Below, piece by piece: positions 1 through 64,000 of a stretch of DNA of 64,000 nt; positions within the stretch are counted from its first letter, which is position 1; every line of letters starts with the position of its first letter. The translations under genes were made by a program, and so were the position numbers. Source of the stretch: Abyssibius alkaniclasticus (GTDB lineage: Bacteria > Pseudomonadota > Alphaproteobacteria > Rhodobacterales > Rhodobacteraceae). The stretch lies in the NCBI RefSeq assembly GCF_020447305.1, contig NZ_CP095732.1, positions 2,016,501 to 2,080,500 on the forward strand, written 5' to 3'. The notes under the pieces were generated by a model. The model ran no database searches. It saw nothing but the letters and a program-made list of their open reading frames with translations, and was not told where the DNA came from.

Positions 1-1428
1 GGCGCGGGTTTGGCGGTCGAACAGGCCATCAAGCAATTCTGGCTGGGCATGTTCGATATTGTCTTGGACTTCGCTTTCCTCAAACCCCATATCCACCAAA
101 CGATCCACCAGCCCGCGAACAGCTTCTTGGAAACTTGGCGAGTTCAAACAGGCATAGGATTTGTTCAGCGCGGGGTCGCTGCGCCGCGTGGCATAGGGCA
201 TGCGCAGCACCCGGCCTAGCAATTGTTCCGCATCCCCTGCCGAACTGATATTGGCCACAGAACAGAACACATAGGCAAAAGAACAATCCCAGCCCTCTTT
301 TAGCGCCTGAACCGTAATCACATAATCAATCGGGCAATCGGGGTCGCTTAGCGTTATGCCGTTCAACTCGCGCTGGTTGCCTGTCACCACGGCAATACTT
401 TCGGGCGGAATGCCCTTCACATCGACCAGATGATCACGCAACACTTCAACCGTGACTTCCTGGTCCTTGTTTTGCGCCTGAAACAGAATGATTGGCCGAA
501 TATAAGCCTCGCGGTCGCGCTTGGCGATTTCCTCCAGTTCGGCCCGCTTCAAAATCGCGCCATTCACCGCCGATTGCCAGCTTTTGTGTTCCTCCAGCAC
601 CACCGGCATTTTGATCATCTGCTCGTCTTTAAGCTCTTGCGCTGTAACGGAATGCAAAATGTTCGACCGGCCTCTTGGCGTTGCGGTCATTTCAATAATG
701 GCAGACGGATTCAGGCGTTGCTGCATTTCATGCGCTAGGCCCGTTACCGCCGTATGCGCCTCGTCAACAATCACAAGGGGGCGGTGCATGTGCAGCAGAT
801 TGGCGAATGAAAACCGGATATCGCCCTTCATTGGCCCGTCATCATTGCGCTCCAGCCCCGCCGTGTTGGGCGATACTGCGCTGAAATGCGGCTCCATCAT
901 TTCATTATGGGCATAAACCTTGCGGCCATTGGTGTTGCTCACCTTCAGCGTTTGAATCGTGCCGACAAATACGCATAGGTTCGCGCGTAAATCTTGCGGG
1001 GTTGCTTGGGTAAAATCGCCAATGTCGAATACGCGCACCCGGCCTTCAAAAGCGTCATCAAGGCTTTGGCGGTAAGGGTGGCGCGGGTCTTTAAGCGCCT
1101 CAACCGTTTGCCGGCGGATTGCATCGGAAGGCACCAGCCAAACAACAACCGGATATTGCTGCTCCATCCAATGATCGCGCGCATGGGCTATGGCATGGGC
1201 TGCAAGCAGGGTTTTGCCGCCGCCGGTAGGCAGGCGAAGGCAGACATATGGCACAGCCTCCAGCCCCTTGACGGGCTTGTATGCGCCACCATAGCCACGC
1301 AACCGCTTGGCCTGCTCTGGTTCAGACGTGATCGCGGTGAAAGCCGCCTGAGGCCCACGCACCCGCGCTTCCTTGAAAAACGCCGATAGTGTGTCGATGG
1401 TCTGTTGCTGATACTGCTTGAGCTTCAT
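1..1428 (-). CDS. res: Type III-like restriction enzyme, Res (helicase/nuclease) subunit, partial
   Basis: The frame stays open from an ATG at 1428 to the window edge, so only the first 476 residues are present. It begins MKLKQYQQQTIDTL, a typical start for DEAD/DEAH-type Res subunits. Residues 69-73 are GGGKT (Walker A); VDEAH follows near residue 220, then a TATP motif, then helicase C-terminal motifs including a region ending LLGRVLRMPYA. The nuclease domain expected at the C-terminus lies outside the window. Its ATG overlaps the mod stop codon (ATGA), so the two are translationally coupled. Res would hydrolyse ATP and cleave DNA when two inversely oriented unmethylated sites are present, as known for type III enzymes; the family assignment is from motifs only. 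Confidence 0.85.
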   Translation of the reverse strand, partial: MKLKQYQQQTIDTLSAFFKEARVRGPQAAFTAITSEPEQAKRLRGYGGAYKPVKGLEAVPYVCLRLPTGGGKTLLAAHAIAHARDHWMEQQYPVVVWLVPSDAIRRQTVEALKDPRHPYRQSLDDAFEGRVRVFDIGDFTQATPQDLRANLCVFVGTIQTLKVSNTNGRKVYAHNEMMEPHFSAVSPNTAGLERNDDGPMKGDIRFSFANLLHMHRPLVIVDEAHTAVTGLAHEMQQRLNPSAIIEMTATPRGRSNILHSVTAQELKDEQMIKMPVVLEEHKSWQSAVNGAILKRAELEEIAKRDREAYIRPIILFQAQNKDQEVTVEVLRDHLVDVKGIPPESIAVVTGNQRELNGITLSDPDCPIDYVITVQALKEGWDCSFAYVFCSVANISSAGDAEQLLGRVLRMPYATRRSDPALNKSYACLNSPSFQEAVRGLVDRLVDMGFEESEVQDNIEHAQPELLDGLFDRQTRA

Positions 1429-2987
1429 TTCCGCGCCCTCACATCATAGGGGGTTTGTTTGAAGGTTATGTTTTCGCCCTCAAGCGTGGTATCGGCCAAG
1501 ACCGTGCGTTCGCCGTAAATGGTCAGCGGCCCGTCAAAATCGCCCGCCGCTTCGCGGATAAGCCGCAAGGTTTGGCGGTTCAGCACATTGCCGCCATTCA
1601 CCGATTTATCGCCCAGAATGCCGTTGTAAAGCAGCGCAATGCCCTTGCCGCCCAGCGCCCCTAGGAAGGGTGTTGAAGTTTCCGGCGCATCCCACGGCTG
1701 GTTCATTTCTGAAAACCAGATATGCGCGGCCAAGGTGGGAAAGCGGATATCGGGTTGTAGCCCGCCGGTTTCATCGAACACCGCCGCGCCCAGTTTGAAA
1801 AACCGGAACCCGCCGCCGCCTTGCCAGTTTTGCGCCTTGGAAATGCCGCCCTGTTCACCATCGACAACCTTGGCCAAACGCGGCTGGCAATGCGTGACGG
1901 CATGTTCGCCCATTTCAATGCCAATATACCGCCGCCCCATTTTCTGCGCGACAGCGGCAGTTGTGCCAGAGCCTAGGAATGAGTCGATGATAAGATCGCC
2001 GGGTAGTGAGGCTATGTGTAAAATACGTTCAAGTAAACGTTCCGGCTTTGGAGTTGAAAAAATTTCATCAGCATTAAAGTCGCGAACTTCTTTTTTTGCT
2101 TCGCTGTTTCCACCTACATCATTTTGCAACATTACTGACAGCGGCACTGTTCCTTGTTTTACGTTTTTTAGGAACCTCTTAATCATCGGGACGCCGTCAC
2201 CACCTCGTGCAAAAACAATTAAATTGTCACTCAACAATTCTTTATAACGTGATTCTTTCGCACCCCAACACCGCCCCTTAGGGGGCAAAACCTTTCGCCC
2301 AGACGGTAAGGTGATTTCATATATGTTTTCGCTTACACCCGTTCGAGCATATTGCGCCCCTCTAGCGCCGCCTGTTAAACTAATCGTAAAATTGTCGGGC
2401 ATATACAATCCACGCGGGTCATCTTTACGATTATATTTTGCGTTTAGTTCATCTGTCCTTGCAAGCGGATTAGGCTTCCATTTGTTCTTCGACTTTGCAT
2501 AAACAATTACATGGTCATGATTATCAGAAAACCAGAGTGCATGTGCTTGCGGCGCGGTTTTCTTTTGCCAAACCAAATTTGAAATGAAATTCTCCCTCCC
2601 AAAAACCTCATCCATTATGACTTTAAGATAATGCCCTTCACGGTCATCAATACTTACCCATATCGACCCATCCTCTGCCAGCAATTCCCGCAACAGCTCC
2701 AACCGTGGCCACATCATCGCCAGCCATTGCGAATGCTCCAGATTGTCATCGTAATGCTCAAAGGCCGATCCGGTGTTGTAGGGCGGGTCGATATAGATGC
2801 ATTTCACCTGGCCCGCATAGAACGGCAGAAGCGATTTCAGCGCCTCTAGGTTATCGCCCTGTATCAGCATATTGCCCGTGTCGCGGTCGCCATAGCCCAG
2901 CGCTGGCACTTCCTCCAGTAAGCGATACGGCACCTTTTCCGCCGCCCGCACATCCTGATCCCGCGTCAACCATCGCAATGTGGGCAT
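1425..2987 (-). CDS. mod: Type III-like site-specific DNA methyltransferase (Mod)
   Basis: A 520-residue beta-class amino-methyltransferase: the catalytic DPPYNTG is at residues 67-73, and the AdoMet-binding FLGSGTT lies later, near residue 340. The order DPPY before FxGxG, and the long segment between them that acts as target-recognition domain, fit type III Mod proteins and related N6-adenine methyltransferases. It protects host sites and supplies specificity to the Res protein encoded next to it. The middle of the gene (about 1990-2600) is clearly more AT-rich than both ends, which suggests that the recognition domain was exchanged. The start is ATG at 2987 with only a weak AGG upstream. 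Confidence 0.88.
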   Translation of the reverse strand: MPTLRWLTRDQDVRAAEKVPYRLLEEVPALGYGDRDTGNMLIQGDNLEALKSLLPFYAGQVKCIYIDPPYNTGSAFEHYDDNLEHSQWLAMMWPRLELLRELLAEDGSIWVSIDDREGHYLKVIMDEVFGRENFISNLVWQKKTAPQAHALWFSDNHDHVIVYAKSKNKWKPNPLARTDELNAKYNRKDDPRGLYMPDNFTISLTGGARGAQYARTGVSENIYEITLPSGRKVLPPKGRCWGAKESRYKELLSDNLIVFARGGDGVPMIKRFLKNVKQGTVPLSVMLQNDVGGNSEAKKEVRDFNADEIFSTPKPERLLERILHIASLPGDLIIDSFLGSGTTAAVAQKMGRRYIGIEMGEHAVTHCQPRLAKVVDGEQGGISKAQNWQGGGGFRFFKLGAAVFDETGGLQPDIRFPTLAAHIWFSEMNQPWDAPETSTPFLGALGGKGIALLYNGILGDKSVNGGNVLNRQTLRLIREAAGDFDGPLTIYGERTVLADTTLEGENITFKQTPYDVRARK

Positions 2988-3073
2988 AAATTCAACCTGT
3001 CATCCTTGCGCCCCGATCTTGCGCCGGGGCACTTGGCCAAACCCTAGCCAATGGGGCCATGCGGCAAAAGCCC

Positions 3074-4096
3074 CTATCGCCCCATATCGCGCAAGATTTG
3101 CATTTGCCGTTCGGTTGTAACGGGTAAGTATGAATTGATCGTGGTCGCCACGTTTTCATGCCCCATATTCATCGACCATGCTTTGAACGCCTCGCGGTTT
3201 GGGCAAATCTTGTCGCCATAATGGGTGAGGGTTTTGCGGAAGGCATGAGGGGTGTATTGCGGCATCTGAACCGCTGCAAACGCGCCGCGAATGATCGTGT
3301 TCAACTTTGACCCATTGGTATAGCCGGTGCGCGCCAAGCCCGTATTCGCAAAGCCCTTGCCCTTCACCACCGCCACCCGCGCCTTGGGAAATAGCGCATC
3401 CTCTGGCCCGAACAATTTGACCTCGCGCAGATAGTTGAAATAGGCAGTGAAACAGTCGCGATAGGTGGGATCAATCGGCAAGAACTGGCTATGGATGGTT
3501 TTCGCACCTTTGGTTTTCACCTCGCGCGCATCCTGGAACACATGCCCAAGCTCGATGTTCACATGCTTGAGCTTTAATGTTGCCACGGCACCATCGCGCG
3601 CACCTGTCAGCATGAAGAAGGCAAACAGCGCCTTGTCGCGTTTCTGGAACTCGGTTTCAAACGGCATCGCCTGAAACGCATGTGCGGCCTGTTCCATTGA
3701 CGGATAGGGAATATCGCGTTCGGTATGCGCCACCCGCGCCGCTTTGCGATTGTTGTTGAAGTAGTCCACATCCGGATAGGTTAGCACACGCTTATAGCCC
3801 GGCCTGCTCACCAGCCAGTGAAAGAAGTTTTTGACCAGCCGCAAGGTGGCGTCGACCGTTGAAAACCCCAAAGGTTTGCCCGTTTTGGTGTTCTTTTGTT
3901 TGGCCAGATAGTCCTTAAAATCTGCCGCCTGTTGGCGGTGGAACTTCTTGAACGATTTGAATTTCGTGCTTTCCTCAAACCGCCGGATCGCCGCCTGCGC
4001 CTTGTCAATCGTGCTGTCATCCTGCCCTTTGGCATGGCGCAAATAGGTGGCGTAATCGCGCTTGATACGCTCGTTTTCCTCTAGATATCGCGTCAT
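3074..4096 (-). CDS. Tyrosine recombinase (phage-integrase family)
   Basis: A 340-residue recombinase. The N-terminal part resembles a SAM-like core-binding domain. The C-terminal catalytic domain has the first Arg in TGARDG (near 164), HAFRKT (HxxR, near 286), and MGHENVATTINSY with the nucleophilic Tyr near 323. The start is ATG at 4096 with AAAGGA upstream. It lacks the N-terminal arm-binding domain seen in the second integrase at 5860-7077, so it belongs to a different lineage and may be cargo, a resolvase-like enzyme, or a remnant of an earlier insertion. It lies 86 bp from the mod start on the same strand. Confidence 0.88.
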   Translation of the reverse strand: MTRYLEENERIKRDYATYLRHAKGQDDSTIDKAQAAIRRFEESTKFKSFKKFHRQQAADFKDYLAKQKNTKTGKPLGFSTVDATLRLVKNFFHWLVSRPGYKRVLTYPDVDYFNNNRKAARVAHTERDIPYPSMEQAAHAFQAMPFETEFQKRDKALFAFFMLTGARDGAVATLKLKHVNIELGHVFQDAREVKTKGAKTIHSQFLPIDPTYRDCFTAYFNYLREVKLFGPEDALFPKARVAVVKGKGFANTGLARTGYTNGSKLNTIIRGAFAAVQMPQYTPHAFRKTLTHYGDKICPNREAFKAWSMNMGHENVATTINSYLPVTTERQMQILRDMGR

Positions 4097-4211
4097 CTGC
4101 TTTTTCCTTTCTGCCAGTCGTTTTCAGCCTGTATCTGCCTTGTGTTTCCGCCCGACTCTGCGGTGGGCTGGAAGTTATAGTTCACGCTAGGTTTGAGAGG
4201 TTCCTTTAGGC

Positions 4212-4631
4212 TCATTCCCTGTTGCGTGTGGCGATGCTAAGAATTGGGGCCAATTCAGCGCATAGCTTTGGGCTGGCAAACTTGCCACATAGCCCTTGGC
4301 AAGCCTCACAAAGCGCCTCTAGCCTGCCGCGACCATCGGTATAGGGCAGGTAGTCAGCCATGCCGCCATAGGCGCGCCGTGGGGCATTGCAGGCCATGCA
4401 CAAGAACTGGTCCAGCGCCAAGCGCCGTTCCGGTTTGTTCGACCGATTGGCGATGAACTCCTTAAGCGCAAAGCCCAAGATCAAATGCGGTTTCTGGCTG
4501 TCCAGAACCTGCAAACCAGATTGCCGCCACAACCGCACCGTTTGAGTTGAAACGCCCAGCGCATCGGCTGCCTGCTCATAAGTGTATTGGTTGTGAATCT
4601 TGATCTTGCGCGCGGAAACGCGCTTGGCCAT
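4212..4631 (-). CDS. Small helix-turn-helix protein with a C-terminal cysteine cluster
   Basis: A 139-residue protein. Residues about 13-60 (YEQAADALGVSTQTVRLW) look like a MerR/excisionase-type helix-turn-helix. A second half contains CMAC and CEAC pairs about 35 residues apart, which could bind zinc. Its ATG overlaps the TGA of the upstream 70-residue gene (TGATG), so the two are co-translated. The pairing of an AlpA-like gene and this gene between two integrases suggests control of excision or of island genes. No family name is certain. Confidence 0.6.
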   Translation of the reverse strand: MAKRVSARKIKIHNQYTYEQAADALGVSTQTVRLWRQSGLQVLDSQKPHLILGFALKEFIANRSNKPERRLALDQFLCMACNAPRRAYGGMADYLPYTDGRGRLEALCEACQGLCGKFASPKLCAELAPILSIATRNRE

Positions 4632-4843
4632 CAGTTGCGCCCTGCCTTGCCGGGTTCAACGCGGCTGGCTTCCGCCCACGTGTTCAAATCGGCCCCGCGA
4701 TAGATGATCTTGCGGCCAAGGCGATAGAAGGCTGGCCCCATGCCTTTATGCCGCCATTGTGCCAGTTTTTCGCGGTCGCCGATCAGGTCCAGTTCAGTAT
4801 CGCCAAGCACATAGTTTCTGTTTTGCTCGAATAAGTTTGTCAT
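4631..4843 (-). CDS. AlpA/excisionase-like small DNA-binding protein
   Basis: 70 residues. The segment around KLAQWRHKGMGPAFYRLGRKIIYRGADLN is the recognisable helix-turn-helix plus wing of AlpA/Xis-type regulators, where a helix, a conserved PxFxRLG-type turn and a YR(G/R)xDLxxW tail occur. The last part, LNTWAEASRVEPG, completes that pattern. Proteins of this type bind near attachment sites or integrase promoters of genomic islands. It is the first gene of a two-gene unit with the cysteine-containing HTH protein downstream. Confidence 0.65.
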   Translation of the reverse strand: MTNLFEQNRNYVLGDTELDLIGDREKLAQWRHKGMGPAFYRLGRKIIYRGADLNTWAEASRVEPGKAGRN

Positions 4844-4941
4844 GCCGCTGGTCCTTTGCTGTTAGCATGGGACCGTTTCAGCATGGTTCGATGTATTGGG
4901 AAACGCGCTTGGAAAGCCCGTTTCTTTCGGCAATTAAGGGG

Positions 4942-5754
4942 TTAGTTTTCGGACCCTTTTTTTCCTCCAACCGCAAGTTGCATTGCAATTTGAGATAAAA
5001 TGCCGGGAGAAGGCGGCTCAACTCTATTTTCAGCCCAAATATATTGCTCAAGCGCATTAGGCGGTGGGTTTACGTCTTCGTCAGTGAGTTGAGAAATGGC
5101 CCATTTTGCTGCATGGCGTATATTCGCATCGATACCTAAGACTTCGTAAATTTGTTCAAGAATCCGCCCATATTCCGTTGACGGATATGGCCCATCACTT
5201 GAGGTTCCATAAGTCGGCAATCGTCGCTGCGTGCGCGCATAAAACCGTGCAAATCTTAAAGCGATAGTTCGAGCATAATAGTTTGGTGGGCGGTTGCTGA
5301 CTTTCCAGAACTGAGTTTCCTGCTCCATCAATTCAATGTATCTCTTTGAATATGCTTGATACATTTCGAATGCGACATAAATAGTTGAGTTGAAAAAGTC
5401 GGTTTGCATAACATTGCGCAAGGCTAGATCAATCGCAGTATAAGGCGGTTCGCTTTGAATCCTTGACGCAGCGGTTATGTTTATGACTTGGCTTAGTCGT
5501 TCAAACATTTCCGCCTGCTCGGGGGGTTGACCTGGCTTGTTGCTGACAAGTCTCGTCAGCAAAGTGTGCAGGCTATCAGAAACCAATTTGACTGTATCGC
5601 GTTCAGCAATGAACTCGCTTTTATTGTCGTGGATATTCGCCTTGTCCAAGCTAAAGAAGTGAGGCTTATCGCCGGGCCAAGCGCGTTTTGGCTGCCAGCC
5701 TAGCTGTTCCTCAAGAATGCGCCGGACCTGATCTTCTTTGGAATCTTCTGTCAT
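4942..5754 (-). CDS. Hypothetical protein of the island
   Basis: 270 residues, soluble, with no signal peptide or membrane segment and no motif I recognise. The N-terminal MTEDSKEDQVRRILEEQLGW is charged and probably helical. The rest is rich in aromatic and charged residues (YMQAYSKRYIELM-like helices) without cysteine clusters or nucleotide-binding loops. Base composition is lower in GC than the housekeeping genes to the right, as for much of the island. It stands alone between the small HTH genes and the P4-type integrase. It could be a defence or regulatory cargo gene, but nothing in the sequence proves that. Confidence 0.55.
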   Translation of the reverse strand: MTEDSKEDQVRRILEEQLGWQPKRAWPGDKPHFFSLDKANIHDNKSEFIAERDTVKLVSDSLHTLLTRLVSNKPGQPPEQAEMFERLSQVINITAASRIQSEPPYTAIDLALRNVMQTDFFNSTIYVAFEMYQAYSKRYIELMEQETQFWKVSNRPPNYYARTIALRFARFYARTQRRLPTYGTSSDGPYPSTEYGRILEQIYEVLGIDANIRHAAKWAISQLTDEDVNPPPNALEQYIWAENRVEPPSPGILSQIAMQLAVGGKKGSEN

Positions 5755-5859
5755 AAGGGCACGCTAGAGGCACTCTTTTGACATTGCAAGAATTGTTCCT
5801 GATTTGTTTCAATCACTGGGCGTGAAAAAAAGGGGGGTAGAACCAACACCTTTTGTCAT

Positions 5860-7077
5860 TTAATTTTCCGCCTGAAACCGCGCTTGAGCAAGATCAATCA
5901 CGTCCGAATTATGCCCCGTCACATAGTTTGACCAAGCCGTGATCAATGCGCGCCGCCGCTCAAGCAGGTCCGAACGCGCGTATGCCCGCTCAACGTCTGA
6001 TCCAACTTTATGCGCCAAACTCATTTCGGCAACCTCGCGCGGCGCGTTTGCCACCTCCGCCGCCCAGTCGCGGAAGGTGGAGCGGAACCCATGCACTGTG
6101 ACGCCCTCAACCTTCATCCGGCGCAATAGCATTAGCATAGCCATGTTGGACAAAGGCTTGTGCCGCTTCTGGCCTTCAAACACATAGTCCGATTGCATGG
6201 CGCGCAATGGTTCCAAGATCGCCTGCATTTCATCCGTTAATGGCACCCTGTGTTCAACACCGCCCTTCATCCGGTCGGCGGGGCAGGACCATAGCCGCGC
6301 CTCAAAATCCAGTTCGCCCCATTGCATCCCCAAAACCTCGCCCGTGCGTGATCCTGTGAGGCATGTAAACATAAGGGCTTTGGCTGCCATCGCGTCACGG
6401 GCCTGCAAATCAGCATAGAAGGCTGGCACCGCCTGCCAGTGCATTGCTTTGTGGTGCTTAGGCTTGGCTTTCACCTTTGGCAAAACTTGTGCATCGTGAA
6501 TGGCGGTCACAGGGTTTTCACCCGAACGAAAGCCCTTGGACTTTGCCACGTCCAAAACAATCTTTATGCGCTGGGCCAAGCGCCGCGCAGTTTCGTGCTT
6601 TTCTGTCCAGATAGGGGAAAGGCACATCAGCACTTCTGGCTGTTCAATGCTATCAACTGGCATGCGTCCAATCTTGTGAAAGGCATAATCGCGCAAGGTG
6701 TTGATCCATTGCTGCCCGTGCTTGGCGTTTTTCCAGGTCGGCATGCGGTCGATATGCACCTGCTGGGCAATTTCCGCGAAAGTTGGTATCTCGCGCGCTG
6801 CATTGAACCGTGGGTTCAAACCTTGCTTGGCCATGCGCCGATACTCAAGCGCGCGTTCGCGGGCTTGGTTCAAGGTCACCACATCGGCACCACCCAAGCC
6901 AAAATCGGTGCGTAATGGCGCGCCTAACCGATTCTTCTGGCCTTTGACCGTGACGCGCACAATCCAGCGCCGCGCGCCGGATGGATCGACAACCAGATAC
7001 AGCCCGCCGCCATCGCCATGCCGCCCAGCGCCCAAATTCTCGACAAGTTTCTTGGTTAGCTTACCTGTCAGTGCCAC
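5860..7077 (-). CDS. P4-type tyrosine integrase with N-terminal arm-binding domain
   Basis: 405 residues. The N-terminus (KLTKKLVENLGAGRHGDGGG, then YLVVDPSGARRW) is the DUF4102-type arm-DNA-binding domain of P4-like integrases. The catalytic part shows TGSRTGEVLGMQW (Arg near 244), HGFRSTFRDW (HxxR near 330), and SLAHKVGSDVERAYARSD with the Tyr near 367. The gene ends inside the island, and its start lies 153 bp from the 3' end of tRNA-Ser(UGA). That is the usual arrangement for an island inserted at a tRNA 3' end, with the island extending to the left. It would catalyse integration and excision of the segment to its left. Confidence 0.92.
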   Translation of the reverse strand: MALTGKLTKKLVENLGAGRHGDGGGLYLVVDPSGARRWIVRVTVKGQKNRLGAPLRTDFGLGGADVVTLNQARERALEYRRMAKQGLNPRFNAAREIPTFAEIAQQVHIDRMPTWKNAKHGQQWINTLRDYAFHKIGRMPVDSIEQPEVLMCLSPIWTEKHETARRLAQRIKIVLDVAKSKGFRSGENPVTAIHDAQVLPKVKAKPKHHKAMHWQAVPAFYADLQARDAMAAKALMFTCLTGSRTGEVLGMQWGELDFEARLWSCPADRMKGGVEHRVPLTDEMQAILEPLRAMQSDYVFEGQKRHKPLSNMAMLMLLRRMKVEGVTVHGFRSTFRDWAAEVANAPREVAEMSLAHKVGSDVERAYARSDLLERRRALITAWSNYVTGHNSDVIDLAQARFQAEN

Positions 7078-7229
7078 AATTCATACCACCCTTCATACCA
7101 CACAAGGATAGAATACGGGCATAATCGAAAGAAATCCAGCGCAATGGTGAAACCCGTTTAGGGCTATATAAAACAAAGAAAAAGGCCGCCTAAAGCGACC
7201 TGATCAACTCGAATAATATGCCAGCTTGG

Positions 7230-7316
7230 CGGAGGAGGTGGGATTCGAACCCACGGTAGACTTTCACCTACGTCGGTTTTCAAGACCGGTGCATTCAACC
7301 ACTCTGCCACTCCTCC
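7230..7316 (-). tRNA. tRNA-Ser (anticodon UGA)
   Basis: The minus strand folds as a class II tRNA: acceptor GGAGGAG pairs with CTCCTCC followed by discriminator G; a D-arm with GGTTGAA; an anticodon loop reading CTTGAAA with anticodon TGA; a long variable arm; and a T-arm GTGGGTTCGAATCCCAC. CCA is not encoded. Its 3' end points toward the P4-type integrase gene, so the 3' half is the likely attB/attachment core of the island to the left. I did not find a second copy of the 3' end inside the window; the other boundary should lie left of position 1. Confidence 0.95.
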
Positions 7317-7503
7317 GACGCGGCCCTTCTAGCGTCGGCGAAAGCCCGCGTCCAGAACAAGAATTGCGTTGCTCCGCTCTTTATTTTCGCGGGGTGATTC
7401 TATAGAGTTGCGCTCAAAGTTCATCTTCAGATGACGAGATCAGAGCAGACGATGCGCGGGGCCGGGGTTTTCTGGTGATTTACCCGGCAATAAGGGGATA
7501 CCT

Positions 7504-8370
7504 ATGCAGGCGCGGAAATTCATATTTCATAAAGCCGGGATCGGTTTGGTGCTGACGCTCGCCCTTGCGGGCTGCGAAGGTTTTCCAACCCCGATAGCGC
7601 CAAGCGCCAGTGCAGGGGCCGCAACCGGTGCCGCGCCCGAACGCGATGTCGTGCGCAGCGATCTGTTCAGTGTCACCGAAGCCGCCATGTGGGACGGGCG
7701 CCCGACATTTGGCGGCGTTTGGGTTGCCTATACCGGCGATATCCAGCCGGAACGTGTGCGCATTACCAACCGTGACAATGGCAAAACCGTTATCGGGGCG
7801 CTGTTCCGGCGTGAACGCGAAACACCCGGTCCGGCCATTCAACTTTCAGCCGATGCGGCCTCGGCGCTGAATGTGGTGGCGGGCACTTCGGTGCAACTGA
7901 CCGTCACAGCCTTGCGCCGCGAGGCCACCCCCGAAGTTGCCCCGGCACCTGAGCCCGCCGCAGCCGAAACGCCGGCGTCCACACCCGCCGCACATGATGA
8001 GACTGCGGCTGAAGCACGGCCGGTATCGCGCCCCGCCGCGGCAACTGCGGCAGCACCGGCAACCATCAGCGAAGCGCCGATTGCCGCAGCCCCTGCAACA
8101 GGCCCGGCAGCAGCCCCCGCCGCAGCCCCGGAAGGCGCGCCTTCGCGGCCCTATGCTCAGGTTGGCACATTTGCGTCGCAATCCAACGCCAATGATCTGG
8201 TAACCATTCTGGGCACCAATGGCGTTACCGCCGGCGTGCGCCAGGTCGAGGTTGATGGCCGCACGCTTTACCGGGTAATTGCCGGGCCAGCCGAAAGTGC
8301 CGCCAGCCTTGCCACACTCATCGCCAAACTCAAGGAACTCGGATATTCCGATGCTTTCCCCATTCGATAG
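7504..8370 (+). CDS. SPOR-domain lipoprotein
   Basis: 288 residues. A basic start and hydrophobic stretch end in the lipobox LAGC (Cys24), so it is predicted to be lipidated. A long Ala/Pro/Glu-rich, low-complexity linker (about 115-210) leads to a C-terminal SPOR domain (about 215-288, YAQVGTFASQSNANDLV onward) that binds denuded peptidoglycan, typically at division sites. It is followed after 12 bp by a D,D-carboxypeptidase gene, which fits a cell-wall role. The RBS is AAGGGG before the ATG at 7504. An RlpA-type catalytic domain is not evident; the middle region is unassigned. Confidence 0.85.
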   Translation: MQARKFIFHKAGIGLVLTLALAGCEGFPTPIAPSASAGAATGAAPERDVVRSDLFSVTEAAMWDGRPTFGGVWVAYTGDIQPERVRITNRDNGKTVIGALFRRERETPGPAIQLSADAASALNVVAGTSVQLTVTALRREATPEVAPAPEPAAAETPASTPAAHDETAAEARPVSRPAAATAAAPATISEAPIAAAPATGPAAAPAAAPEGAPSRPYAQVGTFASQSNANDLVTILGTNGVTAGVRQVEVDGRTLYRVIAGPAESAASLATLIAKLKELGYSDAFPIR

Positions 8371-8382
8371 ACGGATCCTTAC

Positions 8383-9537
8383 ATGCTGCTTCGTGCCCTG
8401 ACCCTGCTTCTGACCCTCTTCGCCCTGCCAGTCTTTGCGCTTGAAACCACCGCGCGCGCAGCGATGGTGATCGATTATGATACCGGCATTGTGCTGCTCG
8501 CCAAAAACGAGGATGAGCCGCTGCCACCGGCATCGATGTCCAAGCTCATGACGCTGAACATGGTGTTCGAGGCGCTGGAAGACGGGCGGTTGACGCTGGA
8601 TGAGGAACTGCCGGTTTCAGAGCGCGCCATGTCTTACGGCGGCTCGACCATGTTTTTGAACACGCGCGACCGGGTGAGTGTTGAAGACCTTATCCGCGGC
8701 GTGATCGTGCTTTCGGGCAATGATGCCTGCGTTGTGCTGGCCGAGGCGCTGGCCGGAAGCGAGGAAGAATTCGCCCGCCGCATGACAGAACGCGCGCAAG
8801 AGCTTGGCATGTTGAACTCTACCTTTGCCAATTCCAACGGCTGGCCCGATGACAACCAGCGCATGTCGGCCCGCGATCTGGTGTTTCTGGCGCGGCGGCT
8901 GATCAAGGAATTTCCGCAATATTACCCGTATTTCGCCGAAACCGAGTTCGGCTTTGACGAACGTGCGCCGCAAAACCGTTTTAACCGCAACCCGCTACTG
9001 GCGCTGAATATCGGGGCGGACGGGTTGAAAACCGGCCATACAATCGAGGCGGGCTATGGGCTTGTCGGCTCGGCCATCCGCGACGGGCGCCGTGTTGTGA
9101 TGATGATCACCGGCATGGAAAGTGAAGCCGCGCGCGAGTCCGAAGCCGAGCGGCTGATCAACTGGGCCTTTCGTGAATTTACGCAGCGCACCTTGTTCAA
9201 CGCCGGCACACGGCTGGCCGAGGCGGAAGTCTGGCTTGGCACCGCGCCGAATGTGGGTCTGACCCTGCAGGAAGATGTATCGCTGCTGCTCCCGTTCCAA
9301 CAGCTCAACAATATCAGCGCGCAAGTGCGTTATACCGGGCCGATTGCCGTGCAAGACGGGGCGCGCAGCCAGATCACGATGGGTGACGAATTGGCGGTGC
9401 TAGAGGTTTCTGTGCCAGATTTCGGGGACTATTCCTTTCCACTGGTGGCAATGGAATCGGTGCAGCCTGCCGGGTTTGTGGCGCGTTTTGGCGTGGCGTT
9501 CAACCAGCTCAAAACACAGATATTGTCGGCATTGTGA
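8383..9537 (+). CDS. D-alanyl-D-alanine carboxypeptidase (penicillin-binding protein, S11 family)
   Basis: 384 residues with an N-terminal signal peptide (LLTLFALPVFA, cleavage near residue 19). The three active-site motifs of S11 serine peptidases are present: SMSK at 51-54 (nucleophile Ser51, Lys54), SGN near 112 and KTGH near 212. A C-terminal beta-rich domain follows, as in DacA/DacC-type PBPs. It trims the terminal D-Ala of the peptidoglycan pentapeptide in the periplasm. The tmk start (GTG) overlaps its stop codon, so it heads a tightly packed run of housekeeping genes. Confidence 0.93.
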   Translation: MLLRALTLLLTLFALPVFALETTARAAMVIDYDTGIVLLAKNEDEPLPPASMSKLMTLNMVFEALEDGRLTLDEELPVSERAMSYGGSTMFLNTRDRVSVEDLIRGVIVLSGNDACVVLAEALAGSEEEFARRMTERAQELGMLNSTFANSNGWPDDNQRMSARDLVFLARRLIKEFPQYYPYFAETEFGFDERAPQNRFNRNPLLALNIGADGLKTGHTIEAGYGLVGSAIRDGRRVVMMITGMESEAARESEAERLINWAFREFTQRTLFNAGTRLAEAEVWLGTAPNVGLTLQEDVSLLLPFQQLNNISAQVRYTGPIAVQDGARSQITMGDELAVLEVSVPDFGDYSFPLVAMESVQPAGFVARFGVAFNQLKTQILSAL

Positions 9538-10160
9538 GCGCAGTGCGCGGCCGGTTCATCAGTTTTGAAGGGGCCGATGGCGCGGGCAAATCCACCCAGG
9601 CGCGGCTTTTGGCGGAAAGGCTGCGGGATGCGGGCCACACGGTTACGCTGACGCGTGAGCCTGGCGGCTCGCCCGGTGCCGAGGAAATTCGCAAATTGCT
9701 GGTCGAAGGTGACCCGGCGCGCTGGTCGGCGGAAGCCGAAATTCTGCTCTTTAACGCCGCGCGCCGTGACCATCTGGAGCGCAGGATCGCCCCGGCGCTG
9801 GCCAAGGGCCATATCGTGATCAGCGACCGATTTGCCGATTCAACGCGCGTCTATCAGGGGGTTGCTCGGGCCGAACTGCGCGACCTGGTCGACAGGCTGC
9901 ACGCGCTGATGATCGGCACAGAGCCTGACCTGACCCTGGTTGTGGATCTGGATTCGCCAACCGGCCTGTCACGCGGCTTGGCGCGGCAATCGGGTGAAGA
10001 CCGTTTCGAGGAGCTTGGCGCCAGTTTTCAGGCGCGGCTGCGCGCCGGGTTTCGCGCCCTGGCCGAGGAATTTCCCGAACGCGTAAAGCTGGTCGATGGG
10101 GCGGGTCGCCCAGAAGACGTGGCCGCGCGTATCTGGCCGCATGTTGCGGCGCTGTTGTGA
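9534..10160 (+). CDS. tmk: Thymidylate kinase
   Basis: 208 residues. The P-loop GADGAGKST is at 13-21, followed by the LTREPGG motif with the Arg that contacts substrate, and SDRFADSTRVYQG, the DR(Y/F) signature of thymidylate kinases. It phosphorylates dTMP to dTDP for DNA synthesis. The best start is GTG at 9534, which overlaps the stop of the preceding gene (GTGA); this gives the normal distance to the P-loop. The downstream holB overlaps it in the same manner. tmk next to holB is a common bacterial arrangement. Confidence 0.95.
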   Translation: MSAVRGRFISFEGADGAGKSTQARLLAERLRDAGHTVTLTREPGGSPGAEEIRKLLVEGDPARWSAEAEILLFNAARRDHLERRIAPALAKGHIVISDRFADSTRVYQGVARAELRDLVDRLHALMIGTEPDLTLVVDLDSPTGLSRGLARQSGEDRFEELGASFQARLRAGFRALAEEFPERVKLVDGAGRPEDVAARIWPHVAALL

Positions 10161-11272
10161 TGGCGGATGAATTTGATATTCCCGAGCCCGACAGGGTAGA
10201 CGGCGCGCCGCACCCGCGCGCCACGCTGGCCCTGTTCGGGCAGGCGGCGGCAGAGCAGGCATTTCTGGCAGCCCAGGGTGGCGGGCGGATGCATCATGCC
10301 TGGATGATCACCGGGCCACGGGGCATTGGCAAGGCCACATTGGCCTGGCGGATTGCGCGTTTCGTGCTGGCTGGAGGGGGCGATGACGGGCTGTTCGGCG
10401 CGCCCGAAACCCTGGATATTGCCCCCGACCACCCTGTTGCGCGCCGAATACTGGCGCTGGGTGAACCGGGTCTGCATCTGGCGCGGCGCAGCTATGATGA
10501 CAAAACCAAGAAGCTGAAAACCGTGATCTCGGTCGACGATATTCGCGCGCTCAAATCCTTTTTCAACCTCAGCGCGGCCGAGGGTGGCTGGCGCGTGGCA
10601 ATTGTCGATGCGGCAGATGAGCTGAACAGCGCCGCCGCCAATGCGCTGCTGAAAATTCTGGAAGAGCCGCCCGCGCGCACGCTTATCCTGCTGGTTTGCC
10701 ACCAGCCCGCGCGGCTTCTGCCGACCATTCGGTCGCGCTGCCGTGCCCTGCGCTGCCAACCGCTTTGCGATGCCGATCTGGGGCGCGCGCTTGTCGCCGC
10801 CGGGCTGGATGCGGGCGATGACCTGCCCGCGCTTGCCGCGCTTTGCGAAGGTTCGGTGGGCGAGGCGGCACGGCTTATGGCCAGCGGCGGTGTGGCGCTT
10901 TATCGTGGCATCATCTCGATGCTGGCAGGTGCGCCGGGGTTGGACCGTGCGGCCGTGGCCAAGCTTGGCATGGCCTGTAGCGGGGCGGCCAATGCCGATA
11001 CCTATGACAACACAATCCGCCTGACCTTGCTGGCCCTGTCACGGCTGGCACGGGCCGGGGCGGGGGTGCCGCTGAACGTGGTCGATGCATTGGAAGGGCG
11101 AATGTTGGCCCGTCTTTCCCCCAGCCAGGTGGCGGCGCGCAACTGGGCCGCGCTTAGCCAGGAGCAGACCGCGCGGCTGGCCCATGCGCGCGCTGTCAAC
11201 CTTGACCCTGCGCAAATGATCCTTGATACCTTTCTGCAAATAGATACCGAGGCGCGCCGCTGCGCGAGTTGA
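10157..11272 (+). CDS. holB: DNA polymerase III, delta' subunit
   Basis: 371 residues, an AAA+ clamp-loader subunit. GPRGIGKATLAWRIARF gives the P-loop region near 54-60, ISVDDIR a conserved segment used by delta'/gamma, and NALLKILEEPP is the signature of clamp-loader ATPases, followed by TIRSRC (sensor/arginine-finger motif SRC). It forms the clamp loader with gamma/tau and delta. The start can be GTG 10157 or ATG 10160; both overlap the tmk stop. The gene sits between tmk and tatD in one operon. Confidence 0.94.
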   Translation: MMADEFDIPEPDRVDGAPHPRATLALFGQAAAEQAFLAAQGGGRMHHAWMITGPRGIGKATLAWRIARFVLAGGGDDGLFGAPETLDIAPDHPVARRILALGEPGLHLARRSYDDKTKKLKTVISVDDIRALKSFFNLSAAEGGWRVAIVDAADELNSAAANALLKILEEPPARTLILLVCHQPARLLPTIRSRCRALRCQPLCDADLGRALVAAGLDAGDDLPALAALCEGSVGEAARLMASGGVALYRGIISMLAGAPGLDRAAVAKLGMACSGAANADTYDNTIRLTLLALSRLARAGAGVPLNVVDALEGRMLARLSPSQVAARNWAALSQEQTARLAHARAVNLDPAQMILDTFLQIDTEARRCAS

Positions 11273-11273
11273 T

Positions 11274-12050
11274 ATGCTGACTGACAGCCATTGCCATCTG
11301 GACTTCCCCGATTTTGACGGGGAACATGCCGAAATTATTGCCCGCGCACAGGCGGCAGGGGTAACACGCATGGTGACCATCTGCACCAGAATGGCGGCGC
11401 TGCCCAATGTGCAGGCCATTGCCGAAGCGCATGAGAATGTGTTTTTCGCGGCCGGCATCCACCCGATGAGTGCGGCCAAGGAACCGCCTGTCAGCGTGGA
11501 CGATCTGCTCGCCATCGCCCGCCATCCAAAAATGGTGGGGATTGGCGAAACCGGGCTCGATTACCATTACAGTGCCGACAGTGCCGCGCAGCAAAAAGCC
11601 AGCCTTGCCGTGCATATTCAAGCCGCGCGGCAAACCGGCCTGCCGCTGATCATCCATGCGCGCGCCGCCGATGACGATATGGCCGAAATTCTGACTTCCG
11701 AGCATAAGAACGGTGCGTTTTCCTGTGTCATGCACTGTTTTTCATCCGGCCCTGAACTTGCGCGCGCCGCGCTCGAGCTTGGGTTTTATCTTTCCATGTC
11801 GGGCATTGTGACCTTCAACAAATCGCAGGCGTTGCGCGATATTTTCGCCGCCGCGCCGCTGAACCGCATATTGGTCGAAACCGATGCGCCCTATCTGGCC
11901 CCCATGCCGCATAGGGGCAAGCGGAACGAGCCTGCCTATACCGCGCATACCGCCGCCAAAGGGGCCGAGATATTCGGAACAAGCCCGGAGGCATTCGCCG
12001 CCGCAACCGAAGACAACTTCAACCGCCTGTTCACAAGGGCCGCGTCATGA
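11274..12050 (+). CDS. tatD: TatD-family metal-dependent hydrolase (DNase)
   Basis: 258 residues. It starts LTDSHCHLDF, the first metal-binding HxH of the TatD amidohydrolase fold. GIHPMSA, GETGLDYHY, IHAR, VMHCFSS and ETDAPYLAP follow in the order expected for the metal ligands and active-site Asp. These proteins are Mg-dependent deoxyribonucleases or hydrolases; the precise in vivo substrate is not known from sequence. It begins one base after the holB stop and is overlapped by the next gene (ATGAGC). Confidence 0.94.
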   Translation: MLTDSHCHLDFPDFDGEHAEIIARAQAAGVTRMVTICTRMAALPNVQAIAEAHENVFFAAGIHPMSAAKEPPVSVDDLLAIARHPKMVGIGETGLDYHYSADSAAQQKASLAVHIQAARQTGLPLIIHARAADDDMAEILTSEHKNGAFSCVMHCFSSGPELARAALELGFYLSMSGIVTFNKSQALRDIFAAAPLNRILVETDAPYLAPMPHRGKRNEPAYTAHTAAKGAEIFGTSPEAFAAATEDNFNRLFTRAAS

Positions 12051-12841
12051 GCCTGCGCGCCACCATCCTTGGCTGCGGCTCATCCGGCGGTGTGCCGCGC
12101 ATCGGCGCCGGCTGGGGTGATTGCGACCCGGCCGAGCCGAAGAACCGCCGCCGCCGTTGCTCCATGCTGCTGGAGCGGGTTGGTGCGGCCGGCACCACGC
12201 GCGTGCTGGTCGATACCGGCCCGGATTTGCGCGAGCAGCTTCTTGCAGCCGATGTCAGCACGCTCGATGCCGTGGTCTATACCCATGCCCATGCCGACCA
12301 TGTGCATGGCGTGGATGATCTGCGCATGGTGGTCATGGCAATGGGCCGCCGCCTGCCGGTTTGGGCCGATAGCGCCACAGCCGATGCGCTGGTCAGCCGC
12401 TTTGGCTATGTGTTCGTGCAGCCCGAAGGTTCGGCCTATCCGCCAATTCTCGACCTCAATATCATCGAAGGTGATGTCACGGTTGAAGGGGCAGGGGGCG
12501 CGCTGAGCCTGCAGCCCTTTCGCGCCAAACATGGCCGGATCGATGCGCTTGGCTTTCGTATTGGCGGGCTGGCCTATTTGCCCGATGTCTCGGCGCTTTA
12601 CCCTGAAACGCGCGCGGCGTTGGCGGGGCTCGATATTCTTGTGATCGACGCGCTGCGCCGCCAGCCCCACCCGACCCATGCGCATCTGGACCAGACCCTG
12701 GAATGGATTGCCGAACTGGCGCCCGGGCGCGCGGTGCTGACCAATATGCACAACGATCTGGATTACGCGACCGTGCAGGCCGAAACCCCGGCGCATATCA
12801 CCCCTGCCCATGACGGGATGATGCTGGACCTCAAGCCGTGA
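12047..12841 (+). CDS. Metallo-beta-lactamase-fold hydrolase (PhnP-like)
   Basis: 264 residues. The N-terminus LGCGSSGGVPRIG is typical of the PhnP/YciV-like MBL group. HAHADHVHGVDD supplies the HxHxDH zinc ligands near residues 81-86, DVS and a late HxH/HAHLDQT segment the others. PhnP cleaves cyclic ribose phosphates, but there is no phn operon here; the conserved position after tatD suggests a general housekeeping role. ATG 12047 overlaps the tatD stop, and its own stop is overlapped by the AEC transporter start. Confidence 0.88.
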   Translation: MSLRATILGCGSSGGVPRIGAGWGDCDPAEPKNRRRRCSMLLERVGAAGTTRVLVDTGPDLREQLLAADVSTLDAVVYTHAHADHVHGVDDLRMVVMAMGRRLPVWADSATADALVSRFGYVFVQPEGSAYPPILDLNIIEGDVTVEGAGGALSLQPFRAKHGRIDALGFRIGGLAYLPDVSALYPETRAALAGLDILVIDALRRQPHPTHAHLDQTLEWIAELAPGRAVLTNMHNDLDYATVQAETPAHITPAHDGMMLDLKP

Positions 12842-13773
12842 TTTTTACACTTTTGCAGGTTGTCATGCCGGTGTTTCTGGTCATCGGTGGCGGGTTTCTT
12901 GCGGCTCGGTTCACGATCCTCAGCCGTGAAAGCTTTGATGCGGTCATGCGTTTCGTGCAGCAGATTGCCATTCCTAGCCTGCTGTTTCGCGCGGTGTCCA
13001 CGCTTGATCTTGCAGCGGTGTTCGATTGGCGCTTGCTGGCTTCGTTCTATATTGCGGCCACGACAAGCTTTGTGCTGGGCATAATCGGCGCGCGGCTGTT
13101 TTTTGCCCGCCGCCCGGGCGAGGCCGTGGCCATTGGCTTTGCGGCGCTCTTTTCCAACTCGGTGCTGCTGGGCCTGCCGATCATGGAGCGGGCATTCGGT
13201 GCAGATGCGCTGGCGCCGAATTTTGCCATCATCGCCATCCACGCGCCGTTTTGCTACCTTCTGGGCATTTCGGTGATGGAGGTTTCGCGCGCCGATGGGC
13301 GCGGAGCCGTGCAAACCCTTTCAGCCATCGGCAATGCCATTATCCGCAACGCCATAACCGTGGCGCTGGCGCTTGGGCTTGTCGTGAACCTGACCGGCCT
13401 GCCGCTTTGGGCGCCAATCACCGAAGCGCTGGATATGCTGGCGCGCGCAGCCCTGCCGGGGGCACTGTTTGCGCTTGGCGGTATTCTGATCCGCTACAAG
13501 CTGAGCGCCAATCTGGCCGAGGCGGGGATGATTACCGCGCTGTCACTGGTGCTGCACCCGGCGCTGGCCTATCTGCTGGCGGGGCCGGTATTTGATCTGC
13601 CCATTGGCTATATCCGCTCGGCGGTTGTGACCGCAGCAATGGCGCCGGGGATCAACGCCTTCATTTTTGCCAACATGTATGACCGCGCAAAAGATACGGT
13701 CGCCAGCGGTGTTTTGCTGGCGACCGGAGTTTCGATCCTATCGGCCTCGGCCTGGTTGTGGCTGATCGGCTAG
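12838..13773 (+). CDS. AEC-family (auxin efflux carrier-like) transporter
   Basis: 311 residues, almost wholly hydrophobic. About ten membrane segments can be traced, beginning with TLLQVVMPVFLVIGGGFLAA and ending with the GVLLATGVSILSASAWLWL helix. Conserved features include NSVLLGLPI in the middle and PGALFALGGIL in the second half. Members move organic acids or related anions; the substrate cannot be told here. The start is GTG at 12838 overlapping the upstream stop. It is the last gene of the plus-strand run and converges on the ABC transporter operon. Confidence 0.88.
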   Translation: MIFTLLQVVMPVFLVIGGGFLAARFTILSRESFDAVMRFVQQIAIPSLLFRAVSTLDLAAVFDWRLLASFYIAATTSFVLGIIGARLFFARRPGEAVAIGFAALFSNSVLLGLPIMERAFGADALAPNFAIIAIHAPFCYLLGISVMEVSRADGRGAVQTLSAIGNAIIRNAITVALALGLVVNLTGLPLWAPITEALDMLARAALPGALFALGGILIRYKLSANLAEAGMITALSLVLHPALAYLLAGPVFDLPIGYIRSAVVTAAMAPGINAFIFANMYDRAKDTVASGVLLATGVSILSASAWLWLIG

Positions 13774-13791
13774 CCAGAAGTGCTGCGCCGT

Positions 13792-13848
13792 CCCGGGCCT
13801 GACCCGGGACCTCGTGCAGCAGGGCAGAGGCCCCGGGTCAGGCCCGGG
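13792..13848. repeat. Long inverted repeat between convergent genes, likely bidirectional terminator or dispersed palindromic element
   Basis: Two 17-bp arms (CCCGGGCCTGACCCGGG at 13792-13808 and its exact reverse complement at 13832-13848) flank a 23-bp spacer. Each arm is itself a short hairpin (7-8 bp stems with a 5-nt loop). It sits between the stop codons of the AEC gene (13773) and the permease gene (13865), so it can end transcription from both sides. There is no T-run, so the mechanism may not be classical rho-independent. The motif looks like a mobile palindromic unit of alphaproteobacterial genomes, but only one copy was seen here. Confidence 0.7.
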
Positions 13849-13864
13849 GCGCGCTGTTCTGAAC

Positions 13865-14716
13865 CTAACCCTGGCTCATCCCGCGCAGGCGTTCGGACCG
13901 GCGGCGCAGCATTTCCACGGTAATCAACAGCAGCACCGAAATGGTGATCAGCACGGTGGCCGCGGCCAGAATGGTGGGGCTGATCTGCTCGCGCAACCCG
14001 GTGAACATCTGCCAGGGCAGGGTCTTCTGGCCCGCCGAGCCGACAAACAGCACCACCACAACCTCGTCAAACGAGGTGATGAAGGCAAACAGCCCGCCGG
14101 AAATGACGCCCGGCAAAATCAGCGGCATTTGCACCTTGAAGAAGGTGCGCACCGGGCCTGCGCCCATATTGGCGGCCGCGCGGGTCAGACTTTTGTCAAA
14201 CCCGACCATTGTGGCGGTGACAGTGATGATCACGAAGGGAATGCCAAGCACGGCATGTGCCAGAACAACGCCCCAATAGGTGCCCTGCAGCCCGATTGTC
14301 GAGTAGAAGAAATACATCCCCGCCGCCGAGATGATCAGCGGCACGATCATCGGCGAAATCAGGATAGCCATGATCGCCCGGCGAAACGGCACATGGGTCT
14401 GGCTAAGGCCAATGGCCGCCAAAGTGCCAAGCGATACTGAAACCAGCGTCGCCATCGGCGCGATCTTGAGCGAGTTGAGCAGCGGGCGATACCAGTCGGG
14501 ATTGTTGAAGAAGTCATCGAAATGCTTCAGCGAATAGCCCGCCGCCTCGAACCGCAGCATCTCTGGCGTGAAGGTAAAGAAATCCTGTGCGTTGAAGGCC
14601 AGCGGAATGATCACCAGGATCGGGAAGATCAGGAAAAAGAAGATCAGCGCGCAGATCGTCAGATAGCTGTAATGCCAGATGCGCTGGCCTGCAGATGCGT
14701 AGTTCGGAAGTGCCAT
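13865..14716 (-). CDS. ABC transporter permease, PotC-type
   Basis: 283 residues with about six membrane segments, the first being YSYLTICALIFFFLIFPILVI. The cytoplasmic EAA-type loop is around TRAAANMGAGPVRTFFKVQMP followed by LILPGVISGG, the contact for the ATPase. It would form the membrane channel together with the larger permease encoded 3 bp upstream. The cluster (ATPase, binding protein, two permeases) is of the polyamine/spermidine-putrescine/iron class (MetI-like superfamily). Confidence 0.9.
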   Translation of the reverse strand: MALPNYASAGQRIWHYSYLTICALIFFFLIFPILVIIPLAFNAQDFFTFTPEMLRFEAAGYSLKHFDDFFNNPDWYRPLLNSLKIAPMATLVSVSLGTLAAIGLSQTHVPFRRAIMAILISPMIVPLIISAAGMYFFYSTIGLQGTYWGVVLAHAVLGIPFVIITVTATMVGFDKSLTRAAANMGAGPVRTFFKVQMPLILPGVISGGLFAFITSFDEVVVVLFVGSAGQKTLPWQMFTGLREQISPTILAAATVLITISVLLLITVEMLRRRSERLRGMSQG

Positions 14717-14719
14717 GCT

Positions 14720-15991
14720 TTACCCCAGTTTCACATTATCAATGCCGACGATCTTGTCATAAACCCAGTAAAGGATCAGAACCGCCGCAAGCAGGATGGC
14801 ACCAAGCGCGCCGACCAGGCCCCAGTTTCCCGCACCCGACCACTGATAGGCGATCCGGTTGGAGATGAACGACCCTGTCGGCCCGCCCACAAGCTCGGGG
14901 GTGATGTAATAGCCCACCGACAGGATGAAGACGAGGATCGCGCCCGCGCCGATGCCCGGAATGCTTTGCGGAAAATAGACCCGCCAGAAGGCTGTCCAGT
15001 CATTCGCGCCAAGGCTTTTGGCGGCGCGCACATAGCTTGGCGGAATGGTTTTCATGACCGAATAGAGCGGCAAGATCATGAACGGCAGCAAGATATGCGT
15101 CATTGCGATGATCACACCCAACTTGTTGTTGATCATCTGGAAGCGGTTGTCATCGGCCAGAAGGCCAATGCCCACCAGAATATCGTTGATCACGCCCTGT
15201 TCCTGCAACAGCACTTTCCAGGCCGAAGTGCGCACCAAAAGCGATGTCCAGAAGGGCAGCAGCACCAGAATGAGCAGCAGGTTGGCATGGCGCGCCTTGA
15301 GTGTGGACAGCAGATAGGCGATCGGATAGCCCAAAAGCAGGGTCATGAAGCAGATCAGCGCCGAAACCCAGGCCGTGCGGCCAAACAGCATCAGGTGCAG
15401 GCTTTCATTGGCGGGGCGGCTTTCAATCTCGCCTGTGACCTTGGTTTTATCAATCGCCGCCAGAAAATACCCGCTGGTATAGCGGCCCGAATAGGCCTGA
15501 ATGGCCGACCAAAGCGCAGGGTCGCCCCATTCGTCATCAATTTCGATGAATTTTTCGCGGTAGGGGCCGTCATTGGGAATGTCCCAATCGCCCACCTGCC
15601 GGCCCGCTTTGCGGATTAGCGTGGTAATGCCGGAATATTCAAAGTTGAGGCGGCGCGCCAGGGTCATGCTGGTGCGGGCCTCATCGGCGATCTGCAAATC
15701 GGCGGCGAGCGCGGCAAACACCTCTTCGGGTGGCGCAACGCCGCTGTCATCGTCCCAATCACGCAGGGCTTCAACCGTCAGCGGGATCGTGTCGGTCACC
15801 ACCGAGTTTTCGACCGAGCGCATCAGCATCTGCCCGATCGGAAACACAAAGCCGACGATGACGAAAACCAGAAGCGGCATGATCAGCCCAAGGGCGCGCA
15901 GTTTCTGGCGGCGCAATGCCCGTGCCAGGCTGCGTTTCAGCGGCGTGCCATCGGCGGCGCGCATCGGTTCATTGGCGGTTGTGTCACTCAT
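14720..15991 (-). CDS. ABC transporter permease, PotB-type, with a long extracytoplasmic insert
   Basis: 423 residues. After a first membrane helix (LIMPLLVFVIVGFVFPIGQML) there is an unusually long soluble stretch (about 60-185), then the five-helix MetI-like core with the EAA loop around RAAKSLGANDWTAFWRVYFP. Ordinary PotB proteins are near 280-300 residues; the insert probably lies in the periplasm and is shared by a subgroup of putative polyamine permeases. It pairs with the PotC-type permease 3 bp downstream. Confidence 0.9.
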   Translation of the reverse strand: MSDTTANEPMRAADGTPLKRSLARALRRQKLRALGLIMPLLVFVIVGFVFPIGQMLMRSVENSVVTDTIPLTVEALRDWDDDSGVAPPEEVFAALAADLQIADEARTSMTLARRLNFEYSGITTLIRKAGRQVGDWDIPNDGPYREKFIEIDDEWGDPALWSAIQAYSGRYTSGYFLAAIDKTKVTGEIESRPANESLHLMLFGRTAWVSALICFMTLLLGYPIAYLLSTLKARHANLLLILVLLPFWTSLLVRTSAWKVLLQEQGVINDILVGIGLLADDNRFQMINNKLGVIIAMTHILLPFMILPLYSVMKTIPPSYVRAAKSLGANDWTAFWRVYFPQSIPGIGAGAILVFILSVGYYITPELVGGPTGSFISNRIAYQWSGAGNWGLVGALGAILLAAVLILYWVYDKIVGIDNVKLG

Positions 15992-16072
15992 CCCGGAACT
16001 TACCCTGCTGTGTTTTTAGTGTTGAGGGCGAAACGGGGCCAAACGGCCCCGTCTCAGTTTTTCAAAACCAGC

Positions 16073-17185
16073 TTACTGCGCCAGCCATGCCTGGAATTTC
16101 GCGTCGATTTCGTCGCGATAATCAGCCCACCACAGGTAGTTGGTGACAAAGGCACCGTCCATGTTGGCCGGATCGGTCGGCATATGCGGACCCATCGGAA
16201 TGCCAAGTGTGGCATGGTCGCCTACAAGCGGCGCCGAGGAGGCACGTGCAGGACCGTAGCTGATATAGGCAGCCTGGTCAGCCAGACGCTGCGTGTCGGT
16301 TGCGAAATAGACATAGTCCAGCGCGCGGGCCAGACGGTCATCCGGCAGGCCGGTCGGAATGATCCAGCCGTCAAGGTCGAGCATCTGATAGCCCCAGGCC
16401 ATGCCAACAGGCTGGTTCTGCTCGGCGATAACCGAGAACAGACGGCCGTTATAGGTCGAGCCCATGAAGATTTCGCCATCGGCCAGCAACTGCGGTGTTT
16501 CTGCACCGGCGGTCCACCAGACGGTGTCGGCCTTGATGGTGTCGAGCTTGGCAAATGCCCGCGCTACACCTTCATCGGTTTCCAGCATGTCATAGACATC
16601 TTCCATCGCAACGCCGTCACAGATCAGCGCCCATTCCATGTTGCCAATCGGGCGCTTTTCAAGCGAGCGGCGGCCCGGATAGGTTTGCTGGTCGAACACA
16701 TCGCAGGCATTTGTCGGTGCGGGCGTGCCATCGGGCACCATATCGGTGCGATACCCGAATGTGGTCGAGAACACGATCTGCGGAATGTAGCAATCCGAAA
16801 TCAGCGTATCGCCAAAGTCTTCGGTTGGAGTCGAGCCGTCGGCACCCGGCGCAAGCATGGTGTCAAAGTCGATTTCCATTGCCAGACCTTCATCGCACAG
16901 GCGCATGGCATCGGCGGCGATCACGTCCACAACATCCCAGGTGATATTGCCGGCTTCGTTCATGGCGCGCAGCTTGGCCACAGCCTCGCCCGAGCTTTCA
17001 TCATTGATGATGGCAATGCCGGTATTGGCGATATAGGGGTCGTGATACGCAGCCTGCTGGGATGCCGAATAGGCACCGCCCCAGGATACGATTGTCAACT
17101 CATTTGCCATATGGCCAGCGGCACTTGCGGCGCCCGCCATAGCAATGGCGCTGGTCGCGCCTATGATGATATTCGTTAGCTTCAT
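16073..17185 (-). CDS. Periplasmic solute-binding protein, spermidine/putrescine type
   Basis: 370 residues. A signal peptide (TNIIIGATSAIAMAGAASA) precedes a mature start ANELTIVSWGGAYSASQQ, the beta-strand and GG loop seen in PotD/PotF-like and ABC-type iron/polyamine binding proteins. WWTAGAETPQLLADGEIFMGSTYNGR is a characteristic ligand-pocket region. It captures the substrate and delivers it to the permeases encoded downstream. An AGGGAGAAG ribosome site precedes the ATG at 17185. It is the second gene of the operon, after the ATPase. Confidence 0.9.
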   Translation of the reverse strand: MKLTNIIIGATSAIAMAGAASAAGHMANELTIVSWGGAYSASQQAAYHDPYIANTGIAIINDESSGEAVAKLRAMNEAGNITWDVVDVIAADAMRLCDEGLAMEIDFDTMLAPGADGSTPTEDFGDTLISDCYIPQIVFSTTFGYRTDMVPDGTPAPTNACDVFDQQTYPGRRSLEKRPIGNMEWALICDGVAMEDVYDMLETDEGVARAFAKLDTIKADTVWWTAGAETPQLLADGEIFMGSTYNGRLFSVIAEQNQPVGMAWGYQMLDLDGWIIPTGLPDDRLARALDYVYFATDTQRLADQAAYISYGPARASSAPLVGDHATLGIPMGPHMPTDPANMDGAFVTNYLWWADYRDEIDAKFQAWLAQ

Positions 17186-17266
17186 AAAGCTTCTCCCTTA
17201 TTTACCCGTCATTTGTGTCCGCGCCGCGGGTCACGGCGGCGGATCATTGCGTTGCGTGCGCTCATC

Positions 17267-18355
17267 TCAAGCGTCAAGCGCGCGGCAATCCTCGGTCAGC
17301 CAGGAAATGGTCGATTCCGTGCCTTCTTGCAAAGCACCTTTCCCGGCGGAATTGGGCACTTTCACGATGAACTGGTCATCGCCCGCCACGGCCATGCGGC
17401 AGCGGATATGGTCGCCCAAATAAATACGTTCCAGCACCTTGGCTTGCATCACGTTCTGGCCCTTGCCATCCAGCTCCACCCGTTCGGGGCGGATCGACAG
17501 CATGGTGCGGCTGCCAACGCCGCCGCAATTCACCGCCAGCGCGTTGACCTTCTGGCCGTTGTCAAGCTCTACCGTTGCGGTCTCACCTTCAATGCCACGC
17601 ACAGTGCCCAGCAATTTGTTGTTCTCGCCGATAAACTGCGCCACAAAAGCATTGGTCGGACGTTCATACAGATCATCGGGCGGGGCAAGCTGCTGGATGC
17701 GGCCATCATCGAACACGGCAACGCGGTCAGACATGGTCAGCGCCTCGGACTGGTCATGCGTTACATAAACCACCGTCACGCCAAGGCGCTCGTGGATATG
17801 CTTGATCTCATATTGCATATGCTCGCGCAGCTGTTTGTCGAGCGCGCCAAGCGGCTCATCCATCAACACAAGCTCGGCATCGAACACCAATGCGCGGGCC
17901 AGCGCGATACGCTGTTGCTGCCCGCCGGAAAGCTGGGCCGGGCGGCGGCCGCCAAATTCACCCATCTGCACCATATCCAGCGCATTTTTTACCTTGGCCT
18001 CGCGGTCCGATCTGGACATGCCGCGCACTTCTAGCGGGAAGGACAGGTTTTCGGCCACGGTCATATGCGGAAACAGCGCATAATTCTGAAAGACCATGCC
18101 AATGCCCCGCTTGTGCGGCGGGATATTGTTGATGGATTTGCCATCGAGCAAGATCTGCCCGGAGGTCGCGGTTTCAAACCCTGCAAGCATCATGAGGCAC
18201 GTTGTCTTGCCCGAACCCGACGGCCCGAGCATTGTTAGAAACTCGCCTTTTCCGATATGCAGGTTGAGGTCTTTTACGACGAGAACTTCACCATCGTAAC
18301 TTTTCTGAACATGATCGAATGCGACAAAAGCATCCGATGATTGATCTAAGGCCAA
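17267..18355 (-). CDS. ABC transporter ATP-binding protein, PotA-type
   Basis: The ATPase has Walker A GPSGSGKTT, signature LSGGQQQR, Walker B LVLMDEPLGALD and an H-loop VTHD, followed by a C-terminal TOBE-type regulatory domain (about residues 270-360). The open frame extends to an ATG at 18445, but that would add about 30 residues without homology to this family; TTG at 18355, with GGAGAGACGGG just upstream, leads directly into the conserved FVAFDHVQKSYDG start. I therefore prefer 18355 (362 residues). It powers import by the two permeases encoded downstream. Confidence 0.88.
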   Translation of the reverse strand: MALDQSSDAFVAFDHVQKSYDGEVLVVKDLNLHIGKGEFLTMLGPSGSGKTTCLMMLAGFETATSGQILLDGKSINNIPPHKRGIGMVFQNYALFPHMTVAENLSFPLEVRGMSRSDREAKVKNALDMVQMGEFGGRRPAQLSGGQQQRIALARALVFDAELVLMDEPLGALDKQLREHMQYEIKHIHERLGVTVVYVTHDQSEALTMSDRVAVFDDGRIQQLAPPDDLYERPTNAFVAQFIGENNKLLGTVRGIEGETATVELDNGQKVNALAVNCGGVGSRTMLSIRPERVELDGKGQNVMQAKVLERIYLGDHIRCRMAVAGDDQFIVKVPNSAGKGALQEGTESTISWLTEDCRALDA

Positions 18356-18649
18356 CCCGTCTCTCCCTGAATGATCTGGCTTTTCGCCATTGTTGCGCAA
18401 GGGTAACAACACAGGGCCCCACCACGCAACCTTTTCGCGCCTCAAAGCCCAATTTCACCGAAAGCGGGGGGGCAAACAGGCAAATCAGACCAAATTTTGC
18501 GCAAACACGGCATTATCTTTGTGCCGGCGCGCCAATTTACCCAGGCGGGGATGCGCAGAATTTCTGCGAATATGGAGAGGGGTGCGAATCTTGCGCCGGC
18601 TCTGGCGCTGGCAGCATGGCCCGCGCCGCGTATCGCCACCCCCCGGTGC

Positions 18650-19708
18650 TTATTTGGCGGCCTTTGTCATATCTTTCTCGACAATTTGAATTTGCTTGGC
18701 AAATTTTTTCTTGCCCGCAGCCAGAGATTTTTCGATCTGCTTCAGTTTTGCCGCGCAGGCTTTGTATTGTGCATTCAACTCGGCGGTCAGCGGTGCCTTG
18801 CTGGCCAGTTTTGCAACCGTATAGAGCTGGGTTTTCGCGGTGTTGACTTGCGCATCCATGCCATCAAACTTCTTGCGCCGCGCATCGATCACCCGGTTTT
18901 GCATTTTCAATTGCGCGGCAAGGTCGCTTTTGGAAACCTTCTTGTCCTTCAGCACACCCTTGACGGCATTGTAAGAGGTTTCGGCACCGGAGTCCTCGCC
19001 CATCGCCGCATCCAGCAACACGGCAAGCCCGTTGCGCGATGTGCCGCCAAGCTCATCCAGAACCGGCGCGGCGAAACTGCTGCTTTTCTCTTCGGTCATC
19101 AGGCCGCTGGCAAGTGCGTCGGCGGCATTCCTGATGGTTGTCACGGCCTTATGGGCTTCCTTGGCCTTCAGAAAGACCGAAGCAACCGGGCCGTAAAGCG
19201 CAACACCGGCACCCTGAATTTTCTCATAATCCTTTTGCAGCGAGTCCAGATTGGCCTTGCCGACAATGCGCAAGGCCTCGGCATCGACCGGCACTTTCTT
19301 GGAAGATGACCGCCAGCCCAAATGCGCGGTCAGCCCGTCTATCGCCTCTTGGCAGGTTGCGACCTTGGCGGCGATCAGGCGTTCACAGGCCTCGATCTGG
19401 TTTTTCAGCGCCTGGATATCGCGCGCGTTCTTGGGTTTGCCCTTGAGCTTCTTCAAATCGGAAAACGCGCCGGATGCGTCCTTGAGCGCCATCAGCGAGG
19501 TTTTGACATCGCGTTCAACCAGCGTTTTGACGGCCGTCTGTTCCTGAATATAGATTTTGCCCTGCCGCTTGATTTCGACAAGCATGTTTTCACGGATCTG
19601 CACCGAAACAGCCGCTTTTTGCGCCTCGGGTGCCTTGTCATAAAGCTTGCTGGCGCCAGCCACGATCTTTTCAAGTTCAGGGGAAATGTCGATCGTCGTG
19701 AATTTCAT
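18650..19708 (-). CDS. Hypothetical helical protein
   Basis: About 352 residues from the likely start ATG at 19708 (MKFTTIDISPELEKIV). An upstream in-frame start at 19768 would only add a poor, cysteine- and tryptophan-rich leader. The product is Lys/Ala/Glu-rich and looks alpha-helical throughout (e.g. MALKDASGAFSDLKKLKG, KKKFAKQIQIVEKDMTKAAK), with no signal peptide, membrane span or catalytic motif I recognise. It is a single gene between the ABC operon and tRNA-Ser(GCU). Coiled-coil structural proteins have this composition; function is unknown. Confidence 0.6.
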   Translation of the reverse strand: MKFTTIDISPELEKIVAGASKLYDKAPEAQKAAVSVQIRENMLVEIKRQGKIYIQEQTAVKTLVERDVKTSLMALKDASGAFSDLKKLKGKPKNARDIQALKNQIEACERLIAAKVATCQEAIDGLTAHLGWRSSSKKVPVDAEALRIVGKANLDSLQKDYEKIQGAGVALYGPVASVFLKAKEAHKAVTTIRNAADALASGLMTEEKSSSFAAPVLDELGGTSRNGLAVLLDAAMGEDSGAETSYNAVKGVLKDKKVSKSDLAAQLKMQNRVIDARRKKFDGMDAQVNTAKTQLYTVAKLASKAPLTAELNAQYKACAAKLKQIEKSLAAGKKKFAKQIQIVEKDMTKAAK

Positions 19709-19903
19709 GGTCTTAATCCAATTGATGGTTACGGTGCATAGGGTGTAATCCACCCAACATAGGGCCAAAGTTTGAATGCGCCACCCCGCCAGTCAGGCAA
19801 AATTGCAGGGGCAGTATCCGGATTGTGCCCCCGCATGATGCAAAATTGCGGCTTACCCAAAAAACCACTTGTTCCCTTCACCCGCGCCGGATAAACCCGC
19901 CAG

Positions 19904-19994
19904 CGGAGAGGTGGCCGAGTGGACGAAGGCACGCCCCTGCTAAGGGCGCAGGCGGGAAACCGTCTCGAGGGTTCGAATCCCTTCCTCTCCGCCA
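19904..19994 (+). tRNA. tRNA-Ser (anticodon GCU)
   Basis: Class II tRNA: acceptor GGAGAGG pairs with CCTCTCC, discriminator G, and an encoded CCA at 19992-19994. The D-arm is TGGCCGAGTGG, the anticodon loop CTGCTAA (anticodon GCT), then a long variable arm, and a T-arm with GGGTTCGAATCCC. An integrase remnant lies a few hundred bases downstream of its 3' end, so this tRNA gene is a probable former integration target. Confidence 0.96.
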
Positions 19995-20354
19995 CTTGCC
20001 CAAGCACAACTGTTCTCCGGCCCGCCGCAGGGCGGAAAATTTCCGTTATATTCAAGGGTTATGCGCGGCAGGCTGTGCACTGCGCCTACTGGGGTCGGGC
20101 TCAAAATGGCTCTCTCCGCGCCAATGTTCTCTGAAGCTGATGACTGCGGAGTTTTGGTGTTCAGCCTTAAGCCATTGTTTCACCACGACTATCACGAACG
20201 GAGATTTTGACCGTTTCGAAATTCTACTCGCTTTGCGGAGGGAACAAAGATCGAATTCTCGATTTGGTGCCTGCATTGAATCCAGCGCCGCCAGGATCAT
20301 CCGCCTGCGCTTACTGACCGGTGCGGTGTTTGTCAAAGGTGTTGTCCGCCGATT

Positions 20355-21416
20355 TCATGCGGCGTCTCTGATTTCGGGGGCGCTGATTTCGTTTTCGGGG
20401 TTCAGCCAGACGGGTCCGGCGGGTTGCCAGTTGCGGGTTTTGCCTGACCAGCGTTCTGGGTTTTGCGCACGCGCATTTGCATAGAGCATGGCGCGGTTTG
20501 CCAGCGTTGCGCGGTCATGGCCAGCGTGGCGTGCGCCCGGGGTGACGAAGCGAATGGCGCTGTGCAGATGCTCGCCGTTATACCAACTGGCGAAGGATTT
20601 TACCCAAGCCTGAGCATCTATTTTTGTGGCAAAGCCCTTGCTCGGCCAGTCCGGGCGGTATTTGCAGGTTCGGAACAGAGCCTCCGAGAAGGGATTATCA
20701 TTGCTGACGCGCGGGCGGCTGTACGACGCGGTGATGCCAAGTTTCTCCATGGTCGTTTTCATTGTGGCACCCTTCATGGGGCTACCATTGTCGGCGTGCA
20801 GAACGAGCGGTTGCATAAAGCATCCCTCGGCCAGCACTGCCTGCCGGATCAGGACGGCCGCCAGGTCTGCACTTTCGCGCTCATGAACTTCCCAGCCGAC
20901 GATCTTGCGGCTGAAGATATCCACGATCAGATAGAGATAGAAGAACATGCCTGCCACCGGCCCGGGCATCCACGTGATGTCCCAGGTCCAGACCTCACAT
21001 GGCGCACTGGCCAGATAGCTGGTGGGTGGTTTGCGCCGGACTGGGGGCTTGGCTCGGCCACGGTGATGCTGCTGACCATCCGCGCGCAGGATGCGGTAGA
21101 AGCTGGACTCGGATGCCAGATACCGCCCCTGATCGGCCAGTTTTGGCACGATCTGGCTTGGGGGCAGACTGCTAAATTCCTTTGAATTACATAGCGACAG
21201 CACCGCCGCACGTTCGGCAGCGCTCAGCTTGTTCGCGGGTTCCGGGCGCGGCACGAGGGGCCGTTGATCGGCGTGAAGCTGGCCGTCTTTCGTCCAGCGC
21301 CGCAGAGTGCGATCGCTGATTTCCAGCTCGGCACAGGCCTTGGCGCGCTGCACGCCGGCGGTAACGGCATCTTCGATCAGCATCGTTGCTGTTTGGCGAT
21401 GTGGGGTGCTGATCAT
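20355..21416 (-). CDS. IS3-family transposase, catalytic subunit (OrfB)
   Basis: 353 residues with an rve-type DDE integrase core: Asp in WTWDITWMPG, Asp in LVLHADNGSPMKG, and Glu in SNDNPFSEALFRT. An N-terminal helix-turn-helix (AKACAELEISDRTLRRW) precedes it. The start ATG overlaps the OrfA stop (ATGA at 21413-21416), so it can be made by coupling or by frameshifting, both known in the family. It cuts and joins the element ends; it appears intact. Confidence 0.92.
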   Translation of the reverse strand: MISTPHRQTATMLIEDAVTAGVQRAKACAELEISDRTLRRWTKDGQLHADQRPLVPRPEPANKLSAAERAAVLSLCNSKEFSSLPPSQIVPKLADQGRYLASESSFYRILRADGQQHHRGRAKPPVRRKPPTSYLASAPCEVWTWDITWMPGPVAGMFFYLYLIVDIFSRKIVGWEVHERESADLAAVLIRQAVLAEGCFMQPLVLHADNGSPMKGATMKTTMEKLGITASYSRPRVSNDNPFSEALFRTCKYRPDWPSKGFATKIDAQAWVKSFASWYNGEHLHSAIRFVTPGARHAGHDRATLANRAMLYANARAQNPERWSGKTRNWQPAGPVWLNPENEISAPEIRDAA

Positions 21417-21907
21417 GCGTCCTCTCCGTCCCCCCAGATCGCTGACGCCTTTTTTCTGAGAACCAGAAGCGCTGCGGTTTCGGCCAATGCGCGGTCTTTG
21501 CGGGCAAGCTCGCGCTCCAGACCCTTGATCCGCTTTTTTTCTTCCTTGGTCGCCTGACCCAGACGGGCAGTGCTCGCACGGTCCCAGTCATTTGCCTGCT
21601 CGCAAGCCGATCGCCACGCCGCGATCTGCGCCGGATAGAGTCCGCGCTTGCGGCAGAATTCGGCCAAATCAGTTTCGTTCAGTGCCGCCGTTTCCAACAC
21701 CGCCGCGAACTTGTCGCGCGAAGACCAGCCCTCGGGACCCGCGTCAGCATCGGGCAGAAGCTGTCCCTTGCGCCGCGCCTCAGCCCGCCAGTTGTGCAAC
21801 GTCGCCTCAGAGATTCCTTCCTCCTGCGACAGCTGCCGAATGGCCATGTTGTTCGGTGGCAGCATACGCTTCAGCACAGCTGTCTTTCGTTCCGGTGAAT
21901 ATCCCAC
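21413..21907 (-). CDS. IS3-family transposase, DNA-binding subunit (OrfA)
   Basis: 164 residues. The first part (YSPERKTAVLKRMLPP, RQLSQEEGISEATLHNW) is the transposase HTH found in IS3/IS911-like OrfA. A second segment (DKFAAVLETAALNETDLAEF, YPAQIAAWR) repeats that HTH pattern, and a charged helical end (EEKKRIKGLERELARKDRAL) resembles the leucine-zipper of OrfA. The double HTH makes it longer than the usual 90-120 residue OrfA. It binds the inverted repeats and works with OrfB. Confidence 0.88.
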   Translation of the reverse strand: MGYSPERKTAVLKRMLPPNNMAIRQLSQEEGISEATLHNWRAEARRKGQLLPDADAGPEGWSSRDKFAAVLETAALNETDLAEFCRKRGLYPAQIAAWRSACEQANDWDRASTARLGQATKEEKKRIKGLERELARKDRALAETAALLVLRKKASAIWGDGEDA

Positions 21908-22531
21908 GTCATCGTCCTATCCCGCCCACCTGAGAAATAGAGGAAAAGTAGAGCAGCGGACAACATCCCTGACAGAGGGGGGGTGCCCGTTGCGGCGAGG
22001 CCCGCACCACCACCTTCGACTAATTCAATCTCGATCTGGCGATCTGGACCAAACAGGACGCCTATTTCAAACAGCACCGCGTGCCGATCTCGCATGAAGC
22101 CGTCGCGTTGATCCGGTTGCGTGGCGATGCGGTGCCGAAGGGCTGCCCGTTCCTATTCCCCGGCGATGTCCCGGGCCAGCCGGTCGTTGATCTCAAACGG
22201 TTCTGGGAGCGGATGCGGGTGCAGGCCGAGATCCCAGATGTCCGCATCCACGACCTGCGCCACACCTTCGCTTCGCTGCTGGTATCCGGCGGCGCCTCAC
22301 TGGAAATGATCGGGCGGCTGCTCGGCCACACCCAAATTGGCACCACCCAGCGCTACGCCCACCTGATCGACTCGCCGCTGCGGGCCGGGGTAAATGCGGT
22401 GGGGGAGATGTTGAAGCCCCGGTTGAGGGTGGTTGGAGCTGGCCGTGAATAGAGGTCGTCGCGAAAATTTGGCCGAATCTTAAAGTTCGCAATAAAAGGC
22501 TACGATTGTTGCCATTGAATTGCCAAAAAAA

Positions 22532-23299
22532 TCAGTTGTCCTCGTCCATAGTGGCTTCCTCATCAAATTCGTCGCTCTCAACGAACGAAGAAAACTCTTC
22601 CGGCTCAATACCAACAATCCGAATGAAGACCCGTCGTTTAGAAATATCGAAATCAAACTGTAGAAAGTCTTTGTTGGTAACGCCCAGCGCTGAAAAAGCC
22701 TTTGCAAAACCAGAGGCGAAGCCATTATCAATCCTCACGCCCCCCAACTGCAAGCCATCGACAGTTTGAAGGCGCCATTCTCCAGAAGTCAGATTTAATA
22801 CGAACGTAGGGACTGCATGTGAACCAGCGTTGATCGTTGGGCGGTCTGCCTGAAAATGCCACCACAGTGTTCCAGCCTTTGACCAACCAGAAGTTGCATC
22901 GAACCTGCTTTCACGAATTTTTTCCTTGAGTTGCTCAATGGTGCCGGGATCAACATCCTGACCAACTAGAGAAAAAACACCAGTTGCTAGTTTTACAACC
23001 AATGGAGAATAGCTCAAATATACATAGAAGCTATTCGCGTTCATACCCAATTCGTCGAGACAATAGTCTTCTAATTCTTCCCTTGTCAAAGGACTGCCTA
23101 ACGCTTCGAACGCATAGACTAGGCCTTGATCGTTAACGCCAAGATCAGCTTTCTCTAAAGAAGCCTCTGCCACAGCAATCCGATCTTGAAGCACCGCGAT
23201 CTCATAAAATTCGAGGAGTTTACCAAGTGCCTCGGGGGGCGGTACAAAGCTCACACGAACGTGCCGCAATAGGGCTGAACGCAGTTCGTTGATTTCCAC
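22532..23299 (-). CDS. Hypothetical protein next to the integrase remnant
   Basis: 255 residues from a GTG at 23299; I see no good ribosome site, so the true start, or a larger original gene, is uncertain. The centre (YAFEALGSPLTREELEDYCL, MNANSFYVYLSYSPLVV) resembles a winged-helix segment where short helices precede a recognition helix. A WWHFQADRPTINAG stretch follows, then an acidic tail (FSSFVESDEFDEEATMDEDN). GC is lower than in flanking genes. It could be the C-terminal part of a regulator. Function unknown. Confidence 0.55.
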   Translation of the reverse strand: MEINELRSALLRHVRVSFVPPPEALGKLLEFYEIAVLQDRIAVAEASLEKADLGVNDQGLVYAFEALGSPLTREELEDYCLDELGMNANSFYVYLSYSPLVVKLATGVFSLVGQDVDPGTIEQLKEKIRESRFDATSGWSKAGTLWWHFQADRPTINAGSHAVPTFVLNLTSGEWRLQTVDGLQLGGVRIDNGFASGFAKAFSALGVTNKDFLQFDFDISKRRVFIRIVGIEPEEFSSFVESDEFDEEATMDEDN

Positions 23300-23474
23300 C
23301 GATTGCGATACAGAAAATATCCTTGCTGCGACGTTCGCCAGGGCTCTTTCGGGTTCCAGTTGTCTGTCTCATGTCCCACTCCTCGGTGGTAACGATGAGC
23401 CAACAACCCTCTCTTATCAAATCGCCCTATTTGGACCCATAGGCGCTGACGTCAGACACATGGGGGAGCCAGCT

Positions 23475-23963
23475 TCACAGCCGGATCGACGCGGGGTTTG
23501 AGAGTTTTCCACGCGCGAAATCATAAGACGTAGCGAGGATTTTCAATGCTGTTTCGATCTCGGCTGTGTCCCGCGCGGCGAACACCATGACGGCGGTTGC
23601 GGGGATCTTGCCTGAGGCCACCATCGGGTGCGGCTCGCCCCATCCTTTGGCGAACAGTTCAAGCGTACATTCGATTGGCAGCATCAGATGCATGGAGCCG
23701 TCATAATGCGGATGCACATGGGCAAACTCATTTCCCACCATAAAAGATTCTCGACAGCCGTGGGCATGATCATGTGCCAGCCAAAGAGCTTCGGCTCCGG
23801 GGACAGAAATAATGCTGGGGCGACGCTCGACAAAGGGAAAATCAAATGCGCGCTTTTTGAGCTCTTGATAGGTACTGGCGTCGGGGTTTTGGCTTACCTG
23901 CTCGTGAGGCGCGCAATCGGTAGTCTCTGGTCGCGGGCCGATGCGGGGCGTCAGTTCAAACAT
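23475..23963 (-). CDS. Luciferase-domain (DUF5519-like) protein
   Basis: 162 residues. The core ALWLAHDHAHG, then HVHPHYDGSMHLMLP, matches the small domain annotated as a luciferase domain (DUF5519) in bacterial and fungal proteins. These His residues are characteristic, although no activity has been established for the domain. It is the last gene of a six-gene minus-strand cluster. Its 24-bp distance from the LLM oxidoreductase gene supports co-transcription. Confidence 0.7.
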   Translation of the reverse strand: MFELTPRIGPRPETTDCAPHEQVSQNPDASTYQELKKRAFDFPFVERRPSIISVPGAEALWLAHDHAHGCRESFMVGNEFAHVHPHYDGSMHLMLPIECTLELFAKGWGEPHPMVASGKIPATAVMVFAARDTAEIETALKILATSYDFARGKLSNPASIRL

Positions 23964-23987
23964 TTCCAGCCTTTCTGGTTTATATGG

Positions 23988-25031
23988 TTAGGACCCCAGA
24001 GCCTTGCGGACGTCCGGTGCAACGCGGGTTCCCAGGATCTCGATCGCGTTCATCAGGGATTTTTGATCGAGCCGCCCGATCGCCATCTGAATGGTAATCC
24101 GTGTAAAGCCGAAAATTTCATGATGGGCGAGGATCTTGTCGGTCAGTTCTGCGGGGCCGCCCACGAACAACGCGCCGCTGGGGCCGCTCATGGTATCAAA
24201 CTGTTCACGGGTTGCCGGGGGCCATCCGCGTTCTGCGCCAAGTCGGGTCATGACCTCATTATGCGGGCCACTGTAAATGTCGCGGGCGGCTTGACTGGTT
24301 TCGGCCACAAACCCATGCACATTCAGTGAGGTTTCAAGGATGGCCGGGTCGTGCCCGGCCTTGGTGGCGGCAGAGCGGTAAAGATCGAACAAAGGCGCAA
24401 ACCGCACAGGTTCCCCGCCAATTATACCAAGCGCAAGCGGCAGGCCAAGTTTTCCGCCGCGCACCGCCGATTGAGGCGTTCCCCCGATACCCAGCCAGAT
24501 CGGCAGCTTGCTCTGATAGGGACGTGGATAGACGCCCTGATGATCGACCGCAGGCAAATGTTTTGTGCCGGGCCAACTTATGTGTTCGGCTTCGTTCACC
24601 ATCATCAATAGCCGGAGTTTTTCAGCAAAAAGGCCGTCGTAGTCATCCAGCGCATGACCAAACAGCGGAAAGGATTCAACAAAGGCACCGCGCCCGACCA
24701 TGATTTCGGCGCGCCCCTGGGTCAGGTTGTCCAGCGTCGAAAACTGTTGAAAGACGCGGATCGGATCATCGGAACTCAGCACGGTAACGGCGCTGGAAAG
24801 GCGGATGTTTTTGGTTTGTGTTGCCGCCGCTGCCAGCGCCACAGCAGGATTTGAAACTGCATAGTCGGGGCGGTGATGTTCGCCAACGCCGAACCAATCC
24901 AGCCCGACCTGATCGGCCAGCACGATTTCCTCAACCAGATTGCGCAGCCTTTGGGAAGGGCTGACGCTGCCAGCTTGATCGGCGCCCGACTCTGCGCCCG
25001 ACTCTGCGAATGTGTATATGCCTATTTGCAC
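23988..25031 (-). CDS. LLM-class flavin-dependent oxidoreductase
   Basis: 347 residues of bacterial-luciferase-like TIM-barrel monooxygenase: QIGIYTF start, GVGEHHRPDY, LSSAVTVLSSDDPIRV, GRAEIMVGRGAF, and LPIWLGIGGTPQSAV are all family landmarks. Enzymes of this group use FMN (or F420) and O2 to oxidise small organic molecules. The start is GTG at 25031 with AGAAGG upstream. Near the N-terminus a 12-bp tandem duplication gives ESGAESGAD. In context it is one of several enzymes of an electrophile/aromatic response cluster. Confidence 0.9.
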   Translation of the reverse strand: MQIGIYTFAESGAESGADQAGSVSPSQRLRNLVEEIVLADQVGLDWFGVGEHHRPDYAVSNPAVALAAAATQTKNIRLSSAVTVLSSDDPIRVFQQFSTLDNLTQGRAEIMVGRGAFVESFPLFGHALDDYDGLFAEKLRLLMMVNEAEHISWPGTKHLPAVDHQGVYPRPYQSKLPIWLGIGGTPQSAVRGGKLGLPLALGIIGGEPVRFAPLFDLYRSAATKAGHDPAILETSLNVHGFVAETSQAARDIYSGPHNEVMTRLGAERGWPPATREQFDTMSGPSGALFVGGPAELTDKILAHHEIFGFTRITIQMAIGRLDQKSLMNAIEILGTRVAPDVRKALGS

Positions 25032-25091
25032 GATATGGCCTTCTTTGGGGCGGGGGCGAATGCCTCGCCCCCGCAGATATTTCCGTGGATT

Positions 25092-25730
25092 CTAAACGCC
25101 AAATAGGGCCCGAACAGGTGCAAACGCCTCCTTCCACGAAGCGCGCGCCTCAAGCCGTTCGATCCAGGCCGCGACGTTCGGGAGATCGTCAAGCGAGATA
25201 TCAGACTGCACACGGTACATGAATGTCGAGGCCAGCGCGAAATCCGCAACGCTAAGATCGCCCGCGATCCAATCCTTGCCCGCAAGGCCGAATTCCAGCA
25301 CTGCTAGGAACTGATCTACGTTCTTCAACTCGGCGTCTATGACGCTTTGATCCGCCTCTCCCATGCCGAACTTCGCTTTCAGGAACCGCTCGAACGACAA
25401 CTTTTGCATTGCCGGACCAAGGTGAATTGTCTGCCAGTAAAGCCACTGATCCACCGTTGCCCGGGCCTTTGGGTCGTCGGGATAAAGACCGCGCTCGGGT
25501 TTCTTGCTTGCCAGATAGGAATTGATGGCGCGGGATTCCCATATCACGAAATCGCCGTCTGCCAGCACCGGCACCTTGGCATTGGGATTCATCGACAGGA
25601 ATTCCACGCTGCGGTTGTCGCCGCCGCGTATGTCGACCTCGATGATCTCAAGATCGATCCCCAGTTCCAGGGCAACCGCCCGCACCCGAAGGGCGTTGGG
25701 CGAGAAATTGGCGTTGTAAAGCTTCATCAT
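25092..25730 (-). CDS. Glutathione S-transferase
   Basis: 212 residues from ATG 25730 (preceded by AAGGAAACC). The thioredoxin-like N-terminal domain has LYNANFSPNALRVRAVALEL (a Ser/Asn-type active site replaces Cys), PNAKVPVLADGDFVIWESRAI with the cis-Pro and glutathione-binding ES, and the helical C-terminal domain includes the SVADFALAS motif. It conjugates glutathione to electrophiles or reduces them. It lies between the LLM oxidoreductase and the NmrA-like reductase genes in the same orientation. Confidence 0.92.
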   Translation of the reverse strand: MMKLYNANFSPNALRVRAVALELGIDLEIIEVDIRGGDNRSVEFLSMNPNAKVPVLADGDFVIWESRAINSYLASKKPERGLYPDDPKARATVDQWLYWQTIHLGPAMQKLSFERFLKAKFGMGEADQSVIDAELKNVDQFLAVLEFGLAGKDWIAGDLSVADFALASTFMYRVQSDISLDDLPNVAAWIERLEARASWKEAFAPVRALFGV

Positions 25731-25737
25731 GGTTTCC

Positions 25738-26637
25738 TTATTGCGCCGGTGGGGTGAGCAGGGCCGCCTTGTTGGCAATCAAGAAATCACGCGCCGACTG
25801 GCCGGCCTGTCCGGTCAGTTTTTCCAGATCACCCGTTGCAACACTCAGATAGTCCTTGGCCATCGCCTCGTCGAAGGACGCAAAAACCTTTGCCATGAAC
25901 TCTGGCAAGCCAGCGCCGATCATTGCCTGGACCAGATCGTCGGTTGAGATCGGGATATAGGGGATATCCTTGCCCGAGATTTCCGACAGGAAGGCCGCGA
26001 TGTCGCTTTGGGAAAGCGCCGCGGGGCCGGTGATGTCCAAAACGCTTGAACCGGTTTCCTGCATCAGGGCCGCTGCAGCGGCGCGGGCGCAATCGGCGCG
26101 AGTAACATAGCCGGTTTTCCCCTCAGCGGCAGCGGCGAAGTGTTGCCCCATTCCAATGCTTTGCCCACCACCCATCAGCACCAGATCGGTGTAAAGGTTG
26201 TTGCGCAGGATGGTATAGTCGACACCGGTGTCCTTGATTAGCGCTTCGGTGTCGCTGTGATCTTTGGCGAACGTGATCGGGCTTTCCTCAACCGGGTTTG
26301 TCAATGACGTATAAACGATATGTGTGATCCCTTCCTTCGTCGCGGCTGCAACGGCGTTTTTATGCGCTGCCAGTCGCTTGCCTGGTTCCAGATCGTCGGT
26401 CGAAATGATCAGCAAACGCTTGCCACCCGCAAAAGCCGCGCTCAACGATGCGGGGTCGTTGAAATCACCCTTGCGGGCCTCAACTCCCTTGTCAGCCAGA
26501 TCGGCCAGCTTTTCCGGCGAACGGGAGACGGCGATGATCGGACCGGCACCGGCCGCAATCAGATTGTCGATGACCTGTCGGCCAAGTTGGCCGGATGCAC
26601 CGGTGACGATGAAAGGGCCGTTTTGAATGTTTGTCAT
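25738..26637 (-). CDS. NmrA/QOR2-like NAD(P)-binding oxidoreductase
   Basis: About 299 residues from ATG 26637 with GAGGAA upstream; the longer frame to 26700 lacks a better start. The N-terminus IVTGASGQLGRQV is the atypical Rossmann GxxGxxG of the NmrA/SDR family. AVSRSPEKLADLADKGVEAR, GDFNDPASL and LRNNLYTDLVL match quinone reductase QOR2 (YtfG) and relatives. It probably reduces quinones or senses redox state. It is followed after 7 bp by the GST gene, so these are an operon. Confidence 0.88.
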   Translation of the reverse strand: MTNIQNGPFIVTGASGQLGRQVIDNLIAAGAGPIIAVSRSPEKLADLADKGVEARKGDFNDPASLSAAFAGGKRLLIISTDDLEPGKRLAAHKNAVAAATKEGITHIVYTSLTNPVEESPITFAKDHSDTEALIKDTGVDYTILRNNLYTDLVLMGGGQSIGMGQHFAAAAEGKTGYVTRADCARAAAAALMQETGSSVLDITGPAALSQSDIAAFLSEISGKDIPYIPISTDDLVQAMIGAGLPEFMAKVFASFDEAMAKDYLSVATGDLEKLTGQAGQSARDFLIANKAALLTPPAQ

Positions 26638-26692
26638 TGGGTATTCCTCGATTTTTCGGGTTGGATTTGGATGTTCAAGCGTCTGATGGGAT

Positions 26693-27505
26693 TCAGCCAA
26701 AGGTAAACGCGCTTTCGACTGCTCCGAGCACGTGATCCTCCAGCGTTTTCACGCCTTTGTCGGCAAGGGCGGCCCCCGCGACAACATGCAGCGGAATCAG
26801 ATGTTCTTCGCGCGGGTTGGCATCGCGGGCACCAGGGGCGGCGTCCCACCGAGCCAGCATTTGATCACGCTCTGCTGGATCGGTGCGGGTGGCCGCATCG
26901 CTTAGCCAGCGGTCAAATTCCTGCCCGTTCACGGAATCGGTTGCACCACCCCGCATCGCATGCATCATTTTTTGCATGTTGTGATAGGTGTTGCCCGAAC
27001 CGATGATCAGAACACCTTCATCTCGCAACGGTGCCAGTGCCCGCCCGACCGCAATATGCGCAGTTGGGTCAAGATCACTTCGCAAGCTAAGCTGCACACA
27101 GGGAATGTCTGCCTGCGGAAAGGCCACCTTGAGCGGGATGAACACGCCGTGATCGTAACCGCGCGCCTCATCAACGGGGCAGGGGAACCCGGCCGCCTCG
27201 ACCAGCGTCTGCACCCTGTCGGACAGCGCGACATCGCCGGGCGCGGGCCAAGTCAGTTCGTAGGTGTGAGGTGGAAACCCGTTATAATCGAACAACAGCG
27301 ACGGGGCCGGGTTTTTCTGCACCGTAAATTGCGGCTCTTCCCAATGGCCTGAAATCACCAGCAACGCCTTGGGGGCTTCCGGCAATGACGCGGACACATC
27401 GGCAAGGAACTCGCGCTGCCGGTTCCAGGTTTCTGGCGGGTCCCAGTCCATGAAGAAACAGGGGCCTCCACCGTGTGGAATGAACATCGTTGGCATTCGG
27501 GTCAT
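26693..27505 (-). CDS. DODA-type (LigB family) extradiol ring-opening dioxygenase
   Basis: About 270 residues. MFIPHGGGPCFF starts with the conserved metal-binding His, ISGHWEEPQFTV carries the second, GYDHGVFIPLKV the catalytic HG, and GSGNTYHNM a further conserved site. The family (YgiD/DOPA dioxygenase) uses Fe(II) or Zn(II) to open catechol rings. I prefer ATG 27505 because AAAGGATG lies at the right distance; the frame also allows 27514. Its position in the cluster suggests removal of catechols or quinone precursors. Confidence 0.9.
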   Translation of the reverse strand: MTRMPTMFIPHGGGPCFFMDWDPPETWNRQREFLADVSASLPEAPKALLVISGHWEEPQFTVQKNPAPSLLFDYNGFPPHTYELTWPAPGDVALSDRVQTLVEAAGFPCPVDEARGYDHGVFIPLKVAFPQADIPCVQLSLRSDLDPTAHIAVGRALAPLRDEGVLIIGSGNTYHNMQKMMHAMRGGATDSVNGQEFDRWLSDAATRTDPAERDQMLARWDAAPGARDANPREEHLIPLHVVAGAALADKGVKTLEDHVLGAVESAFTFG

Positions 27506-27578
27506 GTACTGCATCCTTTCGTCTTTATTGCGAGCGAAGCCTGACGATCCAGCCCGCCTATGGTTGCTAAGATTCCGG

Positions 27579-27983
27579 TTACGCCGCGCTATTCAGCAAA
27601 TCACCGTAGGGCGATTTCTTTTCGCGAACCCGGTTTTGCGTCAGGAACGATATGATCAGTGCCGCCCATGCGATGATCGCCGGCGGCCAGCCCGGATCGC
27701 CCGCAGCTATATGCGCTGAAGCGGCCAGCAACAGGTGCCAGAACATCGCCGCATAGGCGAAATCGGACAGGAACGTCGACGGGCGCCAAAGGATGACTAC
27801 GGCCGCCACGATCTTTAGGATGGCCAACGGCCATATTATGTAGGTTGGGTACTTCAACAAGCCCTCATACATTCCCGCAACCATGTCATGCGCGGTGATG
27901 TAAAATGTCGCCCCGCCCAGATAGACCAACGCAACCAACCCGGTTGCCGCCCAGTATGTAATTTTCACAGATTTTTCGCTCAT
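27579..27983 (-). CDS. DoxX-family membrane protein
   Basis: 134 residues with four membrane helices: ITYWAATGLVALVYLGGAT, YIIWPLAILKIVAAVVIL, FAYAAMFWHLLLAASAHIA and AIIAWAALIISFL. This is the four-helix DoxX layout, whose members are linked to oxidoreductase pathways and quinone metabolism. It is the first gene of the minus-strand cluster and faces the HxlR gene across a short intergenic region. GGGGACGTCGAA provides the ribosome site. Confidence 0.85.
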   Translation of the reverse strand: MSEKSVKITYWAATGLVALVYLGGATFYITAHDMVAGMYEGLLKYPTYIIWPLAILKIVAAVVILWRPSTFLSDFAYAAMFWHLLLAASAHIAAGDPGWPPAIIAWAALIISFLTQNRVREKKSPYGDLLNSAA

Positions 27984-28136
27984 TTCGACGTCCCCTTTTT
28001 TTGTAATATTTGCCTGGGCATTCTTCCGAATGGCTCACCCTTGCTAGGTTTTGCTATTCGCTCTAGTATTATAAAGCGTCTTAGTTTTGAAAGAAAAGTA
28101 GGCACTGAAAAGTAACTGCCCTTGGAGAACCTCAAA
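27984..28136. promoter_or_regulatory. Divergent promoter region of DoxX cluster and HxlR gene
   Basis: This AT-rich gap separates the divergent cluster and regulator genes and must hold promoters for both. The octamer GAAAAGTA occurs twice in direct orientation at 28093-28100 and 28107-28114, 14 bp apart start to start, just upstream of the regulator. These could be half-sites for the HxlR protein, but no operator is proven from sequence. Confidence 0.4.
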
Positions 28137-28490
28137 ATGAAACAAACAACACCGCCCGCGTGTCCCATGGACTCCATTCTGCGCTTGCTGATGGGGCCGT
28201 GGACAACTTATATTCTCTGGGTCCTCAGCGATGGTGGGCCACAACGTTTCGGGGCGCTGAAACGGGCTGTACCGGGAATTTCAACCCGGGTGCTGACGGA
28301 GCGGTTGCGAATGTTGCAGACGGCCGGTGTGATCTGGCGCGATCAGACGCAAACGATCCCGCCCGCGGTCACCTATGGTTTAACAAAACGAGGCAACGAT
28401 CTGCGCCAAGTGCTGGAATCCTTGGGCGAAATCGCGCAGCGTTGGCAGGCCGAAGGCGCGTTTGGAACGGGCGACGTGGCGGCAGAATGA
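28137..28490 (+). CDS. HxlR-family transcriptional regulator
   Basis: 117 residues from ATG 28137; a TTG 15 bases earlier is also in frame, but GGAG lies 11 bases before the ATG. The winged-helix pattern CPMDSILRLLMGPWTTYILW, RFGALKRAVPGISTRVLTERL, LRMLQTAGVIWR, and VTYGLTKRGNDLRQVL is the HxlR signature. The first Cys in PPACPM sits where redox- or aldehyde-sensing members carry their reactive Cys. It very likely controls the divergent cluster. Confidence 0.92.
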   Translation: MKQTTPPACPMDSILRLLMGPWTTYILWVLSDGGPQRFGALKRAVPGISTRVLTERLRMLQTAGVIWRDQTQTIPPAVTYGLTKRGNDLRQVLESLGEIAQRWQAEGAFGTGDVAAE

Positions 28491-29175
28491 TCGATTCGAC
28501 GGTCTGCTGGTCCAGCAAAGCCGGTTCGTTCCGTCCCGCATCCTCCCAGTTCATTGACGGCGCAGCGAATGCCCGGACTGAATCTTGGGCTGTTGCAAGG
28601 TAGGGAATGACGGCTTCCGTGAAGTTACGCCGCGCCGCCGCGAATTCGATGCTGCTACAGCGAAGACGATTTGGATGTTCGCGTGAAATCCTGCTGCGGC
28701 AGCATCAGGCCGCTCAGTCCGCATAGCCGACCTCCGGCCGAGTAGGGATGCTGCGTAGAGCACAAACGACCGCTTCAGAGAAGCTGCGCTGCGGTATCCC
28801 TACCGCGCCTGATTGTCAGCTTTGGCCGCTCATGTTGGTTCAGGCTGATCGATCAGGACATCTCTGATGGGTCGAGTTCGGCATGGTCCCGGCGGAGAGT
28901 CCTACCGATTTGCGCGCGCGCAAAATTGACTCCTGTATTGACCGATGGTTGTGCGACATTGGAGCACAAGGGTGACGCGGGCGGGGAAGGTTTCGAAGCG
29001 GGTCAACAATAGGTCAACCTGCCTAACTACTTTGTTCCCCGTTTGGGCCCGTCCGCTGCGGTCGGCTGCGGCAAGGTGCGGTTAGAAAACGACGCCAGTT
29101 CAAGGGGTTACCGCGTAACCAGTTGAAATCAAAGGACAGGCGCCTTCCCGGAAGATTCGGCTCATAACCTGAGGG
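28491..29175. other. Region without a recognisable gene, probable prophage boundary
   Basis: 685 bases with only short, unconvincing open frames on either strand. Base composition and scattered GC-rich segments look like decayed sequence. Toward the right end (about 29156-29180) a stretch reading ATTCGGCTCATAACCTGAGG resembles the anticodon arm of a tRNA-Met gene, with no recognisable remainder of the tRNA. As the prophage recombinase genes start right after, this may be the attachment core. Confidence 0.4.
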
Positions 29176-29565
29176 TCACTGAACAGGACTGAGATGCTGC
29201 TGCGCCGCCCATTCTGATGGAAATGGTCCCAGCAGATCAGCTAGATTCAAATCCGACGCCTGCCGTCCCTTGATGATCGCCTCCACGATGTTGGGCGCCA
29301 ACAGGCTCAGGCGCAGCACTCGCGTCATGTAAGTAACCGCGATCTCTTCATGTTCGGCAAGTTCGGCGGTCGTCGCGAACTGCCCACTTTCCAGCATCCG
29401 CTTCCAGCGGAACGCGCGGGCCAGCGCCTTGACCAAGGTGTTGTCTATCTGGCGTTGGTTGGATGCCCCGTCCGGCAGCTGCATCTCCTTGCGGCCGCCT
29501 CGCTTCACGAGGCGGAACGGGATGTGCACTGTCACTGTTTCCGTCACTGGCGTCGCGCGGTTCAT
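29176..29565 (-). CDS. ParB/KorB-like HTH small protein associated with a serine recombinase
   Basis: 129 residues. TTAELAEHEEIAVTYMTRVL followed by RLSLLAPNIVEAIIKGRQ is the ParB/KorB-type helix-turn-helix. The N-terminal half (VTVHIPFRLVKRGGRKEMQL) is basic and probably beta-rich. Its start overlaps the stop of the serine recombinase gene (ATGA at 29562-29565), so it is co-translated, a layout often seen with large serine recombinases of this type. It may act as a recombination directionality or accessory factor; that role is inferred only from position. Confidence 0.75.
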   Translation of the reverse strand: MNRATPVTETVTVHIPFRLVKRGGRKEMQLPDGASNQRQIDNTLVKALARAFRWKRMLESGQFATTAELAEHEEIAVTYMTRVLRLSLLAPNIVEAIIKGRQASDLNLADLLGPFPSEWAAQQHLSPVQ

Positions 29566-30865
29566 GCCGCGTACCCCACTTCGGCCATCATTTCTCGTGC
29601 CAGACCGGTCAGACCGTCCATCCGGAGGCTAACACTCAGGCCATCGGTGCCGATATCGATCCGTTCGATCAACAGTGCGGCGATGCGTGCCTGCTCGGCG
29701 GGGAACAGTTCGTCCCACAGCGGATCAAGATGGGTTAGCGCGTCACGGGCGTTGGCCTCGGTGATATCGCCATCCTCCGAGCGGGCTGCTTTCCACGTTC
29801 CGGCCACGATTTCGGGCTGGCGGAACACGGCGCGGAGTTGATATATGACGGCGGCCTCGATTTCGCCTGCCGGAACACGGCCGACCGGACAAGAGCCCGC
29901 GCCGTGCTTCAGCACTGATTGACTGACGTAGTACCGGTACAGCCGACCGCCCTTGCGGGTGTGTGTCGGCGAGAAGGCCGCCCCGTCGGGGCCGTAGAGC
30001 AGACCTTTCAGCAGCGCAGGAGTGTCGGCGCGTGTGCGCGCGGCGCGCTTGCGGGGGCTTTCGGTCAGGATGGCGTGGACTTTGTCCCAGACATCCTTGT
30101 CGATGATGCCATCGTGCTCGCCGGGATAACTGTCGCCCTTGTGTACGGCCTCACCGATGTACGCGCGGTTGTTCAGCAGGCGATACAGGTACTTCTTGTC
30201 GATCCGGTTGCCACGGCTGGTCTGGATACCGCGCGCCGCCAGTTCCCGCGCCAATTCCGTGCCCGATCCGATCTCGATGAACCGGGCGAAGATCCAGCGG
30301 ATGTTGGCGGCATCGGCCTCCTTGATGACCAACTTTCGGTCCTTCACCTCGTAGCCCAGAGGTGGCACGCCACCCATCCACATGCCCTTCATACGGCTGG
30401 CGCGGACCTTGTCGCGGATGCGTTCGGCGGTTACCTCGCGTTCGAACTGGGCGAATGACAGCAGGATGTTCAGCGTAAGCCGCCCCATGGAGGTGGTGGT
30501 GTTGAAGGACTGAGTGACGGATACGAAGGTGACGCCATTGCGGTCAAACACCTCTACCAGCTTGGAAAAATCCATCAGTGAGCGCGACAAGCGGTCGATC
30601 TTGTACACGACGACCACGTCAACCAAGCCATCTTCGACATCGGCCAGCAGTCGTTTCAGGCCGGGTCGTTCCAGCGTGCCGCCGGAAATGCCGCCATCAT
30701 CATATTGATCGCGGACCAACACCCAGCCTTCTGACCGCTGACTGGCGATGTACGCCTCGCAGGCCTCTCGCTGGGCGTGGAGGCTGTTGAATTCTTGCTC
30801 AAGACCTTCCTCCGATGACTTCCGGGTATAGACGGCGCAGCGCAGTTTTCTGACGATGGGTTTGG

Positions 30866-30869
<4 letters not shown>
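29562..30869 (-). CDS. Large serine recombinase (site-specific integrase)
   Basis: 435 residues. The resolvase-type N-terminal catalytic domain has YTRKSSEEGLEQEFNSL with the nucleophilic Ser, DDGGISGGTLERPGLKRLL, and VYKIDRLSRSL. The recombinase domain follows (RGIQTSRGNRIDKKYLYRLL, AYIGEAVHKG), then a DNA-binding end with HTRKGGRLYRYYVSQS. It would integrate and excise the prophage by a serine-linked cut-and-rejoin. It is coupled at both ends to neighbours by ATGA overlaps (DUF2924 upstream, ParB-like HTH downstream). Confidence 0.93.
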
Positions 30870-31314
<445 letters not shown>

Positions 31315-31318
<4 letters not shown>

Positions 31319-31518
31319 GTGTTTCTCCGGTGAGTTGGAGTTGCATGACGCCATTCGTCGGCCGGATAGTGTAGGCAACTTTCTCTTCTATTCTCAGATA
31401 CCTCCGCCCGATCGCGCATCCGCAGGCGAACCAGCCCGATAGCCAGCAGGCCACACAAATCGGCACGGCGTTCCGCCGGGGTCATCTGGTCCGCTGGGAG
31501 TGGGTTGGGTCGTTTCAT
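31315..31518 (-). CDS. Small conserved hypothetical protein at the start of the recombinase unit
   Basis: 67 residues from ATG 31518. The core MTPAERRADLCGLLAIGLVR with LRMRDRAEV and a tail HATPTHRR is a pattern I associate with short proteins encoded just before DUF2924 and serine recombinase genes in alphaproteobacteria. Its stop overlaps the DUF2924 start (ATGA). No catalytic or binding motif is visible. A longer frame to 31554 exists, but the conserved part starts after the later Met. Confidence 0.6.
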
Positions 31519-31713
31519 GTCTCTGGCAGCCGTGATTGGTGATGTTGTTACCAATCAAAAGCCACCCCGAAGCCCCTTGTGGGACATGCCGCACCCTGTG
31601 GCTACCTATAAGCGCGAACAAGTAGTGAACATCACCTCTTGCGAAAGAAAGTTTCGTCAACGATTATCCGAGGTTGAATCAGGTAGAGAGCAAACATTCG
31701 TTGAGGTGATTTC
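31519..31713. promoter_or_regulatory. Divergent control region at the prophage left end
   Basis: 195 bp between the divergent recombinase unit and the 749-residue protein gene. It contains AT-rich stretches such as TTGTTACCAATCAAAAG near 31548 and should hold both promoters and, given the lack of a recognised repressor gene elsewhere, possibly the lysis/lysogeny control sites. No exact operator repeats were found by eye. Confidence 0.35.
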
Positions 31714-33963
31714 ATGGCGCGCAAAGCAATTCCGGTCGGTCCCAATATTCTTGCGTTGATCGAAGATGCGCGTATCGATCTTGCCCGAGCAGCACTTGCC
31801 GTCCGAGAGGGCGAAAACGAGCCAGATTTCGCCCTGCCAGATAACCCATCTGACCTGACAGATGACGATGCCGTGGAGGCGTTTCGGCTGGACCTCATCC
31901 AAACGCTCTCTGAATTTGATCAGGATGAACTGCGACCGGCAGAGCAGCGATCACGTAGAATTCGGGCGCTCGCAGACGGAAAGGGCGTGACCTCCCTCAC
32001 GACGATTATCAAGCAGCAACTCGATGATACGCAGTCGCAGGAGTTCGACCGACAACCAGACCAGATCTGCAGAAGCATTTGGACCTATCTCAATGCGCGC
32101 GAAACGTTTGAGGACGCGGAAAGCTTTCATTTTGCTCGACAATTTCGTGAGCACGGAAAGCTTTACGACGCCTTCGAGGTCGAGCTTGAAAATCATGTAG
32201 CCCTCGATGCGACCGCAATCGACGAGACGGCACTGGCGGCCAAGATCAAGGGGGTGCTCGAACTGAAACCCGAGATTTCCTGCACGGTGAAAGCGCTCGA
32301 TCTGCCCGCCACTGAAACACACGCCGCGTCCATCATGCTGATCGTCCGGCATGGCGGGCCGCTGTCCAGCGTCTATGACCATCGACACGACGGACGCAGG
32401 GGAACCATCTATTATCGACCACCCAACGAGGCGACGCTGATCTACACGCCATCGCTTCGTCAGATCGAGGTCTGTGCGGACAGCCCGGTGGTTCGCCAGA
32501 CAGTCAGCGACTCGTTCGCCGAAGTTGCCCTCGGCCACGACATCTCCCAGAAACCTCTGACCTGGAAGCGCTATAACCTCTCGCGGTTTCGTACCTCGCT
32601 TCGTCTGCAGCCGCCGGAAATCGATGGCTATGCATTCGCGTTTGCCCGCGTCGTGGAAGCCGAGATCCGGCTCGGGATCTGGCGCCGCAAGCTGCAACTG
32701 AAGGTCGCCGTCGATGACGACATTGAAGAGGTGGCGGACAAGTATCTGGGGACCAGAAACATATTCCGCCGTGCCGAAGCTTTCAGTCGGATTGCCATTG
32801 CTGTCGCCTACAACCGCGTCGGCGATGACAAGGAGCGGGCGCTCAATCTCACGATCTCCGGCACGAAGAGCTGTAACCTGCAAAGCAAGACGGATCCCGA
32901 AGAGCGCGCCCTGGGATTCGCTCTCTTGAAAGAATGGGGGATCCTGAGCGCATTCCGGCAGATCGCGCCCGATGACCTTCAGGCAATCTTCCCCCAACTG
33001 GTGCAACTCCATGACCGCGTTGAAGATGACGTCAGCGGAGGATACTTGCTGGAACTCGGGCTCGACGCCAGTCGCCTGATCGAGGGTGGGCTGCTTGAGC
33101 GCCGCGACCGTCAGGATGTGGTCCTGATCGACGATGACGGCCTCGACGGGGAAGGCACCGTGAAGCCGTCGGCGACAGAGGGCATGGTCAACACGGTGGG
33201 CCCGTTCGGCGAGGACGCAGGCAAGCGACCGGTGTCGGATGTCGAGATGTTCGCGATTAACGGCCAATGGCTTCACGAGACCCTCATGCGGCTGATAAAG
33301 CCGCTCTTGAGCAAGCGAACAGCCCAGATCCTAGACCCGGACCTGACCCTGCTCGGCGCAATGCAGGTGGATGGTGCCGAGGTGCCCGTCTATTTCGCCA
33401 GGCGCCTGAATGACCCGAAAACTGCCCAAAGGCTTGACCTGGCCTTGCGCGCGCGGAACACAGCTGGCGTCGGCATCATCCTCGCGGCCAGTGAGGAAAT
33501 GCCATCGCATCTCGGCTCCAACGTGGTTGTGCCACTTCTGTCCCATCTCGCATCGGCGGACGAGGAGATCCTGTTCGCCCGCGACGGCATCGAACTCGCA
33601 TATCGAAACAACCTTTCGCTCGCACGCGGGGGCGTGTCACCGCGGGTTGTCCGGACAGGTGCGCAGTCTGGCACCCTGTTCATTCCAGGCAAGGAGCCGC
33701 TGCACCTCACCGGGAACGATCAACTTACAATCTTCGAACGCCTTGTTGTCGCCGCCGGGAAAGGCAGCCCCGATATTCAGGTCAAAGCGCTGATGGAAGG
33801 CTTCGAATCCAGAAGCCCCCAACAGACGTTCCGGAAGAATACGTGGGACAGCATCCGGGACGTCTATATCGGCAAGGGTGCAAAGAATGGCTACTGGCGT
33901 CTGATGCTCGCCGGGCAACCGACCGAAGGTGTCTCCGATGCGCTGGTCGAAGGGCCCGTCTAA
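31714..33963 (+). CDS. Large hypothetical protein (749 residues) at the prophage left end
   Basis: 749 residues from ATG with TGAGGTGA upstream. It is soluble; I recognise no family. The first 180 residues are acidic and helical. The middle (about 180-480) has strand-rich segments such as ASIMLIVRHGGPLSSVYDHR and ALNLTISGTKSCNLQSKTDP. The region 430-500 has acidic loops (VVLIDDDGLDGEG). The C-terminal 90 residues, PLHLTGNDQLTIFERLVVAA, then RSPQQTFRKNTWDSIRDVYIG, resemble a winged-helix. It is divergent from the recombinase unit and faces the replication genes. It could be a regulator or a defence protein; the sequence does not decide. Confidence 0.6.
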   Translation: MARKAIPVGPNILALIEDARIDLARAALAVREGENEPDFALPDNPSDLTDDDAVEAFRLDLIQTLSEFDQDELRPAEQRSRRIRALADGKGVTSLTTIIKQQLDDTQSQEFDRQPDQICRSIWTYLNARETFEDAESFHFARQFREHGKLYDAFEVELENHVALDATAIDETALAAKIKGVLELKPEISCTVKALDLPATETHAASIMLIVRHGGPLSSVYDHRHDGRRGTIYYRPPNEATLIYTPSLRQIEVCADSPVVRQTVSDSFAEVALGHDISQKPLTWKRYNLSRFRTSLRLQPPEIDGYAFAFARVVEAEIRLGIWRRKLQLKVAVDDDIEEVADKYLGTRNIFRRAEAFSRIAIAVAYNRVGDDKERALNLTISGTKSCNLQSKTDPEERALGFALLKEWGILSAFRQIAPDDLQAIFPQLVQLHDRVEDDVSGGYLLELGLDASRLIEGGLLERRDRQDVVLIDDDGLDGEGTVKPSATEGMVNTVGPFGEDAGKRPVSDVEMFAINGQWLHETLMRLIKPLLSKRTAQILDPDLTLLGAMQVDGAEVPVYFARRLNDPKTAQRLDLALRARNTAGVGIILAASEEMPSHLGSNVVVPLLSHLASADEEILFARDGIELAYRNNLSLARGGVSPRVVRTGAQSGTLFIPGKEPLHLTGNDQLTIFERLVVAAGKGSPDIQVKALMEGFESRSPQQTFRKNTWDSIRDVYIGKGAKNGYWRLMLAGQPTEGVSDALVEGPV

Positions 33964-34043
33964 CGTCGGTCTAACATGCGCCGGGAGACGGTCTAACAAA
34001 TCGTTGATTATTGGAAAGGCTCACTCATCAGAGGAGCACTTCC

Positions 34044-34289
34044 ATGCCGACTCCCGATACTTCCCGCCAGCCCGCCCAGATGAGCTGGGCCGGTGGCGCA
34101 AAATCAAAACCCAACCCTTTGAGCCCGGAATGGCGCTGCACGCGCTGTGACAAGCTGCTCGGCGTCTGCCGGGACGGCCGCATGCACCTGCGTTTCGCGC
34201 GGGGCCACGAGTATTTCGTTGGCTTTCCGGTCGTGGCCACCTGTCGGGGCTGCGGAACGCTGAACCAGGCGCAATCACCTGCGCGCTAA
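34044..34289 (+). CDS. Com-like zinc-finger protein
   Basis: 81 residues from ATG 34044 with GAGGAGC upstream. WRCTRCDKLLGVC and VVATCRGCGTLNQ contribute two CxxC pairs about 40 residues apart, the pattern of the phage Mu Com translational regulator that exposes the start of mom. Phage zinc fingers of this type often sit near DNA-modification genes; here two methyltransferase genes occur about 11 kb downstream. A regulatory role on them is inference. Confidence 0.7.
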   Translation: MPTPDTSRQPAQMSWAGGAKSKPNPLSPEWRCTRCDKLLGVCRDGRMHLRFARGHEYFVGFPVVATCRGCGTLNQAQSPAR

Positions 34290-34388
34290 GGCGCGCATCT
34301 CACCAATTTCCTGAAATCGCAGAGACGCACGACGTCCTGACCTGGCCACGAAAAGGCGCTGGACGCCTGGCCGCAAGGCAGGCGTCCA

Positions 34389-35111
34389 ATGTCTATCGCG
34401 TGGCACGAGATCCGTGATCACCTCATGTTTTCTTCATCAACTCTCGGTTTTCAAAACACCTTCGATGCTCTGCGGCGCAGCAGCGAACTGCTCGCACATT
34501 TCGCTGATCCCGCCGCTTTGCTGGACACGCTGCACGTCGGTGGCCGTGCGCCGGACGAGAAAAACCAGCTGCTGGTCGCGCTGGTCAGGGTCGCGCAGTC
34601 TGGTGGCGAGACCGCCGATTGTGCCCTGACGCTGATGCTGCTGGCGCTCTGGCCGGGGCTGGATGCCGTTCGGCGCAGATCGATCTGGCGCAGGATCGGC
34701 ACCGGCGACGAGATTGCATCCGAAATCCTTGCACGAGCTTCCGAGGCCATTCGGGGTCTGGATCTGCAGCGCGTCAATTGGATCGCGGCAACCATCCTGC
34801 GGAACATCGAGCGGGACCTGATCAGAACGCGTCAACGCGAGGACAGGCACCAGAGCCTGCGCTGTGAGGCCGATACCAACGAAATCCCGGCCGACGGTGA
34901 GGTGCTGTCGGGTGACGCCATTCCCGAACTGCTCCACCGCGATCTCGTCCGCATCGTCGGCACGGATGCGGATCTGGTGATCCGTGTGGCCATCGACGGG
35001 TTCTCTCAATCCGAGGTCGCGACCGAACTGGGGCTGTCTGAGGCGGCGACGCGCAAACGCTATCAGCGGGCGACCCGGCGTCTGCGCGACGTCCTGCAAG
35101 AATTTCGCTGA
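34389..35111 (+). CDS. Sigma-70-like regulator
   Basis: 240 residues. The last 60 (LVIRVAIDGFSQSEVATELG then LSEAATRKRYQRATRRLRDV) form a sigma region 4-type helix-turn-helix. The middle (LDLQRVNWIAATILRNIERD, LIRTRQREDRHQ) resembles region 2 helices of ECF-like factors but is not a perfect match. Phages often carry such factors to control late or lysis genes. The gene is followed by a run of phage genes in the same direction. Confidence 0.65.
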   Translation: MSIAWHEIRDHLMFSSSTLGFQNTFDALRRSSELLAHFADPAALLDTLHVGGRAPDEKNQLLVALVRVAQSGGETADCALTLMLLALWPGLDAVRRRSIWRRIGTGDEIASEILARASEAIRGLDLQRVNWIAATILRNIERDLIRTRQREDRHQSLRCEADTNEIPADGEVLSGDAIPELLHRDLVRIVGTDADLVIRVAIDGFSQSEVATELGLSEAATRKRYQRATRRLRDVLQEFR

Positions 35112-35195
35112 TCGGGTGTCCCGATCCCTGCGGTGCGGTGGCTTTTCCCATTCAGACGCCACCGCGCGCCCCACTCAAACCGAAAGTCGACCCGC

Positions 35196-35456
35196 ATGAT
35201 CCGCAAAGCCGACCTCTTGTCCGCAGACCTCAAGCGCATCCCCGGCCTCTACCGCCGCTGGGAGCTGCCGGAAATCCTGAAGAACCAGCGTGCATACCGC
35301 ATCGAGAATGCCGGTGCCCACCAGGATGGGACGCCTCTCGTGGCGGTCTACGCCGACGCCGACACGGGTCAGCCGGACGACCAGCACAACGCCTCAAACC
35401 AAGACACCGAAGCGGTCTCGGTCCCCGCTGGGACGATGTCGCGGCGGCCTGAGTAG
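35196..35456 (+). CDS. Hypothetical phage protein
   Basis: 86 residues from ATG 35196: IRKADLLSADLKRIPGLYRR and WELPEILKNQRAYRIENAGA look like two amphipathic helices followed by a strand, then a low-complexity polar tail (DADTGQPDDQHNASNQDTEA). It is short and has no named domain. Its place between the sigma-like factor and the next small genes, all plus strand, supports a real early phage gene. Confidence 0.5.
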   Translation: MIRKADLLSADLKRIPGLYRRWELPEILKNQRAYRIENAGAHQDGTPLVAVYADADTGQPDDQHNASNQDTEAVSVPAGTMSRRPE

Positions 35457-35474
35457 AGGCGAAAGGAGGAGATC

Positions 35475-35864
35475 ATGTTCATGGGAACCACACCCTTTAT
35501 TACGGTTCGCGCCAGCCGACCGCTTTCCGAGATCGAGTTCTGCGCCTGGGTGGCGCAAGCCGTTCCCGGCGACCGGCTGGAATACCATCGCGGCTTTCTG
35601 GTGCTCGACATCTTCCCTGTGTTTTCAGGGCTGCCGGATGCGGCGCGGGCCGAATTGAGCAGGCTTGGATCGCGGGCCTTCTGGGCCGCTGAACTTGGTC
35701 TCGTGCATCTCGTGCAGGAGCGCGTGGGCCCGGATCAGTTCGCCTACATCGCCGTCGCCCGGCCCAAGCCCAAAGCCGCTGCCGTCTCGCTGTCCGAGCT
35801 GCTGCTCGCCGAACAGGGCGAGCCCTGCGACGCCACCGGTTCGAGACGCAGGGCGAGCGCGTGA
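35475..35864 (+). CDS. Hypothetical phage protein
   Basis: 129 residues with a strong ribosome site (AAAGGAGGAGATC). It has an alpha/beta pattern around TTPFITVRASRPLSEIEFCA and LEYHRGFLVLDIFPVF, followed by the helix LPDAARAELSRLGSRAFWAA. I do not recognise the family. The next gene begins just beyond its stop, and both probably belong to the early phage operon. Confidence 0.55.
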   Translation: MFMGTTPFITVRASRPLSEIEFCAWVAQAVPGDRLEYHRGFLVLDIFPVFSGLPDAARAELSRLGSRAFWAAELGLVHLVQERVGPDQFAYIAVARPKPKAAAVSLSELLLAEQGEPCDATGSRRRASA

Positions 35865-35908
35865 TGCCCGCATTTCAATCCCTTTTCACCGATCACGGAG
35901 ACCATTTC

Positions 35909-36397
35909 ATGCCATTCCCCGAGAACACCCCCACGCCTGACGATCTGCCATCTCTCAGCGCAGCGGAAATCGCGGCCCTGCCGGTCGAGTTGCTGGCGAT
36001 CCTGCAGCGCGAGATTGACGAGCGCCTGAAGCGCGACAAGGCCGCCAAGATCCGCTTCGATGCCGGACTGGCTGTCCGCTACGCCACCCGCGCCGCTGAG
36101 GAACGCCAGGTTCAGGCCAAGGACACCGGCACAGTCCGGTTCGATGACGGCGATTTCACCGTGGTCGCTGATCTGCCGAAGCGGGTGGATTGGGATCAGG
36201 ACCGACTGGCCGACATGGTCGCGCGGATCGAGGATGCCGGGGACGATCCTGCTGAATATGTCGATCTCGCCTACAAGGTGCCGGAGCGCAAATACGCCGC
36301 CTGGCCCGAGGCCATCCGGCAGGGTTTCGAGCCCGCACGCACCGTCCGGCCCGGTACGCTGAAGGTCGAGATCCTCGCGCAGGGGGCTGACCAGTGA
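35909..36397 (+). CDS. Hypothetical phage protein, upstream of a recombination ATPase
   Basis: About 162 residues from ATG 35909 (GGAG 8 bases upstream); the frame also allows GTG 35861 or ATG 35864. The N-terminal half is helical and charged (LPVELLAILQREIDERLKRD, KAAKIRFDAGLAVRYATRAA) and the C-terminal half (AWPEAIRQGFEPARTVRPGT then LKVEIL) is a beta-ending domain. The stop codon overlaps the start of the ATPase gene (GTGA), so they are co-translated. It may be the partner of that ATPase; family unknown. Confidence 0.6.
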   Translation: MPFPENTPTPDDLPSLSAAEIAALPVELLAILQREIDERLKRDKAAKIRFDAGLAVRYATRAAEERQVQAKDTGTVRFDDGDFTVVADLPKRVDWDQDRLADMVARIEDAGDDPAEYVDLAYKVPERKYAAWPEAIRQGFEPARTVRPGTLKVEILAQGADQ

Positions 36398-37269
36398 GCC
36401 TCCCCATCATCAGTGCTGATCAACGACTTGTGGAGCCGCGTGGCATCAAGGGCTGTATCTTTGGGGTCAGTGGAATTGGCAAAACTTCCCTCCTGTGGAC
36501 GCTCGATCCCGACCGCACGCTGTTCATGGATCTCGAAGCGGGCGATCTCGCCATCGAAGGCTGGGCGGGTGATAGCATCCGGCCGCGCACTTGGACGGAA
36601 TGCCGGGATTTCACGGTGTTCATCGGTGGGCCCAACCCAGCGCTACGCGATGAGCAGCCCTATAGCCCGGCGCACTATGCCGCCGTTTGCGACCGCTTCG
36701 GCGATCCTGCAGCACTCGATCGCTACGACACCATCTTCGTCGACTCGATCACGGTCGCGGGTCGGCTGTGCTTCGGGTGGTGCAAGGGCCAGCCCGAAGC
36801 GATGTCTGAAAAGACCGGCAAGCCGGATGTGCGCGGTGCCTACGGTCTGCATGGCCGCGAGATGATCGGCTGGCTGACCCATCTCCAGCACACGCGGGCG
36901 AAGAACGTCTGGTTCGTCGGGATCCTCGACGAGAAGCTCGACGACTTCAACCGCAAGGTGTTCCAGCCGCAAATCGACGGCTCGAAGACAGGCCTCGAGC
37001 TGCCGGGGATCGTCGATGAGGTGATCACCATGGCGGAGTTGAAGTCCGACGGCGGCGATCCGTATCGCGCTTTTGTCTGCAAGACGATCAATCCCTGGGG
37101 CTTTCCGGCCAAGGATCGCTCCGGTCGTTTGGCACAAGTCGAAGAACCCCATCTCGGCCGCCTGATGGCGAAGATCCGGACGCCCGCAGCCCCGGCGACG
37201 GATCGCCTGACCTACGCCCCGCCGCCTGCCGATCCGGCCGGTGACGACCAATCCCAACCGCAATCCTGA
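36394..37269 (+). CDS. RecA-like phage ATPase (Sak4-type)
   Basis: 291 residues. Walker A GVSGIGKTS is at residues 24-32 and Walker B-like YDTIFVDSI follows near 112. The layout (LEAGDLAIEGWAGDSIRPRT, NPWGFPAKDRSGRLAQVEEP) resembles AAA/RecA-like ATPases of phage recombination modules, such as Sak4. It probably loads or promotes annealing on single-stranded DNA. It is followed after 19 bp by the putative single-strand-binding protein gene, then a helicase. Confidence 0.8.
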   Translation: MSLPIISADQRLVEPRGIKGCIFGVSGIGKTSLLWTLDPDRTLFMDLEAGDLAIEGWAGDSIRPRTWTECRDFTVFIGGPNPALRDEQPYSPAHYAAVCDRFGDPAALDRYDTIFVDSITVAGRLCFGWCKGQPEAMSEKTGKPDVRGAYGLHGREMIGWLTHLQHTRAKNVWFVGILDEKLDDFNRKVFQPQIDGSKTGLELPGIVDEVITMAELKSDGGDPYRAFVCKTINPWGFPAKDRSGRLAQVEEPHLGRLMAKIRTPAAPATDRLTYAPPPADPAGDDQSQPQS

Positions 37270-37288
37270 AAATAGAAGGAGGTTCCCC

Positions 37289-37912
37289 ATGGGTTCCTGG
37301 AACGATTTCAACGACGCGCAGAGCAACACCAACCTCATCCCCAAGGGCACGCTGGCCAAGGTGCGCCTGACCATCCGCCCGGGTGGGTTCGACGATGCCT
37401 CGCAGGGCTGGACCGGCGGCTATGCCACGCGCGGCTCGACCGGCGCGGTCTACCTCAATGGCGAGTTCACCGTGACGGAGGGTCCATATGCCCGGCGCAA
37501 GATCTTCACGCTGATTGGGCTCTACAGCCCCAAGGGGCCGGATTGGACCAACATGGGCCGCAGTCTGGTGCGCGGCATGCTGAACTCGGCGCGCGGGATT
37601 TCCGACAAGGACATGTCGCCCGAGGCGCAGGCCGCGCGGCGCATCAGCGGCTTTGCCGATCTGGACGGGATCGAGTTCATCGCGCGCATCGACATTGGCA
37701 CCGATGCCAGCGGTGACGACAAGAACGAGATCCGCAGCGCGGTGACTCCCGATCATCGCGACTATGCGCAGATCATGGGAACGGCCCCCCTGCAGTTCAG
37801 CGGTAACGCCGGACTAGGGAACGCCCCGCAGCAGAATGCACCCGCAGCGCCATCGTCAAATCCGCCAGCAGCCAACCCCGGTGCCCCCGGGCGGCCGAGC
37901 TGGGCGCAGTAA
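37289..37912 (+). CDS. Putative phage single-strand DNA-binding or replication accessory protein
   Basis: 207 residues from ATG 37289 with AGAAGGAGG upstream. The core has strands around AKVRLTIRPGGFDDASQGWT, GAVYLNGEFTVTEGPYARRK and IFTLIGLYSPKGPDW, consistent with an OB-like fold. A C-terminal Pro/Ala-rich tail (NAPAAPSSNPPAANPGAPGR) resembles the linker of SSB proteins, but the acidic tip is absent. Its location between a RecA-like ATPase and a helicase supports a ssDNA-binding role; this is inference. Confidence 0.6.
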   Translation: MGSWNDFNDAQSNTNLIPKGTLAKVRLTIRPGGFDDASQGWTGGYATRGSTGAVYLNGEFTVTEGPYARRKIFTLIGLYSPKGPDWTNMGRSLVRGMLNSARGISDKDMSPEAQAARRISGFADLDGIEFIARIDIGTDASGDDKNEIRSAVTPDHRDYAQIMGTAPLQFSGNAGLGNAPQQNAPAAPSSNPPAANPGAPGRPSWAQ

Positions 37913-37925
37913 GGGGGGATCGGAC

Positions 37926-39608
37926 ATGCGCCTGCGCCCCCGCCAGAAAATCTTTGTCGAGCGCAGTGTTGCTGCGCTCGCCTCCCGCGGCAACACGTTG
38001 GGCGTGGCACCCACCGGCGCGGGAAAAACCATCATGCTCTCGGCGGTCACCGGCGAGATGATCGGCGACGGTGCCAAAGCCTGTGTTCTGGCACATCGCG
38101 ACGAGCTCACGGCGCAGAACCGCGCCAAGTTTCAGCGCGTGGTGCCGGAGGTGTCGACATCTGTGATCGACGCGACAGAGAAATCCTGGGGCGGCGACGT
38201 CACCTTCGCCATGGTGCCCACACTGGCGCGGGCGTCGAACCTGACCGACATGCCGCGCCTCGATCTTCTGGTGATTGATGAGGCGCATCACGCGGTGGCG
38301 GACAGCTACCGCCGGATCATCGACCGGGTGCGCGATGCAAATCCCGACGCGAGGGTGTTCGGGGTGACGGCAACGCCAACCCGGGGCGATCGCAAGGGTC
38401 TGCGCGAGGTCTTCGACAATGTCGCCGACCAGGTGCGGTTGGGCGAGCTGATCGCCTCGGGGCACCTCGTGCCACCACGGACCTTCGTTATCGATGTGGG
38501 CGTGCAGGAGGAATTGAAGTCGGTCCGCAAGACCAGTGCCGATTTCGACATGACCGAGGTGGCGGATATCATGGACCGCGCGCCGGTCACCGACGAGGTG
38601 ATCCGCCACTGGCGTGAGAAAGCAGGCGACCGGCAGACCGTGGTGTTCTGCTCCACTGTCGCACACGCCGAGCACGTCACCGAAGCATTCCGCGCCGCAG
38701 GGATCTCGGCTGCACTGATCCATGGTGATCTGGCTTCTGAGACCCGCAAGGCCATCCTGGCTGATTACGCGTCAGGCAAGACCCGCGTGGTCGTCAATGT
38801 CGCCGTACTCACTGAGGGTTGGGATCATCCGCCGACCGCTTGCGTCGTGCTGCTTCGGCCCAGTTCCTACAAATCCACCATGATCCAGATGGTCGGGCGC
38901 GGGCTGCGCACGGTCGATCCGGAGGAGCACCCCGGCATCATCAAGACCGACTGCGTGGTGCTGGATTTCGGGACATCGAGCCTGATCCACGGCACGCTGG
39001 AACAGGATGTCGATCTGGATGGCAAGATCGGCACCGGTGAAGCCCCTACAAAATCCTGCCCGGCCTGCGCGGCAGAGATCCCGCTCGCCGCCACCGAATG
39101 CCCGCTCTGCGGCGAGGTGTTGCTGCAAGAGGATGGCGAGAACGGTGCGGATGCCGCTCCGCTCTCGGGCTTTGTCATGACTGAGATCGACCTGCTGAAA
39201 CGGTCCAGTTTCGCATGGGTCGATCTCTTCGGCACGGACGACGCGCTGATGGCCACGGGCTTTACGGCCTGGGGCGGTATCTTCTGGATGGAGGGCGTCT
39301 GGTACGCCATCGGCGGGGCTAAGGGCGAGCGGCCACGCTTGTTGGGCGTCGGCGAACGCACCGTCTGCCTCGCGCAGGCTGATGACTGGCTGAACACCCA
39401 TGAGAGTGATGAAAGCGCCTTCAAGACGCGAGGATGGTTGCGCCAGCCACCCACGGACAAGCAGCTGAAATACCTGCCGCCCGAGTGCCGCCACGACTTC
39501 GGTCTGACGCGCTACCGTGCCTCGGCGCTGATGACCTTCGGCTTCAACAAGCGCGCCATCCATGCAGCCGTAAATGCGGTGGCTGGTCCCGAACGGAGGG
39601 CGGCATGA
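37926..39608 (+). CDS. DEAD/DEAH-box DNA helicase
   Basis: About 560 residues from ATG 37926, where the match to helicases begins (LRPRQKIFVERSVAALASRG). Superfamily 2 motifs are clear: I APTGAGKTI, II VIDEAHH, III TATPTRGD, later VFCSTVAHAEHV, LTEGWDHPPT and QMVGRGLRT. Near residue 380 two Cys pairs (CPACAAEI, CPLCGEVL) form a zinc ribbon, and an extra C-terminal domain follows. It probably unwinds DNA during phage replication or recombination. Several phages in this order carry the same helicase before a DUF6511 gene. Confidence 0.92.
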   Translation: MRLRPRQKIFVERSVAALASRGNTLGVAPTGAGKTIMLSAVTGEMIGDGAKACVLAHRDELTAQNRAKFQRVVPEVSTSVIDATEKSWGGDVTFAMVPTLARASNLTDMPRLDLLVIDEAHHAVADSYRRIIDRVRDANPDARVFGVTATPTRGDRKGLREVFDNVADQVRLGELIASGHLVPPRTFVIDVGVQEELKSVRKTSADFDMTEVADIMDRAPVTDEVIRHWREKAGDRQTVVFCSTVAHAEHVTEAFRAAGISAALIHGDLASETRKAILADYASGKTRVVVNVAVLTEGWDHPPTACVVLLRPSSYKSTMIQMVGRGLRTVDPEEHPGIIKTDCVVLDFGTSSLIHGTLEQDVDLDGKIGTGEAPTKSCPACAAEIPLAATECPLCGEVLLQEDGENGADAAPLSGFVMTEIDLLKRSSFAWVDLFGTDDALMATGFTAWGGIFWMEGVWYAIGGAKGERPRLLGVGERTVCLAQADDWLNTHESDESAFKTRGWLRQPPTDKQLKYLPPECRHDFGLTRYRASALMTFGFNKRAIHAAVNAVAGPERRAA

Positions 39609-39611
39609 CCC

Positions 39612-40067
39612 ATGAAATCTTCAGCCCCCATCACGGCCGAGGAACGGCGGCGTCTCTGGCATCCGCGTGGAACGCTCTGTGCTGTCTGCCAGCAACCCAC
39701 GCGTGGTTTTGGCTGGCGCGATCCGGTCCGCCCGGCGGCTTCGCCGCCACGATCATCGAAATGTGCGCATCCGCGCACGGGGCGGCCCCGGCCATCGGTC
39801 TGGTTCTGCTCGATGCCCTGCCAAGGCTTGTGGACGCGTTTGGCGCGGGAGCGTTTTGCCATGGTTGACCTGACAGAAGAAGAACGCGCCGCCGTCACCG
39901 CCACCATGAAACGCATCGCACTGCTGATGGACGAGATCGGCTGGCAGACAGCCTTCGCTGATCTGACCGAGGCGCAGGTGCGCGCCCTGATCGAGGAGGC
40001 CGTCGAGAGCTTCCGCGAGGCCATGGCCGACATCGCCCGGGCCCAGACACTGGAGGTGCCGTTCTGA
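39612..40067 (+). CDS. DUF6511-like zinc-binding phage protein
   Basis: 151 residues. A first half has CAVCQQPTRGFGWRDP and FCSMPCQGLWTRLAR, a two-pair cysteine arrangement. The second half (DEIGWQTAFADLTEAQVRAL and AVESFREAMADIARAQ) is the helical domain of DUF6511. The start ATG 39612 lies 3 bases after the helicase stop. Another frame opens at 39605, but it lacks the cysteines and conserved helices. The function is not known. Confidence 0.75.
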   Translation: MKSSAPITAEERRRLWHPRGTLCAVCQQPTRGFGWRDPVRPAASPPRSSKCAHPRTGRPRPSVWFCSMPCQGLWTRLARERFAMVDLTEEERAAVTATMKRIALLMDEIGWQTAFADLTEAQVRALIEEAVESFREAMADIARAQTLEVPF

Positions 40068-40825
40068 TGCTGGACTTCAACCCACGCCCCTCCATGGCCG
40101 AGCGGATCAACGCGCTGGTCGACGCCGCCCTCATCGCCGAACGCGAGGCCACGCCGCCCCGGACCTATCTCGGCGCGTCCCGCCTGGGACATGCCTGCGA
40201 ACGCGCACTGCAATTCGAGTTTGCCTGTGCGCCAAAGGATGAAGGCGCAGATTTCAGCGGGCAGACGCTGCGGATCTTCGCGATTGGTCATCAACTCGAG
40301 GATCTTGCGATCCGCTGGTTGCGCGCGGCCGGGATCGATCTGGTCACTCAAAAACGCGATGGCGGCCAGTTCGGCTTCTCTGTCGCGGGCGGTCGTATCC
40401 GGGGCCATGTCGACGGGATCATCGCCGATGCCCCGGCGGCGCTTGGGCTACGCACACCCGCGCTCTGGGAATGCAAGACCATGAACGCGAAGAACTGGCG
40501 CGCCTGCGTCAAGGACGGCGTCACGGTTTCCAAGCCCGTCTATGCCGCCCAGATCGCGATCTACCAGGCTTACATGGAGCCCTCGGTGCCCGGGATTTCG
40601 GCCGCACCGGCGCTGTTCACCGCCATCAACAAGGACACCGCCGAGCTGCACCATGAGCTCGTCCCCTTCGATGCCGATCTCGCGCAGCGCATGTCCGATC
40701 GTGCCGTGCGGATCCTGCAGGCCACCGACGCGGGCGAGCTGCTGCCCCGCATCGCCGCCAATCGTGACTTCTTCGAATGCCGGTTCTGCGCCCATTCCGA
40801 GCGGTGTTGGGGGCTGGCCAGATGA
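40067..40825 (+). CDS. PD-(D/E)XK nuclease, Cas4/RecB-like
   Basis: 252 residues. GHVDGIIADAP supplies the catalytic Asp (near 113) and WECKTMNAKNW the E-x-K core (near 134). AAQIAIYQAYM is the downstream QxxxY segment typical of RecB/Cas4-like nucleases. Two Cys near the end (CRFCAHSERCW), with one earlier Cys (HACER), could bind an Fe-S cluster as in Cas4/AddB. It would process DNA ends for recombination-based replication. It overlaps the start of the primase/helicase (ATGA). Confidence 0.88.
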   Translation: MLDFNPRPSMAERINALVDAALIAEREATPPRTYLGASRLGHACERALQFEFACAPKDEGADFSGQTLRIFAIGHQLEDLAIRWLRAAGIDLVTQKRDGGQFGFSVAGGRIRGHVDGIIADAPAALGLRTPALWECKTMNAKNWRACVKDGVTVSKPVYAAQIAIYQAYMEPSVPGISAAPALFTAINKDTAELHHELVPFDADLAQRMSDRAVRILQATDAGELLPRIAANRDFFECRFCAHSERCWGLAR

Positions 40826-43197
40826 CCGACGAGCCCACCGATCCATCAGATCCCGACCAGGACACACCCATGCGCGACGACACAACTTCAGATATGCCGA
40901 CTAAAAACGTCGTACATTTCAATCCGTGGCGCGACTTCAACGACGCGGCCCCGCAGATTGATGTGTTCGGCGACGAGCCTGATCCCGAGCAGATCGCCCA
41001 GTTCATGCAGGTCGTCTTCGGCTACTGCGAAGGCCTGATTCCGGTCCGCAGTTTCATCGACAAGGGCCAGGGCATTGATGGTCGTCCACACAACATCTGG
41101 CTGGAGGCGGATCAGGCCGCCCCCGAAAAGATGGCGACCTTCGCCACATGGGCGTCGCGGGAGGGCGCAGCGGTCTATGTGATCCCCGGCACCGTGGCCG
41201 CGCCTGGGCAAGCCAAGGCCGCCGAAATCCTGCAGATGCAGACCGTCGTGGTCGACCTGGACACCGGCGATATCGCGGCCAAGCGCGCCCATCTCGAGCG
41301 CCACCTCGGTGCGCCAACCATGGTTGTGGAGAGCGGTGGCGTGACACCCGAAGGGCAGCGGAAGTGCCACGTCTGGTGGGCGCTGACCGAGCCCGCCGAG
41401 GGAGATGACATTCGACGCGTCTGCCGACTGCGCGGTGATATTGCCGCCAAGGTCGGTGGGGACATGCACTTCCGCTCAGCCCACCAGCCGATCCGGGTTG
41501 CAGGCAGCGTTTATTACAAGAACAGCCTCAAGACGCAGGTACGCATCGTCGAACTGAATGCAGAACGCGAACGCGATCTGGCGGAGTTCATCGAGGCTGT
41601 GGCCGACATGCCTCCCGCCCCGGGCGTGTCCCTGCAGCCCGAGTTCACCCATCCTGACAAACCGGCGATGGACGATGTGCTGGTAACCCCGGTGCGCGAG
41701 GGCGGAGCCGACGACTGGTCCCGCTTCGAAGGGGCATCAGCCGCGATCGGGCATTTCATCCGTATGGTCCACGAGGGCCGGATGACAAAGGACGAGGGCT
41801 GGGAAGGCATCTGTGGCTACAACGCCGCCATGCTGCGGCCGCAGTGGCCCGTCGAGCGGCTTAAGCGCGAGTCCGAGCGACTCTGGAACCGGCATGTCGA
41901 GAAATACGGACCGCCCCTGATCCGGCTGACCAATGGTGCACCGGGGCCGGAGGACATGCCTGCCTTCACGCTCGGCGCGCTGCTGGACGACCAGAGCCCC
42001 ATGCCGCAGGACATCATTGCGCCGCGCGTGCTGACGCCAGGCGGGCTGCTGGTGCTGGGTGGCGCGCCCAAGGTTGGCAAAAGCGACCTGCTGATCTCCT
42101 GGCTCGTGCACATGGCGGCAGGCGTGCCGTTCCTCGGCTTCACCCCACCGCGGCCGCTGCGGGTCTTCTATCTGCAGGCCGAGATCCAGTATCACTATCT
42201 GCGCGAACGTCTGAAGCAGATCGCGCTGCCACCAGAGGTGTTGACCGCCGCGCGCGATACGTTCGTCGCCACGCCCAAGCTGAAGATGCTGCTCGACAAT
42301 GAGGGCAGTGCGCGCGTCGCGCGCGCCGTGCAAACAGCGTTCCCGGAAGCACCACCCGACATCCTCTGTGTCGACCCGATCCGCAACCTCTTTGACGGCG
42401 GGCCCGATGGCGGCGGCGAAAACGACAACACCGCCATGATGTTCTTCCTGAAGGAAAGGGTCGAGGTCTTGCGCGACCATATCGACCCCGACTGCGGGGT
42501 GATCCTGATCCACCACACCAAAAAGCTCAGCAAGCAGCAGGTGAAGGACGATCCCTTCCTGGCACTTTCCGGCGCCAGTGCCCTGCGCGGGTTCTACACC
42601 TCCGGTCTGATCCTGCACCGACCCGACGAAGACTGTTCGCAACGAAAATTGGAAATCGAGCTGCGCAACGGTCCTGCGCTGCCGCCCAAGCTCATCGACA
42701 AGGTCGGCGGCCAATGGGTCGAGATCAACCCGATGAACGAGCGGTTGGTGCGCCAGGACGTCGGGGCGAAGCACGACGCAGAACGTGACCGCAAGGGCGA
42801 GGTGATCTGCGGCCTGCTGTACGAAGAGGCCCTTCAGGGTCGGATGTACACGATGACCCATTTCGCGGAGACCTTCGAGAACACCGGGGGGCTCGGTGGG
42901 CAATCGATCATCCGCGAACGGCTGAACGTGCTGACCACCAAAGGGTACGTGAAGTTCGTTCGCGGGGCCGCTGCGGCGGCGCTGGATCTGGCGACCGAGC
43001 GGAGCAAATACGGCTATCTCTGCGTCGAGACCATGCGCCTTGCGACCAGCCGGGAGCATGTCGATCCCGACACCGGAGAGGTCACACCGGAGCTGATCGA
43101 TGTCTTGCCCAGCCATTACAAATGCCCGCAGACCGGCGCTGTTCTGCCCGTCGAAAACCCCTCCGTCTGGGTCTATCGCGAGGTGGAGGAAGCATGA
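40822..43197 (+). CDS. AAA ATPase with N-terminal primase-like domain (phage primase/helicase)
   Basis: About 791 residues from ATG 40822, which overlaps the nuclease stop. The N-terminal part (QTVVVDLDTGDIAAKRAHLE, ESGGVTPEGQRKCHVWWALT, MHFRSAHQPIRVAGSVYYKN) resembles RepB/primase-polymerase-type replication proteins. Near residue 415 the P-loop GGAPKVGKSD starts a RepA/RecA-like helicase domain (ILCVDPIRNLFDGG, GVILIHHTKKLSKQ). The C-terminal 120 residues look like a winged helix. It is the best replication initiator candidate, and the repeat-rich candidate origin lies right after it. Confidence 0.85.
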   Translation: MTDEPTDPSDPDQDTPMRDDTTSDMPTKNVVHFNPWRDFNDAAPQIDVFGDEPDPEQIAQFMQVVFGYCEGLIPVRSFIDKGQGIDGRPHNIWLEADQAAPEKMATFATWASREGAAVYVIPGTVAAPGQAKAAEILQMQTVVVDLDTGDIAAKRAHLERHLGAPTMVVESGGVTPEGQRKCHVWWALTEPAEGDDIRRVCRLRGDIAAKVGGDMHFRSAHQPIRVAGSVYYKNSLKTQVRIVELNAERERDLAEFIEAVADMPPAPGVSLQPEFTHPDKPAMDDVLVTPVREGGADDWSRFEGASAAIGHFIRMVHEGRMTKDEGWEGICGYNAAMLRPQWPVERLKRESERLWNRHVEKYGPPLIRLTNGAPGPEDMPAFTLGALLDDQSPMPQDIIAPRVLTPGGLLVLGGAPKVGKSDLLISWLVHMAAGVPFLGFTPPRPLRVFYLQAEIQYHYLRERLKQIALPPEVLTAARDTFVATPKLKMLLDNEGSARVARAVQTAFPEAPPDILCVDPIRNLFDGGPDGGGENDNTAMMFFLKERVEVLRDHIDPDCGVILIHHTKKLSKQQVKDDPFLALSGASALRGFYTSGLILHRPDEDCSQRKLEIELRNGPALPPKLIDKVGGQWVEINPMNERLVRQDVGAKHDAERDRKGEVICGLLYEEALQGRMYTMTHFAETFENTGGLGGQSIIRERLNVLTTKGYVKFVRGAAAAALDLATERSKYGYLCVETMRLATSREHVDPDTGEVTPELIDVLPSHYKCPQTGAVLPVENPSVWVYREVEEA

Positions 43198-43221
43198 TGA
43201 AACACGCAGTTTCGCCTCCCG

Positions 43222-43420
43222 AAATCTGGTGTCCAAATTCCGAAATCTGGCCAGATTTTGCAAAATCTGAAATCCTGCTGAAATCTGGAATCTGGCTTTT
43301 TCCATTTGGTTTCAGAGGTTTGGAAGGTCCTTTCCAGATTTCGGAAGGGTGTTTCCGAAATCTGCTCCGCAATCTGGATTTGGTCAACAAAATCAGCGCC
43401 CTACGCCAGATTTCAGATTT
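43222..43420. repeat. Iteron-like repeat array, candidate phage replication origin
   Basis: The hexamer AATCTG or its complement CAGATT occurs eleven times in about 200 bases: forward copies begin at 43223, 43244, 43264, 43282, 43289, 43359 and 43371; reverse copies begin at 43252, 43335, 43407 and 43414. The longer consensus is CGAAATCTGG. The stretch is AT-rich compared with the flanks and falls immediately after the primase/helicase gene. Repeats of an initiator-binding site plus AT-rich DNA are how many phages and plasmids build an origin. Confidence 0.65.
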
Positions 43421-43438
43421 CAGAAAAGTCCCCCCTAA

Positions 43439-43489
43439 AGGGGTAGGTGTCCTCCCCGCTACAGGCGGGGAGAGCCACCACCTACCCCT
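43439..43489. repeat. Nested perfect inverted repeat (cruciform-forming)
   Basis: An 11-bp perfect outer stem (AGGGGTAGGTG at 43439-43449 with its complement at 43479-43489) encloses an 8-bp perfect inner stem (CTCCCCGC at 43452-43459 with its complement at 43465-43472) and a 5-nt loop TACAG. It sits 20 bases after the hexamer array and about 70 bases before the RuvC-like gene. It may work as part of an origin or as an RNA structure in the leader of that gene. Confidence 0.75.
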
Positions 43490-43560
43490 GGGCAATTTCT
43501 CGGGTCGCAGTCTGACCCGTTCCACCCCTCGAGCAGCCAATCACAAAAGGAGAAAGCCCA

Positions 43561-44096
43561 TGGCGGACCAGACCATGACCAACCCCAATCAGAACGCCGT
43601 CCGAAATGTGCCGCCCGCGTTTACCGGCCAGCGCACATTGCTGGCGCTCGATCTTGGCACAACCACGGGCTGGGCGCTGCATGGCGCTGACGGGCTGATT
43701 ACCAGCGGCACAGCATCGTTCCGCAATGGCCGGTTCGATGGTGGTGGGATGCGATACCTGCGCTTCACGAACTGGCTGGGAGAGTTGGAGCGGTTGTCCG
43801 GGCCTATCGCTGCCATCTGGTTCGAGGAGGTCCGTCGCCACGTGGGCACTGACGCAGCCCACGTCTATGGAGGCCTGATGGCAACCCTGACCGCATGGGC
43901 CGAGTTGCGCAGCGTGCCTTACCAGGGCGTTCCTGTCGGTACCATCAAGCGCCACGCAACCGGCAAGGGCAACGCTAACAAGGACGCCATGATCGCCGCC
44001 GCCCGGGCGCGCGGGTTCAGCCCAGTTGATGACAATGAGGCTGATGCCATCGCGATCCTGCTTTGGGCCATTGAAACCCACGGAGGTGTGCAATGA
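43561..44096 (+). CDS. RuvC-like Holliday-junction nuclease of the phage
   Basis: About 178 residues from ATG 43561 (AAAGGAGAAAGCCC upstream). LLALDLGTTTGWALHGADG is the RNase H-like first strand with the catalytic Asp, WFEEVRRHVGTDAAHVYGG supplies a Glu, and DDNEADAIAILL the C-terminal DE(A)DA motif. These acidic residues define phage RuvC-like resolvases that trim recombination junctions before packaging. The frame is also open without a stop back to 43194, across the repeat array, but that part has no protein-like conservation. Confidence 0.85.
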
Positions 44097-44296
44097 CTGG
44101 CATGCGCTTCACGCCCAAGGGCTATGGCGGCCATCGCCGCCAGCCCGACGAGGTCAAACGGGACGGTTGGAAGGAACAGGGGCTGTTGGCCGTCGCCATT
44201 GACGATGACCGGTTGACCTGGCCCGAGCGCGAATTGGTGCGCCAGCTTGGCGAGCGCCTGTATGGCAAACTGGAACGGGAGGCGCGCCATGGGTGA
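44093..44296 (+). CDS. Small hypothetical phage protein
   Basis: 67 residues. Its ATG overlaps the RuvC-like stop (ATGA). The sequence MRFTPKGYGGHRRQPDEVKR then LLAVAIDDDRLTWPERELVR is basic then helical, with no known motif. Tight spacing and the overlap with the next gene (start 44289) support a real gene in the replication operon. Confidence 0.6.
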   Translation: MTGMRFTPKGYGGHRRQPDEVKRDGWKEQGLLAVAIDDDRLTWPERELVRQLGERLYGKLEREARHG

Positions 44297-44735
44297 TTGG
44301 ACAACCACTCGTGTGGAGGACCGGCTGGAGAGCGCGGCCGACGTCTTCCGCACCTTGCCCGGCGTTATGCCGCAGGGCTTCTTCAACGCATGGCCCGAGT
44401 ATTTCCACAGCTTCGCGGACAAGGTCGGACAGGAGCCGCACATGCGGCGACCCCGGCCGGGTCCGCGCCAGATCACCGAAGCCGAGGAGGCATTGCTCTG
44501 GCTGCGCTGGCTGGAACGGGATGATGCCCGGATCGTCTGGCTGCGTGCCGAACGCACGTCGTGGAAACCGATCTGCTGGCAGATGGGACTGAGCCGGACG
44601 GCAGCCAACAAACGGTGGCGGTTCGGGCTCGCGGTGATCACCTGGCGTCTTCATGGCCGCCTGCCTCCGGCCCGACGTTCGCAGCGGTTCGTGATCGAAA
44701 ACGCAAACAGCCTGTCAAGAACAATCGTCCTGTGA
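44289..44735 (+). CDS. DUF6362-like phage protein
   Basis: 148 residues from ATG 44289. VEDRLESAADVFRTLPGVMP, then ALLWLRWLERDDARIVWLRA, then RTSWKPICWQMGLSRTAANK and RWRFGLAVITWRLHGR are the landmarks of DUF6362; the last block is a helix-turn-helix. Proteins of this family occur in alphaproteobacterial prophages between replication and DNA-modification genes and may be DNA-binding. The end is near 44735, and no gene follows for about 500 bp. Confidence 0.78.
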   Translation: MGDWTTTRVEDRLESAADVFRTLPGVMPQGFFNAWPEYFHSFADKVGQEPHMRRPRPGPRQITEAEEALLWLRWLERDDARIVWLRAERTSWKPICWQMGLSRTAANKRWRFGLAVITWRLHGRLPPARRSQRFVIENANSLSRTIVL

Positions 44736-45248
44736 GGAATTTTTCCGGTGTACATCGCAGGGCCTTACACATTTCGAGAATGAGGCTACAAATTGGATAT
44801 GCTCGGGAGAGGCGCGTGCGGGACGGCACAAACGGTTTCGAGATGGATTTCGAGGTGGACCCCAGAGTCCGAACCGGAATCCGGATCGGAGCCAAGGCGG
44901 TTCGAAAGACGAGAGGCAGGCGGTTGACGGGGTACGAGGGTGGCGACGGTTTTTCGGAGCAAGCGATGACCGAACGGAACTGAGAGAAAACCCTAACCCA
45001 TTGTTTTCCGGTTCCTTTCCGGCCGAAAACGTATGCTGGCGGGCGAAGCGCGCAATATCGCCAGCGACAGGGCCGGTTTTTTGGGAAGCCACCCCAGCGG
45101 GCATCCACCCGCGTCCTGCTGAAAACCAAAACAAAACAAGCTCTTGGAACCGGACACGTCCGGTGGCCGCTGGACCCTTGCGGAGTCCAAGCTGGCTGCC
45201 GGTGTCCGGATTCCAGGGGATCCACCCCATTGAGGCGATCTGACCAGC
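44736..45248. other. Noncoding gap between replication and methyltransferase genes, rich in hairpins
   Basis: 513 bases in which I see no convincing gene. A minus-strand open frame crosses it (44638-45285), but it is rich in Arg/Pro/Cys and lacks family features, so I treat it as high-GC chance. The gap holds a small hairpin at about 45003-45030 (GTTTTC and GAAAAC arms) and a long imperfect hairpin at 45145-45215, so it probably acts as DNA or RNA rather than protein. Confidence 0.5.
45145..45215. other. Long imperfect hairpin, candidate structured RNA or regulatory element
   Basis: One stem of about 28 base pairs folds from end to end: TGGAA (45145-45149) pairs with 45211-45215; CCGGACAC (45150-45157) with 45202-45209; CGGTGGCC (45161-45168) with 45194-45201 (two G-T pairs); GCT (45169-45171) with 45190-45192; and GGAC (45172-45175) with 45185-45188. 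A 9-nt loop CCTTGCGGA lies at the tip. The unpaired bases are single-nt bulges and one 3-nt bulge. It ends 33 bp before the methyltransferase start; either strand can fold. Confidence 0.65.
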
Positions 45249-46502
45249 ATGACCCTAAGCTTTGCCCCGGACGCGATCGAGACATGGCCGCTGGCCAAGC
45301 TCCAGCCTTACGCGAACAACGCGAAAACGCATGGCGCGGATCAGGTCGCCAAGATCGCCGCCAGCATGGCGGAGTTCGGCTGGACCGTTCCCTGCCTGGT
45401 TGCCGACGACGGCGAATTGATCGCGGGTCACGGCCGTGTGCTGGCTGCCACGCAGCTTGGGCTGACCGAGGCGCCTGTAATCGCTCTGGGCCATCTGACC
45501 GACGCGCAACGCCGGGCCTATCGCATCGCTGACAACAAGCTGACGGAACTCGGTACTTGGGATGAGGCGCTTCTTTCGGCCGAACTGAACGACCTGCTGG
45601 CCGAGGACTACGATCTGTCGCTTATCGGTTTCGATGACGCTGAACTCGAGGCGCTGTTGGCCGGAGATGTCGATCCTGAGGCCGCGTCCCGAGAGGGCGA
45701 GGATGATGTTCCGGAGGCGCCCGAGACCCCGATCAGCCGCCCTGGCGATCTCTGGCTGCTTGGCAAGCATCGGTTGCTGTGCGGCGACGCGACCGTTGCA
45801 ACCGACGTGGAACGTCTGCTCGGTGATGTGCAGCCGCTTCTGATGGTGACCGATCCGCCCTATGGCGTCGAATACGATCCCGGCTGGCGCAACAAGGCGG
45901 GGGCTGCAGCCACCAAGCGCACCGGCAAGGTGCTGAATGACGACCGCGCTGACTGGCGCGCGGCCTGGGCGCTGTTTCCGGGTGATGTGGCCTATGTCTG
46001 GCACGGCGCGTTGCATGCGACGACCGTCGCGGAAAGCCTCGAGGCCTCAGGCTTCAACATCCGATCCCAGATCATCTGGGCAAAGGATCGACTGGTGCTC
46101 AGCCGCGGCGACTATCACTGGCAGCATGAGCCGTGCCTCTATGCCGTGAAGAGAACCGGTAAGGGCCATTGGGCTGGCGACCGCAAACAGACAACGCTGT
46201 GGCAGATCGCCAACAAGGATCAGGATGCTGAAACCGTCCACGGGACCCAGAAGCCCGTCGAATGCATGCGCCGGCCAATCCTGAATAACTCGAGCCCCGG
46301 CCAAGCGGTCTACGAGCCCTTCATGGGGTCGGGCACGACTCTGATTGCGGCGGAGACGACCGGCCGAGTCTGCTACGGGATCGAACTCAATCCGGCTTAT
46401 GTCGATGTCGCTGTGGAGCGATGGCAGCAGTTCACGGGCAAGGACGCCGTTCTCTTTGGCTCCGATGAGACGTTCAACGAAATCAAGATCAAAGACGATT
46501 GA
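45249..46502 (+). CDS. ParB-like domain fused to a DNA methyltransferase (beta class)
   Basis: 417 residues. Residues 1-105 resemble the ParB/Srx N-terminal fold (AKLQPYANNAKTHGADQVAK, GELIAGHGRVLAATQLG). A methyltransferase follows: DPPYGVEYDPGW near 200 and FMGSGTTLIAAETTGR near 357. The order DPPY before FxGxG marks an N6-adenine or N4-cytosine amino-methyltransferase. Such fusions are common in prophages and protect phage DNA from host restriction enzymes. No cognate nuclease gene is adjacent, so it is an orphan. The next gene is a cytosine-C5 methyltransferase. Confidence 0.93.
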   Translation: MTLSFAPDAIETWPLAKLQPYANNAKTHGADQVAKIAASMAEFGWTVPCLVADDGELIAGHGRVLAATQLGLTEAPVIALGHLTDAQRRAYRIADNKLTELGTWDEALLSAELNDLLAEDYDLSLIGFDDAELEALLAGDVDPEAASREGEDDVPEAPETPISRPGDLWLLGKHRLLCGDATVATDVERLLGDVQPLLMVTDPPYGVEYDPGWRNKAGAAATKRTGKVLNDDRADWRAAWALFPGDVAYVWHGALHATTVAESLEASGFNIRSQIIWAKDRLVLSRGDYHWQHEPCLYAVKRTGKGHWAGDRKQTTLWQIANKDQDAETVHGTQKPVECMRRPILNNSSPGQAVYEPFMGSGTTLIAAETTGRVCYGIELNPAYVDVAVERWQQFTGKDAVLFGSDETFNEIKIKDD

Positions 46503-47700
46503 GGCATGCATGACCTGGCTCTATTTTCCTCCGGGCGCACTTCCGGAACCGAAGACGCATGCCTGTTCGGCCTCTCCCTTTGTTCTGGCGCAGGCGGCAT
46601 TGACCTTGGGCTTACCATCGCCATCCCCGGATATCGAACTGTGGGCCATGTCGAACGGGAAACCTACGCTGCAGCCACTCTCGTGGCGCGGATGGAAGAC
46701 GCGACCTTGGATTGCACGCCTGTCTGGGACGATGTTGCCAGTTTCGATGGCCGCCCGTGGCGCGACGCTGTGGACATCGTCACTGCGGGCTATCCGTGCC
46801 AGCCGTTCTCCGTCGCAGGCAAACGGCGCGGCACCGAGGATCCGCGCCACCTCTGGCCGCATGTCGCACGAATCATCGGCGAGGTCGAACCGCCTTTCAT
46901 CTTCCTCGAAAATGTCGCCCATCATCTCCGCCTCGGTTTCCCCGAAGTCGCCCGCGGATTGGTCGGCATGGGCTACAAGCTTGCGGCAGGCCTCTTTACG
47001 GCGGCGGAAGTCGGTGCGCCCCACAAACGGGAGCGCCTGTTCATCCTCGCCATTCGCGAAGATGACGAACTGGCCGACCCCGCGCGCTTGCTCTGGGATC
47101 CGCTCGAGTGGCGGGAACCGAACGGAAATTCTGCGAATGTGGCCGACGCCGAGGGCAAGTGCGAACGAGAACCGGCAGACGAAACCAACGCCCTCGCAAG
47201 AAGCAGGCAAGCATGGGATGAACCTGGCAACGAGCGCCGCGCTGTGGCCGACGCCGCAAACCGACAGCTTTCGGAGCCGGGGCGGAGACCGGAAGCACGA
47301 GAAGGGTCTGGACGGGATGGCGCGGGACTGGCCGACGCCGATGGCGAACGATGGCTGCAAACCGAGTGCTGGCAACCGCAAGACGGCGGACCTGACTCAT
47401 GCCAGCCGCATGTGGATGACGCCGACGGCGCGGGATCACAAGGACGGTGCGACCACATTGGCGAACACACCGGTGAACGGCCTGCTTGGCCGCCAGGTCC
47501 TGGCGACGTCGACGGCTGGGAGCGATACCTCCGAGCCGCGCCGGACCTTGAACCCGCTGTTCGTCGAGGCGCTGATGGGCTGGCCCACCGGGTGGACAGG
47601 CTGCGCCTCTGTGGCAACGGCGTGGTCCCCTTGGTTGCAGCGCATGCGCTGCGTACTCTCGCGGCTGAATTGCTGGCCGATGGATGAGGTGGCGGGATGA
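46345..47700 (+). other. Same-strand overlapping open frame with WPTP repeats, possible overprinted gene
   Basis: A 451-codon frame, open across the whole cytosine methyltransferase gene in another phase. Its last third reads like a protein: WPTP or WMTP occurs near MWPTPRASANEN, LWPTPQTDSFRS, DWPTPMANDG and MWMTPTARDHKDG, followed by LNPLFVEALMGWPTGWTG and SPWLQRMRCVLSRL. The same bases in the methyltransferase frame encode ADA repeats. Its stop overlaps the start of the next gene (ATGA), as for coupled genes. I recall similar WPTP-repeat proteins annotated in phages. Whether it is translated is not known; the initiation codon is not defined. Confidence 0.3.
46506..47687 (+). CDS. DNA cytosine-C5 methyltransferase
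   Basis: 393 residues. Motif I LSLCSGAGGIDLGL, catalytic motif IV GYPCQPFSVAGKRRG (Cys of PCQ), motif VI FIFLENVAHH, motif VIII around APHKRERLFILA, and motif X LRLCGNGVVPLVAAHALR are in the normal order. A low-complexity target-recognition region rich in ADA/EP repeats (ANVADAEGKCEREPADETNA onward) separates VIII and X. It modifies phage DNA to evade restriction. It lies 3 bp after the ParB-fused methyltransferase. A second open frame runs through the same DNA on this strand. Confidence 0.92.
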   Translation: MHDLALFSSGRTSGTEDACLFGLSLCSGAGGIDLGLTIAIPGYRTVGHVERETYAAATLVARMEDATLDCTPVWDDVASFDGRPWRDAVDIVTAGYPCQPFSVAGKRRGTEDPRHLWPHVARIIGEVEPPFIFLENVAHHLRLGFPEVARGLVGMGYKLAAGLFTAAEVGAPHKRERLFILAIREDDELADPARLLWDPLEWREPNGNSANVADAEGKCEREPADETNALARSRQAWDEPGNERRAVADAANRQLSEPGRRPEAREGSGRDGAGLADADGERWLQTECWQPQDGGPDSCQPHVDDADGAGSQGRCDHIGEHTGERPAWPPGPGDVDGWERYLRAAPDLEPAVRRGADGLAHRVDRLRLCGNGVVPLVAAHALRTLAAELLADG

Positions 47701-47939
47701 AACAGTCGCGCGCCATGTCGCTGGCCGAGGCCGTCGCCAACGTTGTGGTTGGTTACGGCGTCGCGGTCGCCTCGCAGATCCTGATCTTCCCGATCTTCGG
47801 GCTGCACACGACGTTGGCGGAGAACCTGAAAATAGGAGCGATTTTCACGGTGGTGAGCATCGCCCGTTCCTTCGCCTTACGTCGGGTGTTCGAGGCGATC
47901 CGGATGCGGAGAAAGAAACCAGCAGACGAGGTCGTATAA
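47697..47939 (+). CDS. DUF7220-like small membrane protein
   Basis: 80 residues. Two hydrophobic helices (AEAVANVVVGYGVAVASQIL and LKIGAIFTVVSIARSFAL) and a basic tail RRVFEAIRMRRKKP fit DUF7220, found beside phage methyltransferase genes. It begins at ATG 47697, ten bases after the methyltransferase stop and overlapping the stop of the alternate frame. Function unknown; an envelope role (for example superinfection exclusion) would be a guess. Confidence 0.75.
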   Translation: MKQSRAMSLAEAVANVVVGYGVAVASQILIFPIFGLHTTLAENLKIGAIFTVVSIARSFALRRVFEAIRMRRKKPADEVV

Positions 47940-48145
47940 TCGGGATGACGAAAGCGGTCTCAGAATTTCCGCGCCATGCAGTGCGAATACCGACCTTGGT
48001 CGTTTCGTGACAATCTTTATTCAAGGCTCTGGGAAACCTTTATGTCGCAACGCAATTGGCAGATAGTGCTTTTTACGGCATTTGACATCGTTTGGACGGA
48101 TTTAAAGGTGCCGAAGCCGTAGTTGCAACAAAGGTCGGATCGACA

Positions 48146-48961
48146 ATGTCCCATATTTTCACGTCGCTTCGTCATCCTCAAGAGAAGCTTTTGGAGGCCG
48201 AACACTTCTTGGCTCGGTTGGCGAAGTCGGACGGACTTGAGTTCCAGTTCGAACTAAACGCCTTCTTGTCGGCTAGTCGGAGCGTTTCCTTCGTGCTTCA
48301 GAAGGCGATGGCTAGCGTTACCGGATTCTCGGACTGGTACGCGGAGAAGCAGGCAGCGATGAAGATAGACGCAGCGATGCGCTACTTTCTAGAGCTCCGG
48401 AACGTTTCGCAAAAGCAGGGACCGGTTTCCTTCGTGGGTGGCTCTCTGCCCGGTGGTGGCTGGACCTACCGCTTCGTCGGACATCCGCATGATGTTCCAC
48501 CCGATCTGACAGGTGTTGATATCAGCGCAAGTTGTGCTGCGCACTTGGCCAAGCTGGGTCAATTGCTTCTCGATTGTAGTCGGGCGTTTCCTTATCAGAG
48601 TTGCCCCGCCCGAGCTTTCTCAGAAGAGGGCATGACGGCACTTGGCTTTGGCTGGGAGGACGTCGAGGCAGCCCTTGGCCTTCCCATCGGCTATACAGAA
48701 GTGAGCGGTATCCCGGCGGGCGAAAGATTCCGTATTCTGTCTCGTGAAGTCGAACCTCTTGATATTGAGTCAATCGAGAGGATAGCGTCCGGCGACATCC
48801 GCGCTGGTGGAGTTCCGCTTGAGTTCCCCGTTTCGAGTGGGTCAAATCTGGTAGACGATGTTGCCTCCATGATGGGCCGCGGTCAGGGAGATGGGGGGCA
48901 GCCCCGTGACGCATTCCTTAGGGCCGTCATGCGACGTATTGACGATCTTGAGCGCTCTTAG
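48146..48961 (+). CDS. Hypothetical protein with HEPN-like helical start (moron candidate)
   Basis: About 271 residues from ATG 48146. EKLLEAEHFLARLAKSDGLE, FQFELNAFLSASRSVSFVLQ and IDAAMRYFLELRNVSQKQGP follow the helix order of HEPN-like proteins (FxYELSAFLSAARSV... LRNxxxH), but the usual RNxxxxH has Gln/Lys where His is expected, so nuclease activity is doubtful. The rest (LDIESIERIASGDIRAGG) is unassigned. GC is lower than in the phage core, and the gene stands alone before a terminator, as expected of acquired cargo. Confidence 0.6.
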   Translation: MSHIFTSLRHPQEKLLEAEHFLARLAKSDGLEFQFELNAFLSASRSVSFVLQKAMASVTGFSDWYAEKQAAMKIDAAMRYFLELRNVSQKQGPVSFVGGSLPGGGWTYRFVGHPHDVPPDLTGVDISASCAAHLAKLGQLLLDCSRAFPYQSCPARAFSEEGMTALGFGWEDVEAALGLPIGYTEVSGIPAGERFRILSREVEPLDIESIERIASGDIRAGGVPLEFPVSSGSNLVDDVASMMGRGQGDGGQPRDAFLRAVMRRIDDLERS

Positions 48962-49003
48962 CACCGAGATTCCTACACATCGCGATCCACCTTGGGATTA
49001 ACG

Positions 49004-49027
49004 GCCGCCGTCCCGAAGGACGGCGGC
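49004..49027. terminator. Perfect hairpin between convergent genes
   Basis: GCCGCCGTCC pairs perfectly with GGACGGCGGC through the tetraloop CGAA (49004-49013 and 49018-49027). It lies 43 bases past the HEPN-like gene stop and 24 bases past the stop of the minus-strand DUF3489 gene. It should terminate both transcripts; on the plus strand it is followed by a T-containing stretch (TTGGCATTTAT). Confidence 0.75.
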
Positions 49028-49050
49028 TTGGCATTTATAAGGTTGGTCCT

Positions 49051-49596
49051 TCAGACTGCCGGTAGCTTATAGACCCGTCCGCGCCCCTCGACCTTCTCTG
49101 AGGTCACCTCGAGGCCAAGCTTCTTGTTCAGCGCACCGGACATCGCGCCGCGCACCGTGTGCGACTGCCAGTTCGTCGCGGTCATGATCTCCTCAATGGT
49201 CGCACCGTCCGGCGCGCGCAGCATGACGATCAGCGCGGCCTGCTTGGTGCCCTCGCGCGGCATGCGCGCCTTGGGCGCAGCTTCAGTCTCGGTCGGCGCG
49301 TCCGTCGCGCCCGCAGGCGCGGTGTTCGCGTCTTCGGGCTCGATGCCGATAGCGGCGAGGCCTGCGTCGGTGGCGACCAGCGTGACGCCGTGGCCGTCGC
49401 CGGTCTCGCGCCAGACGGACTCGCCCTTGCGCATGTCGGCTTCGACCTCTTCGAGGAAGCCCTTGGTGAGCATGGCGCTGACCACCTTGGCGGCAGCCCC
49501 GCCGCGCAGGCTGTCGGGCAGCGGCAATGCAATGCGGTCCGCGTTCTGGGCTGCGCGGGTCAGGATGATCGTCTGGGTATCGGAAAGTTTGGTCAT
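49051..49596 (-). CDS. DUF3489 protein
   Basis: 181 residues. LSDTQTIILTRAAQNADRIA, a charged middle, and the end REGTKQAALIVMLRAPDGAT, IEEIMTATNWQSHTVRGAMS match DUF3489; the last block is a helix-turn-helix. A Pro/Ala/Glu-rich linker is at about 88-115. Its relatives are common in prophages, where they probably regulate transcription. It is in reverse orientation to the surrounding phage genes, downstream of three small hairpins. Confidence 0.85.
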   Translation of the reverse strand: MTKLSDTQTIILTRAAQNADRIALPLPDSLRGGAAAKVVSAMLTKGFLEEVEADMRKGESVWRETGDGHGVTLVATDAGLAAIGIEPEDANTAPAGATDAPTETEAAPKARMPREGTKQAALIVMLRAPDGATIEEIMTATNWQSHTVRGAMSGALNKKLGLEVTSEKVEGRGRVYKLPAV

Positions 49597-49615
49597 GGGG
49601 TCGGCTCCGTGTTCG

Positions 49616-49689
49616 GACCGCGACCGTCGCGGTCTCCTACGACCCCAAGCCGCGCATCGGCGCGGCTGGAGCTCGGGCGTCGGCCCGAG
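49616..49689. repeat. Array of three perfect hairpins upstream of the DUF3489 gene
   Basis: Three stem-loops lie in a row with no mismatches: GACCGCGA/TCGCGGTC with loop CCG (49616-49634), AGCCGCGC/GCGCGGCT with loop ATCG (49648-49667), and CTCGGGC/GCCCGAG with loop GTCG (49672-49689). They fill the short gap between the 49691-49909 and DUF3489 genes (both minus strand). They may be leader or attenuator structures, or DNA sites bound by a phage protein. The separation of stems (13 and 4 nt) is irregular. Confidence 0.7.
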
Positions 49690-49690
49690 G

Positions 49691-49909
49691 TCAGATCAGG
49701 CCGAGGTCTCGCAGCAGCGCTGCGGCGTCGGGCAGTCGGTCGGTGGCGACGTCGATTGCGATTGTCATGCTGTCGGCGGTGAGGCGCGCCCGAACGTTGG
49801 CTTCCTCGCGGAGCGATGCTTCGATCTCGTCGAGGATCGCCGGTATGCGGCTCGTGTCCCAATGCTCGTTGAGGCCGCGAATGGCGATGCGAATGGTGCT
49901 GGTTTCCAT
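49691..49909 (-). CDS. Hypothetical small phage protein
   Basis: 72 residues from ATG 49909 (AGGAG 9 bases upstream). STIRIAIRGLNEHWDTSRIP, AILDEIEASLREEANVRARL and MTIAIDVATDRLPDAAALLR give an alpha/beta pattern with no named family. A GTG at 49927 overlaps the preceding stop and may be an alternative. It is one of three minus-strand small genes before the terminase operon. Confidence 0.55.
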   Translation of the reverse strand: METSTIRIAIRGLNEHWDTSRIPAILDEIEASLREEANVRARLTADSMTIAIDVATDRLPDAAALLRDLGLI

Positions 49910-49923
49910 GGCGTTGGCTCCTG

Positions 49924-50193
49924 TCACTCGGCGTGCTCGCCTTCGCTGAAGGCACTGTCGGCAATGCGCTTCAGGAGGCTTGCGTAATGCTCAAGGGTGC
50001 CGACGTGGCCCCAGTTGATCTCGTCGGGGTGGGCGTTGAAATGCCCGTCGCTGAGGCTTGCCAAGCGGGTGAGCATCTCATCGATCTCGGCTTTCTTGCC
50101 GATGAATGCATTGAGCGCTGCCTCCTTGTTCCGCGCAGCCTTTTCTGCGCGCAGCTGGTGGCGGGGCGTTGTCCGTGGATTCAGGCGGGTCAT
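49924..50193 (-). CDS. Hypothetical small phage protein
   Basis: 89 residues with GGAG upstream of ATG 50193. A basic start (TRLNPRTTPRHQLRAEKAAR) is followed by a helical body (NKEAALNAFIGKKAEIDEML, WGHVGTLEHYASLLKRIADS). I know this pattern only as a conserved protein of alphaproteobacterial prophages. Its stop overlaps the alternative GTG start of the next gene. Function unknown. Confidence 0.6.
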   Translation of the reverse strand: MTRLNPRTTPRHQLRAEKAARNKEAALNAFIGKKAEIDEMLTRLASLSDGHFNAHPDEINWGHVGTLEHYASLLKRIADSAFSEGEHAE

Positions 50194-50304
50194 CGTGGTG
50201 GCTCCGTGGTGAGTTGCATCGTTTTCGTAGGATCACGTTCGCTCTGCTTCGGAGGCTTATCAACTACATAAGAACATGATTTTGAATGATAATCGGAGCG
50301 CGTA
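50194..50304. promoter_or_regulatory. Divergent promoter region before the terminase operon
   Basis: 111 bases between the minus-strand small genes and the terminase small subunit. It includes an AT-rich segment (CATAAGAACATGATTTTGAA near 50260). Late phage transcription of the packaging and structural genes should start here. No consensus -35/-10 pair is certain by eye; the candidate sigma-like factor encoded at 34389-35111 could recognise it, which is a guess. Confidence 0.4.
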
Positions 50305-50865
50305 ATGGAGGGTCTGAGCGAGCGCCAATACGCCGCCCGCGTCGGCCTTTCACGCGGCGCAATCCAGAAGGCCAAGGCGACGGGACGGCTGGTGCTGCAC
50401 GGCGATGGCAGCATTGACGCGGTGGCCAGCGATGCCCTGCGCGCTGAGGCGACCGATCCGTCCAAGACACGGAAAGCACCGCAGCCAAAGCTCAAACCCG
50501 TCCCGGAGGCGGCGGTATCCGCCGTAGGCGAAACGCTGCGCGAACAGGGAATGGCGGCCCCGCACGTCGGCAGCGGCACCACGTTCCTGCAGGCCAAGAC
50601 GGCGAACGAAGTGCTGAAGGCGCAGGAACGCCGCCTTCGGCTGCAAAAGCTGAAAGGCGAGTTGATCGATCGGGCCCGTGCATTGTCGCTGGTCTTCCGG
50701 CTGGCGCGGCAGGAGCGCGATACCTGGGTCAACTGGCCGTCGCGCGCTGCGGCGTTGATGGCGGCCGATCTGGGGGTGGAAACCGCCGCTATGCAGAAGG
50801 TTCTGGAGAAACATGTCCGTGCCCAGCTCGACGAGCTTGCCGAGATCAAACCCGATCTCCGGTGA
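50305..50865 (+). CDS. Phage terminase small subunit
   Basis: 186 residues. A helix-turn-helix (SERQYAARVGLSRGAIQKAK) is followed by a Pro-rich linker (APQPKLKPVPEAAVSA) and a helical domain (ANEVLKAQERRLRLQKLKGE, ARALSLVFRLARQERDTWVN) that in related proteins forms the oligomer. It recognises the packaging site on the phage DNA and hands it to the large subunit. The last part overlaps the start of the large-subunit gene by 53 bases. Confidence 0.85.
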   Translation: MEGLSERQYAARVGLSRGAIQKAKATGRLVLHGDGSIDAVASDALRAEATDPSKTRKAPQPKLKPVPEAAVSAVGETLREQGMAAPHVGSGTTFLQAKTANEVLKAQERRLRLQKLKGELIDRARALSLVFRLARQERDTWVNWPSRAAALMAADLGVETAAMQKVLEKHVRAQLDELAEIKPDLR

Positions 50866-52807
50866 TGAAGCCCTCGAGTTCGACGGCGCAGCAGAGATCC
50901 TGCGCGCCTGGGGAGCGGGCCTCACGCCAGATGCGGACTTGACCGTGTCGGAATGGGCGGACAGGCACCGGATGCTCTCGGGCCGCGCATCGGCCGAGCC
51001 GGGTCGGTATCGCACCGCCCGCACGCCCTACATGTGCGAAATTATGGACCGGCTCTCACCCGGCGATCCGACACAGCGGATCGTGTTCATGAAGGCGGCG
51101 CAGGTCGGCGCGACCGAGGCCGGGAACAACTGGATCGGCTTTGCCATCCACCAGGCGCCGGGGCCGATGCTTGCTGTCCAGCCGACGGTGGAACTGGCGA
51201 AACGAAACTCACGGCAGCGGATCGACCCGCTGATTGATGAAAGCCCGGAATTGCGCGAGCGGGTCAAACCGGCCCGCTCCCGCGACGCGGGCAATACCAT
51301 GCTGTCGAAGGAATTCGCGGGCGGCATCCTGATCATGACCGGGGCGAACTCGGCCGTGGGCCTGCGCTCGACTCCGGCGCGCTACATCTTTCTGGACGAG
51401 GTTGACGCCTATCCGGCCTCCGCTGACGACGAAGGCGATCCGGTCACGTTGGCCGAAGCGCGGTCGCTGACATTTGCCCATCGGCGCAAGGTGTTCCTGG
51501 TCTCGACCCCGACAATCCGGGGACTGAGCAGGATTGAGCGCGAATATGATGCCAGCGACCAGCGGCAGTTTTTCGTGCCATGCCCGCATTGCGGTCACGA
51601 ACAATGGCTGAAGTTCGAGCGGCTGCGTTGGCAAAAGGGGCGGCCGGAGACTGCTGAATATTACTGCGAGGGCTGCGACCAGCCCATCGCAGAGCACCAC
51701 AAGACAGCAATGCTGGAGGCAGGCGAATGGCGCGCGACTGCGACGGCCGCCGATCCTGGCACCGTCGGCTATCACCTCTCGGCGCTCTATTCGCCGATCG
51801 GTTGGCTGAGCTGGGAGCGGATCGTGCGGGCATGGGACGCGGCCCAAGGGTCGGACGAGGCGATCAAGGCGTTTCGCAACACGATCCTCGGCGAGACGTG
51901 GGTCGAAACCGGTGAAGCGCCCGACTGGCAGCGCTTGGCAGACCAGCGCGAGACCTGGAATGCTGGCGCTGTGCCAACAGGCGGTCTGTTCCTGACTGCG
52001 GGAGCGGATGTTCAGAAGGATCGCATCGAAGTCGATGTCTGGGCTTGGGGCCGTGGGCTGGAGAGTTGGCTGATTGATCACATCGTGATCGAGGGCGGGC
52101 CCGGCGACCAGGCGTGCTGGCAGCAGCTGACCAATTTGCTCGGTCAGACATGGGAACATGCCTCAGGTCAACCGATGACGTTGGCACGGCTGGCGATCGA
52201 TACCGGCTACGAGACCAGTGCTGTCTATGCCTGGTCGCGACAGGTCGGATTCGCGCAGGTTGCCCCGGTCAAAGGCGTTGAAGGCTTCAACCGCTCGAGC
52301 CCGGTCACTGGCCCGACTTATGTAGACGCGACCATCGCAGGCAAAAGGCTGCGGCGCGGGGCGCGGCTCTGGACGGTCGCCACGTCGACCTTCAAGACCG
52401 AGACCTATCGCTATTTGCGGCAGGACCGCCCGACGCGGGAGGAAATCGAGGCTGGGCACCTTTGCCCGCCCGGAACGATCCATCTGCCAAACTGGGCGGA
52501 CGGCGAGTGGTTGAAGCAATTCACGGCCGAACAACTGATTACGGTGCGCACCAAACGCGGCTTTGCCCGGCTCGAATGGCAGAAGCTGCGCGAACGCAAT
52601 GAGGCTCTGGATTGTCGGGTATATGCCCGAGCAGCCGCTTGGATATTGGGCGCTGACCGCTGGTCTGATGCGCGGTGGACTGATCTGGAAGCACAGGTCG
52701 GGATCACGGCGGAGGACATGGCTGAGGACGGGGCGGGAAACACCACGCCCGCTTCTCGGCGCGCGGGACCACAGCGGCGAACCGTGCGCTCAAGTTACAT
52801 GAGGTGA
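50813..52807 (+). CDS. Phage terminase large subunit (GpA family)
   Basis: 664 residues. The ATPase part has LTVSEWADRHRMLSGRASAE, FMKAAQVGATEAGNNWIGFA (the Walker A-like loop of lambda GpA), RYIFLDEVDAYP (Walker B) and VFLVSTPTIRG (coupling motif). A zinc-ribbon (CPHCGHEQW and CEGCDQ) occurs in the middle, and the nuclease part includes LFLTAGADVQKDRIEVDVWA. It cuts concatemers and pumps DNA into the head. It is of the lambda GpA group, in agreement with the lambda-like order of the next genes. Confidence 0.95.
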   Translation: MSVPSSTSLPRSNPISGDEALEFDGAAEILRAWGAGLTPDADLTVSEWADRHRMLSGRASAEPGRYRTARTPYMCEIMDRLSPGDPTQRIVFMKAAQVGATEAGNNWIGFAIHQAPGPMLAVQPTVELAKRNSRQRIDPLIDESPELRERVKPARSRDAGNTMLSKEFAGGILIMTGANSAVGLRSTPARYIFLDEVDAYPASADDEGDPVTLAEARSLTFAHRRKVFLVSTPTIRGLSRIEREYDASDQRQFFVPCPHCGHEQWLKFERLRWQKGRPETAEYYCEGCDQPIAEHHKTAMLEAGEWRATATAADPGTVGYHLSALYSPIGWLSWERIVRAWDAAQGSDEAIKAFRNTILGETWVETGEAPDWQRLADQRETWNAGAVPTGGLFLTAGADVQKDRIEVDVWAWGRGLESWLIDHIVIEGGPGDQACWQQLTNLLGQTWEHASGQPMTLARLAIDTGYETSAVYAWSRQVGFAQVAPVKGVEGFNRSSPVTGPTYVDATIAGKRLRRGARLWTVATSTFKTETYRYLRQDRPTREEIEAGHLCPPGTIHLPNWADGEWLKQFTAEQLITVRTKRGFARLEWQKLRERNEALDCRVYARAAAWILGADRWSDARWTDLEAQVGITAEDMAEDGAGNTTPASRRAGPQRRTVRSSYMR

Positions 52808-52845
52808 AGGGGCTGGAAACGCAGGGTCTTGTTGGCCGGGTCGGT

Positions 52846-53739
52846 TCAATGCAGGCAGCATTTCTTGAACTTCTTGCCGCTGCCGCAGGGACAGGGATCG
52901 TTGCGGCCAAGTTTGTCAGGTGTCTTTGTGAGGGCCTCTGTCCAGGGGGCCACGCGCAAGGCGTTGTCAACTTTGCGGGTCTTCTGCTGGATGAGAAACT
53001 CATCGGTATAACAGTGCCATTTCGACAACTCATCGATGGCATTGGTGATCAGGGCTTTCTGGTAACGACGGTTTGCGGGGGAAACACCTTCGTTGAGGGT
53101 GGCCTCCAGATCCTCAAGGAAATGCCCGAAGTCGCAATACTCTTTCGGAATCAGGCCCTGGTCGAAAGCCTCGCGCACGGGCTCGGACATGTCCTCGAGC
53201 CCGAGGGCGGCAATGGCGTCCATCCAGCCAGTCAGGACGTCCGTGGGTATTTTGGGGCAGCGCTGGCGAAAGGTCCGGAAGTAATCCTCAATCACGTGGC
53301 TTTGAGCGGGGTGCAGTTGCGCGATCAAGACGAGGGCGCTCATCAGCGATGACCGCGCGAATTCGTCAGACTTCCTGTCCTCGATCGCGTCGAACACGGG
53401 CTGCAGGTCACCGTCGAATGTTCCGGCGATGACGCGAAAGCTCGTTTCGGTGACAGCGTCCCCGAGGAGATGGTCGATGACCTTGGTTGGACGACGGAGC
53501 ATCTGAACCAAAGGGCGATAGGCACGAGGATCCTGCCATTCGCCCAGCATGTGGAAGATCGGAATAAAAGCCATCAGATCAGCGTCTTTCATCGCCGGGA
53601 TACGCTGATGTGCGAGGCGGGTTACGAGATCGATGAAGACTGGCGCCATTTCTTCGCGCCGGGTGCCTGCTTCGGCCATGGCGGTTTTCGGAAAAATGTC
53701 GTCGCGCGCGAGATCGCGCATGATTTCGGTCGGGGTCAT
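52846..53739 (-). CDS. DUF1186 / SEC-C motif protein, reverse-oriented cargo
   Basis: 297 residues. The end [20 protein letters not shown] is the SEC-C zinc-binding motif of SecA-like proteins, and the rest ([40 protein letters not shown]) fits DUF1186, a helical-repeat-like region. It lies in the terminase–gpW gap in reverse orientation, with its own probable promoter. Such 'moron' genes are usually added cargo, expressed in the lysogen. A protein-stability or defence role is possible; none is proved. Confidence 0.82.
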
Positions 53740-53804
53740 GGTTTTGCCCTCACTCGGGATTCGGTTGGCTCAATGAAACATATTCCCAAGTCAGGTCAAT
53801 TCAG

Positions 53805-54020
53805 ATGCCGACATTGACGGAACTCCGTGCCCGCCGCGAGACCCTGGCTGTTCAGCGTTCCTCTGGCGTGGCGCGCGTCAGCTACGACGGAAAGACGGTG
53901 GATTATCGCAGCGTTGCAGAAATCGACCGGGCGATCGAGGCGCTCGACCGCGAGATCGCGGCTGCTGAAGGACGGCGGATCGTTCGGCAGGTGCGTGTCA
54001 CGACGACGAAGGGTCTTTGA
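53805..54020 (+). CDS. gpW-like head–tail joining protein
   Basis: 71 residues: LTELRARRETLAVQRSSGVA, SYDGKTVDYRSVAEIDRAIE, ALDREIAAAEGRRI. The helix–beta hairpin–helix pattern and length match lambda gpW, which stabilises DNA in the filled head and provides the site for gpFII. It lies between the terminase and portal genes as in lambda, apart from the reverse-oriented cargo gene. Confidence 0.8.
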   Translation: MPTLTELRARRETLAVQRSSGVARVSYDGKTVDYRSVAEIDRAIEALDREIAAAEGRRIVRQVRVTTTKGL

Positions 54021-54023
54021 TCC

Positions 54024-55547
54024 ATGGGCCTGTTTGATCGTTTTCGCCGCCCATCCTCGGGCGGCCCGGCAGCCGTGTCAGCGCGCCTCGAAGGCGCTCT
54101 GGCAAGGCGGCGCTTGCGGGGCTGGAACCCGCCGCTAGAGAACATCAATTCGCTGGTCGCCTCGGGCGGCCCCCGCCTGCTGGCGCGGTCGCGCGAGTTA
54201 GTCGTCACCAACGGCTATGCCGCCAATGCCTGCGAGGCATTTGCGTCGAACATGATCGGCGATGGGATCAAGCCGTCGTCGCTGATCGCAGATGCGGCGT
54301 TGCGTGACGTTGTTCAGCAGCTGTGGCTTGCATGGACCGACGAGGCTGACGTCGACGGTCTGACGGACTTCTACGGTCTGCAGGCCATGGTGGCGCGCGA
54401 GATGTTCGTGGCGGGCGAATGCTTTGTGCGTCTGCGCCCCCGCCGCGCCGAGGACAGCCTTCTCATACCGCTGCAACTGCAGCTGCTGCAGTCTGAGATG
54501 CTGCCGTTCGAGAAGACCGAGACGGCGGCAAATGGTAATCGCATCCGCTGCGGGATTGAATTTGACGGCATCGGCCGCCGCGTGGCCTATCACTTCCGCC
54601 GCCGCCATCCGGGCGACAGCACCGATCAGGGAGCGGTGATCCCGGAAACGGTGCGCGTGCCCGCCGAGGATGTTCTGCACATCTACCGCCCCATTGATGC
54701 GGGCCAGATCCGGGGCTTGCCTCATGTGGCTCCGGCCATGGTGCGGCTGTTTCTGCTGGACCAGTACGACGACGCCGAGCTGGACCGGAAGAAAACTGCA
54801 GCGATGTTCGCTGGGTTCATCACCAAGATCGCGCCGGAAGACCCGATGATGGGCGAGTCCGAAGCCGATCTCGATGGGGCGGCGCTGGCCAGCCTCGAGC
54901 CGGGCACGATGCAGGTGCTGCTGCCGGGCGAGGATGTGAAGTTCTCCAGTCCTGCAGATGTTGGGGGCGGCTATGAGGCGTTTCAATATCGGACGCTCTT
55001 GTCGGTATCAGCCTCACTGGGGCTTCCGTATCACCTCGTAACCGGGGATGTGCGCCAGGCCAATTATTCGAGCCTGCGGGCAGAGCTGGTCGAGTTCCGG
55101 CGACGCATCGGCCAGCTGCAGCATGGGGTGATGGCGCACCAGCTGTGTCGGCCGATCTGGCGGCGCTGGCTTGAGACGGCCGTGTTGTCGGGGGCGCTGG
55201 ATATCGGCAATCCTGCCGTCGCGCGGCCGGTGCAATGGATCCCGCCACGCTGGGATTGGGTCGACCCTCTTAAGGACATCCAGGCGCAAGTGCTGGCGAT
55301 GGAGGCGGGCATTACCTCGCGCCGCAAGGTGGTCGAGGCCACAGGCTATGACGTCGAGGAAGTCGACCGAGAGAATGCGGCGGATGCCAAACGCGTTGCT
55401 GATCTGGGGCTGAGCTATCGTGCGAGCCCCGGCGAAACACAGGGGGCGCGGGCAACACCCGCCGCGCGGCCTGATCCTGGAGATGGCACAGGCGAAGACA
55501 TGGGCGACGGATCCGCCTCCACCGATCCCGCCACCGAACAGGAGTGA
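54024..55547 (+). CDS. Phage portal protein (lambda gpB family)
   Basis: 507 residues. The lambda-type portal landmarks are LEGALARRRLRGWNPPLENI, TNGYAANACEAFASNMIGDG, YHFRRRHPGDSTDQ, VLHIYRPIDAGQIRGLPHVA, and LGLPYHLVTGDVRQANYSS. The dodecameric portal is the DNA channel in the head vertex. The gene begins 4 bases after gpW and is followed by the ClpP-type protease gene, in the lambda order. Confidence 0.95.
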   Translation: MGLFDRFRRPSSGGPAAVSARLEGALARRRLRGWNPPLENINSLVASGGPRLLARSRELVVTNGYAANACEAFASNMIGDGIKPSSLIADAALRDVVQQLWLAWTDEADVDGLTDFYGLQAMVAREMFVAGECFVRLRPRRAEDSLLIPLQLQLLQSEMLPFEKTETAANGNRIRCGIEFDGIGRRVAYHFRRRHPGDSTDQGAVIPETVRVPAEDVLHIYRPIDAGQIRGLPHVAPAMVRLFLLDQYDDAELDRKKTAAMFAGFITKIAPEDPMMGESEADLDGAALASLEPGTMQVLLPGEDVKFSSPADVGGGYEAFQYRTLLSVSASLGLPYHLVTGDVRQANYSSLRAELVEFRRRIGQLQHGVMAHQLCRPIWRRWLETAVLSGALDIGNPAVARPVQWIPPRWDWVDPLKDIQAQVLAMEAGITSRRKVVEATGYDVEEVDRENAADAKRVADLGLSYRASPGETQGARATPAARPDPGDGTGEDMGDGSASTDPATEQE

Positions 55548-55551
55548 CAAT

Positions 55552-56625
55552 ATGACAAGCTGGTATGCGATCCGCGCCCGGGGAACAGGTGCGGAAGTGG
55601 CGATCTATGACGAAATTGGCGCCTTTGGGGTTTCGGCGAAGGGGTTCCTTGCCGAACTCGGCTCACTGCCCGACGGGACGCCGGTCGATCTGCGGCTGAA
55701 CAGCCCGGGCGGGTCAGTCTTCGATGCGGTGGCGATCTACAATGCGCTGAAGCGGCACGCGGGCACGGTCACGGTCTGGATCGACGGTATTGCCGCCTCT
55801 GCCGCGTCCTATGTCGCGATGGCAGGTGACGAGATCGTCATGCCGGAAAACGCGTTCCTGATGATCCACGACCCGTCGGGGTTGGCAATGGGCACGGCGG
55901 GCGACATGCGCGCAATGGCCGAGGCGCTCGACAAGATCGCGGGCAGCCTCGTCCGGGGATATGCCGCCAAATCCGGCAAACCAGATGACGAGATCGCAGC
56001 GCTGATGGCGGCTGAGACCTGGTTCGATGCGGGTGATGCGGTGGCGGCGGGCTTCGCGGACCGGCTGGCGGACCCTGTGAGGATCGCCGCGCGCTTCGAC
56101 ATCGGCCGGTTCCGCAACGCGCCGCCCGACCTTGTCAAGGCAGTGGCTGTGGCAGAGCCGGAAGGCGTTCCGGCCGAAGGCAATCCAGAGACAGGCATCA
56201 ACACGCACCAAGAAATCGACAATACCGTGGATGGCGATGTCGAACCTGCCGACGGCACCGTCGAGAGGGGCAGCGACGAAGCGCCTGTCGAGCCGGAAGG
56301 GCATGGTGTCACCGACGACATGCCCAGCCCTTCGGATCCGGCCCCGGCTCCGGGTGTCGCACCGCCCGATCCCGCCGCGATCCGCGCCGAGGCGATCACC
56401 CATGCTCGCGCTGTCGTCGATCTCTGTCGCCTTGCAGGCCAGCCGCAGATGGCAGGGCGCTTCCTCGAACGGGACGCCAGTCTCGACGACGTTCGCATGG
56501 CCCTTCTGGCTTTGAGGTCCGAGGCCGAACCCGAAATCACGGCCCATCACGCACAACCGGGCCGCAGCACGACAGCCCGCCCATGGGGCGAGATCGTCGC
56601 ACGTACCTTCAAACTGAAAGGATAA
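55552..56625 (+). CDS. ClpP-type head maturation protease
   Basis: About 357 residues from ATG 55552. The ClpP-like fold has LRLNSPGGSVFDAVAIYNAL, WIDGIAASAASYVAMAGDEI with the nucleophile Ser in the SAAS context, and FLMIHDPSGLAMGTAGDMRA with the catalytic His. A C-terminal extension of about 150 residues (acidic, Pro/Ala-rich, then LDDVRMALLALRSEAEP) probably acts as scaffold, as lambda gpC/Nu3 does. It processes the head during maturation. Confidence 0.93.
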   Translation: MTSWYAIRARGTGAEVAIYDEIGAFGVSAKGFLAELGSLPDGTPVDLRLNSPGGSVFDAVAIYNALKRHAGTVTVWIDGIAASAASYVAMAGDEIVMPENAFLMIHDPSGLAMGTAGDMRAMAEALDKIAGSLVRGYAAKSGKPDDEIAALMAAETWFDAGDAVAAGFADRLADPVRIAARFDIGRFRNAPPDLVKAVAVAEPEGVPAEGNPETGINTHQEIDNTVDGDVEPADGTVERGSDEAPVEPEGHGVTDDMPSPSDPAPAPGVAPPDPAAIRAEAITHARAVVDLCRLAGQPQMAGRFLERDASLDDVRMALLALRSEAEPEITAHHAQPGRSTTARPWGEIVARTFKLKG

Positions 56626-56628
56626 CAA

Positions 56629-57006
56629 ATGACCACGCTCACGGAGACCACGCATCCCGGAGGCTTCCTCGTCTGGGAAGCCTTCCGCGACTACACCCGC
56701 GAAGCCATCACCGTCGCCACAGGAACAGCGTTTGCCACGCTCGATCCGTGCACCGTGCTGGGCAAGATCACCGCGTCTGGCAAATACACCGCCCATGATC
56801 CCGCCGCCGTCGACGGTACCGAAACCGCCGTGGCGGTGCTCTGGGGCAAGGCTGACGCCACAGGCGGCGATGTGCCCGCCGTTGCGCTGGTTCGCGGCCC
56901 CGCCGTCGTCAATCGCAACGATCTTGTCTTTGTCGGCACCCCCAGCGAGGGCGAGATCACCGCCGCCCATGCCGCGCTGCTGGCGGTCGGCATCCTCGTC
57001 CGCTGA
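56629..57006 (+). CDS. Head decoration protein (lambda gpD-like)
   Basis: 125 residues. LTETTHPGGFLVWEAFRDYT, TAFATLDPCTVLGKITASGK, YTAHDPAAVDGTETAVAVLW and NRNDLVFVGTPSEGEITAAH follow the small trimeric decoration protein pattern. It would bind the capsid exterior after expansion and stabilise the head. It lies between the protease and capsid genes, the expected place. Confidence 0.88.
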   Translation: MTTLTETTHPGGFLVWEAFRDYTREAITVATGTAFATLDPCTVLGKITASGKYTAHDPAAVDGTETAVAVLWGKADATGGDVPAVALVRGPAVVNRNDLVFVGTPSEGEITAAHAALLAVGILVR

Positions 57007-57031
57007 TCAAACCCTCAAAGGAGGCATTCCC

Positions 57032-58045
57032 ATGACCACCATGGATATCTTCGAAGGCGATGCCTTCACCATCATCGAACTCACCCGCGCGCTGGAAAAC
57101 ATCCCCTTCAAGCCCGCGATCCTGTCGGGCGCCAGCCTGTTCTTGCCGCGCGGCGTGCGCTCGCGCACGGTCGTGATCGAGAGCCGGGACGGGACGCTGT
57201 CGCTGATCCCGTTCTCTGAACGCGGCTCGGCGGCCGAGCAACAGGTTCCCGAGCGTCGCGACATGCGCGCCTTTGTGTGCCGCCAGTTCAAGAAACAGGA
57301 CGTACTCTGGGCGTCCGAAATCCAAGGCATTCGCGACTTCGGATCGGAAAGCGCTACCCAGCAGGTGCAAAGCGAGGTTGCCCGCAAGCTCGCCCGTCTG
57401 CGCCAGGATGCGGAGGCGACGTTCGAATATCACCTGCTGAACGGCATTCAGGGGATCGTGAAAGACCCGAAGGACAGCGCCACGGTGATCAACTACTTCA
57501 CCGAGTTTGGTATCACGCCCGCCACCGAGATCGATTTCGATCTCGACAATGCGACCCCGGGCTCTGGCGCGCTACGCAAACGCTGCCAGGCGCTGATCGA
57601 AAGCGTCGAAGACAGCATGGGCGGGCTCGCCGCCGGGGCCGTGCAGGTCCGCGCCGAATGCGGCTCGGCCTTTTTCGCTGATCTCATCGCCCACAAGGAG
57701 GTGCGCGAGACCTATCTCAACACGGCCGCCGCTGCCGATCTTCGCGGCCGGGTTGCCGACGAGGTCAGCTTTGGCGGTATTACCTTCCGCCGTTACCGGG
57801 GTGGGGCGGGCTTCGGTGTGCCGACCGACAAGGCCTTCTTCTATCCCGAGGGGATCGAGGGGCTGTTCGAGATCTACCACGCCCCCGCCGACACCTTCGA
57901 GACGGTCAACACCTTGGGCCTGCCGCTCTACGCCCGCACGATCCCCGATAGGGACCGTGACGAATGGGTACGCCTCGAGATCGAGAGCAATCCACTGCCG
58001 ATCTGCACCCGGCCTCAGGTTTTGCGCTCGGCACGGCGGACGTGA
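57032..58045 (+). CDS. Major capsid protein (gpE family)
   Basis: About 337 residues from ATG 57032 (AAAGGAGG upstream). Landmarks include FEGDAFTIIELTRALENIPF, RSRTVVIESRDGTLSLIPFS, FGITPATEIDFDLDNATPGS, and the C-terminal YPEGIEGLFEIYHAPADTFE. This is the HK97-fold major capsid protein in the lambda gpE group. An upstream in-frame start would place it in the decoration gene and is unlikely. Hundreds of copies build the head shell. Confidence 0.94.
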   Translation: MTTMDIFEGDAFTIIELTRALENIPFKPAILSGASLFLPRGVRSRTVVIESRDGTLSLIPFSERGSAAEQQVPERRDMRAFVCRQFKKQDVLWASEIQGIRDFGSESATQQVQSEVARKLARLRQDAEATFEYHLLNGIQGIVKDPKDSATVINYFTEFGITPATEIDFDLDNATPGSGALRKRCQALIESVEDSMGGLAAGAVQVRAECGSAFFADLIAHKEVRETYLNTAAAADLRGRVADEVSFGGITFRRYRGGAGFGVPTDKAFFYPEGIEGLFEIYHAPADTFETVNTLGLPLYARTIPDRDRDEWVRLEIESNPLPICTRPQVLRSARRT

Positions 58046-58049
58046 GGGA

Positions 58050-58895
58050 TCAGAGGGTAACCTCGTATCGGGCCCGCAATGCCTTGAGATGCCGCGCCAA
58101 CCACTCTGCTGGCCCGGCATCATCCCAAGCACGCCACAGTTCAGGATAACTCATGGCCCGAAACCCTGGCGTCGATCCGGCCACACGTTCTGCGAAGGCG
58201 GCTATCTCTTGCCTGTGGGCCCTAAACTCAGGACTGGCATCCGGGTTTGCGGGTTCCCAATAGAGGTAAAGCAGGGTCACAGGGTGTTCCCGAAAGGTGC
58301 GCGCCAGCCCAAATGCATGCTTGATCAATTGCGCTGCGTCCAGCCAGACGTAACTGTCAGGCGCATCGATCAGGCGCAGCATCTCATGGAAATATCCTTG
58401 TTCTCGCCGATCATCGCGGATCTGTTCGGCATAGGCGGGGGAGAATGAGGCTCGGTGCCTTGCGAGATACTCGCTCAACTTGGACTCGACTCCGACAACA
58501 CCTTTCGGACCCGACAGAACGACATCGAGGTTGGGGGCGCGACCGCCACGAAGGCCGGTTGGGCACTTGCGCTCGAACTGCAGCGCCGCGAAGGGGCCGC
58601 AGCTCGGCAGAGCCAGATCGACAATCCGGGTCCGAAACGGTGCAAAACAATTGACCGCGAGCCCCGAGGATGAATGCGCGGCGCGGAACTTGGTTTGCAG
58701 TTCGTTGCCATCCCCGGCCTGCAGGTCAACCTCGAAATCCTCGGTCGCGACAAGCGGCAGAAGCGTATCGCAAAAATCGGGGGCATAGCCTTTGTCGTCG
58801 ATCAGGATGTCGGGCCGCTGGCGCGCAAATGCTGTCCTTAGGGCAACAAGCGCCCGCCTTCGAACTGGGCTGTTTGAAGATAAATTCTGTTTCAT
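58050..58895 (-). CDS. PD-(D/E)XK nuclease-like cargo protein (reverse orientation)
   Basis: About 281 residues from ATG 58895 (58913 also possible). In the middle PNLDVVLSGPKGVVGVESKL contains a D...E-x-K pattern of restriction-type nucleases, resembling the group annotated as PGN_0703-type putative restriction endonucleases. The later part (SYVWLDAAQLIKHAFGLART, HPVTLLYLYWEP) matches that group as well. It lies in reverse between capsid and head–tail genes, 17 bases from the next gene's start, so it is an added moron. A defence role against competing phages is plausible but unproved. Confidence 0.7.
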   Translation of the reverse strand: MKQNLSSNSPVRRRALVALRTAFARQRPDILIDDKGYAPDFCDTLLPLVATEDFEVDLQAGDGNELQTKFRAAHSSSGLAVNCFAPFRTRIVDLALPSCGPFAALQFERKCPTGLRGGRAPNLDVVLSGPKGVVGVESKLSEYLARHRASFSPAYAEQIRDDRREQGYFHEMLRLIDAPDSYVWLDAAQLIKHAFGLARTFREHPVTLLYLYWEPANPDASPEFRAHRQEIAAFAERVAGSTPGFRAMSYPELWRAWDDAGPAEWLARHLKALRARYEVTL

Positions 58896-58911
58896 AGGGG
58901 CAGTATAGGTC

Positions 58912-59226
58912 ATGACCAGCGCATTTGCATCCGCAATGGAAATACTGTTTACCGATCCAAACATCGGTAGGGAAGGGATATATATCGCCGACGGCGGCAC
59001 GCCCATGCTGGTGCGCATCGTCTCGCGGCAGGCTGATGCGATCACCGACTTCGGCGACGCACGGCTTTGGTCGGAAACGACCCGGATCGATCTGCGTGTC
59101 GCTGAGGTTCCAGCTCCGCGCCCCGGAGACCGCATCGAGATCGACGGCGACGCCTTCCTCATTCAGGGCGAGCCTGTTCGCGATCGCGAGCGGCTGGTCT
59201 GGACCGTGGATCTGCGCCCTGCATGA
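58912..59226 (+). CDS. Head–tail connector protein (gpFII-like position)
   Basis: 104 residues: FASAMEILFTDPNIGREGIY, LVRIVSRQADAITDFGDARL, RIDLRVAEVPAPRPGDRIEI. It has a beta-rich fold and the length of connectors that close the head neck. The order capsid–connector–tail and its overlap with the next gene (ATGA at 59223) identify it. Specific family not confirmed by motif. Confidence 0.75.
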   Translation: MTSAFASAMEILFTDPNIGREGIYIADGGTPMLVRIVSRQADAITDFGDARLWSETTRIDLRVAEVPAPRPGDRIEIDGDAFLIQGEPVRDRERLVWTVDLRPA

Positions 59227-59852
59227 AGCTCAAACTCGACATCGATCCGGACATCGTCGCCATGATGGCAACGGAAGTGGCTGCGGGCGAACGCGCGGTA
59301 ACCGCCGCTATGCGCGAGGCCGGGACCGGACTGAAATCTGCGTGGCGGTTGCAGATCACCGGCGCGGGGCTTGGGCGAAGGCTCGCAAATTCGATCCGCA
59401 ACCAGAACTTCCCGAGGTCGGGCGAGAGCCTCGACGCGGCCGCGCTGGTCTGGTCGAAGGCCCCGGTTATTGTCGGGGCACATGACACTGGCCCCCTGAT
59501 CCGATCGAAGGACGGCTTCTGGTTGGCAATCCCGCTACCCGCTGCAGGCAAATCCACACGCGGCGGCCGGATCAGCCCCGGAGAATGGGAGCGGCGGCGT
59601 GGTCTGCGATTGCGGTTTGTCTATCGCCGGACGGGTCCGAGCTTGCTTGTCGCCGAAGGGAGACTGAACACGAAGGGTCAGGCTGTGGTGTCCCGCTCGA
59701 AGACCGGGCGTGGCAAAGTCACCGCACCGATCTTCTTGTTGGTGCCGCAGGTGAAGCTGCCAAAGCGGCTGAACCTCGACCGGGACGCAGAGCGTGCGCT
59801 CGATAGTGTTCCGGGGTTGATAGTGGCGAAGTGGGTCGCGGTGCGATTATGA
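59223..59852 (+). CDS. DUF6441-like phage tail-completion protein
   Basis: 209 residues. GLKSAWRLQITGAGLGRRLA, SLDAAALVWSKAPVIVGAHD, GRISPGEWERRRGLRLRFVY and VTAPIFLLVPQVKLPKRLNL match DUF6441, a family of head–tail/tail-completion proteins of Rhodobacterales siphoviruses. It overlaps the connector gene upstream and ends 6 bases inside the reverse-oriented caspase-like gene. Confidence 0.82.
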   Translation: MKLKLDIDPDIVAMMATEVAAGERAVTAAMREAGTGLKSAWRLQITGAGLGRRLANSIRNQNFPRSGESLDAAALVWSKAPVIVGAHDTGPLIRSKDGFWLAIPLPAAGKSTRGGRISPGEWERRRGLRLRFVYRRTGPSLLVAEGRLNTKGQAVVSRSKTGRGKVTAPIFLLVPQVKLPKRLNLDRDAERALDSVPGLIVAKWVAVRL

Positions 59853-60593
59853 CTTCGGTCCAGCTACCAGCTTTCTGTCCTTCCAGAGACGAAAGCTTGT
59901 GCTGCCAGGAACGCTTGCCCGTGCATGTTTGAACGCGACTGTCGCGGTTTCTCCTTCGAGCAGATGGTAGACGAGAAACGTCTGAACGAACTGAGAAGCA
60001 ATCGCGCCGTGCACGCTGTGGAACGGGCCAATAAATCGTTCGCATGAATTGTGAGAGGATGCTGCTCCGCCAAATGCCTTGTAACCGGTCTCGCAGCACA
60101 GACTGATAAAGGTCTTTGCTGAAACTCCTGCAACATCAAATACGTTCATGAAGGCATCTGTATCAATCCAATCACCATTCGCGAATTTGATGCTTGCATC
60201 ACTACCATGGCCAATCAGGATCACATGTGAATAGGCTGCATGGGATCGGCCCCACAAGACTTCAATTTCTTGCAAGGACCTCACCTTGTAAGCATGAATG
60301 AAGTCATCGGAGACGAGCAGTCTGCAAAACTGGAGTATCGATTTACCCAGCGGATCGAGAAGTGTGGTTTCTGTCTCCAAGTCTCCAATATTCAGCATCA
60401 AAACGCCAATATTGCGATGACACAGGCTGCTTGCAACCAACTCGGTTTCTGCATTGCCGACATCGACGCGAACACTCCTGCCTTCTACTGCCAATACTCG
60501 CTTCTCGACGAAGGACGATGGCGACTGCACATTCGCTTTTATCTTCGATACGGGCACAAAAACCCGTTCATCTATATGGAGGTTTTTGGCCAT
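59847..60593 (-). CDS. Caspase-fold (CHAT/peptidase C14-like) protease candidate, reverse-oriented cargo
   Basis: About 248 residues from the probable start ATG 60593 (the frame opens at 60650). HVILIGHGSD gives the catalytic His of caspase-like peptidases (near 128) preceded by hydrophobic strand residues, and FISLCCETGYKAFGG gives Cys near 165-166. The 37-residue spacing and the two flanking strand patterns are those of CHAT/C14 proteases. An N-terminal domain of about 110 residues has no known match. CHAT proteases act in bacterial defence and gasdermin-like systems. No partner gene is next to it; it lies alone in the late operon. Confidence 0.6.
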   Translation of the reverse strand: MAKNLHIDERVFVPVSKIKANVQSPSSFVEKRVLAVEGRSVRVDVGNAETELVASSLCHRNIGVLMLNIGDLETETTLLDPLGKSILQFCRLLVSDDFIHAYKVRSLQEIEVLWGRSHAAYSHVILIGHGSDASIKFANGDWIDTDAFMNVFDVAGVSAKTFISLCCETGYKAFGGAASSHNSCERFIGPFHSVHGAIASQFVQTFLVYHLLEGETATVAFKHARASVPGSTSFRLWKDRKLVAGPKS

Positions 60594-60680
60594 CAGGAAT
60601 CCAGTGTATGAAGTGAACGGTACTTTCCGTTCAATTGCATCAAACGGCAAGCCAAAGGTGGCGCAGAGAAGGAATTCAGA

Positions 60681-61100
60681 GTGCCTACCTCCCGCGAAAC
60701 TATCCTAGCCGCGCTGCACGCGAGACTCTCGGCGCTGCCCGCCATGGCCCTGCGCGGCGAGGTGCTGCCCGAGCGCGTCCCGGCCGATGGGCTGCTGATC
60801 CTGCGCGACGGTGAACCCGGCGAGCCCGAGGTGACGCTGTCGCCCCTGCGCTACCACTACCAGCACCGCGCTGAGATCGAAGCGGTCGTGCAAGGCGCAG
60901 ACCGTGACGCCACTTTCGACAGACTGACTGCCAGCATCGGCGCGGCAATTGCTGGCGACCGCACGTTGGGCGGCCTCTGCGACTGGGGCGAGGCGGAAGC
61001 CCCGCGACCGGTCGATCTGCCCGTTGAGGGCACGGCCAGCCTGAAAGCGGCCGTGATCCCGGTGGTGCTGCATTATTCAACGGCCGATCCGTTCGGCTGA
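60681..61100 (+). CDS. Putative tail terminator protein
   Basis: 139 residues from GTG 60681. SRETILAALHARLSALPAMA, RGEVLPERVPADGLLILRDG, YHYQHRAEIEAVVQGADRDA and GDWGEAEAPRPVDLPVEGTA-like strands follow the size and alpha/beta pattern of gpU-type terminators. The position just before the tail tube gene is the usual one. Identity is based on position and pattern, not on a diagnostic motif. Confidence 0.7.
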   Translation: MPTSRETILAALHARLSALPAMALRGEVLPERVPADGLLILRDGEPGEPEVTLSPLRYHYQHRAEIEAVVQGADRDATFDRLTASIGAAIAGDRTLGGLCDWGEAEAPRPVDLPVEGTASLKAAVIPVVLHYSTADPFG

Positions 61101-61124
61101 TCCCGACAACCCGAGGAGAACACA

Positions 61125-62063
61125 ATGGCACGAGCCCAAGGGGCGCGGGCGCAGATGGCGCTTGCGTTCGAGACGACCTATGGAACGCCCCCCGTGGGCG
61201 GTTTCACGAAGATGCCCTTCGCCAGCACTTCGCTCGGCGCAGAGCAGCCGCTGCTGAACTCGGAACTTCTCGGCTATGGCCGGGATCCGCTGGCGCCAAT
61301 CAAGGATGCGGTGACGGCGGACGGGGATGTCGTCGTGCCGCTGGACGCCGAGGCCTTCGGGTTCTGGCTGAAGGCGAGTTTTGGCGATCCGATCACTACC
61401 GGTACCGGCCCATGGACGCATGAATTCCAGTCCGGGTCCTGGACGCTGCCCAGCATGTCGATCGAGACGGGCATGCCCGAGATCCCGCGTTTTGCGATGT
61501 ATTCCGGCTGCGTACTCGACCAGATCAACTGGCAGATGCAGCGATCTGGCCTGCTGACCGCAACGGCCCGACTGGTGGCGCAGGGCGAGACCGTGGGCAC
61601 GACGACCAGCGCCGGGACACCCGCCGCGCTCGACTTGCAGCGCTTCGGCCATTTCAACGGCGCGATCAGCCGCAATGGCACCGCGCTCGGTAATGTCGTT
61701 TCAGCCGACATCACCTACGCGAACAATCTCGACCGTATCGAAACCATCCGCTCGGACGGTCGCATCGATGGGGCAGACCCGTCTATTGCCGCTCTGACCG
61801 GCTCAATCGAGGTGCGTTTCGCCGACCAGACGCTGGTGACGCAGGCGATCAATGGCGATCCCTGCGAGTTGGAGTTCGCCTATGTGCTGCCCTCCGGCGA
61901 AAGCTTCACCTTCACCGTGCACGCCGTCTACCTGCCGCGCCCCCGCATCGAGATTTCCGGGCCGCAGGGCGTGCAGGCGACCTTCGATTGGCAGGCCGCG
62001 CGTGACAGCACGGTCGGCCGGATGTGCACCGCCACCCTCGTGAATGATGTGGAGATTTACTGA
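61125..62063 (+). CDS. Phage tail tube protein
   Basis: 312 residues. GARAQMALAFETTYGTPPVG, LLGYGRDPLAPIKDAVTADG, FGFWLKASFGDPITTGTGPW and YSGCVLDQINWQMQRSGLLT are typical of the large tail tube proteins of non-contractile phages in this order. It forms hexamer rings that stack along the tape measure. The stop codon overlaps the chaperone gene start. Confidence 0.92.
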   Translation: MARAQGARAQMALAFETTYGTPPVGGFTKMPFASTSLGAEQPLLNSELLGYGRDPLAPIKDAVTADGDVVVPLDAEAFGFWLKASFGDPITTGTGPWTHEFQSGSWTLPSMSIETGMPEIPRFAMYSGCVLDQINWQMQRSGLLTATARLVAQGETVGTTTSAGTPAALDLQRFGHFNGAISRNGTALGNVVSADITYANNLDRIETIRSDGRIDGADPSIAALTGSIEVRFADQTLVTQAINGDPCELEFAYVLPSGESFTFTVHAVYLPRPRIEISGPQGVQATFDWQAARDSTVGRMCTATLVNDVEIY

Positions 62064-62500
62064 TGCTGACGCTCGATCTGACGAATGCACCCCGCTGGCA
62101 CGACCTCGCGCCGGGCGTCCGGCTGCAGCTGCGCCCGCTGACTACGGCGCTGATGGTTGCAACGCGCAGCGACACCGCTGTGGAGGCGGTCCCCGAGGAG
62201 GCGTCCGACGAGGAACGCGCCGTTGCCTTTGCCAAGGCGCTGGCGCGCCGGGCAGTTCTCACTTGGGAGGGCATCGGCGATGCGGATGGCAGTCCAATCG
62301 ACCCAAGCCCGGAGGCCATCGACGCGCTGCTCGACGTCTGGCCAATCTTTGAGGCCTTCCAGCTGACCTACGTCTCGAAGGGCCTGCTGCTGGAACAGGA
62401 AAAAAACGTCTCCGCGTCCTTGCCGAATGGTCCTTCGGCGGGGGCGAAGGCTACTGCAAAGCCTGTGAAGCGACGTGCGAAACCTGCCCGGCGCGGATGA
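62063..62500 (+). CDS. Tail assembly chaperone (gpG-like)
   Basis: 145 residues. A first half with ARWHDLAPGVRLQLRPLTTA-like strands and a helical part (DALLDVWPIFEAFQLTYVSK) fits tail assembly chaperones, which guide tape-measure protein folding. It ends in a basic tail (KATAKPVKRRAKPARRG) and overlaps the next small gene (ATGA at 62497-62500), as chaperone pairs do. The family assignment rests on position between tail tube and tape measure. Confidence 0.78.
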   Translation: MLTLDLTNAPRWHDLAPGVRLQLRPLTTALMVATRSDTAVEAVPEEASDEERAVAFAKALARRAVLTWEGIGDADGSPIDPSPEAIDALLDVWPIFEAFQLTYVSKGLLLEQEKNVSASLPNGPSAGAKATAKPVKRRAKPARRG

Positions 62501-62727
62501 ACCGACCTTCAACCTTTGAAGGCTGGCAGGTCTGGGATCTGGTGGCTCGCCTCGGCGGCCAGTTGCGCGTGCTGCCGGGCGCGGTGATCGGCTGGGACAT
62601 GTCGGCGGTGCTCGCCCTCGGTGACGCACTTGGCATTCCGCCCTTGGCCATGGCCGAACTGCTGCCCGCCGTTGAGGCGGTGATGGTCGCAAAATTTAAC
62701 GAACAGGTGGATCATTCCAATGGCTGA
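62497..62727 (+). CDS. Second tail assembly chaperone (gpT/DUF7697-like)
   Basis: 76 residues: RPSTFEGWQVWDLVARLGGQ, PGAVIGWDMSAVLALGDALG, MAELLPAVEAVMVAKFNEQV. It is largely helical. It lies between the first chaperone and the tape measure gene and matches in layout the downstream chaperone that in lambda is made by frameshift; here it has its own ATG. A separate, non-frameshifted arrangement is common in this order. Confidence 0.72.
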   Translation: MNRPSTFEGWQVWDLVARLGGQLRVLPGAVIGWDMSAVLALGDALGIPPLAMAELLPAVEAVMVAKFNEQVDHSNG

Positions 62728-64000
62728 GAAGCGCGTTTCTGTCCGCCTTGCTGCGGTGGGCGGCCGACAGGTGCGCGCCGAGCTGGAAGGTGTCGGCGAG
62801 GCTGGGGCGCGCGGGTTCGGACGGCTCAGCCGCGAGATGGAAGCGGCCAACGCTCGGCTTGCGGCGTTCTCCCGACGGGTCCGGATTGCCGCTGCAGCTG
62901 CGGTCGCCGCAGCCGCTGCTGCAGGCGTGGCCATGGTCCGCTCGGGACTGCAGACCGTCGATGCGCAGGCGAAGCTTGCGCAGTCGCTTGGCACGACAGT
63001 TGCCTCGATCCAGACCCTTGAGCGCGCGGGTGAGCTGGCCGGTGTTTCCATGTCGGGCATCGAGCAGGCGACAAAGGATCTGACTCGACGGCTCAGCCAG
63101 GCGGCCGCCGGGACGGGACCTGCTGCCGACGCGCTGGACCGGCTTGGGCTGTCTGCAACAGACCTGATCGCGCTGCCGCTGGATCAACGGGTGGGGGCGA
63201 TCAACGCCGCCATCGAAAGCTTCGTGCCCGCCGCAGAACGCGCCGCCGTGGCGGGCCAGCTGTTCGGCGAGGAAGGCTCCATCGCGATGTCGCGGATCGA
63301 CACCGCAACATTGCGCCAGGCGACAGAGGATGTTCTGGCCTTCGGCGTCGTCGTGTCGGAGCAGGATGCCGACCAGATCGAGCGGACCAACGACGCGATC
63401 TCGCGTCTTGGCCTCGTCTGGCGCGGGCTGTCGAACCAGCTGGCGGTCGCTGCGGCACCCGCGCTGGAAGCGGTCGCGAATGCCATGGCGGCCGTGGCCA
63501 GCCGCACCGGGCCACTCGGCATCGCGATCCGAGGCCTTTTCGACAACATCGGCCGTCTGACCACCTATGCCGCCACGTTTGTGGCTTTTCTTGCAGGGCG
63601 TTGGGTCGCCGGTATGGCAGCCGCAGCGCTGTCGGTCCGTGGGCTCGCCACGGCGCTGGTCCTGCTGCGTGGCGCCCTGATCCGGACCGGCATCGGGGCG
63701 CTGATCGTTGGCGCGGGCGAGCTTGTCTACCAGTTCACCCGCCTTGTGTCGGGAGCTGGCGGATTTGGTGAGGCGATGTCGCTCCTGAAGGATCTCGCGG
63801 TCGAAGTCTGGGATCGGATCAAGATGGGGGCTGCTGCGGCGGGCGCTGCGGCCACGGTGATGTTTTTCGACCTCAAGGCCGATGCTGCCTCCGGGATGCA
63901 GAGCGCCATCGAAAGCGTCGTGGCCTTCGGCAATACGGCCGCGAACACGTTTGAGGGAGCCTACGAGGCGAACAAGGCGATCTGGGGAATGCTCCCCGCA
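62720..64000 (+). CDS. Tail tape measure protein, partial
   Basis: The frame stays open from ATG 62720 to the window end (427 residues visible). EKRVSVRLAAVGGRQVRAEL, a long coiled/helical region, then hydrophobic segments (LATALVLLRGALIRTGIGAL, MGAAAAGAAATVMFFDLKAD) are typical of siphoviral tape measures, which set tail length and help DNA entry. Its length cannot be judged here. It overlaps the end of the second chaperone gene by 8 bases. Confidence 0.92.
   Translation, partial: MAEKRVSVRLAAVGGRQVRAELEGVGEAGARGFGRLSREMEAANARLAAFSRRVRIAAAAAVAAAAAAGVAMVRSGLQTVDAQAKLAQSLGTTVASIQTLERAGELAGVSMSGIEQATKDLTRRLSQAAAGTGPAADALDRLGLSATDLIALPLDQRVGAINAAIESFVPAAERAAVAGQLFGEEGSIAMSRIDTATLRQATEDVLAFGVVVSEQDADQIERTNDAISRLGLVWRGLSNQLAVAAAPALEAVANAMAAVASRTGPLGIAIRGLFDNIGRLTTYAATFVAFLAGRWVAGMAAAALSVRGLATALVLLRGALIRTGIGALIVGAGELVYQFTRLVSGAGGFGEAMSLLKDLAVEVWDRIKMGAAAAGAAATVMFFDLKADAASGMQSAIESVVAFGNTAANTFEGAYEANKAIWGMLPA

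Follow-up and report, generated by a model that had tools for sequence, protein, structure and literature searches.

What does a gene for a protease-like protein do when it lies in reverse inside the late gene block of a phage? The question is raised by the window, a stretch of 64,000 nucleotides from Abyssibius alkaniclasticus (contig NZ_CP095732.1, positions 2,016,501 to 2,080,500), in which such a gene is surrounded by a lambda-like late block with a terminase and a portal recognized by Pfam. Caspase-like proteases of bacterial immunity are mostly parts of larger machines, as in type III CRISPR and gasdermin systems. The features of the locus are as follows.

59847..60593, minus strand: CHAT/caspase-fold protease gene, the hotspot cargo (ATG at 60593, 248 aa)
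59223..59852, plus strand: DUF6441 gene, left border of the hotspot (PF20039, E 5e-45; phrog_6367)
60681..61100, plus strand: tail terminator, right border of the hotspot (phrog_4204, E 2.9e-41)
60594..60680, minus strand: upstream region of the protease gene, between the gene start and the tail terminator start; presumed own promoter
58050..59162, minus strand: antisense REase-ARP gene (PF22558, E 8.6e-42, residues 109-366), given as its longest ORF
29562..30869, minus strand: serine recombinase, probable prophage integrase

Identification of a conserved gene

The reversed frame at 59847-60593, which a sequence-only reading of the window had placed within the phage late block, was borne out as a conserved and real gene. 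Relatives found by tblastn showed 97, 86, 85, 83, 44, 44, 36 and 35% identity (about 34–97% overall). Three lie on IMG/VR phage contigs (97, 86 and 85%), one in Paracoccus sp. 2205BS29-5 (83%), one on a Pseudohalocynthiibacter plasmid (44%) and two in further genomes of the host's family (44 and 35%). In addition, five Gordonia phage records carry a homologue, among them CarolAnn gp35 at 36% identity. Viral-contig searches using the plasmid and hsd-linked homologues as queries returned no further relatives. The host genome (3.2 Mb, single contig) holds one copy of the gene; a second match there (L014, E 1.3e-5) fell in an ABC-transporter gene and was dismissed as a chance match.

The closest pairs gave dN/dS values of 0.036 and 0.075, within an overall range of 0.02–0.08 (about 0.04). 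Distant pairs that could be measured gave 0.02–0.04; dS was saturated for several pairs. The gene is under purifying selection and, given its relatives and low dN/dS, encodes a real, selected protein.

Predicted fold and catalytic site

No family model of Pfam, PADLOC, NCBIfam or PHROGs matched the protease (Pfam and PADLOC at E <= 1), and neither PF12770 (CHAT) nor PF00656 (C14) gave a Pfam match. A sequence search of solved structures returned nothing meaningful. The protein was modelled with AlphaFold2 using an input alignment of eight rows, from which the plasmid-record row was left out, and the model reached a pLDDT of 89.8 and a pTM of 0.89. Two domains were assigned, the second containing both putative catalytic residues.

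60408..60593, minus strand: predicted Tudor/SH3-like beta barrel, codons 1-62 (AlphaFold2; matches with Z up to 7.3)
59850..60413, minus strand: caspase/CHAT domain, codons 61-248 (VIA-align Z 19.9 to 8tl0 305-495)
60207..60209, minus strand: codon of H129 in the GHG motif, putative catalytic His (invariant in nine homologues; aligned to the His of CHAT 'THG')
60093..60095, minus strand: codon of C167 in 'CCETG', putative catalytic Cys (invariant in nine homologues; aligned to the Cys of CHAT 'SAC.T')

When the model was searched against the PDB with Foldseek, the top five matches were SAVED-CHAT chains (8tl0, E 2.2e-7), followed by caspases. VIA-align superposed model residues 61-242 on the CHAT domain of 8tl0 with Z 19.9 and an rmsd of 2.6 over 173 residues, and caspases and legumain gave Z 13–14. 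The high-confidence model, which resembles the CHAT domain of SAVED-CHAT most closely and caspases next, thus supports the caspase fold proposed earlier.

In the model H129 follows the strand at 121-127 and C167 the strand at 160-164, which are the places of the caspase dyad. An alignment of nine homologues showed G128-H129-G130 and C167 to be invariant, while the leading Cys of 'CCETG' varies. The GHG and SLCCETG segments, which had been read as the site of a His–Cys dyad with a 37-residue spacing, are both real, but the invariant Cys is the second one, C167, and the spacing is 38.

The protease profile was also compared with one built from 19 bona fide CHAT domains of related genomes. H129 aligned with the His of CHAT 'THG' and C167 with the Cys of 'SAC.T'. 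The score was 26.8, compared with 14.0 +/- 2.5 for column shuffles, and none of 100 shuffles reached it. A C14 profile scored near the shuffled level (6/100 shuffles reached its score). The absolute hhalign probability against CHAT was 7%, so the protein is classed as a divergent CHAT-like peptidase outside PF12770. Predicted fold and catalytic-site register both support a CHAT/caspase-like protease, and His129 and Cys167 would form the catalytic dyad of the predicted cysteine endopeptidase.

Predicted N-terminal barrel

An N-terminal domain of about 110 residues had been left unassigned. It is in fact about 60 residues long, since residues 61-110 already belong to the caspase fold, whose opening strands and helices they form. 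Modelled alone, residues 1-62 fold independently (pLDDT 88.6), with no Pfam match. Between 50 and 55 residues align to Tudor, KOW/SH3-like and myosin N-terminal barrels with Z 6-7, the best being a Tudor domain (7.3). The Foldseek E-value is about 0.03, and because the domain is so small the match is good for the fold class only. The sensing domain suggested from the sequence would correspond to this small, predicted Tudor/SH3-like barrel.

A cargo hotspot between DUF6441 and the tail terminator

The place of the gene was examined in DUF6441 loci chosen without regard to the protease (80 IMG/VR loci, plus 30 in genomes belonging to the host's family). Together with four protease-bearing loci, both border genes were found in 98. 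The DUF6441-tail terminator junction holds at least 250 bp of extra DNA in 95 of these 98 loci (median 855) and is empty in three, with a gap of 0 or -9 bp. Neighbouring junctions were filled in 4/112, 10/87 and 3/41 loci (3–11%). The gap is about 830 bp in the window and near 0 in L112, L123 and L125.

The cargo has a lower GC content than the DUF6441 gene in 88/88 loci, and the main cargo ORF is antisense in 62 of 85. BLAST clustering divided these main ORFs into 66 unrelated clusters in 85 loci, with nucleases, toxins, transporters and matches to defence models among them; the cargo counts are approximate, since the choice of ORF was mechanical. Pfam assigned 41 families among 82 cargo ORFs, including HEPN, NERD, NYN, RES and ParE, and also cation, chromate and sulfate transporters and GNATs. 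PADLOC matched 30 models on the same 82 ORFs, e.g. PD-Lambda-2_B, PDC-M19, PDC-S31, DrmC and PglW-like, and the majority of the cargo has no family name. Since the cargo is mixed and mostly unnamed, hotspot position alone is no proof of defence.

The protease was found at the same place in five phage or prophage loci (the window, L010, L011, L012 and L007) and in none of the 110 loci gathered without regard to it, which makes it a rare cargo of the hotspot. Its GC content is 0.49 (vs 0.64). It is an extra gene separating two genes that relatives have side by side, and it shows the deviant composition and own orientation characteristic of a moron. The reversed orientation is explained by the nature of the junction as a cargo hotspot and is not unique to the protease: other cargo is mostly antisense, and the REase-ARP gene is antisense too.

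A second DUF6441 prophage of the host (L201:4178-5344) has at the same cargo site an antisense ORF of 388 aa with a GC content of 0.45 and several hydrophobic stretches. The REase-ARP gene of the window lies between capsid and head-closure genes, a second, independent and more rarely used cargo site. Its true start is probably near 58900, because the longest ORF overlaps the head-closure-like gene. Homologues were found in L001/L010 (95%), L044 (70%) and L098 (74%) and not in L012. An apparent 'REase' in nearly all related loci was rejected as spurious, the long ORF overlapping the head-closure gene in antisense; among the loci compared, the true nuclease part is present only in L001/L010, L044 and L098.

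Upstream of the protease gene, the short block CTT.GGCTTGC.GTT is conserved in five phages amid divergent DNA and is a possible promoter element. No sigma-70 promoter consensus was seen in the region 60594-60680. The palindrome GAACGG-6-CCGTTC, considered as an operator, is not kept in L002, L003 or L007 and is therefore not taken to be one.

The hotspot is the broader finding and perhaps matters more than the protease. Rhodobacterales genomes and viral contigs can be scanned for the junction of this fixed gene pair, which offers a source of new one-gene cargo from a group of ecological importance in marine and soil habitats. The literature searched contained no paper naming DUF6441 and none on the DUF6441-tail terminator hotspot, which does not in itself prove novelty.

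Homologues in other neighbourhoods

In genome G206 (L016), the protease gene (4531-5274) overlaps the end of hsdR (2085-4538), which is of the EcoEI type (EcoEI_R_C, E 1.7e-34). The start of hsdM (HsdM_N, E 3.9e-7) follows the protease gene at the contig end, and L016:2085-5549 forms one operon.

In two other loci (L005 and L015), the homologue lies directly downstream of an E1-like gene. The operon there (L005:1-7812 and L015:5329-13174) encodes a sigma-like HTH protein, a UvrD-PDDEXK-M78 helicase, a small protein, DUF7665, JAB and the E1-like protein. It occurs on many proteobacterial plasmids and is possibly an undescribed ubiquitin-like conflict system; DUF7665 is rare within the host's family. 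The same operon was found without the protease on plasmids of Roseovarius, Rhizobium and Aminobacter. A partnership of the protease with the Ubl/E1/JAB operon was rejected on this ground, and the protease beside it is taken as an island neighbour.

CarolAnn gp35 runs opposite to the tail genes, close to the integrase. RNA-seq of the CarolAnn lysogen showed genes 34-36 to be transcribed at a lower level, and the defence demonstrated for this phage is that of gp43/gp44, not gp35 (PMC6426606). The earlier description of a lone gene without a fixed partner held: the protease is a single gene in all five phage and prophage loci of the same layout, and the operon beside its plasmid homologues occurs without it.

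Function of the protease

The protease is probably a single-gene CHAT-type moron with an anti-phage role, which would sense a rival phage and respond by cleaving a target. A new single-gene exclusion system, as suggested before, is plausible and the best explanation. It is favored by the moron hotspot, by the operon in which a homologue sits between hsdR and hsdM, and by transcription of the region of the CarolAnn homologue in the lysogen. A Rhodobacterales siphophage would carry the protease as a lysogenic-conversion gene in the dedicated cargo site between DUF6441 and the tail terminator. In the prophage state the gene would be transcribed from its own antisense promoter, and the protein may be held inactive until an infecting phage perturbs the cell, activation perhaps passing through the Tudor/SH3-like barrel. 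The active protease would then cleave a host or phage protein and stop the infection, by analogy with Borvo and Craspase probably via growth arrest or cell death.

A more specific and more tentative version, to which somewhat less than even weight is given, holds that this 'Tudor-CHAT' stand-alone caspase is a new single-gene exclusion system with the barrel as its sensor. It would be one of dozens of single-gene modules, mostly uncharacterised, that are exchanged through the hotspot, and one branch may have settled between hsdR and hsdM, where it would act as a suicidal fallback for restriction. If true, this 248-residue, one-gene defence carried by temperate phages would rank among the simplest of the caspase-like kind, and the small size of the barrel makes the question of its trigger directly testable.

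Other functions were weighed against the same evidence. A moron protease might help the lysogen outside phage defence, for example if it cut a host regulator or a stress protein, with effects on lysogen physiology or prophage stability. The hotspot also holds fitness genes for chromate, cation and sulfate transport, GNAT and GST, which is consistent with such a role. Nevertheless, a housekeeping function would leave unexplained the homologue within a type I restriction operon and those next to an E1/JAB/UvrD island, and it is considered unlikely. The anticodon nuclease PrrC, whose gene lies within a type I restriction locus, offers a parallel for the protease as a guard or back-up of restriction. 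Its trigger would be the inhibition or alteration of a restriction or repair complex by an incoming phage, and the phage copies would guard against the anti-restriction of rivals. The overlap of hsdR and the protease gene in L016, with HsdM_N following, points in this direction, but the arrangement is known from one genome only and the prophage copies have no adjacent hsd genes, which leaves such a guard with a small chance of being correct.

A lysis or host-takeover factor, also suggested before, or a protease of virion maturation would fit the position inside the late gene block. Such a role is disfavored and appears very improbable: the gene is encoded on the strand opposite to the late block and absent from 110/110 unselected related loci, unrelated cargo replaces it in sister phages, and some homologues are plasmid-borne or part of a restriction operon. 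Adjacency to the E1-like gene in L005 and L015 might indicate a component of the ubiquitin-like (E1/JAB) conjugation system that cleaves conjugates or is cleaved with them. With plasmids of three genera carrying that operon but no protease, and phage copies carrying no such operon, this explanation is largely refuted and hardly credible.

Comparison with known systems

Borvo is a single-gene anti-phage system. A CHAT protease domain is the proposed effector of this defence system (PMC10952713). Compared by description only, the window protease resembles it in being a CHAT-type protease encoded by one gene, and differs in having a Tudor/SH3-like domain before CHAT and in being phage cargo. The window protease had no PADLOC match at E <= 1, a result that says nothing on homology to BovA.

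The closest solved fold is the SAVED-CHAT filament protease of type III CRISPR (8tl0), at 13% identity. SAVED-CHAT contains a SAVED domain, the sensor of cyclic oligoadenylate, whereas the window protease has none, and no CRISPR locus was seen beside it. Craspase is described as a caspase-like CHAT protease in phage immunity (PMC9729208). Unlike Craspase/TPR-CHAT (Csx29), the window protease has no TPR repeats, gRAMP or nearby gene for a Csx30-type substrate. Peptidase C14 caspases and metacaspases share with it the overall fold (Z 13–14) and the order of His and Cys, but its C-terminal helices and 'C.T' motif are CHAT-like.

Prophage exclusion genes such as the RexAB-like CarolAnn gp43/gp44 and those of the P2/P4 defence hotspots are likewise phage-borne cargo in a defined variable locus, and are expressed in lysogens, as the window protease may be. 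They belong to other protein families and to loci other than the head-tail junction of Rhodobacterales siphophages, in which the window protease is carried.
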